A DNA stretch of 48,600 nt from a virus: IMG/VR virus record IMGVR_UViG_3300010885_066665, positions 1 through 48,600 of that record. One strand, written 5' to 3'. Every line of letters starts with the position of its first letter. The first letter of the stretch is position 1. Below, one piece after another: positions 1 through 48,600 of this stretch. Under the pieces are notes generated by a model. That model searched no databases, had not been told where the DNA came from, and saw nothing but the letters and a program-made list of their open reading frames with translations. The position numbers and the translations under genes are program-made.

Positions 1-2
1 CT

Positions 3-140
3 GGTACAAAATATTACCGCGTTATTGCTGTAAACAAATGGCCGTACAGCGTAAACAACAGCACAGGCTCGGCGACACACGCAACGCCGTACGTTTATCC
101 GCATAGCAACTACGACGTCGTGCAGGTAACGTGGCCTTAA
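3..140 (+). CDS. C-terminal fragment of an unknown protein (cut by window start)
   Basis: An open frame runs in from the left edge and stops with TAA at 138-140, giving 45 visible residues rich in Tyr, Asn, Val and Thr (for example KYYRVIAVNKWPYSVNNS). The start lies outside the window. The composition and its place directly before the tail-like gene suggest a structural or virion-surface protein, but no domain is recognisable in so short a piece. The next gene begins about 50 bases later in the same direction, so the two are probably co-transcribed. Confidence 0.55.
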   Translation, partial: GTKYYRVIAVNKWPYSVNNSTGSATHATPYVYPHSNYDVVQVTWP

Positions 141-191
141 ACTTCCGCTAAAGTGCTATATAATTGTAACAACAAACACAAGGGGCTAATC

Positions 192-1361
192 ATGCCAGTA
201 GTATTTTTTGAGGGTTTCAACTTCTACGACGGAGAGGCAGTAACGCTAAATCCCGCTTATTGGAGCAGCAGTAACGGATACAGTTTTGAGGACGCGCGAA
301 CGGGTTATGGTGTCCGCCTGCCAAATCGCGTGGAAAATACGGCGTTGTCTACGAATTCGTGGCTAAAGTTGTCGAACTTTACTGATCCGCTTGCCACTTA
401 TTCCTGCCTCGGTATTGGATTTTGGATTGCGTCCGGCGGTATACGGTCGTCGAATTCAGCATATACTGAGCCAAATTTTGAAAATTTGATGTCATTAACC
501 ACAAGTAACGGTACGCTCAGCGTCGACATTGGGCGGCCCGCAGATAACGCCGGCGCGCTGCTAGTCGTTCGTGAAAACGGAACAACAGTTAATACGTATG
601 ATTTTCGGTCTGCCGCGGGAAACAGTTGGACTCACACAAACGCTAGCGGCGGTGGAGGCGTTAATTCTTACATCGGTAACAGTATTTATTTAGACTTCTT
701 TTTTGACGCCGCTAACGGCTCGTTCGCTGTACGCGCTGCCGGCGGGACTACACTGGCGACACCTCTTTACAACTCAAGCAGCTCAGCAACTACAGCCATC
801 ACGAGTTTTTCTACTGTTACAGAAATAAAACTCTACGGGCAGCAGCCGATTAATTACTGGAACCAGAACAGGCGCGTTTTTGACGACTTCTACTTCACTG
901 CAGGCAATGCGCTGGCTGACGTGTTCCTCGGGCCAAACACGCGTGTCTATCGGCTTAACCCAGACAATACCGTAGCCAGCAGTTGGGCGGGCTCGGACGG
1001 GAATGGTGCGTATTATCAATTGCAACAGAACAACGGCGATACTGGCTACATAAAGTCCGCCGCAAATGGCGAAACTTCGGTGGTTAGCATCGGCAATCTT
1101 CCCGGTGATGCGCCTGCTTACGTACAAGGCGTCAAAGTTTTTAACGTCGTGCGCAAAGCTGGCCTTGATAACCAGTCAATGGTCAATATCATGGCCAGTA
1201 CGTCGGGCGATACGCCGCAAGAAATCGGGCCGACCTACTCAATTCCATCTGAGTCATATAGCATGAAAGAAAACACATTCCTGACAAATCCAATTACGTC
1301 AAGCGCTTGGACAGCCACTGAAGTAAACAACATGGTAATTGGCGTGAAGAACAAGACTTGA
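192..1361 (+). CDS. Probable virion surface / tail-type protein, beta-rich
   Basis: This 389-residue protein starts at ATG 192, chosen over an upstream start at 153 because AAGGGG lies six bases before it and MPVVFFEGFNFYDG is a natural N-terminus. The sequence is rich in Ser, Thr, Asn, Gly and aromatics, has almost no long charged helices, and has a regular alternation typical of beta-sandwich or jelly-roll domains (FEGFNFYDG early on; IYLDFFFDAANGSFAVRAAG near residues 165-185). Such proteins in phages are often tail, baseplate or adhesin components that contact the host surface. No signal peptide or membrane segment is visible. The downstream 89-residue gene follows after 18 bases. I infer a structural role from composition and context; I do not recognise a specific family. 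Confidence 0.6.
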   Translation: MPVVFFEGFNFYDGEAVTLNPAYWSSSNGYSFEDARTGYGVRLPNRVENTALSTNSWLKLSNFTDPLATYSCLGIGFWIASGGIRSSNSAYTEPNFENLMSLTTSNGTLSVDIGRPADNAGALLVVRENGTTVNTYDFRSAAGNSWTHTNASGGGGVNSYIGNSIYLDFFFDAANGSFAVRAAGGTTLATPLYNSSSSATTAITSFSTVTEIKLYGQQPINYWNQNRRVFDDFYFTAGNALADVFLGPNTRVYRLNPDNTVASSWAGSDGNGAYYQLQQNNGDTGYIKSAANGETSVVSIGNLPGDAPAYVQGVKVFNVVRKAGLDNQSMVNIMASTSGDTPQEIGPTYSIPSESYSMKENTFLTNPITSSAWTATEVNNMVIGVKNKT

Positions 1362-1379
1362 TTTTAATAAGGACAAACT

Positions 1380-1649
1380 ATGCAACTGCCTACACCCGTT
1401 ACGCTCACAGTAGATAACGCAGAACTTACGCTTACTCGTCTGGATCCTGTCTTGATTGACGATTCAGCCCATAAGCTTGTCGTCGCTCGGCTGCACCCGG
1501 CCTTGCGCCCGCTTTTTCTGTGGCGGGGACCAGCGTACGACGACATCGGTAACTGGACCCAAGAACAAGCCGAAGCGGAAATCACCGCGCGGCTGGGAGA
1601 TGACCCGCAAGAAACGCTGCAGGCGCTTTCGGGTTTTACAGTTACCTAA
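1380..1649 (+). CDS. Small unknown protein following the tail-type gene
   Basis: An 89-residue acidic protein begins at ATG 1380, with AAGGA eight bases upstream. It opens with a beta-strand-like half (PVTLTVDNAELTLTRLDPV) and continues with a segment carrying RPLFLWRGPAYDDIGNWTQE and a short helix (EQAEAEITARLG). It lies 18 bases after the tail-type gene and is probably in the same transcript, so it could be an assembly or virion accessory protein. No conserved family is recognised. The 65 bases between its stop and the convergent HNH gene hold no clear terminator. Confidence 0.6.
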   Translation: MQLPTPVTLTVDNAELTLTRLDPVLIDDSAHKLVVARLHPALRPLFLWRGPAYDDIGNWTQEQAEAEITARLGDDPQETLQALSGFTVT

Positions 1650-1714
1650 ATGTGGCAAAGCCGCGAGGTCTGCCGTAACGCCTATGCGCCCGGCGCTTTC
1701 GAATTTAGTTGATG

Positions 1715-2404
1715 TCACACCTCGAGGTCGTCGTCGGCCATGTCGTTGTCGAGCGGAACCTCCCAGTAGAGCTTGTCTATCCAGTGCTTCCAAGTGTCGA
1801 GGATTTTAATCCTGTCCTTGATGACTGAGTACTCGGGTTTCTGCGGGGCTTTCAGGAGCCTCATCGGGCTGGGTCCGGTCCATTTTCTGGCCTTCCCTTT
1901 GTCCTTCGGCTTGTAGGCGTCTTCGGGCCGCCGGTCCGCCTTTTGGCTGTTACATTGGTAGCACGCGAGCACACAGTTGTGCCAGCTAGTGTCCCCTCCG
2001 AGCGACTTGGGGAGTATATGGTCAAGCGTGCACTCGTCCTGCGGGGGCTTCCTGCCGCAGTACTGGCATATGAAGTCGTCCCTCTTCCATATCGACCGGC
2101 GGCAGAAGTTTACTTTCTGCTTGGGCAGGGCATCGTACTTGGTGAGCAGGAGCACCTCTGGCACCCTGTAAACCTTGCTTGCGGACACCAGTCCTTCCTC
2201 GCCGAACGAGGGGCGCAGTTCCGACCAATCGTTCCACGTCCACACCTCGTATCTTCCCACCGGCGGGGGCGTCACTATCTTCGCCTTGGGCTCTCCGTCT
2301 TCGTATTCGGTGAAGAGCAGCGCCATCGCCCGTGGGAGCCCGACGACCCCCACTGCGGACCAGTTCCTGTTGAGAACCAATACTTTCTTGGATGTTGCTG
2401 CCAT
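1715..2404 (-). CDS. HNH endonuclease
   Basis: This 229-residue protein carries a complete HNH nuclease core. It has a first zinc pair C113-x2-C116, the catalytic Asp-His pair D128-H129 in CTLDHILPKSLGG, an Asn at 143 (WHNC) and a second zinc pair C148-x2-C151 followed by Asn. The N-terminal 95 residues (VLVLNRNWSAVGVVGLPRAM) match the domain that precedes HNH in a widespread bacterial and phage family (HNH_5 type), in which 'vLvlN..w.pv.v....A..l' is typical. It starts three bases after the stop of the galactopyranose mutase gene, making a leftward operon. HNH proteins nick or cut DNA; in phages they serve as homing nucleases, packaging helpers or defence functions. Which applies here cannot be told from the sequence. 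Confidence 0.88.
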   Translation of the reverse strand: MAATSKKVLVLNRNWSAVGVVGLPRAMALLFTEYEDGEPKAKIVTPPPVGRYEVWTWNDWSELRPSFGEEGLVSASKVYRVPEVLLLTKYDALPKQKVNFCRRSIWKRDDFICQYCGRKPPQDECTLDHILPKSLGGDTSWHNCVLACYQCNSQKADRRPEDAYKPKDKGKARKWTGPSPMRLLKAPQKPEYSVIKDRIKILDTWKHWIDKLYWEVPLDNDMADDDLEV

Positions 2405-2407
2405 GCC

Positions 2408-3511
2408 TTATTTATTCCGGCCCAGTTCTTTCTCCGCGGCCTTGAGGGCCATGCTGATCGTGTCGTCCATGTCCAGGTACTTGTAGCTGCCGAGCCTTCC
2501 TGAGATTATAACGTCTTTTTCTCCTTCTGCCAAAGATTTGTACTTGCGGTAGAGATTGCCGTTTTTTTCGTCGTTTATCGGGTAGTATGGCTCTTTTGTC
2601 TCCCGCCAGTCTACGCTGTATTCTCTGCTGACGACGGTCGATTCGGACTCGGGTTTTTCGAAGTGCTTGTGCTCGATGATTCTGGTGAACTTTGTTTCCA
2701 AATCGGTGTAGTTGACGCACGAGTGCCCCTGGAAGTCGCCCATCGTCTCCTGGTGCTCCCAGCGCAGGCTCCTGTACTCGAGTTCTCCTAGTTCGTAGTT
2801 GAAGTAGTTGTCGATGCCCCCGCAGAACACAAGTTTGTCTGCGTAGTCCCTCCACTTGCTCCTTATGCTATCGAAGTCGGTTCCGAGCTCCACCTTTATG
2901 CCGTCGAGCATGTTCTCGACCATGCTCGTGTAGCCTCCGATTGGTATGCCCTGGTACGTGAGGTCGTGGAAGTAGTCGTCGTTGAACGTGTACCGGACGG
3001 GGAGCCTCTTCACTATGCTCGCCGAAAGGTTTCTGGGGTGTTTGTCCCACTGCTTGGTCGAGTATCCCTCTATGAATGTCTCGTAGAGCGTCCTTCCGAT
3101 GACCGAGAGGCACCATTCCTCCATGTTTGCTGGTCGTTCGCACGGAATGACATCCTCGAGTACCTTTTGCTTCGCCTCCTCGGGGGTCTTGACGCCCCAC
3201 AGCTGGCTCATGGTCATGAGGTTGATCGGGAAGCTGTACATCTTGCCCTTGAAGTTGACCACGCCCTTGTGGCGGTAGTTGTTGAAGGACGCGAACCTAT
3301 TTACATAGTCCCACACGTCCTTCTTCGATGTGTGGAAGATGTGGCAGCCGAACAGGTGAACGTTGACGCCGTTCATCTCTTTCGTGTAGACGTTGCCCGC
3401 TACGTTCGGCCTCCGATCCACCACCATAACGCTTTTGCCTCGCTCCCTCGCCTGCTGTGCGAAGGTGGCCCCGAATATCCCGGAGCCGACCACCATGTAG
3501 TCGTGTCTCAT
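2408..3511 (-). CDS. glf: UDP-galactopyranose mutase
   Basis: This 367-residue flavoprotein converts UDP-galactopyranose to UDP-galactofuranose, the donor for galactofuranose-containing glycans. The N-terminus shows the FAD-binding Rossmann motif (GSGIFG at residues 9-14) ending in VVDRRPNVAGN. Family hallmarks follow: HLFGCHIFHT, a Tyr-rich FNNYRH segment, a central block around YETFIEGYSTKQW, and a C-terminal LGSYKYLDMDD stretch that closes the FAD site. Length matches the family (about 365-400 aa). I place the start at ATG 3511, which overlaps the preceding stop as ATGA; an upstream in-frame start would give a basic extension absent from relatives. It sits between a small cupin-like gene and the HNH gene on the minus strand. 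With the many glycosyltransferases here it implies that galactofuranose is used in a glycan. Confidence 0.93.
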   Translation of the reverse strand: MRHDYMVVGSGIFGATFAQQARERGKSVMVVDRRPNVAGNVYTKEMNGVNVHLFGCHIFHTSKKDVWDYVNRFASFNNYRHKGVVNFKGKMYSFPINLMTMSQLWGVKTPEEAKQKVLEDVIPCERPANMEEWCLSVIGRTLYETFIEGYSTKQWDKHPRNLSASIVKRLPVRYTFNDDYFHDLTYQGIPIGGYTSMVENMLDGIKVELGTDFDSIRSKWRDYADKLVFCGGIDNYFNYELGELEYRSLRWEHQETMGDFQGHSCVNYTDLETKFTRIIEHKHFEKPESESTVVSREYSVDWRETKEPYYPINDEKNGNLYRKYKSLAEGEKDVIISGRLGSYKYLDMDDTISMALKAAEKELGRNK

Positions 3512-3777
3512 GTTCTTTCTTTCTTTATGACCCTCACCTCGAGGTCGGTCGTTCCCTTTATGACCCTGTGCCATTCCCCCCGTGCGACTCTTATTTCTCC
3601 GTCCATCGGCTCGGGCAGGCAGTTGTCCCTCTGGAACATCCAGTCGTTATTGTTCAGTGGAGTGACGACCCTGTCCTCCCTGTCCCTGTGCCACTTGAGC
3701 TCGTCGGAGTCCACGTCCTTCGAGAACCTTCGAACCTGGCCCAGTTCCTCGTACGGCATCTCTGTCATTTTATTCAC
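3508..3777 (-). CDS. Small cupin-like protein
   Basis: An 89-residue protein whose stop overlaps the glf start by ATGA. The central part has the spacing of a small cupin barrel: KWHRDREDRVV, then WMFQRDNCLPEP, then IRVARGEWHRVIKG, with the repeated His and charged residues where a cupin binds metal or sugar. Small cupins next to sugar-nucleotide genes are often epimerases or sugar-binding proteins, so a sugar-related role beside glf is reasonable. This is a fold-level guess from residue pattern; no exact family is recognised. It is the first gene of the leftward operon, and the 44-base gap to the divergent 3822 gene must hold the promoters of both. Confidence 0.6.
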   Translation of the reverse strand: MNKMTEMPYEELGQVRRFSKDVDSDELKWHRDREDRVVTPLNNNDWMFQRDNCLPEPMDGEIRVARGEWHRVIKGTTDLEVRVIKKERT

Positions 3778-3821
3778 CTCTTAGATATATAAGTATCTAG
3801 GTCTACACAAACGGTGAAAAA

Positions 3822-4412
3822 ATGAACTTTAAGGAATACTTCGAAAACCCCCCTTCCATGAGTCTGCTTGCGGACGTGGAGGTGAGCGAAAACCTCAAGT
3901 ACCACATCGACAAAGGGATAAGCCTGCGCGAAAACGTCTTTAGGATCACCAGCCAGGCTTACTTGGATCTTGTCGACGAGGTGCGGGCTCTTTACGAGAA
4001 CGATCTCGTCGCCCTCGACGACATGGATGCCGACCTTGTCGAGACCGATCTGGGCGAGACTGCGGAGTACCACGGAAGGACTGTCCTCTTGGACGTCCCT
4101 GTGCGGGTGATCTCAAGGTTTGACGAGGCCGAGTACCACGGCAAGAGCGTGAAACTAGGAAAGCCATCTAGGACGCCCGGCGAGAGGAAGAAGTTTGCCG
4201 TGTACGTGAAGACTCCCTCGGGAAAAATCAAGAGGGTTCGTTTCGGAGACCCGAAACTGACCGTGAAGAACAACAATCCCGCTCGAGCGAAGAGTTTCAG
4301 GGCTCGGCACAAGTGCTCCGAGAAGAAGGACAGGACGACGCCCGGCTATTGGGCGTGCCACATCGGAAGTTACGCAAAGCAGGTGGGTCTAAAGAGTTCG
4401 AGGAGCTGGTAA
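3822..4412 (+). CDS. Conserved phage-type protein with RxFRARHxC C-terminal domain
   Basis: This 196-residue protein has two parts. Residues 1-130 are acidic and mostly helical (LRENVFRITSQAYLDLVDEV), followed by a strand-rich stretch with two similar EYHG repeats (EYHGRTV, EYHGKSV). Residues 133-190 form a basic domain with KKFAVYVKTPSGKIKRVRFGD, then KSFRARHKCSEKKDRTTPGYW and ACHIG. That basic domain is common in phage genomes (DUF5872-like, from memory), where it is often fused to variable N-termini, sometimes in virion-associated proteins. The Cys and His could bind a metal. ATG 3822 has only a weak ribosome site. It is divergent from the glf operon and followed after 45 bases by a glycosyltransferase gene. 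Confidence 0.65.
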   Translation: MNFKEYFENPPSMSLLADVEVSENLKYHIDKGISLRENVFRITSQAYLDLVDEVRALYENDLVALDDMDADLVETDLGETAEYHGRTVLLDVPVRVISRFDEAEYHGKSVKLGKPSRTPGERKKFAVYVKTPSGKIKRVRFGDPKLTVKNNNPARAKSFRARHKCSEKKDRTTPGYWACHIGSYAKQVGLKSSRSW

Positions 4413-4457
4413 AAAAACGCGGCAGGTTGCTCTATTATTCCAACAAGAAAGGAATTT

Positions 4458-5636
4458 ATGAGCATATTCGTACAGATCGTCTCCTACAAGAACTTTGATG
4501 TAGTCCCCACGGTGAAGGACTGCATACAGAACGCCAGCGACAAGGACAACCTTTTCTTCGGCATCTGCCTTCAGCAGGACGAGGAGGTCTCCGCCGAACT
4601 GAACCATCCGAGGATCAAGGTGGTCAGGATACCACCGAGTGAAAGCAAGGGGCACGGCTGGGCGAGGCACGTGGCCCAGGGTCTTTACGAAGGGCAGGAC
4701 TACACCCTCCAGGTGGACTCGGGAACGAGGTTCGCAGAGAATTGGGACGTCGAACTCATAGAGTCACTCGGCAAGCTTCCTTCCCCCAAGCCGCTCATCA
4801 CAAATTGCCCCGGCAGGTACGACCCTTCCAACGGGAGCAAGGAGATGTCTTCCGCCTACAAGGTGCAGCCGCACTACATGGTCTCGGAAACGCCCCTCAC
4901 ATGGCCGGCGCCCATGAAGAATGCCACAGAATTCATGAGGGCGAGGTACGTGAGCGAAAACTTCATTTTTGCCAAGGGGTCGCACTGCCTTGAGTGCAGG
5001 TACGACCCAGAGATGTACTTCTCGGAGGTGGAGGCCAGCATTACATTGAGGAGTTTCACCCTGGGATATGACTTGTTCCATCACTTCAAGCCCCTTGTGT
5101 GGAGGGACTACTCCCCGAGGAATACGCACTGGAACGACGACCGCGACTGGTGGCCGAAAGACCTGGCCAGCAAGAAGAGGTTCACGGACATGCTGGAGGG
5201 AAGGCTGTCCGAATACCGGTTGGGCGACGCCCGTTCTCTGCGCGAGTTCGAGCTTTATTCGGGTCTCGACTTCCTTGGAAGAAGGCTCCAGAGGGATGCG
5301 GTAGGAGGCGTCGAGCCCCCGTGCAAGTACGAGAACGAGGACCAGTGGAACAAGTCCTACATGAAGGACTACACCATAACGGTGAGCTGGGACTCGAATG
5401 AGATCGAGAGATGCGACGACTACGACTACTGGTACTTTTCAATCGAGGACGAGAACGACCAGACGATCAACAGGCAAGATCTCAGGCAGGAAAGGGACGC
5501 GGCCATCTTCTCATTCAAATCCAATTTCAAGAAGATATCGTTCAAGTCACAGGAGAACAGAATTCCAAAGAAACTTTGCATTTGGCCGGTCAGCAAGAGC
5601 AAGGGATGGCTGAAAAAGTCGAAGTTCAGCCTGTAA
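4458..5636 (+). CDS. GT60-like glycosyltransferase (GlcNAc-transferase fold)
   Basis: This 392-residue protein begins with a pattern typical of the UDP-GlcNAc:hydroxyproline (Skp1-type) GlcNAc-transferase family: IFVQIVSYKNFDVVPTVKDC, then LFFGICLQQDE, then GHGWARHVAQGLYEGQDYTL leading to LQVDSGTRF at residues 85-92. A long middle region (SENFIFAKGSHCLEC, then MYFSEVEASITLRSFTLGYD) also fits. Relatives usually have Asp-Ser-His at the metal-sugar site; here I read Asp87-Ser-Gly89, so the metal ligand may differ. The C-terminal 100 residues (DYTITVSWDSNEI onwards) look like a small beta domain added to the enzyme. It probably transfers a sugar to a protein or glycan acceptor in the cytoplasm. 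AAGGAA precedes ATG 4458. Confidence 0.8.
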   Translation: MSIFVQIVSYKNFDVVPTVKDCIQNASDKDNLFFGICLQQDEEVSAELNHPRIKVVRIPPSESKGHGWARHVAQGLYEGQDYTLQVDSGTRFAENWDVELIESLGKLPSPKPLITNCPGRYDPSNGSKEMSSAYKVQPHYMVSETPLTWPAPMKNATEFMRARYVSENFIFAKGSHCLECRYDPEMYFSEVEASITLRSFTLGYDLFHHFKPLVWRDYSPRNTHWNDDRDWWPKDLASKKRFTDMLEGRLSEYRLGDARSLREFELYSGLDFLGRRLQRDAVGGVEPPCKYENEDQWNKSYMKDYTITVSWDSNEIERCDDYDYWYFSIEDENDQTINRQDLRQERDAAIFSFKSNFKKISFKSQENRIPKKLCIWPVSKSKGWLKKSKFSL

Positions 5637-5698
5637 TTCGTCCAAATTTTTTTCCATAAGCCCCTATATATTTTGAGGGCGAAGGCCCGGGAGGTCAA

Positions 5699-6124
5699 AT
5701 GTCCGTTAGTTATTCTGTTTTGGGCGCCGCCCTTTTGGTTGCTCTGGCATATGTTCTTTATATTGCGTTTACGCTCAAGGACGAATATCTTGAGCCCTCT
5801 GAACTCCCTGAACTCCCGAACGCTCCAGAAGCCCCCCAGAACGCGCCCGAGGCCGTTTCGTCCCCCGAGCCCGTCCCCGCACCCATGGTTGAAGAAACGG
5901 CTCCAGAAGCTCCACAGGACGTCCCCGAGGCCGTTTCGTCCCCCGAGCCCATGGTTGAAGAAACAGACTCCCATGACGACCCACTCCGGCACCGTCGTGG
6001 CGGAGAAGCCCCCCAGGCTCCGGTTGAAGAAAAATCGGCTCGCGTCGTTGCCAAGAAGGTCGCGAAAAAGGCCGCAGTGAAGAAAGTCGCCAAGAAGAAG
6101 AGGCGCAGGAACCCCGACCGCTAA
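5699..6124 (+). CDS. Membrane-anchored protein with Pro/Glu spacer and lysine-rich tail
   Basis: This 141-residue protein has three zones. Residues 5-27 are a hydrophobic helix (VLGAALLVALAYVLYIAFTL) that should act as an N-terminal membrane anchor. Residues 30-105 are a Pro/Glu/Ala-rich extended spacer with a duplicated unit (PEAVSSPEP and MVEET each occur twice). Residues 110-141 are a lysine-rich tail with VAKKVAKKAAVKKVAKKKRR, like histone H1-type or DNA-binding tails. It could tether nucleic acid or an acidic partner to the membrane; that role is inferred from composition only. A good ribosome site (GGGAGGT) lies just before ATG 5699. Its stop overlaps the stop of the convergent gene by two bases. 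Confidence 0.6.
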   Translation: MSVSYSVLGAALLVALAYVLYIAFTLKDEYLEPSELPELPNAPEAPQNAPEAVSSPEPVPAPMVEETAPEAPQDVPEAVSSPEPMVEETDSHDDPLRHRRGGEAPQAPVEEKSARVVAKKVAKKAAVKKVAKKKRRRNPDR

Positions 6125-6339
6125 AGTTCCTTGGCGTGCTGGTAGAGCTTTATTATCTGGTCTTTATCCTCTTGCGACACGCCCTCCATGTCCTGGATGG
6201 ACCAGAGGTCCTTCATGGACATTTTCTTAGATCTTCTTACAAGGTCGTTCGACATCTTGTAGGTCTTGGCCGCCTGCTCGAGCGTCATCTCGATGCCCTT
6301 TTCGGCGAGTACGTTCCTGAATTTGGCTATTTTATTCAC
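6121..6339 (-). CDS. Small unknown helical protein
   Basis: A 72-residue charged protein predicted to be all helix (MNKIAKFRNVLAEKGIEM, MTLEQAAKTYKM, MSMKDLWSIQDMEG, QIIKLYQHAKEL). The middle has a layout compatible with a helix-turn-helix (LEQAAKTYKMSNDLVRRSKK), so DNA binding is possible but unproven. It overlaps the upstream minus-strand gene by eight bases, implying translational coupling, and its stop codon overlaps the stop of the opposite 5699 gene. No family recognised. Confidence 0.55.
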   Translation of the reverse strand: MNKIAKFRNVLAEKGIEMTLEQAAKTYKMSNDLVRRSKKMSMKDLWSIQDMEGVSQEDKDQIIKLYQHAKEL

Positions 6340-6613
6340 TGTCGGAGTCCTCCCTCTCTTCGGACGCGAAGTTCTTCCTCTTTCGGTCGAAGCTTTCGTG
6401 GATCACCTCCGTCAGTCCGCTGTCGAGCAGCTTGTCCGCATAGAAGTCCTCCTTCCAGAAGGGAACCTCGACGGCCCACCTGCTTATAAGCGACGAGACC
6501 CTCACCCCCGAGACGCCCATCTTGTAGAGGAACGAATGCACTTCCTTCTCCGCGACATCTTCGTGGAACTTAACAAACAGGCTCTTGTTCTTGTCCTTGA
6601 TTCTTTTTGGCAT
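6332..6613 (-). CDS. Small unknown protein with acidic tail
   Basis: A 93-residue protein with a basic start (MPKRIKDKNKSLFVKFHEDV), a helical and strand-like centre (VHSFLYKMGVSGVRVSSL, then RWAVEVPFWKEDFYADKLL), and an acidic serine tail (EEREDSDSE). The tail overlaps the start of the next gene. The sequence before ATG 6613 contains AAGGAG, a good ribosome site. The pattern 'E-x4-FLYKMGVSGVR...WAVEVP' looks like a small alpha/beta fold, but I do not recognise the family. It is divergent from the cytosine methyltransferase gene, with about 100 bases between. Confidence 0.55.
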   Translation of the reverse strand: MPKRIKDKNKSLFVKFHEDVAEKEVHSFLYKMGVSGVRVSSLISRWAVEVPFWKEDFYADKLLDSGLTEVIHESFDRKRKNFASEEREDSDSE

Positions 6614-6711
6614 GATTGCTCCTTGGAAGAGGTCATCCTATCGTCTGGCTATTTCTATGTAAATAGGTCTTTTGATATTGATGGGGATTGATTTTTAAAT
6701 AGAATGTGGGG

Positions 6712-7884
6712 ATGAAGTTCATAGATCTTTTCTGCGGCATCGGCGGATTCCACCAGGCTCTCAAGAACGTCGGCTTCGAATGCGTCTTTGCCTGCGACAT
6801 AGACGAGGGCTGCCGCAAAACATACGAGGCGAACCACGGAATCATCCCGGCCTCCGACATAAAGCGGGTCGATCCCGCCTCGATCCCCGAGTTCGACGTG
6901 CTCTGCGCGGGCTTCCCGTGCCAGCCCTTCTCCAAGGCTGGATTTCAGAAGGGGTTCGACGACGACAGAGGGAATCTCTTCTTTAATATCTGCAAGATCG
7001 CGGAGCTTCATAAACCGAAATACATGATCCTAGAGAATGTAAGGAATCTGGCCTCACACGACTCCGGCAACACTTGGAGGGTCATAAGAAATTCCGTTGA
7101 CGACCTCGGATACCACACCTACGACGACCCGCTGATACTCAACGCCCTGAATTTCAAAATCCCGCAGAACAGGGAGCGGGTCATAATAATGTGCAAGAGG
7201 AAGGATGTCGGAAACCTCCCCGTCCGGCCCCAGATTCAAAAATCAAAATCCGGCGTGAGCCTCAAGGACATCCTTTGCGACCACGACAAGAACAAGATTT
7301 CGGGCAAGACGAAGGTGGTCGAGGGAGTGTGGGACGAGTTCGTCAAGATTCTTGTCTCCAACTCGGTTGCCATACCCAAGTTCCCAATCTGGACCGACTG
7401 GTGGGACGGCGAAGGAACAGCCCAGGACACGCCCGAGAAGAAGGCATCCTTCTACGAGAAGTACAAGGGCTGGATAGACAAGAACAAGGAGTTCTACTCC
7501 GTCAACAAGGAAATTCTTGATCCGTGGCTAGTTTCATCCAGGGCCAAGAAGGACTGGCTTGGAGCCGTTAGGAAGTTCGAGTGGCAGGCCGGAAACCTCA
7601 AGAGTGACGACGGCATGGACAAGGTGCTTTGGACATCAAGGGGTTCGGGCATAAGGGTCAAGCGGCCCGACTACGTACCCACCCTCGTCGCCCTTGCACA
7701 GGTTCCCGTCTACGGACCCGAGTCAAGAAGGCTGACAGCCCGCGAGCTGTTGCGTTTACAGTCCTTTCCCGATACATTCAAGTACGACGAGAAGTGCATC
7801 TATAAGCAAGTGGGAAACGCCGTCAACGTCAAGATGATCGAGCGTTGTGCAAGGTTCCTTATTTTGGATGAGACTCTTTTCTAG
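6712..7884 (+). CDS. dcm: DNA (cytosine-5-)methyltransferase
   Basis: A 390-residue enzyme of the C5-cytosine methyltransferase family, which methylates cytosine in a specific DNA site using S-adenosylmethionine. Motif I is FIDLFCGIGGFHQAL at residues 3-17, motif IV holds the catalytic Cys70 (GFPCQPFSKAG), motif VI is ENVRN at 108-112, and motif VIII is QNRERV. After a target-recognition region of about 150 residues come motif IX and motif X (QVGNAVNV) near the C-terminus, so all catalytic motifs are present. A GTG two codons upstream (6706) is an alternative start; neither has a spaced ribosome site, so the message may be nearly leaderless. No restriction nuclease is next to it, which fits a solitary phage methylase that protects DNA from host restriction. 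The recognition site cannot be predicted. Confidence 0.92.
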   Translation: MKFIDLFCGIGGFHQALKNVGFECVFACDIDEGCRKTYEANHGIIPASDIKRVDPASIPEFDVLCAGFPCQPFSKAGFQKGFDDDRGNLFFNICKIAELHKPKYMILENVRNLASHDSGNTWRVIRNSVDDLGYHTYDDPLILNALNFKIPQNRERVIIMCKRKDVGNLPVRPQIQKSKSGVSLKDILCDHDKNKISGKTKVVEGVWDEFVKILVSNSVAIPKFPIWTDWWDGEGTAQDTPEKKASFYEKYKGWIDKNKEFYSVNKEILDPWLVSSRAKKDWLGAVRKFEWQAGNLKSDDGMDKVLWTSRGSGIRVKRPDYVPTLVALAQVPVYGPESRRLTARELLRLQSFPDTFKYDEKCIYKQVGNAVNVKMIERCARFLILDETLF

Positions 7885-7885
7885 A

Positions 7886-8698
7886 TTACAAAAATATCCT
7901 TGAAGCATTGTTCTTCATTTTTTTCATTGGAATTCTAGTCTTGAATTTCATGTTGATATGGGTGACCAAGGTTGGATCTTTGACTAATTGTTGAGGGATT
8001 TTGTGTGCGGCCAGTTCTTCCCTGGTCATGCACCATCCGCACCTGTAGCAGAAGTTTTCCGCTTGGGCGGCTATTTCCTCTTCTGTCCTGGCAAAGGGAT
8101 CCACGCCCCATTCCAATGGCCATCCATGATCTTGATTGCCCATAATATCCCAACTTGCAGCTATTTCGCAAAAGTAGGCATTGTTGTTGTATATCATGCA
8201 GTAGCAGTGGTTCCACATTCCGCAGTCTTTTTGGGCTTTTTTCCAATAGAATCTTCTGTCGGCAATTTTCATTAAGTCTTGAGATGCCACTTGTGTTGGA
8301 AGAAACATTTGCCCCACCCCTCCAACTTCGCTATTTTTGTCTTTGGTGTCTATACGCCATTCTACGTTGGCCTTTTTATTGTCTATTTTTTTCAAGTCTC
8401 TTCCGTTGGAGTATATGATGAAATCAACTTTTTTGTATGACTGAGTTAATTCAACTATGTCATTGAATTGGGGATGCAGTGTGGGCTCCCCCCCGAACAG
8501 GCCGATTCTTCCCGGATTTCCTTTTCTCGCGTCTATCAGAAGTTCTATGTTCCACTTCAGCTGTTCTATGGGTATGTTCCACAACTTTTCCTTGGGGATG
8601 TACCCGCATTGCTGGCTGCATCCTCCGCATGAAAGGTTGCAGATATTGGTCACGAGAATGTTTACAACTTTATTCCTTAGATGTTCTGCGGTGTTCAT
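7886..8698 (-). CDS. Radical SAM enzyme, copy A
   Basis: This 270-residue protein has the radical SAM 4Fe-4S motif C20-x3-C24-x2-C27 (ICNLSCGGCSQQCGY). It is followed by the SAM-binding GGEP-type motif (GLFGGEPTLHP, about residues 66-76) and a strand ending in FIIYSNGR. The C-terminal half has more Cys clusters (CGMWNHCYC, YFCE, then NFCYRCGWC), as in SPASM-type auxiliary cluster domains. Such enzymes make radical changes to peptides, sugars or nucleotides; the substrate is unknown. It is translationally coupled to copy B upstream by ATGA and shares almost identical N-terminal DNA with it. Glycosyltransferases surround it, so a modified sugar or glycopeptide is the best guess. Confidence 0.85.
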   Translation of the reverse strand: MNTAEHLRNKVVNILVTNICNLSCGGCSQQCGYIPKEKLWNIPIEQLKWNIELLIDARKGNPGRIGLFGGEPTLHPQFNDIVELTQSYKKVDFIIYSNGRDLKKIDNKKANVEWRIDTKDKNSEVGGVGQMFLPTQVASQDLMKIADRRFYWKKAQKDCGMWNHCYCMIYNNNAYFCEIAASWDIMGNQDHGWPLEWGVDPFARTEEEIAAQAENFCYRCGWCMTREELAAHKIPQQLVKDPTLVTHINMKFKTRIPMKKMKNNASRIFL

Positions 8699-9498
8699 AT
8701 AAATTTTATCCTCTTTGGATGCAGATCGAGAACAGTCATGGGCTTTTTAGTTTTAAATTTTGAGTTTATCTGGGTGACCAAGGTTGGGTCATTTATTGAT
8801 TGCATGGGTATTTTGTTCGAGGCTAGTTCCTTCTTGGTAAGGCACCATCCGCATCTGTAGCAGAAGTTTTCTGCTTGTGTGGCCACTTCCTTGTCCGTTC
8901 TGGCAAAGGGATCGACGCCCCATTTTAAAGGCCATCCGTGATCCTCGTCGTTCATGAGATCCCATGCGGCGGGAGCCTCGCAGAAGTAGGCCTTATTGTT
9001 GTATATTATCGATGCACAATTTTTCCACATGTGGCAGTGTTTTTTTGCCTTGCCCCAATAGTGCATTTTATTTTCAATCCCTATAATGTCCATCGGCGCC
9101 ACCTGTGTCGGCAAGAAGTCGCGCTGTGTGCTTTTGTCTTTGAAGTCGACCCTGAAGTCAAGATTGTTTCTGTTTTTGGTTCTTTCTGATCCCAACTCCC
9201 TTCCGTTTGTGTAGACCTGAAAAGATGCTTCGGGATAGGCGAGCAGAAGGGAAAGCATCTCGTCAAATTGGGGGTGCAGTGTAGGCTCGCCCCCGAACAG
9301 GCCGATTCTTCCCGGATCTCCTTTTCTCACGTCGATCAGAAGTTCTATGTTCCACTTCAGCTGGCCAAGTGGTATGTTCCATAACTTTTCCTTGGGGATG
9401 TACCCGCATTGCTGGCTGCATCCCCCGCATGAAAGGTTGCAGATATTGGTCACGAGAATGTTTATCTGCTTGCCGTGCAGATGGCTTGAATCGCTCAT
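8695..9498 (-). CDS. Radical SAM enzyme, copy B
   Basis: A 267-residue paralogue of the next gene downstream. It has the same cluster motif at C20, C24 and C27, the same LWNIPLGQLKWNIELLID stretch, GLFGGEPTLHP, and C-terminal Cys groups (HCHMWKNCASI, YFCEAPAAW, NFCYRCGWC). The first 85 residues are nearly identical to copy A, while the central region has diverged (QVYTNGRELGSERTKN against IIYSNGRDLKKIDNKK). The differing middle suggests separate substrates or partners, with the N-terminal half kept alike by recent duplication or conversion. It is the promoter-proximal gene of the pair. The upstream DNA is shared with the divergent helicase gene. Substrate unknown. Confidence 0.85.
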   Translation of the reverse strand: MSDSSHLHGKQINILVTNICNLSCGGCSQQCGYIPKEKLWNIPLGQLKWNIELLIDVRKGDPGRIGLFGGEPTLHPQFDEMLSLLLAYPEASFQVYTNGRELGSERTKNRNNLDFRVDFKDKSTQRDFLPTQVAPMDIIGIENKMHYWGKAKKHCHMWKNCASIIYNNKAYFCEAPAAWDLMNDEDHGWPLKWGVDPFARTDKEVATQAENFCYRCGWCLTKKELASNKIPMQSINDPTLVTQINSKFKTKKPMTVLDLHPKRIKFI

Positions 9499-9597
9499 AT
9501 TGTTATATACGAGCCTCTAGACATCATTTAAATCATTCTTGTGTTGTGCCAGCGATCGTTTTGCTGTAGATTTTGGTCTTTAGTCTTGGAGGCTCGG

Positions 9598-10638
9598 TTG
9601 AAACTCAACGAAGAGCAGAAGTACGTCATCAAGGAGTTGATGATGTTCCGCAAGCCAATCACCACTCTCGGCGGTTTCGGCGGTGCGGGCAAGAGCACCG
9701 TGATCAAGCATCTCGTGGAAGTATTGCCGAAGTTTGCGGTTTGTGCCTACACCGGCAAGGCCGCCAACGTTCTCCGAAGGCGGGGCGTCGACGCCCAGAC
9801 CATACACAGCCTCATATACAAGGCCTATTCGGACGAGGAGGGCAAGGTTCATTTCTCCTTGGCGTCGTCCTTGGATTGCGACGGAATTATCGTAGATGAG
9901 GCGTCCATGGTCAGCGAGGAGATCTACAAGGATCTCAAGTCCTTCGGCAAGCCGATGATATTTGTCGGAGACCACGGCCAGCTCGAGCCGGTTGGCGACA
10001 AGTTCAACCTCATGTCGGATCCGGACTACCGTCTGGAGACGATACACAGGAACGCGGGTGAAATCGCGTACTTTGCGGAATACATCCGAAAGGGCTACAA
10101 GCCGAGCAGTTGGGAGATTCGCAACGGCGTTGGCACGAAGGTCAAGTTTGTTCCGAAGGGAGGCTACAGGTGCCTGGTTCCCGAAGTTGATCAGGCTATA
10201 TGTGCGTTCAATAAACTGCGGGTGGATATAAACGTGTTTGTCAGGGAAAAACTTGGGAGAAGTCCCATGGGTCCCGAGATGGGCGACAAGGTCATGTGCC
10301 TCAGGAACGACAGGCTTTGCGGGCTATTTAACGGAATGCAAGGCCGTGTCAAGGAGTTGTATCAAAACGACATGTTCCTTTTTGAGGCCGAGGACTATAT
10401 GTCCCCCGTTTCTTACGACAGAAATGTTTTTAACCAGGTGAAGTACGATTTCGACCATGACAGGGATGCCCCTAGTCCTTTTGACTACGCCTACGCAGTG
10501 ACGTGCCACAAGTGCCAGGGAGATCAGTTCGACAGCGTGCTCGTTCTTGAACAGCGGTGTGATCTTTGGGATCATAAGCGGTGGGCCTACACCGCGGCTT
10601 CCAGAGCCAAGGAAAAACTTTATTGGTGCGAGATTTGA
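9598..10638 (+). CDS. Superfamily 1 DNA helicase, Dda/RecD-like
   Basis: A 346-residue helicase that unwinds DNA with ATP. Walker A is GGFGGAGKST (residues 25-34), motif II is VDEAS (about 99-103), motif III is GDHGQLEPVG (about 124-132), and the C-terminal part has motifs V and VI (AVTCHKCQGDQFD, YTAASRAKEKLYW). The order and the terminal motifs match RecD2 and T4 Dda, not UvrD. At under 350 residues it is short, close to Dda without large accessory domains. I start it at TTG 9598 because GGAGG sits five bases upstream; upstream in-frame starts give an unrelated extension. It probably acts in phage replication or recombination. It is divergent from the radical SAM pair and converges on the sulfotransferase gene. 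Confidence 0.9.
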   Translation: MKLNEEQKYVIKELMMFRKPITTLGGFGGAGKSTVIKHLVEVLPKFAVCAYTGKAANVLRRRGVDAQTIHSLIYKAYSDEEGKVHFSLASSLDCDGIIVDEASMVSEEIYKDLKSFGKPMIFVGDHGQLEPVGDKFNLMSDPDYRLETIHRNAGEIAYFAEYIRKGYKPSSWEIRNGVGTKVKFVPKGGYRCLVPEVDQAICAFNKLRVDINVFVREKLGRSPMGPEMGDKVMCLRNDRLCGLFNGMQGRVKELYQNDMFLFEAEDYMSPVSYDRNVFNQVKYDFDHDRDAPSPFDYAYAVTCHKCQGDQFDSVLVLEQRCDLWDHKRWAYTAASRAKEKLYWCEI

Positions 10639-10640
10639 GT

Positions 10641-11258
10641 TCAGAAAATTTTCAAATACTCAAATTCATATCCGAATTTTTCTATGTCTTGCTTGTACCA
10701 CTTATAAACTAAATCCATAGAAGATTTGCTATAGTATGTTGAATAATGGGCGTGTTTTGTTTCGTTTTTAATTGCAACATCTTCGTGGTTTTTTATTTTT
10801 TCAGATAATATTGACAAGTAATAATCTGATTGTTCGATTTTATCTAATTTATCCACAACCATAACACCAGATTTGGAAAAAAGCCAATCATATTGTGGAG
10901 CAAGCCAAAAATAGTCAGATTCATTCTTTCTGTCTTTGGGAGGAGGAGATTCTCCATATTCTTGCTTTAGGCTATCAACCCAAAGCCCAAAATTGTTTGA
11001 ATTTTTTCTCCCGTAAATTATGTGATCCATTGGGTGTTTTCTCATGCAATAAAAATAAGTAGATAATAACCTAGCCCAAGGGTTCCTAACCACAGAAAAA
11101 ACAAATGAGTTATCTTTCGCATCTCTTTGTCTTGGATGTATCGCTCCTCTAGTAGTATTGTGCCAAGCAAGAGTATTTTCTGAAGGGTTTAGTCCTAGTT
11201 TTGACATCAAATAAGTTCCGCCGGTCTTGGGAATATGTACAAAAGCAAATTTTTTCAT
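10641..11258 (-). CDS. Sulfotransferase-family protein A
   Basis: A 205-residue protein with the two PAPS-binding motifs of the carbohydrate sulfotransferase family (Sulfotransfer_2 type). The 5'-phosphosulfate loop is FVHIPKTGGTYLMS at residues 6-19, and the 3'-phosphate motif is FSVVRNPWARLLSTYFYC around 53-70. The rest has the long helices and Trp/Tyr-rich segments of the family (FWLAPQYDWLF). It would move sulfate from PAPS to a sugar hydroxyl. It heads the AT-rich carbohydrate island, is convergent with the helicase gene two bases away, and is divergent from the beta-propeller gene. The 205-residue length is slightly short for the family but keeps both binding sites. Confidence 0.87.
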   Translation of the reverse strand: MKKFAFVHIPKTGGTYLMSKLGLNPSENTLAWHNTTRGAIHPRQRDAKDNSFVFSVVRNPWARLLSTYFYCMRKHPMDHIIYGRKNSNNFGLWVDSLKQEYGESPPPKDRKNESDYFWLAPQYDWLFSKSGVMVVDKLDKIEQSDYYLSILSEKIKNHEDVAIKNETKHAHYSTYYSKSSMDLVYKWYKQDIEKFGYEFEYLKIF

Positions 11259-11311
11259 GTAATGTATGTATTAAAAGCTTTATTATCGGAGTATCTAAAA
11301 ATTAAGGCCAT

Positions 11312-12229
11312 ATGATAAGTCCAATAAATTTGAGTTCTATATATTTTTATTCAAAAAATTCAGATGCGAATCATCTTTTTGAAAAGTGCAATTGCAGGGT
11401 TATAGATTCAATTTGCGTTTCTAATATAGGAAGATGCGAAGCCGTGCACGTATCCCCAGACTCTAAGAAAGTTGCTTATGCCTCATTTGATATGAACAAG
11501 ATTGTGGTTTTCGATATTGATGCGGGCAAAAATGGAGTTGTTGTGGAAAGATGTCATTTTTTAGGGCTTCATCTTGAATCCCCGCATGATTTCACTTGGA
11601 TTGATAATGACTCGATAGCAGTCGCCAACAGAGACGGCCCGGCGGTAATTTTTTCGATTTCAAGTGAACGCGCCAAGGTTGTTGTCGAAATGTCAAATAC
11701 CAATAGCGTGACTTCCTTTCGAAGAGGCCGTCTCACTAGGTTGGTATTTTGTAGAACCAACAATTCTTTGGACTACTGCGACATAGACAACGAATGGGAG
11801 TTAATTTCTAAAGGCTCCCTTTGCCGCACTAGTTTGTTTAAGGTTCCTGACGGCGTCGCAATAAGCCCTTCGGGAAGTTTTCTTGCGGTAACGAGCGCCC
11901 TTTCAAATGAAATTTTTCTGTGCGATCCCGATGGTGAATTTCAACCAATTAAAATCGGATCCTCTGAACGCCCACATGGAGTTTGTTTTTTGAGTGACGA
12001 TCTTATTCTGTCCACGGGAGGCGGCGATCCCTTTTTGTACTGCTGGGGCGTCGATGGTTCGTTTAAATTCAAGTTCAAGGCATTAAGCAAAGAACAGTAT
12101 GCGTTAAGAGGAAGCGACATTGAAGGGGGCATAAAAGGAATATGCTTTTGCCCCAGCTTGCAACTCTTGTTTTTGACTTGCCCCAATGCTCCATTTTTAA
12201 TGTATGACGCAAAGCCACTACTAAAATGA
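11312..12229 (+). CDS. Beta-propeller protein
   Basis: This 305-residue protein has repeated WD/YVTN-like blades. Recurrent units are AVHVSPDSKKVAYASFDMNK, ESPHDFTWIDNDSIAVANRD, GVAISPSGSFLAVTSALSNE, and GVCFLSDDLILSTGGGDPF. Each holds the strand-turn-strand pattern with a hydrophobic tetrad and SP-D-turn. A five- to seven-bladed propeller with unknown ligand is expected. Propellers of this class act as lactonases, scaffolds or lipid/sugar binders; no catalytic residues stand out. No signal peptide is visible. Its stop overlaps the start of the GT32 gene by ATGA, so the two products may work together. AAGG lies upstream of ATG 11312. Confidence 0.72.
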   Translation: MISPINLSSIYFYSKNSDANHLFEKCNCRVIDSICVSNIGRCEAVHVSPDSKKVAYASFDMNKIVVFDIDAGKNGVVVERCHFLGLHLESPHDFTWIDNDSIAVANRDGPAVIFSISSERAKVVVEMSNTNSVTSFRRGRLTRLVFCRTNNSLDYCDIDNEWELISKGSLCRTSLFKVPDGVAISPSGSFLAVTSALSNEIFLCDPDGEFQPIKIGSSERPHGVCFLSDDLILSTGGGDPFLYCWGVDGSFKFKFKALSKEQYALRGSDIEGGIKGICFCPSLQLLFLTCPNAPFLMYDAKPLLK

Positions 12230-12972
12230 TACCCAAGAATATTTTTCAGACTTGGAAGACGAAGCCCTTGACAGAAGACTTGGAAAACATCATGAAAACT
12301 TGGATCAAAATGAATCCAAGTTATTCATACAAATTTTATGATGACAATGATTGCATTGAATTCATGAAAAATTTTGATCAAAGAGTATACAGAGCCTATA
12401 AAAAAATAATACCAGGAGCATTCAAGGCTGATTTGTGGAGGTATTGTGTTCTTTTTGAGTTTGGAGGTTTTTATTGTGATGTCGATACAATTTGTGTTGG
12501 ATCAATAGATTATTTCTTAGACGAAACAATTGATTTTACATCTCCAATTGACATAGCTATGTCAAAAAATTATGAATATAATCTTTTCAATGCTTTTATA
12601 GGATCAAAAGCAAAATCTAAGGTTATGAAAAATTGTATAGAAAGAGTTGTCTATAATGTTGAAAACATGATTGTTGATATAAATCCTTTGGATTTTTCTG
12701 CTTGTGGCGTTTTAGGCAGAGCCCTAAATTGCACATTGGGCAATGATGAAACCAAAAGTTTTTTTGGAAAAGAAGGAAAATTTGAAAATTACTATTTGTT
12801 CAAATTCAATAAAGATGGAGAATTTGTAGGAGACAATTTTGGAAACAATCTTTTTCAAAACAAAAATGGAAATGAAAAAATTAAAAAAATATACGAAAAA
12901 GAATGCAAAATTAATAAAGTAGAGTCTTGGTCTAAAAATAAAAAATGGATTTCAAATATAATTTTTTTATGA
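12226..12972 (+). CDS. GT32-type glycosyltransferase
   Basis: This 248-residue protein opens with IPKNIFQTWKTKPL, the classic start of DXD-containing sugar transferases of the GT32 family (Gly_transf_sug). It continues to PGAFKADLWRYCVLFEFGGFY, ending in CDVDT with the metal-binding Asp85-Val-Asp87. These enzymes move mannose, galactose or related sugars from a nucleotide donor. The C-terminal third is very Lys/Asn-rich, as expected from the AT-rich base composition. It is translationally coupled to the propeller gene. It overlaps the convergent radical SAM gene by six bases. Base and codon use (AAA, AAT, ATA preferred) differ sharply from genes left and right, suggesting transfer. Confidence 0.88.
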   Translation: MIPKNIFQTWKTKPLTEDLENIMKTWIKMNPSYSYKFYDDNDCIEFMKNFDQRVYRAYKKIIPGAFKADLWRYCVLFEFGGFYCDVDTICVGSIDYFLDETIDFTSPIDIAMSKNYEYNLFNAFIGSKAKSKVMKNCIERVVYNVENMIVDINPLDFSACGVLGRALNCTLGNDETKSFFGKEGKFENYYLFKFNKDGEFVGDNFGNNLFQNKNGNEKIKKIYEKECKINKVESWSKNKKWISNIIFL

Positions 12973-13935
12973 TTGTATTATTGGTAATTTTTGTATTTTT
13001 GAAATTTGCAAACAACCAGATTCATTTGTTTTTGTAACTAGTGTTTTTTTATGTGCATACTGATTAATATTTGTCTTCTTTTCAAATCCACTCATTCCAT
13101 CTTTTAGATTATATCCGCAACGATAGCAAAAATTTTCAAGTTGACTTTCTATTTCTTCTTGCGTTCTTTGAAAAGGATTTTTGCCTATCTCTATATTCCA
13201 TCCGTTTTTGCCTTCATGGTACATGTGATCCATAGAGGCGGCCAAATGGCAAGCGTAAGCCTTTCCATTGTATATGCTATTCTCGCAATTGTTCCATTGG
13301 TAGCACACCTTTTTGGCTTGTTTCACATAATCTTTTTTTGTCATGTTTGAATCTTGCCAATCACAAGGCGCACAAAGGCAAGGCACAAAGGGCCTAGCAG
13401 AGTCCTTTGTTTTAAAATCTATTCTGTAGGCCACATTTTTTTGGTGCGTATGGAATTGATGCAATACGCCGAAGCGGCTCGTTCTTTCCATTTCTATTTG
13501 CATCGTCTGTCGAGAAATCTCCCGCCCAGTTCTAAGCGTCAAATCAACAAGATTAATCTCTTTTTTAAACGTCCTTCCATTTGTATAGATGCAAAACGGA
13601 AGATCTTCATTTTCATAAAGTACATCCAGAATTTTTTCAAATTCTGGATGTAAGGTTGGCTCTCCACCATAAAGTCCACAAAACTTGTTTGCCTCTAGAT
13701 AGTCAGATCTCCCCCAGTTTGATGATGTGTAACTTCTTAGTGCGCATATGGATTCTTTTAGTTGTTCAATGGTTATGTACCAGTTTTTTTCTTTGGGATA
13801 AAGCCCACATAGTTGGTTGCATCCTCCACAAGACAAGTTGCACACATTGGTTATATTTATCGAGAAGAACTTGTTGTTCAATTTTTTGAAATCTTCGTCT
13901 TCAAAAATTTTGTTTTTTCTACTTATTTTAAGCAT
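12967..13935 (-). CDS. Radical SAM enzyme, copy C
   Basis: This third radical SAM protein, 322 residues, has the cluster motif C32-x3-C36-x2-C39 (VCNLSCGGCNQLCG). It also has CGLYGGEPTLHPEFEK and C-terminal Cys groups (CLCAPCDW, VCYQWNNCENSI, YACHLAAS, NFCYRCGYN). It is clearly related to copies A and B but has a longer N-terminus and an insert of about 45 residues in the middle (ISRQTMQIEMERTSRFG). I start at ATG 13935, with GGAA a few bases upstream; a TTG nine codons earlier (13962) is possible. It is divergent from a small PqqD-like gene 59 bases away, a meaningful pairing because radical SAM peptide-modifying enzymes often need such a partner. Substrate unknown. Confidence 0.83.
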   Translation of the reverse strand: MLKISRKNKIFEDEDFKKLNNKFFSINITNVCNLSCGGCNQLCGLYPKEKNWYITIEQLKESICALRSYTSSNWGRSDYLEANKFCGLYGGEPTLHPEFEKILDVLYENEDLPFCIYTNGRTFKKEINLVDLTLRTGREISRQTMQIEMERTSRFGVLHQFHTHQKNVAYRIDFKTKDSARPFVPCLCAPCDWQDSNMTKKDYVKQAKKVCYQWNNCENSIYNGKAYACHLAASMDHMYHEGKNGWNIEIGKNPFQRTQEEIESQLENFCYRCGYNLKDGMSGFEKKTNINQYAHKKTLVTKTNESGCLQISKIQKLPIIQS

Positions 13936-13994
13936 GCGGTTCCAATATTTGGTAAATTGCAAACTGACTAATAATATATAGCTAGGAGGTCAAA

Positions 13995-14210
13995 ATGAAC
14001 GAAAATGAAAAGAAATTTTTTTACTTGGTTGAGTCAATGAGAGATGGATGTACTTTAGACATAATATACGAAAGCATTGCCAAAAAAGATGCTGACGACA
14101 TTATGTCAAATTTCATAGAAAAAAACTACATTTTTGAAAATGACGGAATTATTTCTGTAAACTATGAAAAAATAGAAATAAATTGCTGGTCTGATGTTAA
14201 AATAAAATGA
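13995..14210 (+). CDS. Small winged-helix-like protein, PqqD/RRE-like (tentative)
   Basis: A 71-residue protein with a very strong ribosome site (AGGAGGT six bases before ATG 13995). The pattern FFYLVESMRDGCTLDIIYES, then IMSNFIEKNYIFENDGIISV resembles the PqqD-type RiPP recognition element. That element has an initial strand or helix, a 'dG-x-tv-deI' helix-turn, a helix ending in 'l..fi...i', and a beta wing. A generic winged-helix DNA-binding domain is the main alternative. RRE proteins bring a peptide substrate to radical SAM enzymes, and a radical SAM gene lies 59 bases away in the opposite direction. Its stop is joined to the next gene by ATGA. The call rests on pattern only. Confidence 0.5.
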   Translation: MNENEKKFFYLVESMRDGCTLDIIYESIAKKDADDIMSNFIEKNYIFENDGIISVNYEKIEINCWSDVKIK

Positions 14211-15190
14211 AAATATGCTTAGTAACCACAATAGCTCAACATAGAAGAGGAGCAGATCTTCATCTAAAAAATTTATCTTGGGCATTAAGAGACCAAGAAT
14301 ATGAAATATTAGTACAGACATACAAATCTTATGGATTAAAATTTTCAGATTCAAGAATAAAATTAATAGAAAGTGAATCAGACCCATTAAAATTTAAATT
14401 TTTTTGGAACGAAACAGATAAATTGTTAATTAATTATGTAAAAAAATTTGATTTATTTATTTTTATGGAACAAGATATATTATTTTGTTCAAAAATAAAT
14501 ACAAATATAGAATCAATACAATTAAATCTTAATTCAGATTATCTTTCTATTTTTGATAAAAATTCAAATATTTTGTATCCAAGATTATGGGAGGGTTGCA
14601 CATTAATAAAATCAAATATTTTAATTGAAGCTTTTGAAAATAAAATAAGACTTGGAAGTTGCAAAAAAATACCAAATTTTATATTTGATCAATTAGATAA
14701 TTTATATACAACTAAATCAACAAAATTAAGTTGTCAAAAAATAAAAGAATACATTAAAAATTCTCCATTTGTAGATACAATGTTTGAATTTACTCTGTAT
14801 TGTTTTTTAAACAAAATTAATGTTGAAATAACTAGTGAAAATTACCATTATGGAGAAAATGTAGTTCATTTTAGGGGTTGTGACATGATTGTTAGAGATG
14901 ATCCTAAAATATATGACGAACCAGAAAGAATGATGAAAATGGCATTCAATAATAGAATTTGGAAAAGACTTTGCAATGGATGTGCTTTTCTTTTTTTAAT
15001 TTCTGGGATATATGAAAAAAATAATTGCGTTTCAAAAATGATTTTAAATAGAAGTCAAAAAAGTGATGATTTTATGAGAAAAAAAATTTCAATGTTGATG
15101 AATAATTCTAAAGAATGGATGAATGAAAAAGAAATAGAAAATCTTAATTGGTGCAATAAAATACTTTTTTACAACAATTTATTTTTATAA
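14207..15190 (+). CDS. GT-A-type glycosyltransferase-like protein
   Basis: This 327-residue protein, coupled by ATGA to the preceding small gene, starts MKICLVTTIAQHRRGADLHL and contains DLFIFMEQDILFC near residue 90, a layout seen in nucleotide-sugar-binding GT-A enzymes, where an acidic D/E-x-D follows a hydrophobic strand. A later segment (YHYGENVVHFRGCDMIV) may form the acceptor side. The gene is extremely AT-rich, with long runs of AAA, AAT and ATA codons, and lies at the centre of the AT-rich island. Its 3' end overlaps the convergent gene by 22 bases. Donor and acceptor are unknown, and the assignment is by fold pattern and neighbourhood. Confidence 0.6.
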   Translation: MKICLVTTIAQHRRGADLHLKNLSWALRDQEYEILVQTYKSYGLKFSDSRIKLIESESDPLKFKFFWNETDKLLINYVKKFDLFIFMEQDILFCSKINTNIESIQLNLNSDYLSIFDKNSNILYPRLWEGCTLIKSNILIEAFENKIRLGSCKKIPNFIFDQLDNLYTTKSTKLSCQKIKEYIKNSPFVDTMFEFTLYCFLNKINVEITSENYHYGENVVHFRGCDMIVRDDPKIYDEPERMMKMAFNNRIWKRLCNGCAFLFLISGIYEKNNCVSKMILNRSQKSDDFMRKKISMLMNNSKEWMNEKEIENLNWCNKILFYNNLFL

Positions 15191-16002
15191 ACACTCCAAT
15201 ATTTATGTTTTTTTATTCTATTGGCTCCTAAAAAATGAATTAATTCTTTATTTAATGAGCATTTTTCATATTTAATTTCAACAATTGATTTAGATATAAA
15301 TTCATTCTCATAAATGAATTCATATTTTGCTGAACTTGTCTCTCCTTCATTGAGAACAAAACGCACTTTTTCTTTTGGTATCTCAATTGAGTCTTTGTGA
15401 AGAACAAGCATTAAAATTCCTTGCTCGTCCCTTGACAACAAAGGATTGATGCCGCCCGTTTCTGTCCAAACATCCATAATTCTCTTCTTCAAATCAAAAC
15501 CTGGCGGAAGTCCATAAATTCCACTATTGTATGCCTTCTTCATAAATTTTGCATACTTTCCTAAGTTCATTATGTTTTCTTCACAAACAAGCGTCTTTCT
15601 AGAATTCAAGAAGTCGATAATTTCTGAGGGGCACTTCTGAATGACAAGATCATTGTCGCATACTATTTCATGACAATTGATGTCGATTCTAGGAGGACAT
15701 AACTTCCAGAATGAACCTTGCCTCCCAGAGGGTTCTCCATAAGATTGAGTAATGTCATTAGTTTTGGGGATTATCTTAGCGGGCAAGGGGAAGTCTCTAT
15801 TCCAATCTTGCTTGAAAGAAAATAAATAATTTCTTCTGCATATGTCTTTTACTTGATCTTCGTGAGAGTTATAGCATATGTAAAATTCAAATCCCAAATC
15901 AAACAAAATTTTTTTTGCTTGAACTACAGATTTTTCTAATATTTCTAATCCTATATCGCTTACATCGCCAACAATCCATCGAAAAATTTTTCTGCTAGAC
16001 AT
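15169..16002 (-). CDS. Glycosyltransferase-like protein (paralogue of 16922 gene)
   Basis: This 277-residue protein shares an ordered set of motifs with the 16922-17590 gene: IFRWIVGDVSDIG (there IIRWTVGP), GFEFYICYNS, FWKLCPPRIDINCHEIVCDNDLV (residues about 98-120), SGIYGLPPGFDL, and DEQGILMLVLH. The CHEIVCDNDLVI segment is a nucleotide-sugar-binding 'DxD'-like site (Asp-Asn-Asp). I infer a GT-A fold sugar transferase. It is divergent from the GT-B gene with only 20 bases between, so promoters overlap. It is AT-rich but less so than 14207. The last part (from residue 235) is a basic helical tail. Confidence 0.65.
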   Translation of the reverse strand: MSSRKIFRWIVGDVSDIGLEILEKSVVQAKKILFDLGFEFYICYNSHEDQVKDICRRNYLFSFKQDWNRDFPLPAKIIPKTNDITQSYGEPSGRQGSFWKLCPPRIDINCHEIVCDNDLVIQKCPSEIIDFLNSRKTLVCEENIMNLGKYAKFMKKAYNSGIYGLPPGFDLKKRIMDVWTETGGINPLLSRDEQGILMLVLHKDSIEIPKEKVRFVLNEGETSSAKYEFIYENEFISKSIVEIKYEKCSLNKELIHFLGANRIKKHKYWSVYKNKLL

Positions 16003-16022
16003 GTTGTTTACTATAGTAGTTC

Positions 16023-16925
16023 ATGCTCAAGATCAATAGAAAAATAAGGCTGATCCAAAGCGAACACTTGAGTTTAGGAAACAATAACTGGGGCGCTATT
16101 TCCAAATCTATGAGCTCCTTACATCACGACAAGGGTATAAACTGCTACGAATGGCTAGATAGAGCCTTCAAGGATAAATGTGTAATAGGGCCTTGGGTTG
16201 GATTTTTACACAATCCAATAGCACATCCAGATGAATATCCACAAAAGTATTCAAATAGTACCATTTCAATATCAAAAATAGTTAAAGATAAATATTTTCT
16301 AAAATCACTTGAATCAAGTAAGGGAATATTTGTATTTACAAAGCAAATAAAAGATTATATCATACAACAAACAGGATTCAGTGATGTAGAAAATTTTTTT
16401 CACCCATGTGTTAATTATTCAAATAAATGGTTTGAATTCAAAAAACTCATTCATGTTGGTCAGCAATTTAGAAAATATCATTCTTTCATTAATGTAAAAT
16501 CAAATTTTACAAAAATAATGATTAAGCCAAAGTGGTGTGAAAATGATTTAATAGAAATGAAAAAATATTCACCAAGTTTAGAAATAAAAATATTGGATCA
16601 ATTAAAACTAGATGATTATTTAAAAATTTTATGCGAATCAGTTGTGTTTATAGATCTTTATGATTCAGCCGCTTGCAACACAATTATAGAATGTATAATA
16701 CTTAATGTTCCTATAATTGTCAATAAAATACCTGGTTGCATTGAATATCTTGGCGAAGGGTATCCTGGTTATTATGATGATATAGAAGAGGCTTCAAAAA
16801 AAATAAATGATCATTCATTGATAATTTCTGCCAACAAATATCTAAAAAACATGAACAAAAATAATCTAAAAATACAATCATTTTTAAATTCATTTTGCTC
16901 TTCTGATTTGTACAAAAAAATATGA
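16023..16925 (+). CDS. GT-B-type glycosyltransferase
   Basis: This 300-residue protein has the C-terminal half of a GT4-like enzyme. LDDYLKILCESVVFIDLYDS leads into AACNTIIECIILNVPIIV, then NKIPGCIEYLGEGYPGYYDD, which is the donor-binding 'E-x7-E'-type region with conserved Glu in the IIEC helix. The N-terminal half carries IGPWVGFLHNPIAHPDEYP, which is acceptor-side. It should transfer a sugar from a nucleotide donor. AT-rich codon use places it in the same imported island as 12226-17590. It is linked to the next gene by ATGA and is divergent from 15169-16002. Confidence 0.75.
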   Translation: MLKINRKIRLIQSEHLSLGNNNWGAISKSMSSLHHDKGINCYEWLDRAFKDKCVIGPWVGFLHNPIAHPDEYPQKYSNSTISISKIVKDKYFLKSLESSKGIFVFTKQIKDYIIQQTGFSDVENFFHPCVNYSNKWFEFKKLIHVGQQFRKYHSFINVKSNFTKIMIKPKWCENDLIEMKKYSPSLEIKILDQLKLDDYLKILCESVVFIDLYDSAACNTIIECIILNVPIIVNKIPGCIEYLGEGYPGYYDDIEEASKKINDHSLIISANKYLKNMNKNNLKIQSFLNSFCSSDLYKKI

Positions 16926-17590
16926 AACCTATAATAAGATGGACTGTCGGACCAAAAAAATACTTGTGCGATGATTTGATTTTAAGAAAATCAATTAAAA
17001 ATTTTCAATTGATATATGGTGATAAATTTGAATATTTTTTGTGTTTTAATGGTAGAAATGAATCAGAATTTTTTGACATAAAAAACGTTAATTTTTACCA
17101 ACAATCTCATATAAAAAATATGGATGTTCCCAAGGGAGTTTCTTGGAAATTATATCCACCTAGGTTGAATATAAAAACGCATGAAATTTTTATTGATCAC
17201 GACCTAATAATTATAGACAAAATAGATAAAATCTTAAATTTTGTTGAAAACAAAAATCATTTTATTTACTCTCGGTCTCTCCACAGAAATTATGGTCAAT
17301 TTGATTCTAAAGTGAAGCCAGGCTTTAGGCTAAATAGCGGATTGTTTGGAGTGCCGCCAAATTTTAATTTTGTTGGTATAGAAGAAATTAAATGGGATCA
17401 GTATTTTGACGAGCAAGGCTTTGTGGCTTCTCTTCTATGCCAGCAAAAAAATCTAATAGAAATACCCTTAAGCGAAATAATGATATGTGACGGGGTAGAA
17501 TTAACAAGAAATGTAAAAGGATATCACATGGTTAACAATGGACAACGAGAGAATTCTTGGATTTCGTTCTTAAAAAAGACTGTGCTTTAA
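16922..17590 (+). CDS. Glycosyltransferase-like protein (paralogue of 15169 gene)
   Basis: A 222-residue protein with the same motif order as the opposite-strand 15169 gene: IIRWTVGPKK, YFLCFNGRNE, VSWKLYPPRLNIKTHEIF then IDHDLIII, SGLFGVPPNFNF, and DEQGFVASLL. The IDHDL Asp-His-Asp is the likely metal/nucleotide-sugar site. It is about 55 residues shorter, lacking the C-terminal tail of its paralogue. It overlaps the GT-B gene by ATGA, so a two-step sugar addition is likely. The two paralogues flanking the GT-B gene on opposite strands suggest an old duplication. Confidence 0.65.
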   Translation: MKPIIRWTVGPKKYLCDDLILRKSIKNFQLIYGDKFEYFLCFNGRNESEFFDIKNVNFYQQSHIKNMDVPKGVSWKLYPPRLNIKTHEIFIDHDLIIIDKIDKILNFVENKNHFIYSRSLHRNYGQFDSKVKPGFRLNSGLFGVPPNFNFVGIEEIKWDQYFDEQGFVASLLCQQKNLIEIPLSEIMICDGVELTRNVKGYHMVNNGQRENSWISFLKKTVL

Positions 17591-17603
17591 CTATGATAAT
17601 TTC

Positions 17604-18674
17604 ATGGCAGAAACAAATGTGACGATTCTGGTAGATGATGGATTTATTGAAAAAAAATCGTTTGTATCAAGTGACTCGGCAGAGTCTCATCTTCTAAGCA
17701 TTCTTGTGGAAAAAGATTCTGAAGGCAAGAAAGCTTTGGCCGTATTGGAGAATCCGACTAGGTACGTCGTAGCGCACCAAAATTCTTTGGTTATTTTGCA
17801 AGCCGAAGAATTCTTTTCCGCACTTGGCGATCTTTCAACTGCTTCCAAAACTTCGGGCGAAAGTCTTGTTGTTGAAAAAAAGGATTTCTTGATCCTCAAG
17901 TCGCTTCTAGAGTCCGAAGATTGGCCTCAAGCCGTCTTTGAAGTACAGATTGCCGACGAGAACTCAGAAAAAGACAAGGAAGAAAGAGCTCAAGGAATAT
18001 GCGACATACTCCTTCCGCCAATTAGCGGCAAAAAAATACTTGATTTTGGTTGCGGAGAGGGACATATCGCAAAGCATTTGTCGAATGATGCCACCCTATC
18101 AGTTGGGTATGACATAGAAAAATCCACAAAATCGCAATTTGAATGGGAGCAACTAAAGAACAATCTTCTTTTGACCACGGACTTTGAAAAAGTGAAATTC
18201 GAGGGCCAATATGATGCGATTGTGATTTATGATGTGTTGGATCATGCGAGTCAAGATTCAATGAGCGAAATACTCTTGAAAGCCAAGTCAGTTCTTTCCG
18301 ATGAGGGCAAAATTTATCTTCGCTGTCATCCTTGGTGCTGTAGGCATGGAGGACATGCCTACAGAAAGATCAACAAGGCATTCGTCCACCTTGTTCTTGA
18401 TCAAGATGAATTGAAGAGTCTTGGGGTCGAGATTGAATATGGACATAAGGTCACGACTCCTTTGGCCACATACGGCAAGGCCATAGAAGACGCTGGTCTT
18501 GTAAAGGACTCCGAACATGAGATTGACACTCAGGAGGTGGAGCCTTTCTTCTCTGAGAACCCTCTCGTGAAGGGCAGGATTCTCAAGGCTTTTGGGATCA
18601 AGGAGTGGGGAGAGAACGGAAGGCCCTCATTTCAGATGTCCCAGTGCTTCGTAGACTACGTTCTAAAAAAATGA
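17604..18674 (+). CDS. Class I SAM-dependent methyltransferase with N-terminal extra domain
   Basis: This 356-residue protein has a Rossmann methyltransferase core from about residue 125: KKILDFGCGEGHIAKHLSND (motif I at 145-154), GYDIEKS with the acidic residue that binds ribose, then YDAIVIYDVLDHAS (motif IV), and a post-core segment with IYLRCHPWCCRHGGHAYRK. The Cys/His-rich stretch (CHPWCCRHGGH) is unusual and may bind a metal. Residues 1-110 form a separate unknown domain (VTILVDDGFIEKKSFVSSD). It could methylate a sugar, small molecule or protein. It closes the AT-rich glycan block, but its own composition is closer to the phage average. Its stop lies inside a minus-strand terminator hairpin. 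Confidence 0.82.
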   Translation: MAETNVTILVDDGFIEKKSFVSSDSAESHLLSILVEKDSEGKKALAVLENPTRYVVAHQNSLVILQAEEFFSALGDLSTASKTSGESLVVEKKDFLILKSLLESEDWPQAVFEVQIADENSEKDKEERAQGICDILLPPISGKKILDFGCGEGHIAKHLSNDATLSVGYDIEKSTKSQFEWEQLKNNLLLTTDFEKVKFEGQYDAIVIYDVLDHASQDSMSEILLKAKSVLSDEGKIYLRCHPWCCRHGGHAYRKINKAFVHLVLDQDELKSLGVEIEYGHKVTTPLATYGKAIEDAGLVKDSEHEIDTQEVEPFFSENPLVKGRILKAFGIKEWGENGRPSFQMSQCFVDYVLKK

Positions 18675-18701
18675 GGCCGGACCTTTCGGAATCCGGCCTC
18701 A
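18664..18701 (-). terminator. Rho-independent terminator of the cysteine-rich gene
   Basis: Read leftward, a 10-bp perfect stem (TGAGGCCGGA with TCCGGCCTCA, 18672-18681 and 18692-18701) is followed by a run of T (plus-strand A at 18665-18671). It ends the minus-strand 18733-18948 gene. The plus-strand side has no T-run, so it should work in one direction only, though it contains the stop codon of the plus-strand methyltransferase. Confidence 0.85.
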
Positions 18702-18732
18702 CTGTCTTGGAACCAAATCGCCATAGGCGAAT

Positions 18733-18948
18733 TTAGTAGAGGCGCTGACCGCACACGGTGACCGCTGCGACCCAGGCTCCCGACATTCCCGAACAAAGCA
18801 TGTTGTTCTTGGGGCAGTCGGCCATAAAATACTTCCATCCTCCGCACAACTTGTTGACCCTGCTGTTCGAACGAGCGCAGTGCTGAGTCAAAGTTGTAAG
18901 GACGCCTTTGGTCTCTCCCCGGGCTGCGGGCTTGCGACAGTAAAACAT
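18733..18948 (-). CDS. Small cysteine-rich protein
   Basis: A 71-residue protein starting at ATG 18948, chosen because AAGGAGG lies six bases upstream; a longer reading from 19005 has no such site. It has six Cys residues (MFYCRKPAAR, QHCARS, KLCGGW, ADCPKN, MLCSGM, VTVCGQ) spread evenly, plus Trp and Tyr, as in small disulfide-bonded or metal-binding proteins. No signal peptide is present, so metal binding in the cytoplasm is more likely than disulfides. It is a single-gene unit with its own terminator. Function unknown. Confidence 0.7.
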   Translation of the reverse strand: MFYCRKPAARGETKGVLTTLTQHCARSNSRVNKLCGGWKYFMADCPKNNMLCSGMSGAWVAAVTVCGQRLY

Positions 18949-19038
18949 TTTTTCCTCCTTGTGTAAAGAACATGTCCAATGGTATTTATCACCATCAGAA
19001 TGCATATTGACCCAAGAAAAGAAGTGATTTTTTCCTTT

Positions 19039-19833
19039 TTACAATCTTCTCATGTCTAAAAGGCACCGTCCATGGTTTTCTTCCATAATTTTCTTTGATT
19101 CGGGATGCCGGTTCCAGACATAGTCTATTGTGCATCCGCCTTGGTGCCTCACCCAAGCCTTTGCTGATATTCCTTGGAGCAACCCGTGCTTTTTCATTCT
19201 GTGCGACAACTCCTCGTCCTCGTACCAAGCGTAGGGATAGGGTTTTAGGAACCCTCCTATGCGCTCGAATAAATCTCTGTGGCACATGGCACAGAAAAGG
19301 GGCATTGTTTCGTCGAGAACCGTGTCCTTGCCTCCTATGTCGAGCATCTCGGACTTTGCCGGCTCGCATCCGCAAGGATTATTTGATCTGGCGGATACCA
19401 TCTTCACGGGAGATCCCTCCTGCTTCCAATTCAGAAGTGACTGGCCCATGCTGATCATAAAATTTGAATCTTCCACTAAGCAGTCGGAATGTAGAAAAAG
19501 AACCCATGGTTGGCTCGTGGCTTCAAATCCAAGTTTCAGAGCGGCCGCGAACCCGAGTTGCTCCTCGCTCCTGATGTACTGAACTTGCGGCTTGAACCCT
19601 TCTGGCGTCGCCTTCTTGAACTGTTTCTTTATTTCCTCGCCGAAGTTCTTGTTTTCCGAGGCGTCATCTATTAAGGTTATCTGGTAGGGGTTGCTTTTGA
19701 CAGACAACAGAATGCTCTTAATCAGTTCCGACACCCTTTCGTATTGGGAGTGGAACGGGATCAGTATGTCCACTGCCGATCTGGAAAAAGGTTTGAAGGA
19801 CAGCGGTCGTGATTTCTGTATTTTTTCGCTCAT
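19039..19833 (-). CDS. GT2 family glycosyltransferase
   Basis: This 264-residue protein has the GT-A fold of family 2. It opens with VDILIPFHSQYERVSELIKS, then ITLIDDASENKNFG, LGFAAALKLGFEATSQPWVL, and LFLHSDCLVEDSNF, where the H-S-D replaces the usual D-x-D. Later motifs are AMCHRDLFERIGGF and the acceptor-side WYEDEELSHRM (ED base region). It transfers a sugar from a nucleotide donor to a growing glycan. The start is uncertain: ATG 19833 has AAGGGG directly against it, and a GTG at 19851 would add six residues. It is a lone leftward gene placed between the cysteine-rich gene and a strong terminator. Confidence 0.88.
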   Translation of the reverse strand: MSEKIQKSRPLSFKPFSRSAVDILIPFHSQYERVSELIKSILLSVKSNPYQITLIDDASENKNFGEEIKKQFKKATPEGFKPQVQYIRSEEQLGFAAALKLGFEATSQPWVLFLHSDCLVEDSNFMISMGQSLLNWKQEGSPVKMVSARSNNPCGCEPAKSEMLDIGGKDTVLDETMPLFCAMCHRDLFERIGGFLKPYPYAWYEDEELSHRMKKHGLLQGISAKAWVRHQGGCTIDYVWNRHPESKKIMEENHGRCLLDMRRL

Positions 19834-19860
19834 CCCCTTATTAGAGTCCACAAGAGCTTG

Positions 19861-19900
19861 AAAAACAGCAAGGCCCGTCCTTTTTGCGGGACGGGCCTTG
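19861..19900 (-). terminator. Rho-independent terminator of the lysine-rich HTH gene
   Basis: A 12-bp perfect stem (CAAGGCCCGTCC, 19869-19880, with GGACGGGCCTTG, 19889-19900) and an 8-base loop. Read leftward it is followed by a T-run (plus-strand A at 19861-19865). It ends the 19927-20640 minus-strand gene and insulates it from the GT2 gene. Confidence 0.9.
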
Positions 19901-19926
19901 TGACTTATGAAAGGGAGGACGCCGAA

Positions 19927-20640
19927 TCAGGCTGCGGTCTTCCTCTTGGCCTTCGGGTTCAGCCTCCACCGCTTGCTGGCCTCATCGTGGATGATGACCG
20001 ACACTTCTCCGACATAGCCCGGGTGGGTCTTCCGCTCTCTGAGGGTTCGGAGAGCTTGGTAGACATTCTGTACAATGCCCTCCCGGCCACGCTTGCCGGA
20101 ATACTTGTACCCCGCCCTTTCTGCCTTGGTCACAATCTCGCTCAACTTGAACCCGTCGCGGGAGTTCTTGAGAAGTTCCACGCACAGAGCCGTGAGAGGA
20201 AGATCGGAAGCCCTATGCCGCACGGTCTTGGCCTTCGCCTTTGGAGCCTTGAACTTTTTTGTTTTGACGGATTTTCCGCCAATCTGGTTCTTGATGATTG
20301 ACACGAGAACCGGGCTTACGATGATTCCATGATCCGCCTTCAAGTACGCCAGAACATCTCTCGGCCGAGAGTCCTTTCCATGTTCGGCGAAGTAGTCGCG
20401 GATCAGTTGCGACTTGTTGACGCCGCCCTTCCAGCCCTTTCTGATTTTCGTCTCAGACACCTCTACGGTCTTCGGTGCCGAGGCGGCCGGAACCACAGCG
20501 ACAGCCGAAGTTTCGGCCGGCGGCGAGGACTGCTCCTCGGTTCCTTGAACATCTGTCTTTTCTGCGAAGTTTCTGATAATCTCGTCCATCTTGGAGATGG
20601 CGATTTCTCGAATCTTCAGAAGCGTATCAAGCGTAGCCAT
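19927..20640 (-). CDS. Lysine-rich two-domain protein with KSxxIRDYF motif
   Basis: This 237-residue protein starts at ATG 20640 with AAGGA eight bases upstream. After an acidic and Pro/Ala linker, residues about 82-125 carry NKSQLIRDYFAEHGKDSRPR and DVLAYLKADHGIIVSPVLVS, a small helix-turn-helix-like unit found again in the 33294 gene. A basic linker rich in Lys/Ala follows. A second unit (LTALCVELLKNSRDGFKLSE, VYQALRTLRERK, then IIHDEASKRWRL) looks like a winged helix. Both units are frequent in planctomycete proteins of unknown function as I remember them. The overall design (small DNA-binding units joined by histone-like basic linkers) suggests a DNA-binding or regulatory protein. It is divergent from the csrA region. 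Confidence 0.72.
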   Translation of the reverse strand: MATLDTLLKIREIAISKMDEIIRNFAEKTDVQGTEEQSSPPAETSAVAVVPAASAPKTVEVSETKIRKGWKGGVNKSQLIRDYFAEHGKDSRPRDVLAYLKADHGIIVSPVLVSIIKNQIGGKSVKTKKFKAPKAKAKTVRHRASDLPLTALCVELLKNSRDGFKLSEIVTKAERAGYKYSGKRGREGIVQNVYQALRTLRERKTHPGYVGEVSVIIHDEASKRWRLNPKAKRKTAA

Positions 20641-21011
20641 AACAAAATTCCTTTTTCTCAAGTGCCCAACAAAAGGTCAGAAGCGGAACCGTCTAGCATG
20701 GGCTAATCCAAGCAATTCCGCACTAGTTAAGCACTCCCTTGTTAACCTTGCAATGGACTATACGCGCCAGAATTCAAACGTCAAACCCCCAGATTTCATT
20801 TTTTTCCTTGATTTTTCTGCAAGTCTTTGTGCCGCAAGCACTTACGCATTTTGTGAAAAATGGGAAAATGATCTTGACTCGCTTGAGGAAGACACGGAAA
20901 TGCCGAGATTTTTTCGGATGAACCTCATTGGAGGGGTCATTTTTTTGGAGAAAAATTTCTTCCAAGGTTGCTACTATAGTTCATAGGCAAGGAACTTCAA
21001 AGGAGACTGAA
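20641..21011. other. Intergenic control region between HTH gene and csrA
   Basis: This 371-base stretch separates two divergent genes and holds no convincing gene. The only open frame (ATG 20754 to stop at 20986, plus strand) has no ribosome site, and its product reads like random translation. On the right, ACTATAGT (20972-20979) is a good -10 element and AAGGAG precedes the csrA start. No clear -35 match is visible at the usual distance. Confidence 0.5.
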
Positions 21012-21197
21012 ATGCTAGTTTTGAGCAGAAAAAAGGACGAAACCATCATCATGAGGATTCCGGGACACGACGACATCCGTCTTACCGTGGTGAGAATCGA
21101 CAACATGAACAAGGTTCGGATCGGCGTGGAAGCAGACAAGGACGTGGTCATATTAAGATCTGAACTGGACGCCAAAAAAGAAGTTTCCGTAGAGTGA
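21012..21197 (+). CDS. csrA: CsrA/RsmA RNA-binding translational regulator
   Basis: A 61-residue homologue of carbon storage regulator CsrA. It starts MLVLSRKKDETIIMR, and ends with VRIGVEADKDVVILRSEL, which contains the conserved A-x-D-V-x-x-x-R segment that forms the RNA-binding edge. Length equals bacterial CsrA (about 60 aa). CsrA dimers bind GGA motifs near ribosome sites and block or stabilise messages. In this setting it would reprogramme host translation or time the expression of the replicon's own genes. The ATG has AAAGGAG seven bases upstream. It is the first gene of a rightward regulatory module and is followed by a promoter for the next gene. Confidence 0.93.
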   Translation: MLVLSRKKDETIIMRIPGHDDIRLTVVRIDNMNKVRIGVEADKDVVILRSELDAKKEVSVE

Positions 21198-21198
21198 C

Positions 21199-21226
21199 TT
21201 TACGCCTTGGGCGAATGAGCTAGAAT
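21199..21226 (+). promoter_or_regulatory. Sigma70-like promoter TTTACG-N16-TAGAAT
   Basis: -35 TTTACG at 21199-21204, a 16-base spacer, and -10 TAGAAT at 21221-21226, overlapping nothing coding. The next gene's ribosome site GAGGAG begins eight bases after the -10 box, so the leader is minimal. Spacer length and the C before TA match four other promoters in this window. Confidence 0.6.
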
Positions 21227-21247
21227 TGGTTGCGAGGAGAAAAATCC

Positions 21248-21889
21248 GTGCCACTGCTCTACCCGCCCCATCCCGAGTCCAAGATTTCCTCGCACAAACT
21301 CGAGGAATACGAGCGAACCAGCGAATGGCTTGCGCAGCGGAAGTTCAACGGAACCCACATCCTTCTATACGTATCGAAGGACAGAAAGGTCGGGATTTTT
21401 ACCCGGCACGGCACTCCTCCATCCATTTTTTCGCTTTCCAAGAGCCATATTCAGCAGATACTTTCCTTGAACCTAGAGCCGGGGAAAGATTACTGGCTCA
21501 ATGGAGAGCTTCTCGACCATAAGACCAAGAACAAGTCCTACAAGGGGAAGGTCGTCTTTTTTGACGTTCTCCATGCGGGTTCTTATCTGATCAAAAAACT
21601 CGACCAATCCCAGAGAATTGATCTTCTTTCTGAAATATGTCGACATCCGACTGAACTTGAGGGCGCTCGCGGCATCGCACTGAAGGTGACGGACGACATC
21701 TGGATGGCAGAAACATGGAAAGACAATTTTCAAGAACACTTCCAAGAATTTTTGCATTTGGACGAAATTGAAGGATTAATCCTCCGCAAGGCTCGATCCT
21801 TCATCGACAATTTCGGTCAAAAACAATACAGCGTCCCCTGGATAATTCGTTGCAGGAAGCCCCATTCTGGCGGCAACTACAATTTTTGA
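21248..21889 (+). CDS. Minimal ATP-dependent polynucleotide ligase-like nucleotidyltransferase
   Basis: This 213-residue protein starts at GTG 21248, eight bases after GAGGAG. It has motif I with the nucleotidyl-lysine K32-F-N-G (WLAQRKFNGTHILLY), a GELLD segment (motif III), KVVFFDVL (motif IIIa), IEGLILRKA (motif IV), and a terminal WIIRCRKP that may stand for motif V. It ends there, without the OB-fold and later domains of full ligases, so it is a bare nucleotidyltransferase core. KxNG, not KxDG, is more usual among RNA ligases, so RNA or nick repair is possible. It is one of three ligase-type genes here, and it has its own promoter and lies just before the ParB-like gene. Confidence 0.75.
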   Translation: MPLLYPPHPESKISSHKLEEYERTSEWLAQRKFNGTHILLYVSKDRKVGIFTRHGTPPSIFSLSKSHIQQILSLNLEPGKDYWLNGELLDHKTKNKSYKGKVVFFDVLHAGSYLIKKLDQSQRIDLLSEICRHPTELEGARGIALKVTDDIWMAETWKDNFQEHFQEFLHLDEIEGLILRKARSFIDNFGQKQYSVPWIIRCRKPHSGGNYNF

Positions 21890-21897
21890 ATGGGGGG

Positions 21898-21925
21898 TTG
21901 ACTGATGAGAGGTTCGGACTATACT
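21898..21925 (+). promoter_or_regulatory. Sigma70-like promoter TTGACT-N16-TATACT
   Basis: -35 TTGACT at 21898-21903, 16-base spacer, -10 TATACT at 21920-21925. It lies in the 116-base gap before the ParB-like gene and is the closest of the set to the sigma70 consensus. Transcription should start around 21932, just at the 5' arm of the leader hairpin. Confidence 0.72.
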
Positions 21926-21928
21926 CGT

Positions 21929-21983
21929 CCCCCGTCCCCCTATGGTGGTCACTAGCTACCTTGAGGGGCGGGGGTTCTTTTTC
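21929..21983 (+). promoter_or_regulatory. GC-rich leader hairpin with T-run (attenuator-like)
   Basis: CCCCCG, a bulged T, and CCCC (21929-21939) can pair with GGGG, C and GGGGG (21965-21974), closing a 25-base loop. TTCTTTTTC follows. The structure sits between the promoter and the ribosome site of the ParB-like gene. A hairpin plus T-run looks like a terminator or attenuator, but the predicted start of transcription may fall within the 5' arm, which would weaken the stem. Confidence 0.5.
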
Positions 21984-22005
21984 ATTTTTGAACACGGAGG
22001 TTTCT

Positions 22006-23472
22006 ATGAAGACGATTGCCAAGATATCGGAAATTTTCGGCGATGAAGTCAAGCATCTGCACGGAAACTTGTTTAGGGTCAAGCGGGACAAGATTAAACT
22101 TGCAAAGTCTGGGTTGTCGGTAGAAGATGGGAAACTTGTATATGGCAACCCTAGGTGGTTTGTCAACAAGGACGGCAAGCCTGAGGCCAAAGGCATCGAA
22201 AAGTCCAAGATGGAGGAGTTGAGAAACTCCATCCAGGAGGAAGGACTGGAGAATCCTATCCGTCTCCGCGTCTCTGGCAACCACCTTGAGGTTGTCAACG
22301 GAGAGCGGCGGTTCCGCTGCCTAGAAATTCTTTGTAAGAACGACTCTTTGTGCGTTGATTCGGCCTCGGGCGACTACAAATCCGCTAGCGAAATGTACGA
22401 TTGGGTGGATTGTAGGATTGAGTTCATGGATGATTCCATGGCTCTGCGGGTGGCCCTCAAGCCCAACGAGACTAGCGAGATCATCGGCGACCTCGCGAAT
22501 CTAAGCGTCGTGAAGACCTTGCGGGATGCGGAATACGATGACCAAGAAATTCTCAAGGTCACGGGCAAGTCCATCAGTTGGCTCCGTGAGACCGAGAAGA
22601 TTTGTGGCCTTGACGAGGTGTGCCTTGATCACTTCCGCTCCGAAAAGATCAACCGGAAGGTGGCCCTCCACCTCGCTCTGATTGAAAACGCAGAGGAGCG
22701 CCTGGAACTCTTGGAGAAGATCAAGGAATCCGCCGAGGTCAGGCACCACGAGAAGATCAAGCAGGTTGCGGCCAAGAAGCAGAAGGCCGACGAGGACGCA
22801 GAGGTTCAGCAAGCCTCCGCCGAGATCGCCAAGATTGAAGGAGACGATGAGTCCGCCGACAAGCACTCGAAAAAGTCGAAGAGTGCTAAGAAGAGGGCGG
22901 AAGCAAGTGATGATGAGCACAAAAAACTCACAGCTCAGCCCGCGACCGCCACTTTCAAGGATCTCGAGAAGAATCACGTAGCGAAACCCATCAGTCACAA
23001 AAAAGTTGATTCTGTTTATATCAAAACCATCATGGAGATGGTGGACAGTGAGGGGCGGCTCATGGATCAAGAAGGAAATCAATTTTCCATCGAAGTTCAG
23101 ACTCTTAATGCCATCCTTGCTGTCCTCAACGGCATCCTTGTCGGAAACAAGGATGTTGCGGAAATCTTGATGGAGTTTGCTTCTCCGATGGATTCTGAGG
23201 ATGGGATTATTGTCGCTTCTGACGAGGATGGGGACGAGGACGAGGACGAGGATGGGGACGAGGACGAGGACGAGGATGGGGACGAGGACGAGGACGAGGA
23301 TGGGGACGAGGACGAGGATGGGGACGAGGACGAGGATGGGGACGAGGATGGGGACGAGGATGGGGATGAGGATGAGGATGAGGACGAGGACGAGGACGGG
23401 GGTGTTTCCGACCTTGTCCGTGAATTTGAAACGGAGATCGCCTCATTGGGCAAAGAGGACGAAGTCGAATAG
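22006..23472 (+). CDS. ParB-like protein with long Asp/Glu-repeat tail
   Basis: A 488-residue protein starting at ATG 22006, six bases after GGAGG. Residues about 65-110 are a ParB/Srx-type N-terminal domain (KMEELRNSIQEEGLENPIRL, then VVNGERRFRCLEI with the conserved GERRxR that in ParB binds CTP). A helix-turn-helix segment follows (AEYDDQEILKVTGKSISWLR). The middle is a basic and acidic coiled region, and the last 85 residues are an Asp/Glu/Gly repeat (GDEDED units) ending in a short helix. ParB-type proteins bind specific DNA sites for partition, or act as regulators or nucleases. There is no adjacent ParA. The acidic tail could mimic DNA or recruit basic partners. It ends at a strong terminator. 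Confidence 0.82.
   Translation: MKTIAKISEIFGDEVKHLHGNLFRVKRDKIKLAKSGLSVEDGKLVYGNPRWFVNKDGKPEAKGIEKSKMEELRNSIQEEGLENPIRLRVSGNHLEVVNGERRFRCLEILCKNDSLCVDSASGDYKSASEMYDWVDCRIEFMDDSMALRVALKPNETSEIIGDLANLSVVKTLRDAEYDDQEILKVTGKSISWLRETEKICGLDEVCLDHFRSEKINRKVALHLALIENAEERLELLEKIKESAEVRHHEKIKQVAAKKQKADEDAEVQQASAEIAKIEGDDESADKHSKKSKSAKKRAEASDDEHKKLTAQPATATFKDLEKNHVAKPISHKKVDSVYIKTIMEMVDSEGRLMDQEGNQFSIEVQTLNAILAVLNGILVGNKDVAEILMEFASPMDSEDGIIVASDEDGDEDEDEDGDEDEDEDGDEDEDEDGDEDEDGDEDEDGDEDGDEDGDEDEDEDEDEDGGVSDLVREFETEIASLGKEDEVE
23221..23400 (+). repeat. Low-complexity GACGAGGAT/GACGAGGAC tandem repeat
   Basis: About 180 bases made almost only of GACGAG, GATGGG and GACGAGGAC units in frame within the ParB-like gene, encoding Asp, Glu and Gly. 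Unit order (two long blocks, then shorter ones) suggests growth by slippage or unequal crossing-over. Copy number is likely to vary between isolates. Confidence 0.9.
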
Positions 23473-23490
23473 TTCTTTTTAAAAAGAGAG

Positions 23491-23533
23491 ATGAGCCGTC
23501 AAGGAAAAGGATTGCCTTGACGGCTCATTTTAT
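23491..23533 (+). terminator. Rho-independent terminator after the ParB-like gene
   Basis: A 14-bp perfect stem (ATGAGCCGTCAAGG, 23491-23504, with CCTTGACGGCTCAT, 23515-23528) and 10-base loop, followed by TTTATT. It stands 18 bases after the ParB-like stop and only four bases before the T-run reaches the next gene's ATG. Confidence 0.9.
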
Positions 23534-23536
23534 TAT

Positions 23537-24304
23537 ATGGAACTCGAAAAAATCAGACAAGAATTCAATTGGTCGGTGGCCGCAAAAGGCACCAAGAAGG
23601 ACATACTGATTGTTGTCCACAATCAGTATCATTACATAAGAAAATGCTTGGATTCGATATTTAAGAACACCAAGAACTTTGACTTGTATTTGTGGGACAA
23701 TGGTTCCGAAATCGAGACTGCAAAATACCTTAAGGAGTTTGCAGAGAGTAATTCCAACGTTCATCTTCATAGGCATGAATCAAATATCGGCTTCATAATT
23801 CCGAATAATGTCATGGCAAAAGAGGCGAAGTCTGATTGGATTATCTTGCTAAACTCAGACACAGAGGTCGAGCCGAGCTGGGACGAGGTTCTCATTGGCT
23901 TCTTGATGAATAATTCCGATGTTCTTCAAGTTGGATTTCTCGGTGGCTTCCTTAATGAATTGGGAGTTGGGTCAAGGTATGGTCTCGGCGGATCTGTGGA
24001 CTACGTGTGCGGCTACTGCTTCTGCATTTCGAAACCCACACATCTTTGCTTCGGTCTTTTCGATGAACAAAACTTGAAATTTGCCTACTGCGAGGATTCC
24101 GACTTCTCCTTGAGGATTCGCGATGCCGGCGGCAAAATATACGCTTGCTTCTCCACGGATCTCGTGGTTCATCACGGACACAAGACGACCATCGAAGTGC
24201 TCAAGAAGAACAAGGAGATTTTTGACGAGTCGATGAACAACAGGTCTTATATCGTCAACAAATGGTTTAAGTTTCTTCCCGAAGCTTTACGCACCGACAC
24301 ATGA
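23537..24304 (+). CDS. GT2 family glycosyltransferase
   Basis: A 255-residue family 2 enzyme: KDILIVVHNQYHYIRKCLDS, then LYLWDNGSEIE, VHLHRHESNIGFIIPNNVMA, and WIILLNSDTEVEPSWDEVL, in which N-S-D-T-E is the donor-metal site. Later comes VCGYCFCISK and the acceptor-side FAYCEDSDFSLRIRDAGG with the catalytic E-D. It resembles rhamnosyl- and glycan-extending transferases. The ATG at 23537 follows the terminator's T-run directly, with no ribosome site, so expression must depend on readthrough or a leaderless start. The ClpX promoter lies inside its last codons. Confidence 0.87.
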   Translation: MELEKIRQEFNWSVAAKGTKKDILIVVHNQYHYIRKCLDSIFKNTKNFDLYLWDNGSEIETAKYLKEFAESNSNVHLHRHESNIGFIIPNNVMAKEAKSDWIILLNSDTEVEPSWDEVLIGFLMNNSDVLQVGFLGGFLNELGVGSRYGLGGSVDYVCGYCFCISKPTHLCFGLFDEQNLKFAYCEDSDFSLRIRDAGGKIYACFSTDLVVHHGHKTTIEVLKKNKEIFDESMNNRSYIVNKWFKFLPEALRTDT

Positions 24305-24313
24305 GACTACAAT
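24286..24313 (+). promoter_or_regulatory. Sigma70-like promoter TTTACG-N16-TACAAT
   Basis: -35 TTTACG at 24286-24291, a 16-base spacer, and -10 TACAAT at 24308-24313. It overlaps the end of the GT2 gene and lies 29 bases before the clpX start, where ACGGAG is the ribosome site. Confidence 0.65.
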
Positions 24314-24342
24314 AAGGTCATCAATTTCAAAACGGAGTTTTT

Positions 24343-25593
24343 ATGGCGAGAAAAAAAATTGTCGCACAAAAATGCGATTTTTGTGGAAAGTCATCGAAGC
24401 AAGTCGGCAACCTCGTGGAGGGTGGCGATTCTAATAAGGTCTACATCTGCGTCGAATGCCTTCAGACAGCGAACTCAATGGTCAAAAGCAACGTAGGCGA
24501 CTCGGGTTTCGACATGAAGCTCCAAAGCCCCCGCGAGATCGTCAAACAGCTCGACCGGCACATCTGCGGCCAGGACGAGGCAAAGCGGAGCCTTGCGGTC
24601 AGCGTGTACAATCACTACGTGAGGATTATGGACGGGCAGTGGAGTGGGATGCTCGTGGACAAAGATCTTGCAGAAACTGAAATCGACAAAAGCAATGTTC
24701 TGCTCGTCGGCCCGACGGGTTGTGGCAAAACGCTCCTTGCGTCAACCTTGGCAAAGATTCTTGATGTTCCCTTTGCGATCGGCGACGCGACCACTGTCAC
24801 CGAGGCTGGCTATGTAGGAGAGGACGTCGAAAACCTCCTCCTCCGACTCCTCCAAGCGGCCGATATGGACGTTGCCAAGGCACAAGTGGGCATACTTTAC
24901 ATCGACGAGATCGACAAGATAGGAAGGTCGAACAAGAATGTCTCAATCACCCGAGACGTTTCGGGAGAAGGCGTACAGCAAGCACTGCTCAAGATGCTTG
25001 AGGGAACCGTGTGCAATATCCCCCCTCAAGGCGGCAGGAAGCATCCTGAACAAGCGTTCATTCAGTTGGACACGAGCAACATCCTTTTCATTTGCGGAGG
25101 TACGTTTGTCGGGATCGAAGAAATAGTGAAGAAACGTCTTGGTCAGAAGAGGATAGGGTTTGGTGGCGAAAGCAAGGATTCTGACCTTTCTAAAAATGAA
25201 CTCATCAAGAGGACTCAGACCGAGGATTTCATCGAATTCGGCATGATCCCCGAGTTCATTGGACGCCTCCCCATCCACGCCTGCGTCGGGGAACTTTCCG
25301 AGGACGAACTGTGCCATGTTCTCACCGAGCCGAAGAATGCCCTTTTGAAGCAATGCAAAAAGCAATTTCTCTATTCTGGCGTGGAGTTGAATTTTACGCC
25401 CGCGGCCATCAAAGAGATCGCCAAGATCGCATCGAAGGAAAAAACAGGCGCCAGGGCTCTGCGTGGAGTGGTTGCCAAGATTATTAATCCTATCATCTTT
25501 GATCTTGCTGATTATGCGAACTTCACTATAATCATCGATGAGAAGTTTGTGCGCGGAGAAGATTGCTTATCAAAAATTCCTAAAGCCGCTTGA
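24343..25593 (+). CDS. clpX: ATP-dependent Clp protease ATP-binding subunit ClpX
   Basis: A 416-residue AAA+ unfoldase. An N-terminal C4 zinc finger (C11, C14, C36, C39) is followed by Walker A GPTGCGKT (123-130), the pore loop GYVGED (156-161), Walker B ILYIDEID (184-191), and the RKH loop (232-234). The IGF tripeptide at 271-273 is the loop ClpX uses to dock ClpP. The C-terminal domain has EFIGRLP and GARALR, as in bacterial ClpX. It is full length and seems intact. A viral or mobile copy with an intact ClpP-docking loop could redirect the host ClpP protease. It has its own promoter and is followed after nine bases by the alpha-CTD-like gene. Confidence 0.95.
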
Positions 25594-25602
25594 GGAGCAT
25601 GT

Positions 25603-25866
25603 ATGAAGTATACACTTGCCACAATTCCAAACGAGGCCACCAGAGCCTTGAGAGAGTCCGCTGCCGACCGTCATCCGGTGTCCAATCTAGAGCAACTAGG
25701 GGTGAGCCAAAGACTTATAAACCTTCTTCAAATGAATCGCATCAATGAGATGGAAGATTTGCTGTTAAAATCCAAGAAGGAGCTGCTTGCGCTGAATAAT
25801 TTTGGAGAGAGACAGTTGCAGATTCTTTTTGAGGCTCTTTCGAAATACCATCTTGTTGATAATTAA
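25603..25866 (+). CDS. Free-standing RNA polymerase alpha C-terminal-domain-like protein
   Basis: An 87-residue protein. Residues about 27-83 read LEQLGVSQRLINLLQMNRIN, then EMEDLLLKSKKELLALNNFG, then ERQLQILFEALSKY. This matches, helix by helix, the C-terminal domain of RNA polymerase alpha subunit (L.LS.R..N.L....I....L......L......G......I...L). That domain contacts promoter UP elements and activators. The N-terminal 25 residues are unrelated to alpha, and the assembly domain is absent. It could bind UP elements or sigma and shift host polymerase. A helix-hairpin-helix protein of another kind is the alternative. GAGGAG lies before ATG 25603, just after clpX. Confidence 0.75.
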   Translation: MKYTLATIPNEATRALRESAADRHPVSNLEQLGVSQRLINLLQMNRINEMEDLLLKSKKELLALNNFGERQLQILFEALSKYHLVDN

Positions 25867-26570
25867 ATCTTCATATATCCATATCGCTTGCAAATATCAA
25901 ACAGTTCTTGTTTGATCCATGGATTTATATTTCGTATCTGACAATCTTCGGCACTTTCCTTCTCGGGCATGATATTGCATACTTCCTTGTAGTATTTTTC
26001 GCCCTTGAAATCGAAGAACTTCTTTAGTCCTTCCGCATCGTCCTCTATTCTGTGGAAGTATTTCACCTTTCCGCTAGATTCGATCATTTTGTTCCAACGG
26101 ACATAATAAAGGCAAGCCCTTTCCGTCTGAGACATTTCTTCGTGAAGTTCTGGGAGGTGTCTGTATATGAAATTTTCAAAATGGATTTGGTGCGGATCTT
26201 CTGGGTCTTCTTGTGGAAATCGATTTCTGAAATAGCCAAGCCTTTTTATGAAAGATTTGATGACTGCAAATGGATTCCTAACGACATGAATCACTTTTGC
26301 CGAATCGAATAGATTGAGCATGTAGGGTGCGGCCATATAGCTCGATTCTGCAACTATCTCCATTTCGTAGTCCGAAAGGTTCTGCTTTTTAGAAGTCTTG
26401 CTGCTTACGGCAGGAAGCCGTCCCCCCACTATTTCCAATGCCCTGTGCGCGCCCTCAATGGTGAATATTCCCTCATGAGTGCAAGGAAATCCGAAGGTCG
26501 TGAGGAGATTGGCCATGTACAAAGTTCCACAACGCCCGGTGCCAGTTACTATGTATTTGAGGTCTATCAT
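25863..26570 (-). CDS. Sulfotransferase-family protein B
   Basis: A 235-residue protein with KYIVTGTGRCGTLYMANLL at its N-terminus (the PAPS 5'-phosphosulfate loop, here GTGRCGT) and VIHVVRNPFAVIKSFIKRL around residues 93-111 (3'-phosphate site). The region between has a Lys/Ser-rich stretch and a later YYVRWNKMIESS helix. It belongs to a broader sulfotransferase/phage adenylyl-type family than copy A, with little direct similarity. Sulfate transfer to a glycan is likely. Its stop overlaps the convergent alpha-CTD gene by four bases, and it is divergent from the next gene with only 14 bases between. Confidence 0.8.
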   Translation of the reverse strand: MIDLKYIVTGTGRCGTLYMANLLTTFGFPCTHEGIFTIEGAHRALEIVGGRLPAVSSKTSKKQNLSDYEMEIVAESSYMAAPYMLNLFDSAKVIHVVRNPFAVIKSFIKRLGYFRNRFPQEDPEDPHQIHFENFIYRHLPELHEEMSQTERACLYYVRWNKMIESSGKVKYFHRIEDDAEGLKKFFDFKGEKYYKEVCNIMPEKESAEDCQIRNINPWIKQELFDICKRYGYMKI

Positions 26571-26584
26571 ACTATAATATAGTT

Positions 26585-27628
26585 ATGCAATATGACCTAG
26601 AAATGATTGTTTTGGCATGCGAAAAGCATGAAAAAAGAATAGAAGACTTTAAAAAATATGGCATCATTAATGTCGGCGACAATAACGTAATTTTGAACCT
26701 TATCCTTTCAAACAACGAACAAATCAAAGACATCGAAACTGGATGGCCAGAAAATGTAATTGTAAAAGTTCACAATATTGATTCGCCTAATTATGTTGGA
26801 AATATATTCAAATTTATTTCTGAAATGAATCCTCAAGATTTGAAGTCTAGATGGATAATGAGATTGGACGATGATTCTTCGACAGATATTGATGGGCTGA
26901 TCAAAAATCTTGACGAATTTTATGACCACAACAAGGATTTTTACCTTGGCACGGAAGAATCCCCGAAAGACATGGATAGAGGCCCAGAGTTGGATGCTCT
27001 AGAGCAATACAAGAAAGAAGTTGGAAGTCGTCAGAAAATACTTGTTAATTTAAAGCATGAAATCGAATGCTGTGTTCTCTCGTGTTCTGCCATGAAAACC
27101 ATATTGTCAAATAAAATGTCCATGGCACTACTTAAAAAAAGAAGCCATGTGGAAGGTGGTGTTACCGATGTTGCTCTCGCCTTGGCTGCTTCTTTGGCGA
27201 AGATATATTGCATCGAATGTCCCTTTTTGTGTCACCGCCCTCTAGTGTCAGATTTTAGCATTGCAGGTGGCATTTTAAATCACATACACATGATATCGAG
27301 GGATGAATTATGGGATAATTTTGAGAGAACAAACATCCCTTTTCTCTTTTTGGAAAGATTGATTTCTGGGATGGGCGAGAAAGAGAAGTCTATGGAGAAT
27401 TTGAAGTTTATTTGTGAAACTGAAGATTTTTTGCAACTTTTTCAACTTCAAAGCAACAATATATTTAAGGTAAAGTTCGAAAACAGAAGAATGCTTTGGA
27501 TGGAGATAAAAAACAAAATCATAGTTTTTAGCGAAGGAGAAATTATCAGAAGTTTTAATATACTTCAAGATGGAAACTTAATAGAAAATAAAAATTCTGA
27601 AGATGGATTATTGTTCCACCGAGTATAA
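26585..27628 (+). CDS. GT-A-type glycosyltransferase-like protein
   Basis: A 347-residue protein whose central part has SRWIMRLDDDSSTDIDGLI (residues about 88-106), where the hydrophobic strand leading to D-D-D-S is a metal-binding site of GT-A fold transferases. A later block (HVEGGVTDVALALAASLAKI) may form the acceptor side, followed by an insertion of unknown role and a C-terminal beta-rich tail (NNIFKVKFENRRMLWMEIKN). AT-rich codons resemble the 12-17 kb island. ATG 26585 is seven bases after a TATAAT-like sequence, so the start may be nearly leaderless. Confidence 0.6.
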   Translation: MQYDLEMIVLACEKHEKRIEDFKKYGIINVGDNNVILNLILSNNEQIKDIETGWPENVIVKVHNIDSPNYVGNIFKFISEMNPQDLKSRWIMRLDDDSSTDIDGLIKNLDEFYDHNKDFYLGTEESPKDMDRGPELDALEQYKKEVGSRQKILVNLKHEIECCVLSCSAMKTILSNKMSMALLKKRSHVEGGVTDVALALAASLAKIYCIECPFLCHRPLVSDFSIAGGILNHIHMISRDELWDNFERTNIPFLFLERLISGMGEKEKSMENLKFICETEDFLQLFQLQSNNIFKVKFENRRMLWMEIKNKIIVFSEGEIIRSFNILQDGNLIENKNSEDGLLFHRV

Positions 27629-27632
27629 ATTA

Positions 27633-28073
27633 ATGAATATCAAAGAATTATCTGATGTATTGAAGTCAAATCCCGATGTGCGGATTCACTGGATGCTCCC
27701 CGACAAATCGTTCGTGCCGGCACACTGCCACATCACCGAAGTCGGCCGCGTTCAGAAAGACTTTGTTGATTGTGGTGGCACCGTGCGATCGCGGACATCG
27801 TGCGTTCTGCAAGTGTGGGTGGCCAACGATCTTGACCATCGACTCAAGACAACGAAACTTGCGAAGATCATTGAGTTCGCCCGTCCGCTGCTTCAGTTTG
27901 ATGACCTTTCGGTCGAGGTCGAATACGAAGATTCCGTAGTCTCGCAATATCCTCTGGGCGGTGCGGAAGTCACCCCTTCTGGGATATTGTTTTATTTGGG
28001 GTCGAAGCACACATCATGCCTGGCTCCGGACAAATGCGGGGTCGGAGGAGGAGGAGGAGGAGGTTGTTGCTGA
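27633..28073 (+). CDS. DUF6428-family protein with Gly-rich CC end
   Basis: This 146-residue protein, from ATG 27633, has the features I remember for DUF6428: SDVLKSNPDVRIHWMLPDKS, then FVPAHCHITEVGRVQKDFVD, CGGTVRSRTSCVLQVWVAND, and KLAKIIEFARPLLQFDD, and KHTSCLAPDKCGV. Host copies usually sit near arsenic/ArsR-type regulation, so metalloid or metal stress is possible, but its biochemical role is not known to me. The end is GGGGGGGCC, from a GGA repeat, with paired Cys that might bind a metal. Its codon use is GC-rich, unlike the AT-rich gene just before it, so it was gained separately. Host-derived origin is likely. Confidence 0.78.
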   Translation: MNIKELSDVLKSNPDVRIHWMLPDKSFVPAHCHITEVGRVQKDFVDCGGTVRSRTSCVLQVWVANDLDHRLKTTKLAKIIEFARPLLQFDDLSVEVEYEDSVVSQYPLGGAEVTPSGILFYLGSKHTSCLAPDKCGVGGGGGGGCC

Positions 28074-28134
28074 CATTTTGCTCTGGCCTCTTTTTTTCCT
28101 TTTTGGTATGATACCCCTTCTCAAGGAGGATGCC

Positions 28135-28350
28135 ATGCTTTATTATGTTCAGTCTGGAAAAATGGACACGTCGTTGCACGCAAAGAGCCACAAGCACGCG
28201 GCCATGATGACGATAAAGAACTGCGACTGCGAACTGGGCGTCATCACTGTTGTGAGCGAAAAAAGAATAGAGGATGACTCCTCGGGCCACGTTTATTTTC
28301 ACACTGAAAATATCATCGAGGAATGCACCAAGATGAGGCTGGTAGGCTGA
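28135..28350 (+). CDS. Small conserved phage-type protein
   Basis: A 71-residue protein starting at ATG 28135, with AAGGAGG six bases upstream. It reads YYVQSGKMDTSLHAKSHKHA, then AAMMTIKNC, then LGVITVVSE, then HVYFHTENIIEEC. The 'V.SG.MD...HA.SH..AA..A' opening recurs in many phage small proteins in my memory. The fold looks like one helix between strands. It overlaps the opposite-strand gene 28313-29026 by 38 bases at their 3' ends. Function unknown. Confidence 0.65.
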   Translation: MLYYVQSGKMDTSLHAKSHKHAAMMTIKNCDCELGVITVVSEKRIEDDSSGHVYFHTENIIEECTKMRLVG

Positions 28351-29026
28351 ATTTTTCTTGAACCATCTTGTCTATATTTGCAACATTTTCCATCTGCTTG
28401 CCTATTTCCGTAAGTTGTCCACGGTAGGCCACTCCCGTTATTGGATACCAGAAGTAATGGTGTAGGCAGACTCTCAACTTCATCTTCTCCCTCGCCACTT
28501 TGTCGCTTGCTATTTCGGCGGTTATGGCCGAACTGACGACGCTTTCAGATATGTCGGGTTCTGTGAGGCAAGAGGCGAAGGACTCCTTTTTCCAGAACCT
28601 CGTCTGAAAGTTGAATGTCCATTCGCTTTCTGGCTTGAACCTCAAGAGTTCGCCAAAACTCTCTAGGTCGTAGTAGGGAAGATAGGTGCTGACTTGGAGG
28701 GCATCCAGGTCATTTTCAAGGAACTGCGAGTAAAGTTTGCTGAACATCCCCGAGGTCATTGGAGCGGTGGGCCAGAAGTCCTCGAGCATGTAGAAGACAT
28801 GCTCCTCCTCGATTCTTGAGAGTATGAACTTCAAGTTTTCCACGAAAGTTCCTTTTCCTGTCTTGATCTGCTTGAAGCATTCTGGGAGATCAATGTCCTT
28901 TTCCTCGTTGCAGAAGTACATTGGGCACCCTATGCTTGGATCCCAATGCTTCCGCATGAAGTTGAAGAATCCCCCCCAAAAAGGTTCGTATTTGTCGCAG
29001 GTCTGAACGACTAGGGCGCAATTCAT
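28313..29026 (-). CDS. Glycosyltransferase-like protein
   Basis: A 237-residue protein starting NCALVVQTCDKYEPFWGGFF, with HVFYMLEDFWPTAPMTSGMF around residues 75-94. The LEDFWPT motif is characteristic of a set of bacterial and phage sugar-transferase-like proteins in which the hydrophobic strand is followed by an acidic pair. A Trp/Phe-rich stretch (EWTFNFQTRFWKKES) and a C-terminal HHYFWYPITGVAYRGQ complete it. A GT-A-type fold is inferred. It is coupled to the upstream amidohydrolase-like gene by ATGA, which suggests a shared pathway. Confidence 0.62.
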   Translation of the reverse strand: MNCALVVQTCDKYEPFWGGFFNFMRKHWDPSIGCPMYFCNEEKDIDLPECFKQIKTGKGTFVENLKFILSRIEEEHVFYMLEDFWPTAPMTSGMFSKLYSQFLENDLDALQVSTYLPYYDLESFGELLRFKPESEWTFNFQTRFWKKESFASCLTEPDISESVVSSAITAEIASDKVAREKMKLRVCLHHYFWYPITGVAYRGQLTEIGKQMENVANIDKMVQEKFSLPASSWCIPR

Positions 29027-29715
29027 ATTTTTTTTGTTTCGTCGGAATTGTATTTGGTGGTGTCGTCGAGCATCATCTGGGCGTCTATGGCCGATATCAG
29101 ACCGCCGATCGTGATGTGGATAAAGTCATCGCACCTGAGCCCCCTGACTATCTCCAGCTGCATGGAATCAACGTCGAAGCTTTGGTACCAGTGGTTGAAC
29201 AGCTGGTTGAGGTTGTTTTTCGATCTTCCCGCGTAGTTCCCTCCCGACTTGCCCTCATACACCCCGAAGCCCTCGTTCTTTAGGTTGTCTACGAACGCAT
29301 TCTTGAACCTTGAGGTGCATGAATAGGAGGGTGGATCGCCATCTCCATATCCGACTATCATGTCCAGATCTTCGTCGTCCGCGATCTGGCGGACGATGTC
29401 GGAGCATCCGTGGAGGATCAGAACGAAGGGTCTTTCCCCGTATTTTTTCTCTATCCTCTTGGTGAACCTGAGCACTGGGTCTAAAAATTCTTCCTTTACC
29501 ACGTCGGAATGGAGGTGTCGTACATCGTTGCAGTTCGCCAAATCCTTCCAGTAGTCAACAGTCTGAGCCCTCTTGAAGCCCCTGTTTATGACTGCATACG
29601 CCCCGAACTCGGAGGCGACGGTCTCGGTTATGTAGTCGGTGTTGGTGTCGTCTGGCCCATGCGGAGCAACGATCAAAACCGGGGTGTCTCCTTCAATTAA
29701 GCTCACTCTTTCCAT
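29023..29715 (-). CDS. N-formylglutamate amidohydrolase-like protein
   Basis: A 230-residue protein starting at ATG 29715. It begins TPVLIVAPHGPDDTNTDY, where the AP-H-G near the N-terminus is the metal-binding start of the N-formylglutamate amidohydrolase / poly-gamma-glutamate hydrolase fold. It continues with INRGFKRAQTVDYW, NDVRHLHSDVVKEEFLDP and FVLILHGCSD. The second HG and the His cluster (HLHSD) fit a zinc-dependent amidase or peptidase. In phages such enzymes can cut peptide or capsule (gamma-glutamyl) bonds. It could act on a host surface polymer or a glycopeptide. It heads a two-gene leftward operon divergent from the sigma-like gene. Confidence 0.7.
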   Translation of the reverse strand: MERVSLIEGDTPVLIVAPHGPDDTNTDYITETVASEFGAYAVINRGFKRAQTVDYWKDLANCNDVRHLHSDVVKEEFLDPVLRFTKRIEKKYGERPFVLILHGCSDIVRQIADDEDLDMIVGYGDGDPPSYSCTSRFKNAFVDNLKNEGFGVYEGKSGGNYAGRSKNNLNQLFNHWYQSFDVDSMQLEIVRGLRCDDFIHITIGGLISAIDAQMMLDDTTKYNSDETKKI

Positions 29716-29846
29716 GACAATACAATATAGCCAAGAAATGACAAAAATGCCCTGCACAAATAAAATCCGAACAAAATAAGGCTGTTGATATTCAAATTTT
29801 ACAAGGATTTCCTCATTTTTCGCTATCCAAAAAAACTTTATGGGTG

Positions 29847-29874
29847 TTGACCCATTTGTTTTCTGTGCTATCTT
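29847..29874 (+). promoter_or_regulatory. Sigma70-like promoter TTGACC-N16-TATCTT
   Basis: -35 TTGACC at 29847-29852, a 16-base spacer, and -10 TATCTT at 29869-29874, with GTGC directly before the -10. It drives the sigma-like gene and the array to its right. The first dyad element lies about 20 bases after the -10 box. Confidence 0.65.
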
Positions 29875-29894
29875 CCTGTGAACCTGAATTTTCG

Positions 29895-29907
29895 GCCGCC
29901 TGGCGGT
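29895..29907 (+). repeat. Dyad element 1 (GCCGCCTGGCGGT)
   Basis: First copy of the GCCGCCNGGCGGT element, in the leader of the sigma-like gene. It is intergenic, about 35 bases before the ATG. Confidence 0.75.
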
Positions 29908-29941
29908 ATGGATGCTAAATCCACTAAAAAAGGAAGCCACA

Positions 29942-30862
29942 ATGAAACGTGATTTTCAATGCCTCGTTCCACATACGCCGATCAGCGAATCCCGCAAGAT
30001 GGAGATCGAGGACATTTTGCGGGACGGGAACGCGCTCCTCAAGGAACACCATGAAAAAATGAAGCGGGCTTCTGGCATCAAGAAGCACAGCAGGGTTTCA
30101 TTCCTCAAGATGGTTTCCGACTCCTTCCGCCCCAAGGAGGATGTTGAGGTGGGAGGAGTCGTGATTCCCTTCGCCGACGCCGAAAAAATTCTCTTGGTTG
30201 GCAAGGTGGAGTGGGAGCTTCTGAGTTCGTTCTCCAACATGATCAACAAAATCGTCCGTCGCTGGAGCCGGAAGAATCGGGACGTATGCCTTTCGCACGA
30301 AGATTTGATCGGGGAGGCATATGCCGCATCGAAACGGGCGACGACGCACTTCATCAATCCCAACGTGAGGTTCTGCACCTTTCTCCACTGGTGCGTCAGT
30401 CGCCATCTTTCCAAAGTATGCTGTCGCACGAATGGGCTTTCGAGCCTTTCTGCGTCATCGGTCAGGCTCAAACTTAAATACCGCGAACTTTCGTCTAGAG
30501 AAGGTGCGAACTTCGATTCCGTCGTGCGTGAAATGAACCTTTCCTCCTCCGAGGCATCGAAGCTGCAGGCGGTCTTGTGCAAGGCTCAAAGCTCTGCGGC
30601 TCTTTCGGATCTTGCCGTGGCCGCCGAGCCCGGCGGAAAGGATTCCGGCCTTTTGGCCCGCGTCAGGAAACTTGAATTTTCTGGGCTCGAGCGGGCCGTC
30701 CTTGAGGGGTTTCTGGAGTCTTCTAGTTCTGGTCTGGGCCTGGGTTCCATCTCCAAGAATCTCATCAATCCCGATACCAACAAGCCCTACAGCCGCATGG
30801 CCTTCACCTTCGCGTTCAGGCGTGTAAAGGAGAAGATTGCCAAAATTTGCAATGACGACTAA
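29942..30862 (+). CDS. Sigma-70 region-2-like factor
   Basis: This 306-residue protein starts at ATG 29942, with AAGGA a few bases upstream. Residues about 120-160 carry HEDLIGEAYAASKRATTHFI, then NPNVRFCTFLHWCVSRHLSK, which matches sigma-70 region 2.1-2.4 ('DL.qeG..gL..A...fd...g..F.tya.w.ir.ai'). The usual RxFSTYATWWI is replaced by VRFCTFLHWCV. An N-terminal helical region and a C-terminal half with a possible region 4-like helix pair (LGSISKNLINPDTNKPYSRM, then FAFRRVKEKI) are present. It could direct host RNA polymerase to phage promoters. It is the first gene of the long rightward array. Confidence 0.72.
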   Translation: MKRDFQCLVPHTPISESRKMEIEDILRDGNALLKEHHEKMKRASGIKKHSRVSFLKMVSDSFRPKEDVEVGGVVIPFADAEKILLVGKVEWELLSSFSNMINKIVRRWSRKNRDVCLSHEDLIGEAYAASKRATTHFINPNVRFCTFLHWCVSRHLSKVCCRTNGLSSLSASSVRLKLKYRELSSREGANFDSVVREMNLSSSEASKLQAVLCKAQSSAALSDLAVAAEPGGKDSGLLARVRKLEFSGLERAVLEGFLESSSSGLGLGSISKNLINPDTNKPYSRMAFTFAFRRVKEKIAKICNDD

Positions 30863-30869
30863 AAATATG

Positions 30870-30882
30870 GCTGCCGGGCGGT
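30870..30882 (+). repeat. Dyad element 2 (GCTGCCGGGCGGT)
   Basis: Copy in the 45-base gap between the sigma-like and RuvB-like genes, with ACAAGGAG ten bases after it. Confidence 0.7.
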
Positions 30883-30907
30883 TCTTCCCATACAAGGAGA
30901 CAAAAAG

Positions 30908-32029
30908 ATGCAGAACGAACTGACATTTGTGCCCGAAGACGTTGAGACCCGCCGCTGGCTTGTTTCGCCCGACAATCCCGAGTTCGGCCTTAACAAGTTT
31001 ATCGGCAACAAGGAGGCCGTGAGCAGGCTCAGCCGGGCCTTGTTCTGTGCTCTCGGCAAGACCGACCGGGACTGCTCCGACTATTCGTTCGCTCTGTGTG
31101 GCCCCGCCAGCACGGGCAAGACCTACCTCGCCAAGCTCTTTGCCGACGTCTTGGAAATCCCGTTCGTTAGCGTCGAGCCGCAGAGCATCCGCAGAACCCA
31201 TGATCTGTTCCTAGAGATCGAGCGGAAGTGTGCGGAGTTCGACGAGAGGATTTCGCTCATCGAGTACGATGGCAGCCGATACATGCTTCCCCCGATGATC
31301 GTTTTCATCGACGAGGTTCACAACCTCAAGCGTTCCGTCGTGCAGGGGCTTCTCAAGGCCACCGAGCCCAACGACAGGGTCATGGTCACGGAGGAGGGGT
31401 TCGAGGTGCGAACCGACAAGGTTTGCTGGATGATCGCCACCACCGACAGAGGCGACCTCTTCGATGCCTTCGACACCCGCTTCCAGAAGGTCAACCTCCG
31501 GCTCTATTCGCGGCAGGAGATGGCGGAGATCATCCAGATGAACAACACCGACTGGAGCAACGATGTCTGCCTTCTCGTCGCTAAGTACAACTCGCAAGTG
31601 CCCCGCGAGGCTCTGGCCTTCGCCCGCGACATGCGTGTCGAGTATGAAATGAGTGGGTGCAATGATTGGGAGTCTGTGGCGAAGTCGGTCGCCCGAGACC
31701 ACGGAATCGACGATCATGGCATGACGCTTTCGAGGGTGAGCATTCTCCGGGCCCTCGGCCAGAGCCCCGTGTCGTCGTCGCAGCTTCCTTTCATCGTCCA
31801 TGTCAAGGAGGACGAGCTGAGGAAGTTCATCATGCCCCCTCTCATGTCCTCGACTCCCGATCAAGAAGCCCTTGTGGCCGTCTCCACGCGAGGCTACACG
31901 ATCACCAGAGCGGGACTCGCCGAGCTGGACAAGCGTGGGATTTCCAACCGCGGCCTGAACGCCATGCCCGAACAAGTCCGTCAGATGTTTGAAATTAATG
32001 AGCCTGAAAACTTGCCCGCCAGGCGGTAG
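30908..32029 (+). CDS. RuvB-like AAA+ ATPase
   Basis: This 373-residue ATPase resembles the Holliday-junction motor RuvB. GLNKFIGNKEAVSRLSRAL corresponds to the RuvB start of the AAA+ module, Walker A is GPASTGKT (65-72), Walker B IVFIDEVHNL (131-140), and sensor 1 and arginine finger region ATTDRGDLFDAFDTRFQ. The C-terminal part has a winged-helix-like VSTRGYTITRAGLAELDKRG, as in RuvB domain III. RuvA and RuvC are not seen near it. A middle insert (ERISLIEYDGSRYMLPP) is extra to bacterial RuvB. It may act in phage recombination or replication restart. The last four codons (P-A-R-R-stop) are made by dyad element 3. Confidence 0.82.
   Translation: MQNELTFVPEDVETRRWLVSPDNPEFGLNKFIGNKEAVSRLSRALFCALGKTDRDCSDYSFALCGPASTGKTYLAKLFADVLEIPFVSVEPQSIRRTHDLFLEIERKCAEFDERISLIEYDGSRYMLPPMIVFIDEVHNLKRSVVQGLLKATEPNDRVMVTEEGFEVRTDKVCWMIATTDRGDLFDAFDTRFQKVNLRLYSRQEMAEIIQMNNTDWSNDVCLLVAKYNSQVPREALAFARDMRVEYEMSGCNDWESVAKSVARDHGIDDHGMTLSRVSILRALGQSPVSSSQLPFIVHVKEDELRKFIMPPLMSSTPDQEALVAVSTRGYTITRAGLAELDKRGISNRGLNAMPEQVRQMFEINEPENLPARR
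32015..32027 (+). repeat. Dyad element 3 (CCCGCCAGGCGGT)
   Basis: Copy overlapping the end of the RuvB-like gene, giving its last codons and stop. ACAAGGAG follows ten bases later. Confidence 0.75.
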
Positions 32030-32051
32030 TTCAAACACAAGGAGTAAAACA

Positions 32052-32183
32052 ATGGACAGCACCACCAAGTATGTTCTGTGCGTAGGTTTGGTTTGCCTGA
32101 TCTGCCCGCCCGTATTCTGCTTCGTCGTCGGTGTCGGCATCTTCTACGGAGCCGCCCACATCGTCTACAAGATAATTAGTTGA
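32052..32183 (+). CDS. Small single-span membrane protein
   Basis: A 43-residue peptide starting at ATG 32052, with ACAAGGAG seven bases upstream. Residues 8-37 are hydrophobic with Cys residues (YVLCVGLVCLICPPVFCFVV, then GVGIFYGAAHIVYKII) and can span the membrane once or twice. The charged ends are short. It may be a small membrane modulator such as a holin-like or inhibitory peptide, but nothing specific shows this. It lies between the RuvB-like gene and dyad element 4. Confidence 0.6.
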   Translation: MDSTTKYVLCVGLVCLICPPVFCFVVGVGIFYGAAHIVYKIIS

Positions 32184-32195
32184 GGCTCCTGAAAA

Positions 32196-32212
32196 GCCGC
32201 CTGCCAGGCGGT
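32196..32212 (+). repeat. Dyad element 4 (extended, GCCGCCTGCCAGGCGGT)
   Basis: The longest dyad copy: CCGCCTG and CAGGCGG arms of seven bases about a single C. It lies between the small membrane gene and the promoter of the 32275 gene. Confidence 0.75.
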
Positions 32213-32226
32213 CAGTATGTTGTTGC

Positions 32227-32254
32227 TTTACAAGTCACTTTTCTGAACTACAAT
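32227..32254 (+). promoter_or_regulatory. Sigma70-like promoter TTTACA-N16-TACAAT
   Basis: -35 TTTACA at 32227-32232, a 16-base spacer, -10 TACAAT at 32249-32254, intergenic. The next gene starts at 32275. Confidence 0.68.
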
Positions 32255-32274
32255 TAAGGCGAAAGGGAAACACT

Positions 32275-33243
32275 ATGCCAAAGACGACTAAGACCCCCGA
32301 AAAGACCATCGACTCGACCGAGCAGCAGGTCAAGCACTCCATCCCCATGGCTGCCGGCCGACGCCCGAGCGTGATCGACCGCCAGCGAGCCAAGGTCAAG
32401 CCCAACACCAAGGCGGTGAAGGACAGCGACCGGGCCGTGATCGATATCGATGGGGAGACCCAGCGGAAATTCATCGACTTCGCCTGCAGCAAGGAAATCT
32501 TCGACCTCGTCGAGGCCCAGAAGACTGCTCAGTCCAAGGATGTCGCTTCGGCGGTCTACGAGAAGTTCGTGGACGTCCTGTGGAAGAGCAAGAGCCAGCC
32601 CCAGAACCCGTCCATCAAGGCAACCTCCGGTGGCCGTCTCGACGCCGAGGGACAGTTCATCGTCTCTGGCGGCTCCAAGATCAAGATCAACATGCCCGAG
32701 ACGATGGAGGACGAGCAGCCGGAAGAGGCTCTTGTGCGTGGTCTGACCGACCTCGGACTGCCCCAGTCCAACGCCGAACGGCTCGTTAGCAACGAGGTGA
32801 GTTTTGTCCCGCAGTGGAGCCTCAACTTCACCGACTTGATGCGGGGTGAGGTTAAGTCGGGCAAGATCAACCCCGCAACGCCCACGCAGATGTCCGCGGC
32901 GGAGATTCTGTTCTGTGCCATCAACGGCGAGGATCTCGAAGGCAACGAGATTGACGGTGTGGGGCGTATCAAGCTCCTTTCCAGCCTCACCGCCGATGGT
33001 TGGTTCGCCCTCCAGACGAACGTCAAGGGCAGGACGAGCTACTTTCCCACGCTGGTCGATGGGCCCGACTTCCTGGATCGCGTCTGCAACTACGCCGGCA
33101 GCCGGGAAGACCTTAGCGTCATCCTTACCGTCTTCACCCCCGTCTACTACTGCTCCCGCGTCAAGTTCGCGGTGTCGGACAGTGCGGAGGACAAGAAGGA
33201 GAGGATGCTTGAGGAGGCCAAGTCCATCCTCGGCGCCGTCTGA
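32275..33243 (+). CDS. Unknown protein, possible regulatory/structural
   Basis: A 322-residue protein not recognised. The first 65 residues are Lys/Thr/Pro-rich and extended (PKTTKTPEKTIDSTEQQVKH). The middle has helices with SNEVSFVPQWSLNFTDLMRG and a Pro-rich MSAAEILFCAINGEDLEGNE. The later half holds GWFALQTNVKGRTSYFPTLV and the strand VILTVFTPVYYCSRVKFAVS. It is a soluble protein without signal or membrane segments. It has its own promoter of the 16-base-spacer type, so it is probably important early or constitutively. It is followed by a small HTH-like gene, and a decayed dyad-like sequence lies between them. Confidence 0.6.
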   Translation: MPKTTKTPEKTIDSTEQQVKHSIPMAAGRRPSVIDRQRAKVKPNTKAVKDSDRAVIDIDGETQRKFIDFACSKEIFDLVEAQKTAQSKDVASAVYEKFVDVLWKSKSQPQNPSIKATSGGRLDAEGQFIVSGGSKIKINMPETMEDEQPEEALVRGLTDLGLPQSNAERLVSNEVSFVPQWSLNFTDLMRGEVKSGKINPATPTQMSAAEILFCAINGEDLEGNEIDGVGRIKLLSSLTADGWFALQTNVKGRTSYFPTLVDGPDFLDRVCNYAGSREDLSVILTVFTPVYYCSRVKFAVSDSAEDKKERMLEEAKSILGAV

Positions 33244-33293
33244 AATGGTTCGCCGTCGCGTTGGCGGTGAAATTTTTAACTAGGGAGATTGTG

Positions 33294-33647
33294 ATGAAGG
33301 TCAAGGAAAATAAGTCCGAGAAGATTCGTGAATACCTGAAGTCCGTCCAGCCTTTTGAGCGTGGCCCCAAGGCCGTATCCGAAGCCTTGAAGGCCAAGGG
33401 CACGATTGTGACCCCCACGCTCGTCAGCCTTGTGAAGATGAAGATGAACAGCAAGTGGAAGAAGTCTAGCAAGCCCGCCCGCATCGTAGTCCGAAAGCCC
33501 GCCCGCACCACAGGCGTCACAGTCCGGCTTACCAAGGATACGGCCTGGGTGAACGATGTGATCCGAGCCAAGGACTTCATTTCCTCGGCGGGCGGTGTCA
33601 AGGAGGCCAAGAGGCTCCTCGACGTTGTCGCCCAGTTGACTTCGTAA
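33294..33647 (+). CDS. Small lysine-rich KSxxIREYL protein
   Basis: A 117-residue basic protein starting at ATG 33294, six bases after AGGGAG. The N-terminus reads NKSEKIREYLKSVQPFERG, then PKAVSEALKAKGTIVTPTLV, the same motif set as the 19927 gene. A Lys/Arg/Pro-rich linker and a helical C-terminus (RAKDFISSAGGVKEAKRLLD) follow. It resembles small planctomycete regulators of unknown role, from memory. DNA or RNA binding by the basic linker is likely. A strong terminator ends the transcript after it. Confidence 0.72.
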   Translation: MKVKENKSEKIREYLKSVQPFERGPKAVSEALKAKGTIVTPTLVSLVKMKMNSKWKKSSKPARIVVRKPARTTGVTVRLTKDTAWVNDVIRAKDFISSAGGVKEAKRLLDVVAQLTS

Positions 33648-33673
33648 AGTTCCCGAAAGGGATTGGCTCATTG

Positions 33674-33712
33674 AAAGCCCCCGCCGTCCATGGCAACGGC
33701 GGGGGCTTTTTT
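33674..33712 (+). terminator. Rho-independent terminator
   Basis: An 11-bp perfect GC-rich stem (GCCCCCGCCGT, 33677-33687, with ACGGCGGGGGC, 33696-33706), loop of eight, followed by TTTTTT. It ends the unit holding the 33294 gene. The next gene has a fresh ribosome site 13 bases on. Confidence 0.92.
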
Positions 33713-33733
33713 CTTCTACAAGGAAATGCGAAC

Positions 33734-34684
33734 GTGCGAATGGGCGTCTGCTGCATAGTTCTCGGCCTTGAGGAGCTTGACCCGCCCCGCAAGTTCCAGA
33801 CGATCACCTATTTTAACTTCTCCAAGATGCCCCGCAAAGAGGCTTTGGAGGTTCTTGGCTCTAGAATCCTCAACAATATCGAGGCGACCTTCGAGGCGAT
33901 AAAGTTCTGTGGCGAACGCGGCTACTGCTACCGGGTATCCAGCAACCTCTTCCCTCTTGTTACCTACAAAAAGGCGGAGGTGGCACTCGAAGACCTCCCC
34001 CAATACGGACTCATACATGAGGCGTTAGGCGAGATAAGGTCTCATGTATCGGTTCATAATGTCAGGATCAGCACCCATCCCGACCAGTTCAATGTGCTTG
34101 CGTCCGAGAACGAGGAGTCCCTTGAAAGGACTGTTGCCGAACTTAATTTCCAGTCGTGGATAATGGATCAAATCGGATGCCCCGCCGACTACAACTCCCC
34201 CATCAACCTCCATATCAATAACAACAAGGGCGAACCCGAGAGGATCATCGACAGGTTCCTGAAGGGAATGGGCATGCTGGATCCGAACTGCCGTGCCAGA
34301 ATCGTCATTGAGAACGACGACAAGCCCGCTGGATGGTCGGTCAGCAAGTTGATCGCCCATTACCACTCCAGAACTGGGAGGCCTGTCACGTTCGACTACC
34401 TCCACCACAAGTGCCACCCCGACGGGCTTTCGGAAGAAGCCGCCCTACGACTCTGCCACGAGACATGGGGCGGCTTCACGCCCCTCTTCCATCTCTCCGA
34501 GAGCAGGGATGAGAAGAACGTCAGGGCCCACAGCGACTACCCAACGGCGGAACCGAACTCCTACGGCATGGACTTCGACCTCGACTTCGAGTTCAAGATG
34601 AAGGACAAGGCCATAGAATTTTTTGAGGCGAACATAAAAGACGGCCGCCAGGCGGTAAGGGAGGAAAGGACTCAAACATGCTAG
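33734..34684 (+). CDS. uvsE: UV damage endonuclease (UvdE/UvsE)
   Basis: This 316-residue protein is a TIM-barrel endonuclease that nicks DNA beside UV photoproducts. The start is GTG 33734: MRMGVCCIVLGL aligns with the family start, and AAGGA lies nine bases upstream; an upstream frame would run into a terminator. Motifs are SHVSVHNVRISTHPDQFNVL (metal ligands), SPINLHINNNKGE, RARIVIENDDKPAGW, and VTFDYLHHKCHPDG, each carrying His, Asp or Glu of the three-metal site. It closes with HLSESRDEKNVRAHSDYP. It is the first gene of a repair pair and overlaps the ligase gene by seven bases; dyad element 5 is inside its 3' end. Confidence 0.92.
   Translation: MRMGVCCIVLGLEELDPPRKFQTITYFNFSKMPRKEALEVLGSRILNNIEATFEAIKFCGERGYCYRVSSNLFPLVTYKKAEVALEDLPQYGLIHEALGEIRSHVSVHNVRISTHPDQFNVLASENEESLERTVAELNFQSWIMDQIGCPADYNSPINLHINNNKGEPERIIDRFLKGMGMLDPNCRARIVIENDDKPAGWSVSKLIAHYHSRTGRPVTFDYLHHKCHPDGLSEEAALRLCHETWGGFTPLFHLSESRDEKNVRAHSDYPTAEPNSYGMDFDLDFEFKMKDKAIEFFEANIKDGRQAVREERTQTC
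34644..34656 (+). repeat. Dyad element 5 (GCCGCCAGGCGGT)
   Basis: Copy within the last codons of the UV endonuclease gene, 22 bases before the ligase ATG. Confidence 0.75.
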
Positions 34685-35952
34685 AAAAACTTCAGGTCGC
34701 GGTGGATGAGCTTCAGGCCGACTCGAGCTCCAATAACAAGGTGGATACGCTCAAGAGGCACCTTTCTGACGAATTCGTCAGAAAGGCGTTCTTCTACGCC
34801 TACAACCCGCTTTACCAGTTCCACGTCACCAGTTCGGTGTGCAAGAAGAACAAGGCTTTGAGAGGCCGGCTGTATCCTAGTTTGTTTGACCTCCTCGACG
34901 ACCTCCGGCTTAGGTGCATCACCGGCCACGAGGCGGTCGGCTGCGTAAACGCCTTTGTCGCCAGCAATCCCGGCCACGAGGACCTCATTCTTTCCGTGAT
35001 CGACAAAGATCTCAAGACGAGGACTGCCGAGAAGATCATCAATAAGGCCATTCCCGGCCTCATCCCCGAGTTCGAGGTCGCCCTTTCTGAGAAGTTCGAC
35101 GAGAAGCACGTGAACTTCTCTAAGGACGACTGGTATGCCAGCCGCAAGCTTGACGGTGTCCGTTGTCTAATTGTGGTGAACGACGCGGGCAAGGTCTCAT
35201 GCTTCTCCCGCCAAGGCAAGATGTTTGAGACCCTCGGCAAGGTCGAGGAGGAGGTCGCCAAGCTCGGATTCAACAATGTTGTTTTCGACTGCGAGGTCTG
35301 CCTCCTCGACGGGGACACTGACAACTTCCAAGGTATAATGAAGCTGATCAGGAAGAAAGACTTCACGATCCCCAATCCTTCTTGCAGGCTTTTTGACATG
35401 CTCACCATGGCGGAGTTCTCCTCCAAAAAGAGCAAGAGGTTCTTTTCGGAAAGGCTCGCCGCACTCCAGAAGGCCATCCCCGAAAACAACCTAGTCCTCA
35501 AAGTCCTGCAGCAGATCATTGTCAAGGACAGGAAGAGGTACGACGAGTTCATGGCCGAGGCGGTCGAGAAGAGTTGGGAGGGTCTCATCCTCCGCAAGGA
35601 CGCGATCTACCAGGGCAAGAGGAGCAAAGACCTCCTCAAGTGCAAGAACTTCTCAGACGCCGAATACGAGGTCGTGAGTGCAGAGATGGGTCCCTTTCGA
35701 TATGTCCTTGATGGGAGGGAGTGCGAGGAGGAGATGCTTTCTTGCGTTACCATCAAGCATAAAGGGTACGAAGTCCGAGTAGGAAGCGGATGGAGCATCG
35801 AACAGCGGCAGCACTACTATAAGAATCCCAAGGACATTGTCGGAAAGACAATCAACGTGCAGTATTTCGAGGAGACCCATAACCAGCAGGGCGAGATTTC
35901 CCTCCGGTTCCCCACCGTAAAGGCGGTCTACGAGGAGGGGCGGGATACATGA
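34678..35952 (+). CDS. ATP-dependent DNA ligase
   Basis: A 424-residue ligase. Residues 1-145 form a helical DNA-binding domain. The adenylation motif I is K157-L-D-G160 (WYASRKLDGVRCLIV), motif III VVFDCEVCLL (201-210), motif IIIa CRLFDML, motif IV WEGLILRKD (300-308) and motif V LLKCK (319-323), followed by an OB-fold with IKHKGYEVRVGSG. The layout resembles phage T4/T7-type ligases. It seals nicks using ATP. It overlaps the UV endonuclease gene, so nicking and sealing are co-expressed. It is coupled by ATGA to a glycosyltransferase gene. Confidence 0.93.
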   Translation: MLEKLQVAVDELQADSSSNNKVDTLKRHLSDEFVRKAFFYAYNPLYQFHVTSSVCKKNKALRGRLYPSLFDLLDDLRLRCITGHEAVGCVNAFVASNPGHEDLILSVIDKDLKTRTAEKIINKAIPGLIPEFEVALSEKFDEKHVNFSKDDWYASRKLDGVRCLIVVNDAGKVSCFSRQGKMFETLGKVEEEVAKLGFNNVVFDCEVCLLDGDTDNFQGIMKLIRKKDFTIPNPSCRLFDMLTMAEFSSKKSKRFFSERLAALQKAIPENNLVLKVLQQIIVKDRKRYDEFMAEAVEKSWEGLILRKDAIYQGKRSKDLLKCKNFSDAEYEVVSAEMGPFRYVLDGRECEEEMLSCVTIKHKGYEVRVGSGWSIEQRQHYYKNPKDIVGKTINVQYFEETHNQQGEISLRFPTVKAVYEEGRDT

Positions 35953-36737
35953 AGGTTTCGGTTGTTCTTGGAACCCATGAAAATTCGGATGTGTTCAGAG
36001 ACACGCTTGAATCCGTCCGCCATTATTGGACCAACGACGTTCTCGTTGTTGTGGACGGCCTTTCATGGGGCCAGTTCGACAACTGCGACTTTATGAGGAT
36101 TCAAGGCTTTAATCACGGCAAGAAGTCGGCACCCGTCAGGAACGTCGCTCTTGGCATGATGAAGGCATGGGAGATTTGGGGCGACACTGCCGACTGGTAC
36201 TGCTACATGGAGTATGACTGTCTTGTTGGATCAAAGCTTCAACTCGAACAGTGCAAGGAGATGGGCTTCTGGATCATGGGCAACGACCGCCGTTTGATTG
36301 CCGAAAGGCTTCCCTTCCTTGAAGTCTTCGCCAAGAGCAAACTTGATGTGCATTACCTTCTCGGTTGCGGAATGTTCCTCAGTTCTGAATTCATGAAGGC
36401 TCTTGCCGCCGACAACTTTTTCGAGAGGTTTCTCAACTTTACCAACTTCTTCATTCAGACTATAAATTTGGAGTCGGCCGCGGGAAAGAAGATGATGGTC
36501 TATGACCTGAGCGAGTACATGTACCCTACGCTCGCCGCCCATTACGGCGGCAAGGTGGGGGAACTTGCGGCTTGGGACGGAATTCAATGGAGAGGAAATT
36601 CCGACTCCTATCCGATGCGATACAAGCCAGAGATCACGGAGGAAGACCCCGTCCGTTCCGCCTGCATGCTTCACCCGCTGAAAAGCTTCGACAGCCCCGT
36701 TAGAGCTTTCCATAGGGAAAAGCGCCTTCGAAATTGA
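35949..36737 (+). CDS. GT-A-type glycosyltransferase-like protein
   Basis: A 262-residue protein starting KVSVVLGTHENSDVFRDTLE, then DVLVVVDGLSWGQFDNC, and WYCYMEYDCLVGSKLQ (residues about 80-95), where E-Y-D-C is a metal/nucleotide-sugar site. Later YLLGCGMFLSSEFMK and VYDLSEYMYPTLAAHYGG fit the acceptor side and a C-terminal region. A GT2-like fold is inferred. It is coupled by ATGA to the ligase gene. The acceptor is unknown. A TTGACA promoter overlaps its stop. Confidence 0.68.
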   Translation: MKVSVVLGTHENSDVFRDTLESVRHYWTNDVLVVVDGLSWGQFDNCDFMRIQGFNHGKKSAPVRNVALGMMKAWEIWGDTADWYCYMEYDCLVGSKLQLEQCKEMGFWIMGNDRRLIAERLPFLEVFAKSKLDVHYLLGCGMFLSSEFMKALAADNFFERFLNFTNFFIQTINLESAAGKKMMVYDLSEYMYPTLAAHYGGKVGELAAWDGIQWRGNSDSYPMRYKPEITEEDPVRSACMLHPLKSFDSPVRAFHREKRLRN

Positions 36738-36762
36738 CATTTTTGGAAATTTTTGCTATTTT
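36734..36762 (+). promoter_or_regulatory. Sigma70-like promoter TTGACA-N17-TATTTT
   Basis: -35 TTGACA at 36734-36739 overlaps the stop of the preceding gene; -10 TATTTT at 36757-36762 after 17 bases. It stands before the two overlapping small genes at 36779 and 36861. The spacer is one base longer than in the other set. Confidence 0.5.
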
Positions 36763-36778
36763 TGCGAGGGATGAAGAC

Positions 36779-36979
36779 ATGAAAGACGATATCGAACAAA
36801 ACAGGGATGATTTTCTTGAGGCCATGCACCTCATGCAACTTTTGGAGGAGGAGATTGAAAATGAAAAGGGTTCTGGTTTACATGTCCGCCGGCGGCCTGG
36901 TTCTTCTAGCACTTCTGACCCTTGCGACAAAGAACAAGGAGAAGATAGAGATTCCGGCTCGGGAGCTTCCCGTGGTTGA
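36779..36979 (+). CDS. Possible small acidic protein overlapping the next gene
   Basis: A 66-residue frame from ATG 36779 with GAGGG eight bases upstream. The first 30 residues are an acidic helix (MKDDIEQNRDDFLEAMHLMQ, then LLEEEIENE) that looks like real protein. The remainder overlaps the next gene in another frame and reads as low-quality Ser/Gly sequence. It may be a real gene with a disordered tail, or a short leader whose translation couples to the next start. The helix part is suggestive; the long overlap is not. Confidence 0.4.
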   Translation: MKDDIEQNRDDFLEAMHLMQLLEEEIENEKGSGLHVRRRPGSSSTSDPCDKEQGEDRDSGSGASRG

Positions 36980-37196
36980 CAAGTCGGAGGCCATAGTCGA
37001 GGCGGATTCGTATCGGAAAGGGTACATGCGTGGATACCACGCCTTTCTCGCCCAGACCGGAACCTACATGCCTCCGCCCGTGGCGATTGCATATACTTCC
37101 TCACACCCCGACGTTCCCGAAGACCAAGATCGAGACATGAAGGGGTATGTGGACGGATACCACAAGGCGGCCGAGTCGTTTCAATGCCCGAGGTGA
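36861..37196 (+). CDS. Membrane-anchored protein with GYxxGYH repeats
   Basis: A 111-residue protein starting at ATG 36861, seven bases after GGAGGAG. Residues 4-22 are a hydrophobic anchor or signal peptide (VLVYMSAGGLVLLALLTLAT). The outside part has two similar motifs, KGYMRGYHAFLAQ and KGYVDGYHKAAES, as in small repeat proteins. A Pro-rich link (TYMPPPVAIAYTSS) separates them. It would sit on the membrane facing the periplasm or outside. Function unknown. Its 3' end overlaps the opposite-strand HNH gene by 16 bases. Confidence 0.65.
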   Translation: MKRVLVYMSAGGLVLLALLTLATKNKEKIEIPARELPVVDKSEAIVEADSYRKGYMRGYHAFLAQTGTYMPPPVAIAYTSSHPDVPEDQDRDMKGYVDGYHKAAESFQCPR

Positions 37197-37537
37197 TTTC
37201 CCATGGTCTTTTCCCTCCAAGCCCTCGCGTCCTCCGCCACATTGCTGTTGTCCTTGCACCAGTTCCGCAAATGCCCGAAGAACAGGTGGCAGTTGAACGT
37301 GTCGCCTTCGCATAGGCTTATCAAGTTGCCCGGATCCAGTTCCCTAGAAGGATCCTGGTGGACGGGGACTATGTGGTGCGGCACGACCTTTTTCAAGTTT
37401 CCGCAAACCTCGCATGCGGGGTGTGCCCGCAAGTGTTCGTCCCGAAGTTTTTTCCACTGAGGTGATCGAGGCGCCGAAAGAGCTTTCAGCTCCTCGTCCA
37501 AAAACCCCCAGATGAGTTTTTTGAGCATTCCAAGCAT
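37181..37537 (-). CDS. HNH endonuclease (small)
   Basis: A 118-residue protein with CEVCGNLKKVVPHHIVPVHQ, where the zinc pair C-x2-C and HH of the HNH core are clear. The second part is DPGNLISLCEGDTFNCHLFF, followed by GHLRNWCKDN with the Asn-Cys-His and terminal Cys. It fits small phage HNH nucleases near packaging or homing sites. The start is uncertain (ATG 37537 or 37528), neither with a strong ribosome site. It is the only minus-strand gene in a rightward array, as is common for mobile HNH genes. Confidence 0.82.
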   Translation of the reverse strand: MLGMLKKLIWGFLDEELKALSAPRSPQWKKLRDEHLRAHPACEVCGNLKKVVPHHIVPVHQDPSRELDPGNLISLCEGDTFNCHLFFGHLRNWCKDNSNVAEDARAWREKTMGNHLGH

Positions 37538-37566
37538 GCCATATTTAGCATCAAGGAGTGAATAAT

Positions 37567-37734
37567 ATGCTGTGCGCAATTAAGTTGAGCGGCGTGAGCG
37601 TCGATAAGTTGATAGGCTCCATAAACAAGGTCGTCGGAGATTATGTTAAGGAGGAGGGCGATACGGATGACGCCTTGCTAGTTATCTCTATAGCAAAGGT
37701 GGTAGATCATGAAGATTTTGCAGAAGGACTTTGA
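37567..37734 (+). CDS. Small unknown protein (55 aa)
   Basis: A 55-residue gene that is easy to miss: ATG 37567 with AAGGAG nine bases upstream, and stop TGA at 37732-37734. Its product reads LCAIKLSGVSVDKLIGSINK, then VVGDYVKEEGDTDDALLVIS, an amphipathic alpha/beta pattern unlike noise. It overlaps the following gene by 26 bases in a different frame. The upstream DNA is shared with the start of the minus-strand HNH gene. Function unknown. Confidence 0.65.
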   Translation: MLCAIKLSGVSVDKLIGSINKVVGDYVKEEGDTDDALLVISIAKVVDHEDFAEGL

Positions 37735-38191
37735 CCCTTCTGAGTGGATCAAGGAAAACCTTTTCGGCAAGCATTGCCAAGATGCTCGAAGGCTTACTAG
37801 AACTCAGGAGGATATGGTCTGCTCTGTCTCTGCGGAGGCAAGCTGCCGCTACGCCGTAGAAATCCTCAAGGACAGGCTTCCAGATAAGTACGAGGAAAAG
37901 GTGTTCAAGGATCCGCTTTGGTCTTTGACCTATGCCATATATATCCTCAAGGGCAAAGTGCCCAAACGGTACGAGGAAGTGTTTTCCATGAACACCAAGA
38001 CGGCCATGATGTACTCCAAGTACGTCCTTCACGGAAGGCTTCCCGAAGACATGCACCAGTTCATGGTCATGAAGAGTTTTGAAAGCCCGGGCGACGAGTT
38101 TATCAAGAGTTACTTCGAGTTTGTTGGGGAAAAGAATAAAGCCGCGCCCTCAACGCAAGGGCACGGCCTTATCTGTCATGGAATCATTTGA
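37709..38191 (+). CDS. Helical-repeat protein, family member 1
   Basis: A 160-residue protein of a five-member local family. It has repeats of about 22 residues with the form 'YA..(I/V)LK.R(L/W)P...E': CRYAVEILKDRLPDKYEE, then TYAIYILKGKVPKRYEE, then MYSKYVLHGRLPEDMHQFM, closed by a capping motif LPEDMHQFMVMKSFESPGDE, then IKSYFEF. These should stack as paired helices in a solenoid. The last 17 residues (KAAPSTQGHGLICHGII) are translated from a terminator hairpin of the opposite gene. Repeats suggest protein or nucleic-acid binding. Function unknown. Confidence 0.72.
   Translation: MKILQKDFDPSEWIKENLFGKHCQDARRLTRTQEDMVCSVSAEASCRYAVEILKDRLPDKYEEKVFKDPLWSLTYAIYILKGKVPKRYEEVFSMNTKTAMMYSKYVLHGRLPEDMHQFMVMKSFESPGDEFIKSYFEFVGEKNKAAPSTQGHGLICHGII
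38131..38167 (-). terminator. Terminator of the 38184 minus-strand gene
   Basis: Read leftward: a hairpin with arms 38141-38150 and 38158-38167 (9 of 10 pairs, one mismatch), followed by TTTATTCTTTT. It lies inside the 3' end of the opposite repeat-protein gene. Confidence 0.7.
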
Positions 38192-38381
38192 TCATAACGA
38201 CTTTGACATTGGGGTCGCCTATCTCAAGAATCTTGTACTTCTTGAAATTTCCGCTGGATACGAACACGGCAATAGCGCTGTTAGTAGGCCATGGAAGTTT
38301 CGGATTGATCCTTGACACGTAGTACACCTTTTGTTTTGTGTCGCTACTTTCGTCGTCTATCTTCAGGTTGGATGTGTTCAT
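38184..38381 (-). CDS. Small unknown protein
   Basis: A 65-residue protein starting at ATG 38381 with GGAGGT six bases upstream. It reads SDTKQKVYYVSRINPKLPWP, then TNSAIAVFVSSGNFKKYKIL, then EIGDPNVKVVMIK: strand-rich, like a small beta barrel (SH3 or OB-like). Its own terminator follows. It is on the opposite strand to the array and overlaps the end of the repeat gene by eight bases. Function unknown. Confidence 0.65.
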   Translation of the reverse strand: MNTSNLKIDDESSDTKQKVYYVSRINPKLPWPTNSAIAVFVSSGNFKKYKILEIGDPNVKVVMIK

Positions 38382-38504
38382 ATTATACCTCCGTGTAAAG
38401 TACGAACACCTTTATATATCAAGAGCCCTATTCAAAAATTTGGTCGAATGGAAAAGTTTAATGAACGCTTTGGACAAATTGTCACAGATAGGCCGGGGAA
38501 CTGG

Positions 38505-38517
38505 GCCGCCGGGCGGT
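38505..38517 (+). repeat. Dyad element 6 (GCCGCCGGGCGGT)
   Basis: Copy in the 150-base gap before the 38532 gene, with a CAAGG ribosome site five bases after it. Confidence 0.75.
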
Positions 38518-38531
38518 TGTCAAGGTAGAGC

Positions 38532-39134
38532 ATGAGACCGAAGGATGTTTACGATCAAGCTGTGAAGAAGGGCAAACGGCTCAAGAGCTACGAGAATGTA
38601 GTGGCTCAGGACGCCGACTATTCCCTTTTGTACGCCAAGAACGTCTGCAAGGGCCCATTCGTCATGGGCGAGAGTTCGATTTCCAACCATCCATTTAACG
38701 CCTACCTATACTGCAAGGACGTTATCAAACAGAGGTGGTACTCTGCCGAGGATGCGATCAAGAAGGACTGTCGTAGTTCCTGCTGCTACGCTAGGGATGT
38801 GATAAAGGGAAGGTGGCACGACGCCGAGAGGAATATTGTCAAGTCGCCCGAATGGGCCGCCACTTATGCGGAAGAGGTGATGAAGTCCAGGTTCATCGAG
38901 GCCGAGACCACCATTTCGAAGAAGGAGGCCGCCGCCGTGAACTACTACCACTTTGTGATAAGAGGCAACTGGGATGGATGGACGCAACGGCAGATCATGA
39001 AATCCGAGGTCTGGATGTATTACTTGGCCAAGGGGATTGGGCACACGCTTCCCAAGGAACTCCATGACCAGATGATGCTTAGGAACCCGAGGAATGAGTA
39101 TGTCGCCCGATACATCAAGGAGTTTTGCCGATGA
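38532..39134 (+). CDS. Helical-repeat protein, family member 2
   Basis: A 200-residue member with six clear repeat units: LLYAKNVCKGPFVMGE, YLYCKDVIKQRWYSAE, CCYARDVIKGRWHDAE, ATYAEEVMKSRFIEAE, NYYHFVIRGNWDGW, and YYLAKGIGHTLPKELHDQMM, the last being the cap. The 'YA.DVIKGRW..AE' unit is the best-preserved version in the family and similar repeats occur in other phages, as I remember. The Trp and Tyr of each unit should pack in the core of a solenoid. It is coupled to the next member by ATGA. Function unknown. Confidence 0.78.
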   Translation: MRPKDVYDQAVKKGKRLKSYENVVAQDADYSLLYAKNVCKGPFVMGESSISNHPFNAYLYCKDVIKQRWYSAEDAIKKDCRSSCCYARDVIKGRWHDAERNIVKSPEWAATYAEEVMKSRFIEAETTISKKEAAAVNYYHFVIRGNWDGWTQRQIMKSEVWMYYLAKGIGHTLPKELHDQMMLRNPRNEYVARYIKEFCR

Positions 39135-39985
39135 AAACTCCGATGAAAACACCCAAGTGGCAAGTTGACAAGGAATGGGCGCTCCGTAGGGCCAAGCGCA
39201 AGGGCCGCCTTCCCGAGGATGTGGAAAGTCTCTTTTTGGGCGACCCAGATGCTTGCCTCAGGTACTCCAAATGCCTCGAAAAAGACGAAAATTTCAAGGG
39301 GCGACTTCCTGGATTACTTGAGGACTCCGTGTGCGAAGTCCTCGAATCAGAAAAATGGCCCAAATACATCCAGGAAAAAAAGGACTCCAGGGAGCGGGCG
39401 GTCGTCAAGTGGCTCACCGACTACTGCCGCGTCGGAAGGCTGCCGCAACGCATGGAGAGGTTGCTGTTTCGGTGCGTCGAGTCCAACATGGAGAGCCCCT
39501 ACAACTTCGGAGCCGAAAGGGCTCTCTTCTACGCGTCTAAGTTTCCCGAAATTCCCAAGGAGTATGAAAATCTCTTCTGGAAGTACGGACACACGGCTGT
39601 ACAGTACGCAATCCAATCCAATAAGAGAATGCCTCCCGATGTGGAAGAGGATTTCTTGAAGAACCAGACGGACGGGGATGATTTTGTCTCCTACTGCAAT
39701 GCGGTATTCAAGGGAAGAGCGCCAGAAAACATAGAGAACGCAATAATCGACAGCCCGGAACACTGCCTCTACTACGCGAAGGAGGTTATTTTGGGGCCTC
39801 TTCCGGGGTCATTGCACTCAGCGATGACCATGAGGAGCTTCGAGGAAAACGACACGACAGTTTCGGACTACTTTGAATTCATAAAGTTTGCGAGGAAATA
39901 TGTAATAGGAACACTTGTTAATTTCGACAAAAACGCTACAGTAAAGGAGGTTCTTGCCGAACTCGGACTCACAGAATATTCATGA
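39131..39985 (+). CDS. Helical-repeat protein, family member 3
   Basis: A 284-residue member starting at ATG 39131, overlapping the stop before it. Units include ALRRAKRKGRLPEDVES, RYSKCLEKDENFKGRLPG, KWLTDYCRVGRLPQRMER, FYASKFPEIPKEYENLF, QYAIQSNKRMPPDVEE, and SYCNAVFKGRAPENIENA, then the cap YAKEVILGPLPGSLHSAM and MRSFEENDTTVSDYFEF. The C-terminal 40 residues (RKYVIGTLVNFDKNATVKEV) extend past the cap. It is the longest of the family and the most divergent. It is coupled to member 4 by ATGA. Function unknown. Confidence 0.75.
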   Translation: MKTPMKTPKWQVDKEWALRRAKRKGRLPEDVESLFLGDPDACLRYSKCLEKDENFKGRLPGLLEDSVCEVLESEKWPKYIQEKKDSRERAVVKWLTDYCRVGRLPQRMERLLFRCVESNMESPYNFGAERALFYASKFPEIPKEYENLFWKYGHTAVQYAIQSNKRMPPDVEEDFLKNQTDGDDFVSYCNAVFKGRAPENIENAIIDSPEHCLYYAKEVILGPLPGSLHSAMTMRSFEENDTTVSDYFEFIKFARKYVIGTLVNFDKNATVKEVLAELGLTEYS

Positions 39986-40365
39986 AAGATTGGATCATAA
40001 TACAGTCGTATATTCAGGCAAGGGAAATCGGACCTGTCCCCAAGATGGAAGGCATCATAGCCCAGAGCGGCGAGGCTTCATACTTCTACGCCCTCAAGGT
40101 TCTCCACGGAAGGTTCGAGAGGGGCGAAGACTCAATCGCCAAGACTCCCACGTGGGCCGTCAAATACGCCCGGTTTATCATTAGGACAAGGTTTGAGAGG
40201 GCCGAAAAGCACATGTGCTCGAGCCCGGAATGCTGCTACGAATACTTCAAGCATGTGGTGAAGCAGAAGCTCCCCGAAAACATGCACCAAGCAATGGTCA
40301 TGCACAGCTTTAAGAGTCCGCTCGACCATTTCATTAAAAAATACTTCAAAGAGATAAAAAAGTGA
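39982..40365 (+). CDS. Helical-repeat protein, family member 4
   Basis: A 127-residue member with units FYALKVLHGRFERGEDS, KYARFIIRTRFERAEK, and EYFKHVVKQKLPENMHQA, followed by MVMHSFKSPLDHFIKKYF. The cap is close to that of member 1 (LPEDMHQFMVMKSFESP versus LPENMHQAMVMHSFKSP). It is the shortest clean version and useful as a family reference. It is coupled to a GT9-like gene by GTGA, so its product and the transferase are made together. Function unknown. Confidence 0.75.
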   Translation: MKDWIIIQSYIQAREIGPVPKMEGIIAQSGEASYFYALKVLHGRFERGEDSIAKTPTWAVKYARFIIRTRFERAEKHMCSSPECCYEYFKHVVKQKLPENMHQAMVMHSFKSPLDHFIKKYFKEIKK

Positions 40366-41255
40366 AAAACATAATCGTTGTCGTTCAAGGCGGCCTGGGC
40401 GACCAGCTGTGCGCCGAGCCTGTCATACGTAAGATTATAGCGAGGCATCCCGACAAGAGCGTCCATGTTGTGGGCGAGTCCTTGTTCTTCCGACATCTCG
40501 AAGCGGAGATTCATCCGTATGAATCTAGTATTGAGACGGATGAGGGAAGCCTTGTCTTGGAGACATTTTCCGCCGAGAGGCAATTCGGAGTCAGAATAAC
40601 ATCTTTGCATCCGGTCGATTTCATATCGATTTCCACAATGAAAAATACGCTCTCCTCCCTCGACAAGCAGATGGTTCTTTCGGCAGACAGAAAAAGTCCA
40701 GAAGGAGGGCTTCTCCTGATTCACCCCGGAAAGACATGGCCTAACAGGACATTTCCAAAACCATGGTGGCAGGAAGTAATCGACCTCGCCTCCAAAAAGA
40801 GGAAGTGCGCCCTTATAGGAACACATATTGATGAGGACAAGGGACTGGTCGATGTGGATTGCCCTCCGAATTGCCTCGATCTGAGAGGCAAGACGACAAT
40901 CGAAGAATTGATCTCCCTTGTTTCTGCGAATGACGTTCTCTCCAATGATTCGTTCCCTGTCCACATCGCAGGAGCCTTCGACAACTGGATATTTATGATC
41001 CCCACGGCGAAGCACCCCGAGCACGTTCTCCCGTTTAGGATGGGTGGTCAGTCCCATAAGGTCTGCTGCCCCGTCAAGAGACTCATGTCCGAGGACATGC
41101 CCGTCACCTCCCCCGGAGTCTATCCTCGTTCCGACCAAGTTCCCGAAGGGTTCGACATTATGGAATATTTGCCCCGCCCCGAGGATCTCGCGGAGATCGT
41201 CCTGAAAAAGTCCTTGCCGGGCGGTAGAAGGCAAGGACCGGTGCTTTGGTGTTAA
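40362..41255 (+). CDS. GT9-like (heptosyltransferase-type) glycosyltransferase
   Basis: A 297-residue protein starting at GTG 40362. KNIIVVVQGGLGDQLCAEPV, then IRKIIARHPDKSVHVVGES is the N-terminal domain of GT9 enzymes. The C-terminal domain has LLIHPGKTWPNRTFPKPWWQ, ALIGTHIDEDKGLV, then LDLRGKTTIEELISLVSAND and LSNDSFPVHIAGAF, which is the nucleotide-sugar site. Such enzymes move heptose or related sugars to a glycan. The C-terminal tail is partly encoded by dyad element 7. It lies in the middle of the repeat-protein family, an unexpected place for a sugar enzyme. Confidence 0.85.
   Translation: MKNIIVVVQGGLGDQLCAEPVIRKIIARHPDKSVHVVGESLFFRHLEAEIHPYESSIETDEGSLVLETFSAERQFGVRITSLHPVDFISISTMKNTLSSLDKQMVLSADRKSPEGGLLLIHPGKTWPNRTFPKPWWQEVIDLASKKRKCALIGTHIDEDKGLVDVDCPPNCLDLRGKTTIEELISLVSANDVLSNDSFPVHIAGAFDNWIFMIPTAKHPEHVLPFRMGGQSHKVCCPVKRLMSEDMPVTSPGVYPRSDQVPEGFDIMEYLPRPEDLAEIVLKKSLPGGRRQGPVLWC
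41213..41225 (+). repeat. Dyad element 7 (CTTGCCGGGCGGT)
   Basis: Copy inside the 3' end of the GT9-like gene; its left arm is the least preserved of the set (core GCC-N-GGCGGT intact). Confidence 0.65.
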
Positions 41256-41266
41256 AGGAGTCAGAA

Positions 41267-41440
41267 ATGAACAGACGAACGGTTGCTCTGCTTCTTGTTT
41301 TTTCCTTCCTTGGAGGCTCCGCATTTGCGGCAAAGACCTACAAGTACAGATGCCCCAAATGCAAGCTGATCCAGGAATACGGCCAGCCGGGATCAAAGAA
41401 GTGCCCCAACGACGGCCACACCATGATCAGGATGAACTAG
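41267..41440 (+). CDS. Secreted small zinc-ribbon protein
   Basis: A 57-residue protein starting at ATG 41267 with AAAGGAG six bases upstream. Residues 1-22 are a signal peptide (NRRTVALLLVFSFLGGSAFA, with cleavage after AFA). The mature part has CPKCKLIQEYGQPGSKKCPN, a four-Cys/His zinc ribbon with a C-terminal GH. An exported metal-binding protein on the periplasmic side is likely. Its stop touches the next start without a gap. Confidence 0.72.
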   Translation: MNRRTVALLLVFSFLGGSAFAAKTYKYRCPKCKLIQEYGQPGSKKCPNDGHTMIRMN

Positions 41441-41647
41441 ATGTTCAAGGTGAACGAAATAAAAAGCTGGGCCAAGAGACACGGCATCACTCTGAAGAAG
41501 AAGGGCGAAGGATACGTCTGGTTCGAGGAGGGATTCGATGAGTCGGCTCCCTCCTCGATAGACGACGCCGTTTTCGCCATATACAATAAGATCACCGGCG
41601 GAAAGTACGTGGGACACCAGAAGAAATACAGGAGTGGCGATGCTTAA
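41441..41647 (+). CDS. Small unknown protein
   Basis: A 68-residue protein beginning directly after the preceding stop. FKVNEIKSWAKRHGITLKKK, then GEGYVWFEEGFDESAPSSID, then DAVFAIYNKITGG is an alpha/beta layout seen in small phage proteins. The helix 'V..IK.WAK.HG....KK' is common at the N-terminus of these. Eight bases overlap with the next gene. Function unknown. Confidence 0.65.
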   Translation: MFKVNEIKSWAKRHGITLKKKGEGYVWFEEGFDESAPSSIDDAVFAIYNKITGGKYVGHQKKYRSGDA

Positions 41648-42377
41648 TTTCAACAAGTTTTCGGACCTGCGAAAGGTTTTTGAAAACACCATCACAAAGG
41701 AAGACTTGATCGTGGCCCTCTTCGAGGATGTCCCCGGGCTGGAGACGTTCACGTTCAGCGTGACCAACGAGTACGACGACAGCAACTACTCGGATCATTC
41801 GAGGCTCTTGAAAATCAACGGCATCAGGATCGACTACGACAACAACTACGAGGGCGACGAGGGCTTCGAAGACTACGAGGAGGAAGAGGCGGCGTCTAAT
41901 CATCCGGTGGGTGAAAAAATCTCCGACATTAGGGCGATATCTGCCATCAGGGAGGTCGTTGACATGGTCGGAGCCTCCTTCGGATATGACGATTCTCATG
42001 TTGTGACGAGGGACTCATTTAGTCCAAGGCGACTTTCGAAGTCGGACAAGGCGGAGAGGGAATACGCCATTAGCTACCTCACGGGGAAGAAGATTGACGA
42101 TGCGTTCTTCCTTAAGAACGACGCGAAGTGGGCCCTCTACTACGCGGCCGACCACGGCAGGTTCGACGAGGAGGTTGAGTTCAAAATCTTCGCGAAGAAG
42201 GGAAGAATGCGGGAAGCCTACGAATATGCCAAGCGTGTGATCAAGGGAGCCCTGCCTGAGGTTGTGGAGAATTTTTTCATCCTCTCCACTTCAAGCAAGC
42301 ACGACGACCACGAATGCCTGAAGAAATACTTGGAATTCAAAAATTCCAAACCCAAAAAGGCGGCCGCCAGGCGGTAA
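41640..42377 (+). CDS. Helical-repeat protein, family member 5, with N-terminal domain
   Basis: A 245-residue protein starting at ATG 41640, five bases after AGGAG. Residues 1-130 are a separate acidic alpha/beta domain (LRKVFENTITKEDLIVALFE, then ETFTFSVTNEYDDSNYSDH). Residues 140-235 hold repeat units: REYAISYLTGKKIDDAF, LYYAADHGRFDEEVE, AYEYAKRVIKGALPEVVENF, and the cap-like FILSTSSKHDDHECLKKYLE. The family member is thus fused to a new N-terminal domain. The last codons (A-A-A-R-R-stop) come from dyad element 8. Function unknown. Confidence 0.7.
   Translation: MLNFNKFSDLRKVFENTITKEDLIVALFEDVPGLETFTFSVTNEYDDSNYSDHSRLLKINGIRIDYDNNYEGDEGFEDYEEEEAASNHPVGEKISDIRAISAIREVVDMVGASFGYDDSHVVTRDSFSPRRLSKSDKAEREYAISYLTGKKIDDAFFLKNDAKWALYYAADHGRFDEEVEFKIFAKKGRMREAYEYAKRVIKGALPEVVENFFILSTSSKHDDHECLKKYLEFKNSKPKKAAARR
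42363..42375 (+). repeat. Dyad element 8 (GCCGCCAGGCGGT)
   Basis: Copy overlapping the end of the repeat gene and giving its stop codon. ACAAGGAG follows nine bases later, before the WGR-ligase ATG. Confidence 0.78.
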
Positions 42378-42398
42378 GGGGATTACAAGGAGAAAAAC

Positions 42399-43451
42399 AT
42401 GGAAGCCGCAAATCTGTATTTCAAAGAGGGTTCGAGCGACAAGGTCTACCACGCCACCATCGAGAAGGCGGCCCTGGATCTTTATGTCGTCAACTTCGCG
42501 TATGGCCGGCGGGGGTCGGCTCTGACCACGGGGTCGAAGACCTCTTCTCCCGTCACCCTGGAAAAGGCGAGAAGCATCTTCAACAAGCTCGTGGGCGAGA
42601 AGATGTCGAAGGGCTACCGCCACATTGAGGGAGCAACGGGCGAGGGTTCGATCCCGGTCGCCAAGGATCTTCCCGACACTCCGACCGAAATTCAGTGCGT
42701 CCTTCTCAACCCAATAGAGGAGGAGGAGGCGATGAACCTCCTTAAGAACGACGATTGGGCGGCTCAGCCAAAGCTCGACGGGGTGAGGTTCATGCTCCGC
42801 AAGCAGAAGTCCACCGTCACGGCCCTCAATAGGAAGGGCAAGCAAGCCAGCGTCCCCAACAATGTCGCCGCGATGGCCTCCAAGATCGAGTCTGACTTCT
42901 TCATCGACGGCGAACTCATCGGGAGTTCGTACCACATTTTCGACATCCTTGAACATGACGGAAAATGCTTGAGGAAGAAGTCGCTCGCCCAAAGGATCAA
43001 GGTTCTTGAGTCCTTGATGGGAAGCATCGACGCAGATTTCGTCTTTGTGGGCATTCACCTTGGCAAGGACAAAAAGAAACTCTACAATTCCCTCCTCAAG
43101 GAAAACAAGGAAGGGATTGTGTTCAAGCACCTTGACGCCCACTACAGCGTAGGCCGTCCCGCAAGCGGAGGCAATTACCTCAAGCATAAGTTCTATTCTA
43201 CCTGCAGTTGTGTCGTGACGGAGGCGAACCAGAAGAGGAGCGTGGCGGTGGCCCTTGAGGGGGTTGGGGTTGGCAACGTCACCATCCCATCCAACTTCGA
43301 TGTTCCGAAAAAGGGGGACGTTGTGGAGGTCAAGTACCTCTACGCATACAAGGGTGGATCGCTCTACCAGCCGATCTATCTCGGCAAGCGTTCCGATATA
43401 GACGCGGACGAATGCTTGCTTGCCCAGCTTAAGTACAAATCAGAGGACTGA
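42399..43451 (+). CDS. WGR domain-ATP-dependent DNA ligase fusion
   Basis: A 350-residue protein. Residues 1-75 are a WGR domain (KEGSSDKVYHATIEKAALDL, then YVVNFAYGRRGSALTTGSK), with Tyr35 where Trp is usual. Residues 95-350 are a ligase adenylation core: motif I K125-L-D-G (AAQPKLDGVRFML), motif III FFIDGELIG, IIIa YHIFDILE, motif IV EGIVFKHLDA, motif V YLKHKF, and a short OB-fold (VGVGNVTIPSNFDVPKKGDV). WGR domains bind DNA ends or nicks (as in PARP), so the fusion is a DNA-break-targeted ligase. It follows dyad element 8 and AAGGAG. Confidence 0.88.
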   Translation: MEAANLYFKEGSSDKVYHATIEKAALDLYVVNFAYGRRGSALTTGSKTSSPVTLEKARSIFNKLVGEKMSKGYRHIEGATGEGSIPVAKDLPDTPTEIQCVLLNPIEEEEAMNLLKNDDWAAQPKLDGVRFMLRKQKSTVTALNRKGKQASVPNNVAAMASKIESDFFIDGELIGSSYHIFDILEHDGKCLRKKSLAQRIKVLESLMGSIDADFVFVGIHLGKDKKKLYNSLLKENKEGIVFKHLDAHYSVGRPASGGNYLKHKFYSTCSCVVTEANQKRSVAVALEGVGVGNVTIPSNFDVPKKGDVVEVKYLYAYKGGSLYQPIYLGKRSDIDADECLLAQLKYKSED

Positions 43452-43466
43452 ATCGAAAGGGTTTTC

Positions 43467-43697
43467 ATGGAGGATTTTTTTAGGTCGTCGGTTTCTGTCG
43501 TCTGCGCTTTGTTTGCGGCAGTCCCGATCACCCTGGGGGTCGTCATAGTTTGCGTCACTATGACGGCAACCTTCGTTGACTTTTTCGGGCTCAACTCAAA
43601 CGGGAGTTGTTTGGGAATGAAAGTATTGAATGGGTCCTTGATCTTTTCCTTTCTCTCGTACTTCTTTGTTTTTGCCTATTTGGTGAGGTTCTTTTGA
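43467..43697 (+). CDS. Small two-span membrane protein
   Basis: A 76-residue protein with two hydrophobic segments (VSVVCALFAAVPITLGVVIV near residues 9-28 and SLIFSFLSYFFVFAYLVRFF at 57-76) and a short loop. GAAAGGG lies before ATG 43467. The layout is like a holin-class or small membrane helper, but evidence stops at topology. It shares a one-base overlap (TGATG) with the next gene. Function unknown. Confidence 0.62.
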   Translation: MEDFFRSSVSVVCALFAAVPITLGVVIVCVTMTATFVDFFGLNSNGSCLGMKVLNGSLIFSFLSYFFVFAYLVRFF

Positions 43698-44221
43698 TGA
43701 CAAGAATCAAGGTCAGCAAAAAATCTAATCTAGTTTCTGATGTATTCGTCCAACAAAGTGGCGACTTGGCCGCGTTGGAAATTCTCCTCAACGAGGACGA
43801 CATAGTCATCGCCGCCCACAGCGATTCGAAGCTTCCTTCGATCCTTGTGGGTAAGGGTTCGGAGCCGTTTACAAAAATCACTTTTTTGGATTTTGAGGGG
43901 ATGAAGGTTTGGTCTGCCGAAATATCTGGCCGGATTTTGAGGCTGTGCCTTGCCAAGTTTGAACCCAAGCCCCGGCCAACGAAGGCCAAGGACAACCCCG
44001 CCAAAAAAGAGGAGTTCCCGGAAGGACTGTCCAAGTGGCAGCCCTCTTCGAGGATGTGGGTTGACCCTCCGAGCGGTTGGCAATTCGGGTTTCCAAAGGT
44101 TTGGGACAAGGAAAAGCACGAGGATTTCGAAAGCTGGCTTGTCGCGGAAGGCTATCCCGAAAGGGAAATCAAAAGGATGGGCGATTATTTTCATTGCCGT
44201 TTTTGGGCCGCGGAGAAATAA
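43697..44221 (+). CDS. Unknown protein
   Basis: A 174-residue protein starting at ATG 43697. The N-terminal 90 residues are alpha/beta (VSDVFVQQSGDLAALEILLN, then IVIAAHSDSKLPSILVGKGS), then a Pro/Lys-rich link (EPKPRPTKAKDNPAKKEEFP) and a C-terminal Trp-rich region (WQPSSRMWVDPPSGWQFGFP, then EDFESWLVAEGYPEREIKRM, HCRFWAAEK). I do not recognise a family. The Trp-rich end may bind a partner. GAGG is the ribosome site. Confidence 0.6.
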   Translation: MTRIKVSKKSNLVSDVFVQQSGDLAALEILLNEDDIVIAAHSDSKLPSILVGKGSEPFTKITFLDFEGMKVWSAEISGRILRLCLAKFEPKPRPTKAKDNPAKKEEFPEGLSKWQPSSRMWVDPPSGWQFGFPKVWDKEKHEDFESWLVAEGYPEREIKRMGDYFHCRFWAAEK

Positions 44222-44224
44222 AAA

Positions 44225-44485
44225 ATGGACAACACGGAAAATCTATTTAAGTGTCTGAAGATTCTGCCTACCGACTACGACAATTTTGGTGGAGAGATCA
44301 AAAGATGGGGGGATCGTCTTTTGGACTACCCAGACTGCTCTCGCGGATGTAAATTTTTTGTTAAACTGATCGAGCCTCACTCCTCCGATTGGGGAGTCTG
44401 TGCGAAGCCAAAGTCCCCGAGGGCGGGCATGCTCACGTGGGAACACCAGGCGGGATTTGGTTGCTTTGAACCTGAGGAGTCCTAA
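44225..44485 (+). CDS. Small protein with conserved Cys/Trp block
   Basis: An 86-residue protein with YPDCSRGCKFFVKLIEPHSS, then DWGVCAKPKSPRAGMLTWEH, then QAGFGCFEPEE. The C-x3-C and two later Cys may bind a metal, and the 'DWGVC..P.SPRAG.LT.EHQ...GC' block is shared by a bacterial family I have seen but cannot name surely. The N-terminus is helical (KCLKILPTDYDNFGGEIKRW). GGAG precedes the ATG. Function unknown. Confidence 0.65.
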   Translation: MDNTENLFKCLKILPTDYDNFGGEIKRWGDRLLDYPDCSRGCKFFVKLIEPHSSDWGVCAKPKSPRAGMLTWEHQAGFGCFEPEES

Positions 44486-44486
44486 G

Positions 44487-44837
44487 ATGGGATGCAGCTT
44501 TAACTACGTGATGGTTCCCAAGAAGGTTCAATCCGTCAAGGATCTCAGGGAATTCTACGAGCAACACAAGAACAAGCTCCTAGAGGAGTACGGCGAGGAT
44601 TTCGAGGGATATTCGGGAGACATGGCCGTTGACGATGGCGAGTTGGTGGTCAATAAAGACTTAAAGCTCTCCGTCCCCAGCATCAAGAAGGAAATCAGCC
44701 AGAAGATGGTCGAAAAGGATTATTCTCTCTTTGAAAAGATGATGAATTTGTGTGAAGGCCACTGCGAGAAGTGGGGTTCGAGCATGGCCATAAGAGTCAA
44801 CGATCAGTGGGCCATATGCGGAGCGTATAGCGATTGA
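44487..44837 (+). CDS. Small unknown protein
   Basis: A 116-residue protein starting at ATG 44487, after GAGGAG. It reads GCSFNYVMVPKKVQSVKDLR, then EFYEQHKNKLLEEYGEDFEG, a helical middle, then LFEKMMNLCEGHCEKWGSSM and IRVNDQWAICGAYSD. Two Cys groups (CEGHC, and Cys near the end) may bind a metal. Alpha/beta fold is likely. It is the last gene before the disrupted membrane-protein gene. Function unknown. Confidence 0.6.
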   Translation: MGCSFNYVMVPKKVQSVKDLREFYEQHKNKLLEEYGEDFEGYSGDMAVDDGELVVNKDLKLSVPSIKKEISQKMVEKDYSLFEKMMNLCEGHCEKWGSSMAIRVNDQWAICGAYSD

Positions 44838-44947
44838 ATTCGTCATCATTGTTGGGAACAAATTCAATCAATATAGGTTATTACGCCCATTGGATTTTTC
44901 TTCACATTTTCGTATACAATACTTCCCATTGGATTTTTATACACCCC

Positions 44948-44991
44948 CCGCCAGAAAACCCAGTCCCTTTAGGGGCTGGGATGAATGGCGG
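44948..44991 (+). other. Left-end hairpin of the TnpB element
   Basis: Inner stem of nine pairs (44959-44967 with 44972-44980, loop TTTA, one G-T pair) inside an outer CCGCCA/TGGCGG pair (44948-44953 with 44986-44991). This is the left recognition structure. Confidence 0.75.
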
Positions 44992-45058
44992 ATAAATGTG
45001 AAAAAATTTCAACGCAGGTGCATACATAATTATGCGGGCATAAAAGCCTTGCATAATT

Positions 45059-46228
45059 ATGGTTCACTATACTTACAAATACAGACTGTATCCAAATAAG
45101 GAACAACAAAACAAACTAGCCATTCACTTTGGTTGCTGCAGGTATGTGTACAACCACTTTCTTGACCAGAGAAAACAATCATACATTAACACCAAGAAAA
45201 GTCCCAACTACTACAAACAAGCAAAAGAACTGACGAACCTCAAGAAAGAAAAGGATTGGCTATATGAAACCAACAGCCAAGTATTGCAGTTTGAACTCAA
45301 GTGTCTTGACATAGCGTACAACAACTTCTTCAGCAAAAGAGCAAAATTACCCAAGTTCCACAGCAGACGAGACAAACAAAGTTTTACAGTCCCGCAATTT
45401 GTGGAAGTGAAGGAAAACAAAATTCACTTTCCCAAATTCAACGAAGGTATAAAGGTTAAACTGCACCGCCCTATCACTGGCAACATAAGACACGCAACAT
45501 TGAGCATGAACAAGGCTGGGCAGTACTTCGTGAGTATCCTTGTTGAGAAAGAAATCAAATCTCTCAAGAAAAACAAGAACAAGGTGGGAGTTGATCTTGG
45601 AATTAACAGCCTTGCAACACTGAGCAACGGCAAGAAATACAAGAATATCCGTAGTTACAAGAACCTTGAGGTTAGACTACGAATGTTGAACAAAGAACAC
45701 AGCAGGAAAAACAAGGGGAGTAAAAACAAAGAAAAATCAAGAAAACGATTGGCAAAGTTGCACTTGAAGATAGCAAACATTCGTAATGACCACTTGCATA
45801 AGGTAAGTCGCCAAATAATCAACGAGAACCAAGTGATTTGTTTGGAAGACTTGAATGTAAGTGGCATGATGAAAAACAGATGTTTGAGCAAGAGTGTTGC
45901 CGATGTATCAATGAGCGAGTTTGTTCGTCAAATTGAATACAAGGCAAACTGGTATGGCAGAAAGGTTGTTAAGATTGGAAGATGGTTTCCCTCAAGCAAG
46001 ACTTGTTCAAAGTGCAATTTTGTGGTAGAAAATTTACCATTGAGCGTTCGCAGTTGGGAGTGTCCGAAGTGCAAGACCAAGCATGATCGTGACACCAATG
46101 CTGCGATTAACATACTCAATGAAGCGAAAAGAACCGTAGGAACTACGGGAATAGCCTGTGGACTTGGTGTAAGACCTGAGAGTAATCAAGGGCAACCGAG
46201 GTCGAAGCAGGAAGCCCACTCCCTTTAG
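45059..46228 (+). CDS. tnpB: TnpB RNA-guided nuclease
   Basis: A 389-residue TnpB. The N-terminal region begins YKYRLYPNKEQQNKLAIHFG, the usual opening. The RuvC-like active site has D179 (VGVDLGINSLATLSNG), E263 (ICLEDLNVSGMM) and D345 (KHDRDTNAAINIL), and the zinc finger C316-x2-C319 with C335-x2-C338, so it appears intact. TnpB uses an RNA from the element's right end to cut DNA next to a short target motif and thus keeps the element in place. There is no strong ribosome site before ATG 45059. The stop lies inside the right-end hairpin. It is AT-rich compared with its neighbours. Confidence 0.93.
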   Translation: MVHYTYKYRLYPNKEQQNKLAIHFGCCRYVYNHFLDQRKQSYINTKKSPNYYKQAKELTNLKKEKDWLYETNSQVLQFELKCLDIAYNNFFSKRAKLPKFHSRRDKQSFTVPQFVEVKENKIHFPKFNEGIKVKLHRPITGNIRHATLSMNKAGQYFVSILVEKEIKSLKKNKNKVGVDLGINSLATLSNGKKYKNIRSYKNLEVRLRMLNKEHSRKNKGSKNKEKSRKRLAKLHLKIANIRNDHLHKVSRQIINENQVICLEDLNVSGMMKNRCLSKSVADVSMSEFVRQIEYKANWYGRKVVKIGRWFPSSKTCSKCNFVVENLPLSVRSWECPKCKTKHDRDTNAAINILNEAKRTVGTTGIACGLGVRPESNQGQPRSKQEAHSL

Positions 46229-46236
46229 GGGTTGGG
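46215..46236 (+). other. Right-end hairpin / presumed omega-RNA scaffold end
   Basis: Stem CCCACTCCC (46215-46223) with GGGGTTGGG (46228-46236), loop TTTA; one mismatch and one G-T. It overlaps the tnpB stop codon and matches the left-end hairpin. In this family the guide RNA normally ends at or near this structure, and the flanking DNA to its right (from about 46246) would supply the guide. Confidence 0.65.
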
Positions 46237-46383
46237 TAGTTCACTGTAACCAAACGGCTTGCTTTCGACGGATGCCATGTATACGTAAACCCCAGCAATT
46301 AAAGCGACCAAGGCAATTATAGATTTCATTTTATTTTCCTTCTTTTTGAGTCAAAGTATATACTGAAAAATCATGAAATTGCC

Positions 46384-47115
46384 ATGAAAATTTCCTTCTG
46401 CACCACGTGCATGGGAAGGCTTCACCACCTCGAACTGACACTTCCCAAAAACCTTGAGACGGCGGACTCCTATCCCGACCATGAGTTCATATTGTTGAAC
46501 TACGGAAGCAAGGACGCGATGCACGAATGGTGCATTGAAAACCTTCGGAACCACATCCTCTCGGGCAAGCTTAAGTATTTTAAGACTGAAAAGCCGAAGT
46601 TCTTCAATCACTCCCACGCCAAGAACTTGGCTTGCAGACAGGCTTCGGGCGACATAATAGTCAACCTTGACGCCGACAACTACCTTGTGCCTGGCTATGC
46701 AGAGTTCGCGGCGAAGAACCTGGCCAGCGGCGGCTGCATAGTTGCGTCCCACCCGGAAGACGCATTTGGTGTCGCGGGCAGTTTCGGAAAGATAGCCGTT
46801 CTCAAGGAGCACTTTTACAGCGTCAACGGATACGAAGAAGACATAGATTACGGCTGGGGATGGGAGGACAACCATTTCATCAACAGGGTCGTCTGGCAAA
46901 ACAATATCGAAATCGTCATGGCCGACAAGGCTCTTTGCAGGGTCATAGAACACGACAACGACGAGAGGGTCGAGAACTGCATGGGCAAGGACATGTCGAG
47001 CAACCAGGATGCGACATGGCAAAAACTTATGGCCGTAAGGAGCAACGGAAGATATGTTGCGAACGAGGGCGTTCCATGGGGGTTCGTCAGCGACCTAAGA
47101 CAGGAAGAAGTCTAG
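46384..47115 (+). CDS. GT2 family glycosyltransferase with galactosyltransferase-type C-terminus
   Basis: A 243-residue protein. It starts KISFCTTCMGRLHHLELTLP, then EFILLNYGSKDAMHEW, FNHSHAKNLACRQASGDIIV, and NLDADNYLVPGY (D-A-D metal site around residue 98). The C-terminal part has YEEDIDYGWGWEDNHFINRV, the Glyco_transf_7C-type acceptor and catalytic segment. It would add a hexose to a glycan. It starts a new rightward set after the TnpB element. Its 3' end overlaps the opposite small gene by 21 bases. Confidence 0.87.
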   Translation: MKISFCTTCMGRLHHLELTLPKNLETADSYPDHEFILLNYGSKDAMHEWCIENLRNHILSGKLKYFKTEKPKFFNHSHAKNLACRQASGDIIVNLDADNYLVPGYAEFAAKNLASGGCIVASHPEDAFGVAGSFGKIAVLKEHFYSVNGYEEDIDYGWGWEDNHFINRVVWQNNIEIVMADKALCRVIEHDNDERVENCMGKDMSSNQDATWQKLMAVRSNGRYVANEGVPWGFVSDLRQEEV

Positions 47116-47352
47116 GTTCCCGAACGTATCTCCCGGCCCATGCTCGATCAAGCCGTGACGAGCCAGCAGAGCTTTCATATAGTCTATCTGCATGCAGACC
47201 GCGTTGGGACAGTTTGAGTTCGCAACTCTGTAGAACTCAGCAAGAGCGGGCTCGCACACCTTGTTGTTCACCGCGACTCGCAGTACGGACTCCGCCTCGG
47301 CTCTGTGATCCTCCAAAACATATTGCTCTATTGTGTCCAGGTACTCTTGCAT
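47095..47352 (-). CDS. Small unknown protein
   Basis: An 85-residue frame from ATG 47352. It reads QEYLDTIEQYVLEDHRAEAE, SVLRVAVNNKVCEPALAEFY, RVANSNCPNAVCMQIDYMKA, then LLARHGLIEHGPGDTFGNLD. Helical repeats and conserved-looking Cys make a real protein likely, though there is no good ribosome site. It is divergent from the 47386 gene with 33 bases between, and convergent with the GT2 gene. Function unknown. Confidence 0.5.
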   Translation of the reverse strand: MQEYLDTIEQYVLEDHRAEAESVLRVAVNNKVCEPALAEFYRVANSNCPNAVCMQIDYMKALLARHGLIEHGPGDTFGNLDFFLS

Positions 47353-47385
47353 GAATCTAGCCGAGCTAGCTAGAATAGGAACACT

Positions 47386-47763
47386 ATGAAGAAAAACATC
47401 ACAATCAAGGACTTCGTAACCGCCGTCGATTACCGAATCGGAGAAGGTGCCGAATATCTCTGGGAGTGCTACGGGCTTGACGCAAGCATTCTTGACTGGG
47501 TCCGGCCTGATCTGTCTGGATCCGCAGGCATCATCTACGACACGAAGACCCATGTGGTCTACGAGATGTCGGTATGGGACGACCTGAACGAGAAGGTCTA
47601 CAAGTGGATCCGGCCCGAAAACATAAAAAAGTACAACAGAGAGGCCAAGAAGAGGAGAGTAAGTGTCGTTTTCGCCCTCGACAGGATAAAATACGAACAC
47701 ACCACGCCCTCTAAGCTACTGAACCATCTCAAGAGGCTGTATGCGAGAAGAGCGAAAACTTAA
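47386..47763 (+). CDS. Unknown protein
   Basis: A 125-residue protein with FVTAVDYRIGEGAEYLWECY, then GLDASILDWVRPDLSGSAGI, IYDTKTHVVYEMSVWDDLNE, and a basic C-terminus (KYNREAKKRRVSVVFALDRI, SKLLNHLKRLYARRAK). The AGGAAC site precedes ATG 47386, and a TAGAAT box lies just upstream. An alpha/beta fold is likely; function is unknown. Its end overlaps the next gene by 23 bases. Confidence 0.6.
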   Translation: MKKNITIKDFVTAVDYRIGEGAEYLWECYGLDASILDWVRPDLSGSAGIIYDTKTHVVYEMSVWDDLNEKVYKWIRPENIKKYNREAKKRRVSVVFALDRIKYEHTTPSKLLNHLKRLYARRAKT

Positions 47764-47938
47764 TGCCATGGGGGAGTGGTACAAACTCATCCGTTCGTGC
47801 GACTGCGGAAGCGGAAAGCCCTTCGAGAGTTGGTTCAAGGATGAGGAGGGCAAGCCCGTATTTAAGTTCTGCGAGAACTGCGTCAGAAAAAAGACTAATG
47901 AATACGATGAGTTGAAAAATGGCAAAGAAAAACTATAA
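47741..47938 (+). CDS. Small zinc-ribbon-like protein
   Basis: A 65-residue protein with RSCDCGSGKPFESWFKDEEG, then KPVFKFCENCVRKKTNEYD. The paired C-x-C-G and C-x2-C form a zinc-ribbon-type site. The start is uncertain: ATG 47741 inside the preceding gene has AAGAGG just upstream; ATG 47768 would give a 56-residue form lacking the basic lead. Function unknown. Confidence 0.55.
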   Translation: MREERKLNAMGEWYKLIRSCDCGSGKPFESWFKDEEGKPVFKFCENCVRKKTNEYDELKNGKEKL

Positions 47939-47971
47939 GCCGCTTCCTCAAAACTGCGAGTGGGGTAGAGT

Positions 47972-48100
47972 ATGAATGATGATCCAAGCTTTTTGCATGT
48001 TTTCTTGATATGGCTGATCCCAGCATCCATAGAACTGGCGATTGGTGCCTTTTTTGTGTACGTGGCGAGGGATAAGCCTCAGAAGCCGAGCAGGGAATGA
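47972..48100 (+). CDS. Small single-span membrane protein (42 aa)
   Basis: A short gene from ATG 47972 with GGGGTAGAG just upstream, ending TGA at 48098-48100 in an ATGA overlap with the next gene. The product has one hydrophobic span (FLHVFLIWLIPASIELAIGA, then FFVYVA) and a basic tail (RDKPQKPSRE). Translational coupling on the right side argues it is real. A small membrane modulator is possible; function unknown. Confidence 0.6.
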   Translation: MNDDPSFLHVFLIWLIPASIELAIGAFFVYVARDKPQKPSRE

Positions 48101-48303
48101 GGTTCAAGAAGGAAATGACCATAGTGGTGGAGGGGGACGTCTATGACGAATCCCTCACGCCCGAGGAAGTATTCAAGAGCCTCAAGTGGTCTTACCTCCA
48201 CTGGTGGGAGAGGAACCCCACGTGGATATACGGAAGGCCAAGCCCGAACATACAAGGCGGCAGAGTTGATAGAATTACTTTTGACGGGATGGAGCTAAAA
48301 TAG
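48097..48303 (+). CDS. Small unknown protein
   Basis: A 68-residue protein linked to the previous gene by ATGA. It reads KEMTIVVEGDVYDESLTPEE, then VFKSLKWSYLHWWERNPTWI, then YGRPSPNIQGGRVDRITFDG. Rich in Trp and Tyr, alpha/beta pattern. It ends just before the tRNA. Function unknown. Confidence 0.6.
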   Translation: MRFKKEMTIVVEGDVYDESLTPEEVFKSLKWSYLHWWERNPTWIYGRPSPNIQGGRVDRITFDGMELK

Positions 48304-48309
48304 TATATC

Positions 48310-48380
48310 GCGGGATTGGCATAACGGTCGTGCGCCAGCCTTCCAAGCTGGATAAACGAGTTCGACTCTCGTATCCCGCT
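48310..48380 (+). tRNA. tRNA-Gly (UCC anticodon)
   Basis: A complete cloverleaf: acceptor GCGGGAT (48310-48316) pairs with ATCCCGC (48373-48379); D-stem GCAT/GTGC; anticodon stem CCAGC/GCTGG around loop CTTCCAA with anticodon TCC (48342-48344); and T-arm ACGAG/CTCGT with loop TTCGACT. The CCA end is not encoded. It reads GGA and GGG codons for glycine. The TCC anticodon fits the GGA-rich use in this region. Confidence 0.95.
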
Positions 48381-48599
48381 TTAGGCGTTGTAATTGGGCT
48401 TGGTTCCATCGGCATTTATTCCGCATGTAGATCGCAAGATGTTTATGTCAAAGAACGAATTTGGAACCTTGATGATCCGGTAGTTGTCCCCGGGCAGATC
48501 CATTCTGAACACTGCGGTCTTCTCTCCGTCAATAGACCCTCTGTATTCCAATGTGCATGGATGTATTTGAACTGCATCTATGGTGTGGCTAAAGCTTCC
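48381..48599 (-). CDS. C-terminal part of an unknown protein (cut by window end)
   Basis: A minus-strand frame enters from the right edge and ends with TAA at 48383-48381, immediately after the tRNA. The 72 visible residues (TIDAVQIHPCTLEYRGSIDG, EKTAVFRMDLPGDNYRIIKV, PNSFFDINILRSTCGINADG) are strand-rich, like a beta-sandwich virion protein or similar. Start and family are outside the window. Confidence 0.6.
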   Translation of the reverse strand, partial: GSFSHTIDAVQIHPCTLEYRGSIDGEKTAVFRMDLPGDNYRIIKVPNSFFDINILRSTCGINADGTKPNYNA

Positions 48600-48600
48600 A

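Follow-up and report, generated by a model that had tools for sequence, protein, structure and literature searches.

The closest described relatives of the proteins reported here belong to the phage protein family phrog_28193 (apparently including gp435 of Salicola phage SCTP-2, accession code: ASV44450.1), in which a 'WCT' domain is followed by the same repeat in a few degenerate units. These proteins differ from the five that we study in having no cap and few repeats, and the profile E-value for the second of our five proteins is 0.01. When the predicted fold of that protein is searched against a viral structure library (BFVD), the best matches are two uncharacterised phage proteins, A0A6J5RY29 and A0A248SK38 (at 648 aa equal in length to gp435), with E-values of 0.008 and 0.0097.

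A comparable design is known from the ankyrin/F-box (PRANC) proteins of poxviruses, which are virus-restricted paralogues, several per genome, with variable N-terminal repeats and a common C-terminal module (PMC9414399). The likeness to our five proteins is an analogy only and implies no homology: the poxvirus proteins have another repeat, another C-terminal module and a eukaryotic host, and a Pfam scan of the five finds no ankyrin, PRANC or F-box match. LRV (PF01816), Sel1, TPR, HEAT and DUF4116 are likewise helical solenoids of short repeats, and some viral ones are among the weak fold matches. Their Pfam sequence matches to the family, however, are sub-threshold or absent, and none gives a significant fold match; in the PDB the model of the second protein has no match at E ≤ 0.001 (best E 1.4). 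While the type of fold, an alpha-solenoid, is already familiar, what is new is a short unit without a curated family or a solved relative, and its near-confinement to uncultured large phages.

Five homologous genes in the window

The stretch of DNA analysed here (the window) is the 48.6-kb viral record IMGVR_UViG_3300010885_066665, positions 1 to 48,600. An initial annotation of its sequence had named five related ORFs, at 37709, 38532, 39131, 39982 and 41640, and all five are present at these places and are homologous. Member 1 (37709..38191, + strand, 160 aa; assigned by profile and BLASTP) has its own ribosome site and about three units of a GxLPxxxExxF type followed by the cap. Member 2 (38532..39134, + strand, 200 aa; profile and AlphaFold) has seven two-helix units including the cap and is the nearest to the consensus KGRWPEAE repeat. 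Member 3 (39131..39985, + strand, 284 aa; profile) is the most degenerate, with about seven units by eye, the cap and a C-terminal tail, ATVKEVLAEL, that is found in other family members too. Member 4 (39982..40365, + strand, 127 aa; profile) has three to four units and the cap, and member 5 (41640..42377, + strand, 245 aa; profile and model) joins a new N-terminal alpha/beta domain (about residues 1-125) to three to four units and a variant cap without the histidine.

The kinship of the five is far beyond chance. We search the 458 six-frame ORFs of the window with a cap-family profile made only of proteins from two other viral contigs, G001 (204 kb) and G004 (323 kb), which contains no sequence of the window but is not wholly independent of it, as its members were first gathered with a seed alignment that included four stretches of the window. 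The matches are the five named ORFs and no others (ORFs at 38529, E=3e-43; 39922, 6e-33; 37706, 2e-29; 39098, 1.5e-25; 41562, 3e-17), while the next ORF has E=0.39 and, among 4,580 shuffled ORFs (a ten-fold shuffle), none does better than 1.6. What this profile detects in all five, at E ≤ 3e-17, is the cap unit with its preceding units and final helix, member 5 included although it has no cap histidine. Profiles of the repeat itself reach fewer of them. One whose seeds never came from the window finds member 2 (E=1e-22) and member 4 (0.002), and one built without the window gives member 2 at 3e-23, member 4 at 5e-4, member 5 at 0.017 and member 3 at 0.3, with member 1 not among the matches listed below E=5; members 1, 3 and 5 are tied to the family via the cap profile. 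In BLASTP within the window, member 1 finds member 4 (39% identity over 101 aa, 1e-20), member 3 (1e-11), member 2 (9e-8) and member 5 (2e-6). The similarity is not sporadic, and runs family-wide in profile searches in and outside the window.

The five are only 20-40% identical to each other and so are old copies, not recent ones. Members 2 and 5 each have closer counterparts in other phages than among their window paralogues. A tree of the last ~110 residues resolves little, and orthology can be read from it only for member 5 (SH-aLRT 97).

The five genes are long open frames, most of them tightly coupled and provided with a ribosome site. The initial annotation had them all in one coupled unit, which holds for members 2, 3 and 4: together with a GT9 glycosyltransferase gene (40362) they form a run (38532..41255, + strand) joined by 4-base overlaps (ATGA, ATGA and GTGA). 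Member 1, however, is parted from this run by a 65-aa ORF on the opposite strand with a GGAGGT ribosome site (38184..38381, - strand), and member 5 lies three genes downstream; the GT9 gene is followed by two small ORFs, member 5 and then a WGR-domain ligase. The small ORF at 41441, just before member 5, resembles by eye one that comes immediately behind a capped protein in G004 (L104:13211-13414). Other neighbours encode UvdE, two ATP-dependent ligases and an HNH protein. Promoter and terminator scans find no more candidates than in shuffled sequence.

The repeat and its predicted solenoid

The unit had been put at about 22 residues, and this has to be corrected to about 26. It consists of a 12-residue helix with YA..VIK, a GRW-P or GRLP turn, an 8-residue helix with EAE..I, and a short loop; the ankyrin repeat, by way of background, has 33 residues. 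Over 139 non-redundant repeats (75% identity) the conserved core comprises Y1, A2, V5, I6, R9, W10, E12, A13, E14, I17 and A24, where the near-invariance of Y1, A2 and E14 is partly built in by the pattern that seeded the repeat model. The most variable positions are 3, 4, 16, 22 and 23. Variable positions 22, 26 and 3 are spaced i, i+4, i+7 on the first helix and would form a stripe on its outer face. The motif Y-A-x2-V-I-K-G-R-W-P-x-A-E that the initial annotation ascribed to all five is clear in member 2 but only there, members 1 and 3 using the sister unit GxLPxxxExxF, which is present also in G004 and in a third contig, G011 (187 kb). The proposed range of three to seven units is about right (seven in the model of member 2, by eye in the others).

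The AlphaFold model of member 2 (pLDDT 94.6, pTM 0.86) predicts with high confidence an all-helical solenoid of 15 helices, stacked as seven two-helix hairpins and a final helix, as had been anticipated. Judged by this model, the repeat is an alpha-solenoid with a short unit, without a curated family or a solved relative. A Pfam scan of the five proteins finds no family above cut-off, the repeat has no name in Pfam, NCBIfam or PHROG, and PADLOC defence models give no match to the five below E=0.014. On highly repetitive relatives, Pfam matches such as Phage_FRD3 and DUF982 were rejected as sums of weak stretches. The predicted pI spans 5.2 to 9.4 across the five; members 2 and 4 are basic (9.2 and 9.4) and members 3 and 5 acidic, with a median of 6.4 for the family.

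From alignments, the cap (LPExxHNxM) is the last unit, modified, followed by one more helix. The form LPxxxHxxMxMxSF given for it is complete in member 1 (LPEDMHQFMVMKSF, 38039..38080, + strand), member 3 (LPGSLHSAMTMRSF, 39800..39841, + strand) and member 4 (LPENMHQAMVMHSF, 40270..40311, + strand), but partial in member 2, where the cap is LPKELHDQMMLR and the motif LPKELHDQMMLRNP (39048..39089, + strand). The cap region of member 5 (LPEVVENFFILSTS, 42252..42293, + strand) has no His or Met; its cap reads LPEVVENFFIL, and its orthologues likewise have no His.

That one member carries a new N-terminal domain is borne out in member 5, where the domain takes up about 120 residues and is conserved in three other contigs, namely G004, a close sibling of G004, and G011. 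No Pfam family reaches its cut-off for this domain and the PDB has no match to it; it is predicted with moderate confidence to be a separate alpha/beta domain (mean pLDDT of member 5, 75.6). The protein is kept over its full length across separate phage contigs at about 37-45% identity, and in G004 a ligase-like gene abuts its orthologue.

Occurrence in other phages

A first scan with an idealised consensus repeat finds 55 loci in viral contigs of up to 478 kb, and in 84,980 species (cellular) genomes the same repeat is found in 2 contigs only, both from metagenome-assembled bins. Searching 50,697 deposited phages by tblastn with member 2, the consensus repeat, a G001 member and member 5 gives no match, whereas a ligase used as control finds 1,203 records and the cap-fused phrog_2164 domain 74. 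The exception among deposited phages is the Salicola phage protein, which is recognised via its other domain. The repeat is almost confined to uncultured large phages. Looking for relatives with the member 2 protein alone, or with one degenerate DNA pattern, finds no match where the idealised consensus does, and the cap alignment is too variable for a collection scan. A literature search finds no description of the repeat, and the words repeat protein, solenoid, helical repeat and tandem repeat are absent from a 2026 jumbo-phage review.

By its gene content the window belongs to one huge-phage lineage with G001 and G004. Its UvdE is 60% identical to that of the lineage, its ligases 57 and 56%, and its AAA protein 69% over the part compared; its ClpX, which has an N-terminal zinc-finger-like segment and is encoded at 24343-25593, is 68% identical to that of G001, and the gene order ClpX, AAA protein, UvdE, ligase is the same in the two. 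Because G004 carries a large terminase, these can be taken as tailed phages. The family is expanded in them: at least 21 members are found among ~195 ORFs of G001 (120 kb covered) and at least 10 in G004 (100 kb covered). The five members and these relatives sit among small accessory genes.

In other large viral contigs, too, tandem paralogues share one constant end and vary in repeat number, and the end differs by lineage: a C-terminal tail in L018, an N-terminal leader in L017, L025, L041 and L047, and the LPxxxHN cap in the window. The cap is also found fused to other domains, namely the phrog_2164 domain (which stands without the cap in 74 deposited phages), a phrog_4400-type domain, and the N-terminal domain of member 5. 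A constant end on a variable solenoid is what one may expect of adaptors, and it would also arise if the end just closes the fold.

Candidate functions

The reading that we favour, and rate at about even, is that the five act in the cytoplasm as adaptors or scaffolds, each specific for its partner, and belong to an undescribed, virus-restricted family of alpha-solenoids that has been multiplied in the accessory regions of huge tailed phages. Each solenoid would use its variable outer face to grip a partner of its own, from host or phage, and the common cap end would either only stabilise the fold or dock all the paralogues to one shared component. The initial annotation had suggested that the five bind different partners, for example host proteins. 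Different partners would fit the variable unit number, the variable stripe, the wide range of pI and the long-kept member 5 orthologue; nothing, however, favours host over phage proteins. On the other side, variable surface positions are equally predicted by plain solvent exposure, and the cap, being a modified repeat, may be conserved for purely structural reasons. A common docking site would in any case not be universal, because member 5 and its orthologues have no cap histidine.

Several other readings draw on the same features. Two-helix units of constant length would also suit modular reading of nucleic acids, as by TALE, PUF or PPR repeats, with a role in replication, repair or RNA control, and the basic members 2 and 4, the repair-type neighbours (UvdE, the two ATP-dependent ligases and the HNH protein) and the ligase-like gene beside the member 5 orthologue in G004 point the same way. 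This is quite unlikely in our judgement, given the acidic members 3 and 5, the family median pI of 6.4, variation that extends over the whole helix face and not over one or two code positions, and the lack of any sequence or fold match to nucleic-acid-binding repeats. A place in the virion, or packaging with the genome as internal proteins, is likewise quite unlikely for the five. In other phages these repeats do come after a 'GxGTxWCT' (WCT) domain found also in PA5oct gp279, a virion protein identified by mass spectrometry whose gene adjoins that of the large terminase, but that domain is absent from the five members, which with their G001 and G004 relatives lie among small accessory genes.

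The ClpX of the window and of G001, with its zinc-finger-like segment, raises the thought that the capped proteins feed other proteins to the phage's own unfoldase. A C-terminal tail TVKExLxxL is shared by member 3 and five other members and by 0 of 348 other ORFs, the motif being chosen post hoc. We give this adaptor role only a slim chance, as ClpX is not found in G004 or G011, which both have capped members (these contigs may be incomplete), and ClpP is absent from these contigs except G003. Finally, near-identical units in some arrays (L018, L019) and the free variation of repeat number are what would be seen if unequal recombination in repetitive genes had left the copies as a by-product that does little by itself. 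Such an origin is very unlikely for open frames of this length, most of them tightly coupled and with a ribosome site, that are old copies by their mutual identity and one of which, member 5, is conserved in full length between phage contigs.

Returning to partner-specific adaptors or scaffolds, a bolder and unlikely extension is a modular adaptor system of huge phages, in which interchangeable alpha-solenoid 'grips' with a common C-terminal dock would recruit many proteins, of host or phage, to a single phage machine that they share (e.g., the phage ClpX or a repair complex), a bacterial-virus counterpart, with an unrelated repeat, to the ankyrin/F-box proteins of poxviruses.

Proteins commonly use helical solenoids to recognise other molecules, and in large-genome viruses such repeats are often multiplied. 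In some genomes the family described here is a visible share of the accessory genes, as in G001, and it offers a handle by which many 'hypothetical proteins' of huge phages can be annotated. If partner binding is true, the family would represent many phage-host or phage-phage contacts that are so far unstudied, and its compact 26-residue scaffold may be of use in protein design.

Domains joined to the repeats

Ahead of the repeats, the proteins at eight loci of other viral contigs (L007, L020, L034, L043, L045, L046, L048 and L054) carry a GxGTxWCT domain; those of them that were scanned yielded no Pfam name for it. This domain matches a virion protein of Pseudomonas phage PA5oct that was detected by mass spectrometry and whose gene adjoins that of the large terminase. 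The third window member (39131-39985) closes with a short tail, TVKE(L/V)(L/I)xxL, also seen in L097, L098 and L103. The motif, picked post hoc after the tail had been seen, occurs in 5 of 31 family members; it is absent from 348 further ORFs on the same contigs.

Elsewhere, the proteins of L124, L122 and L144 (190-kb contig) contain many repeat blocks each and reach about 450 to 740 aa. By eye, the N-terminus (HGTD...) of the repeat protein at L008:4437-5450 resembles an ADP-ribosyltransferase/phosphotransferase-type fold; a Pfam search of this protein did not confirm it.

Other genes of the window

Between 3822 and 26570, translations judged by eye include numerous glycosyltransferase-like proteins, several radical-SAM-like proteins and one ParB-like protein. 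The phage encodes a ClpX (24343-25593) with a zinc-finger-like segment at its N-terminus and 68% identity to the ClpX of G001, a 204-kb contig of the same huge-phage lineage; ClpP was found in neither the window nor G001.

The TnpB-type transposon protein (45059-46228) is 95.7% identical to its counterpart in the 323-kb contig G004 (L103:8053-9231). This identity lies far above that of the other shared genes and points to a recent transfer between related huge phages.
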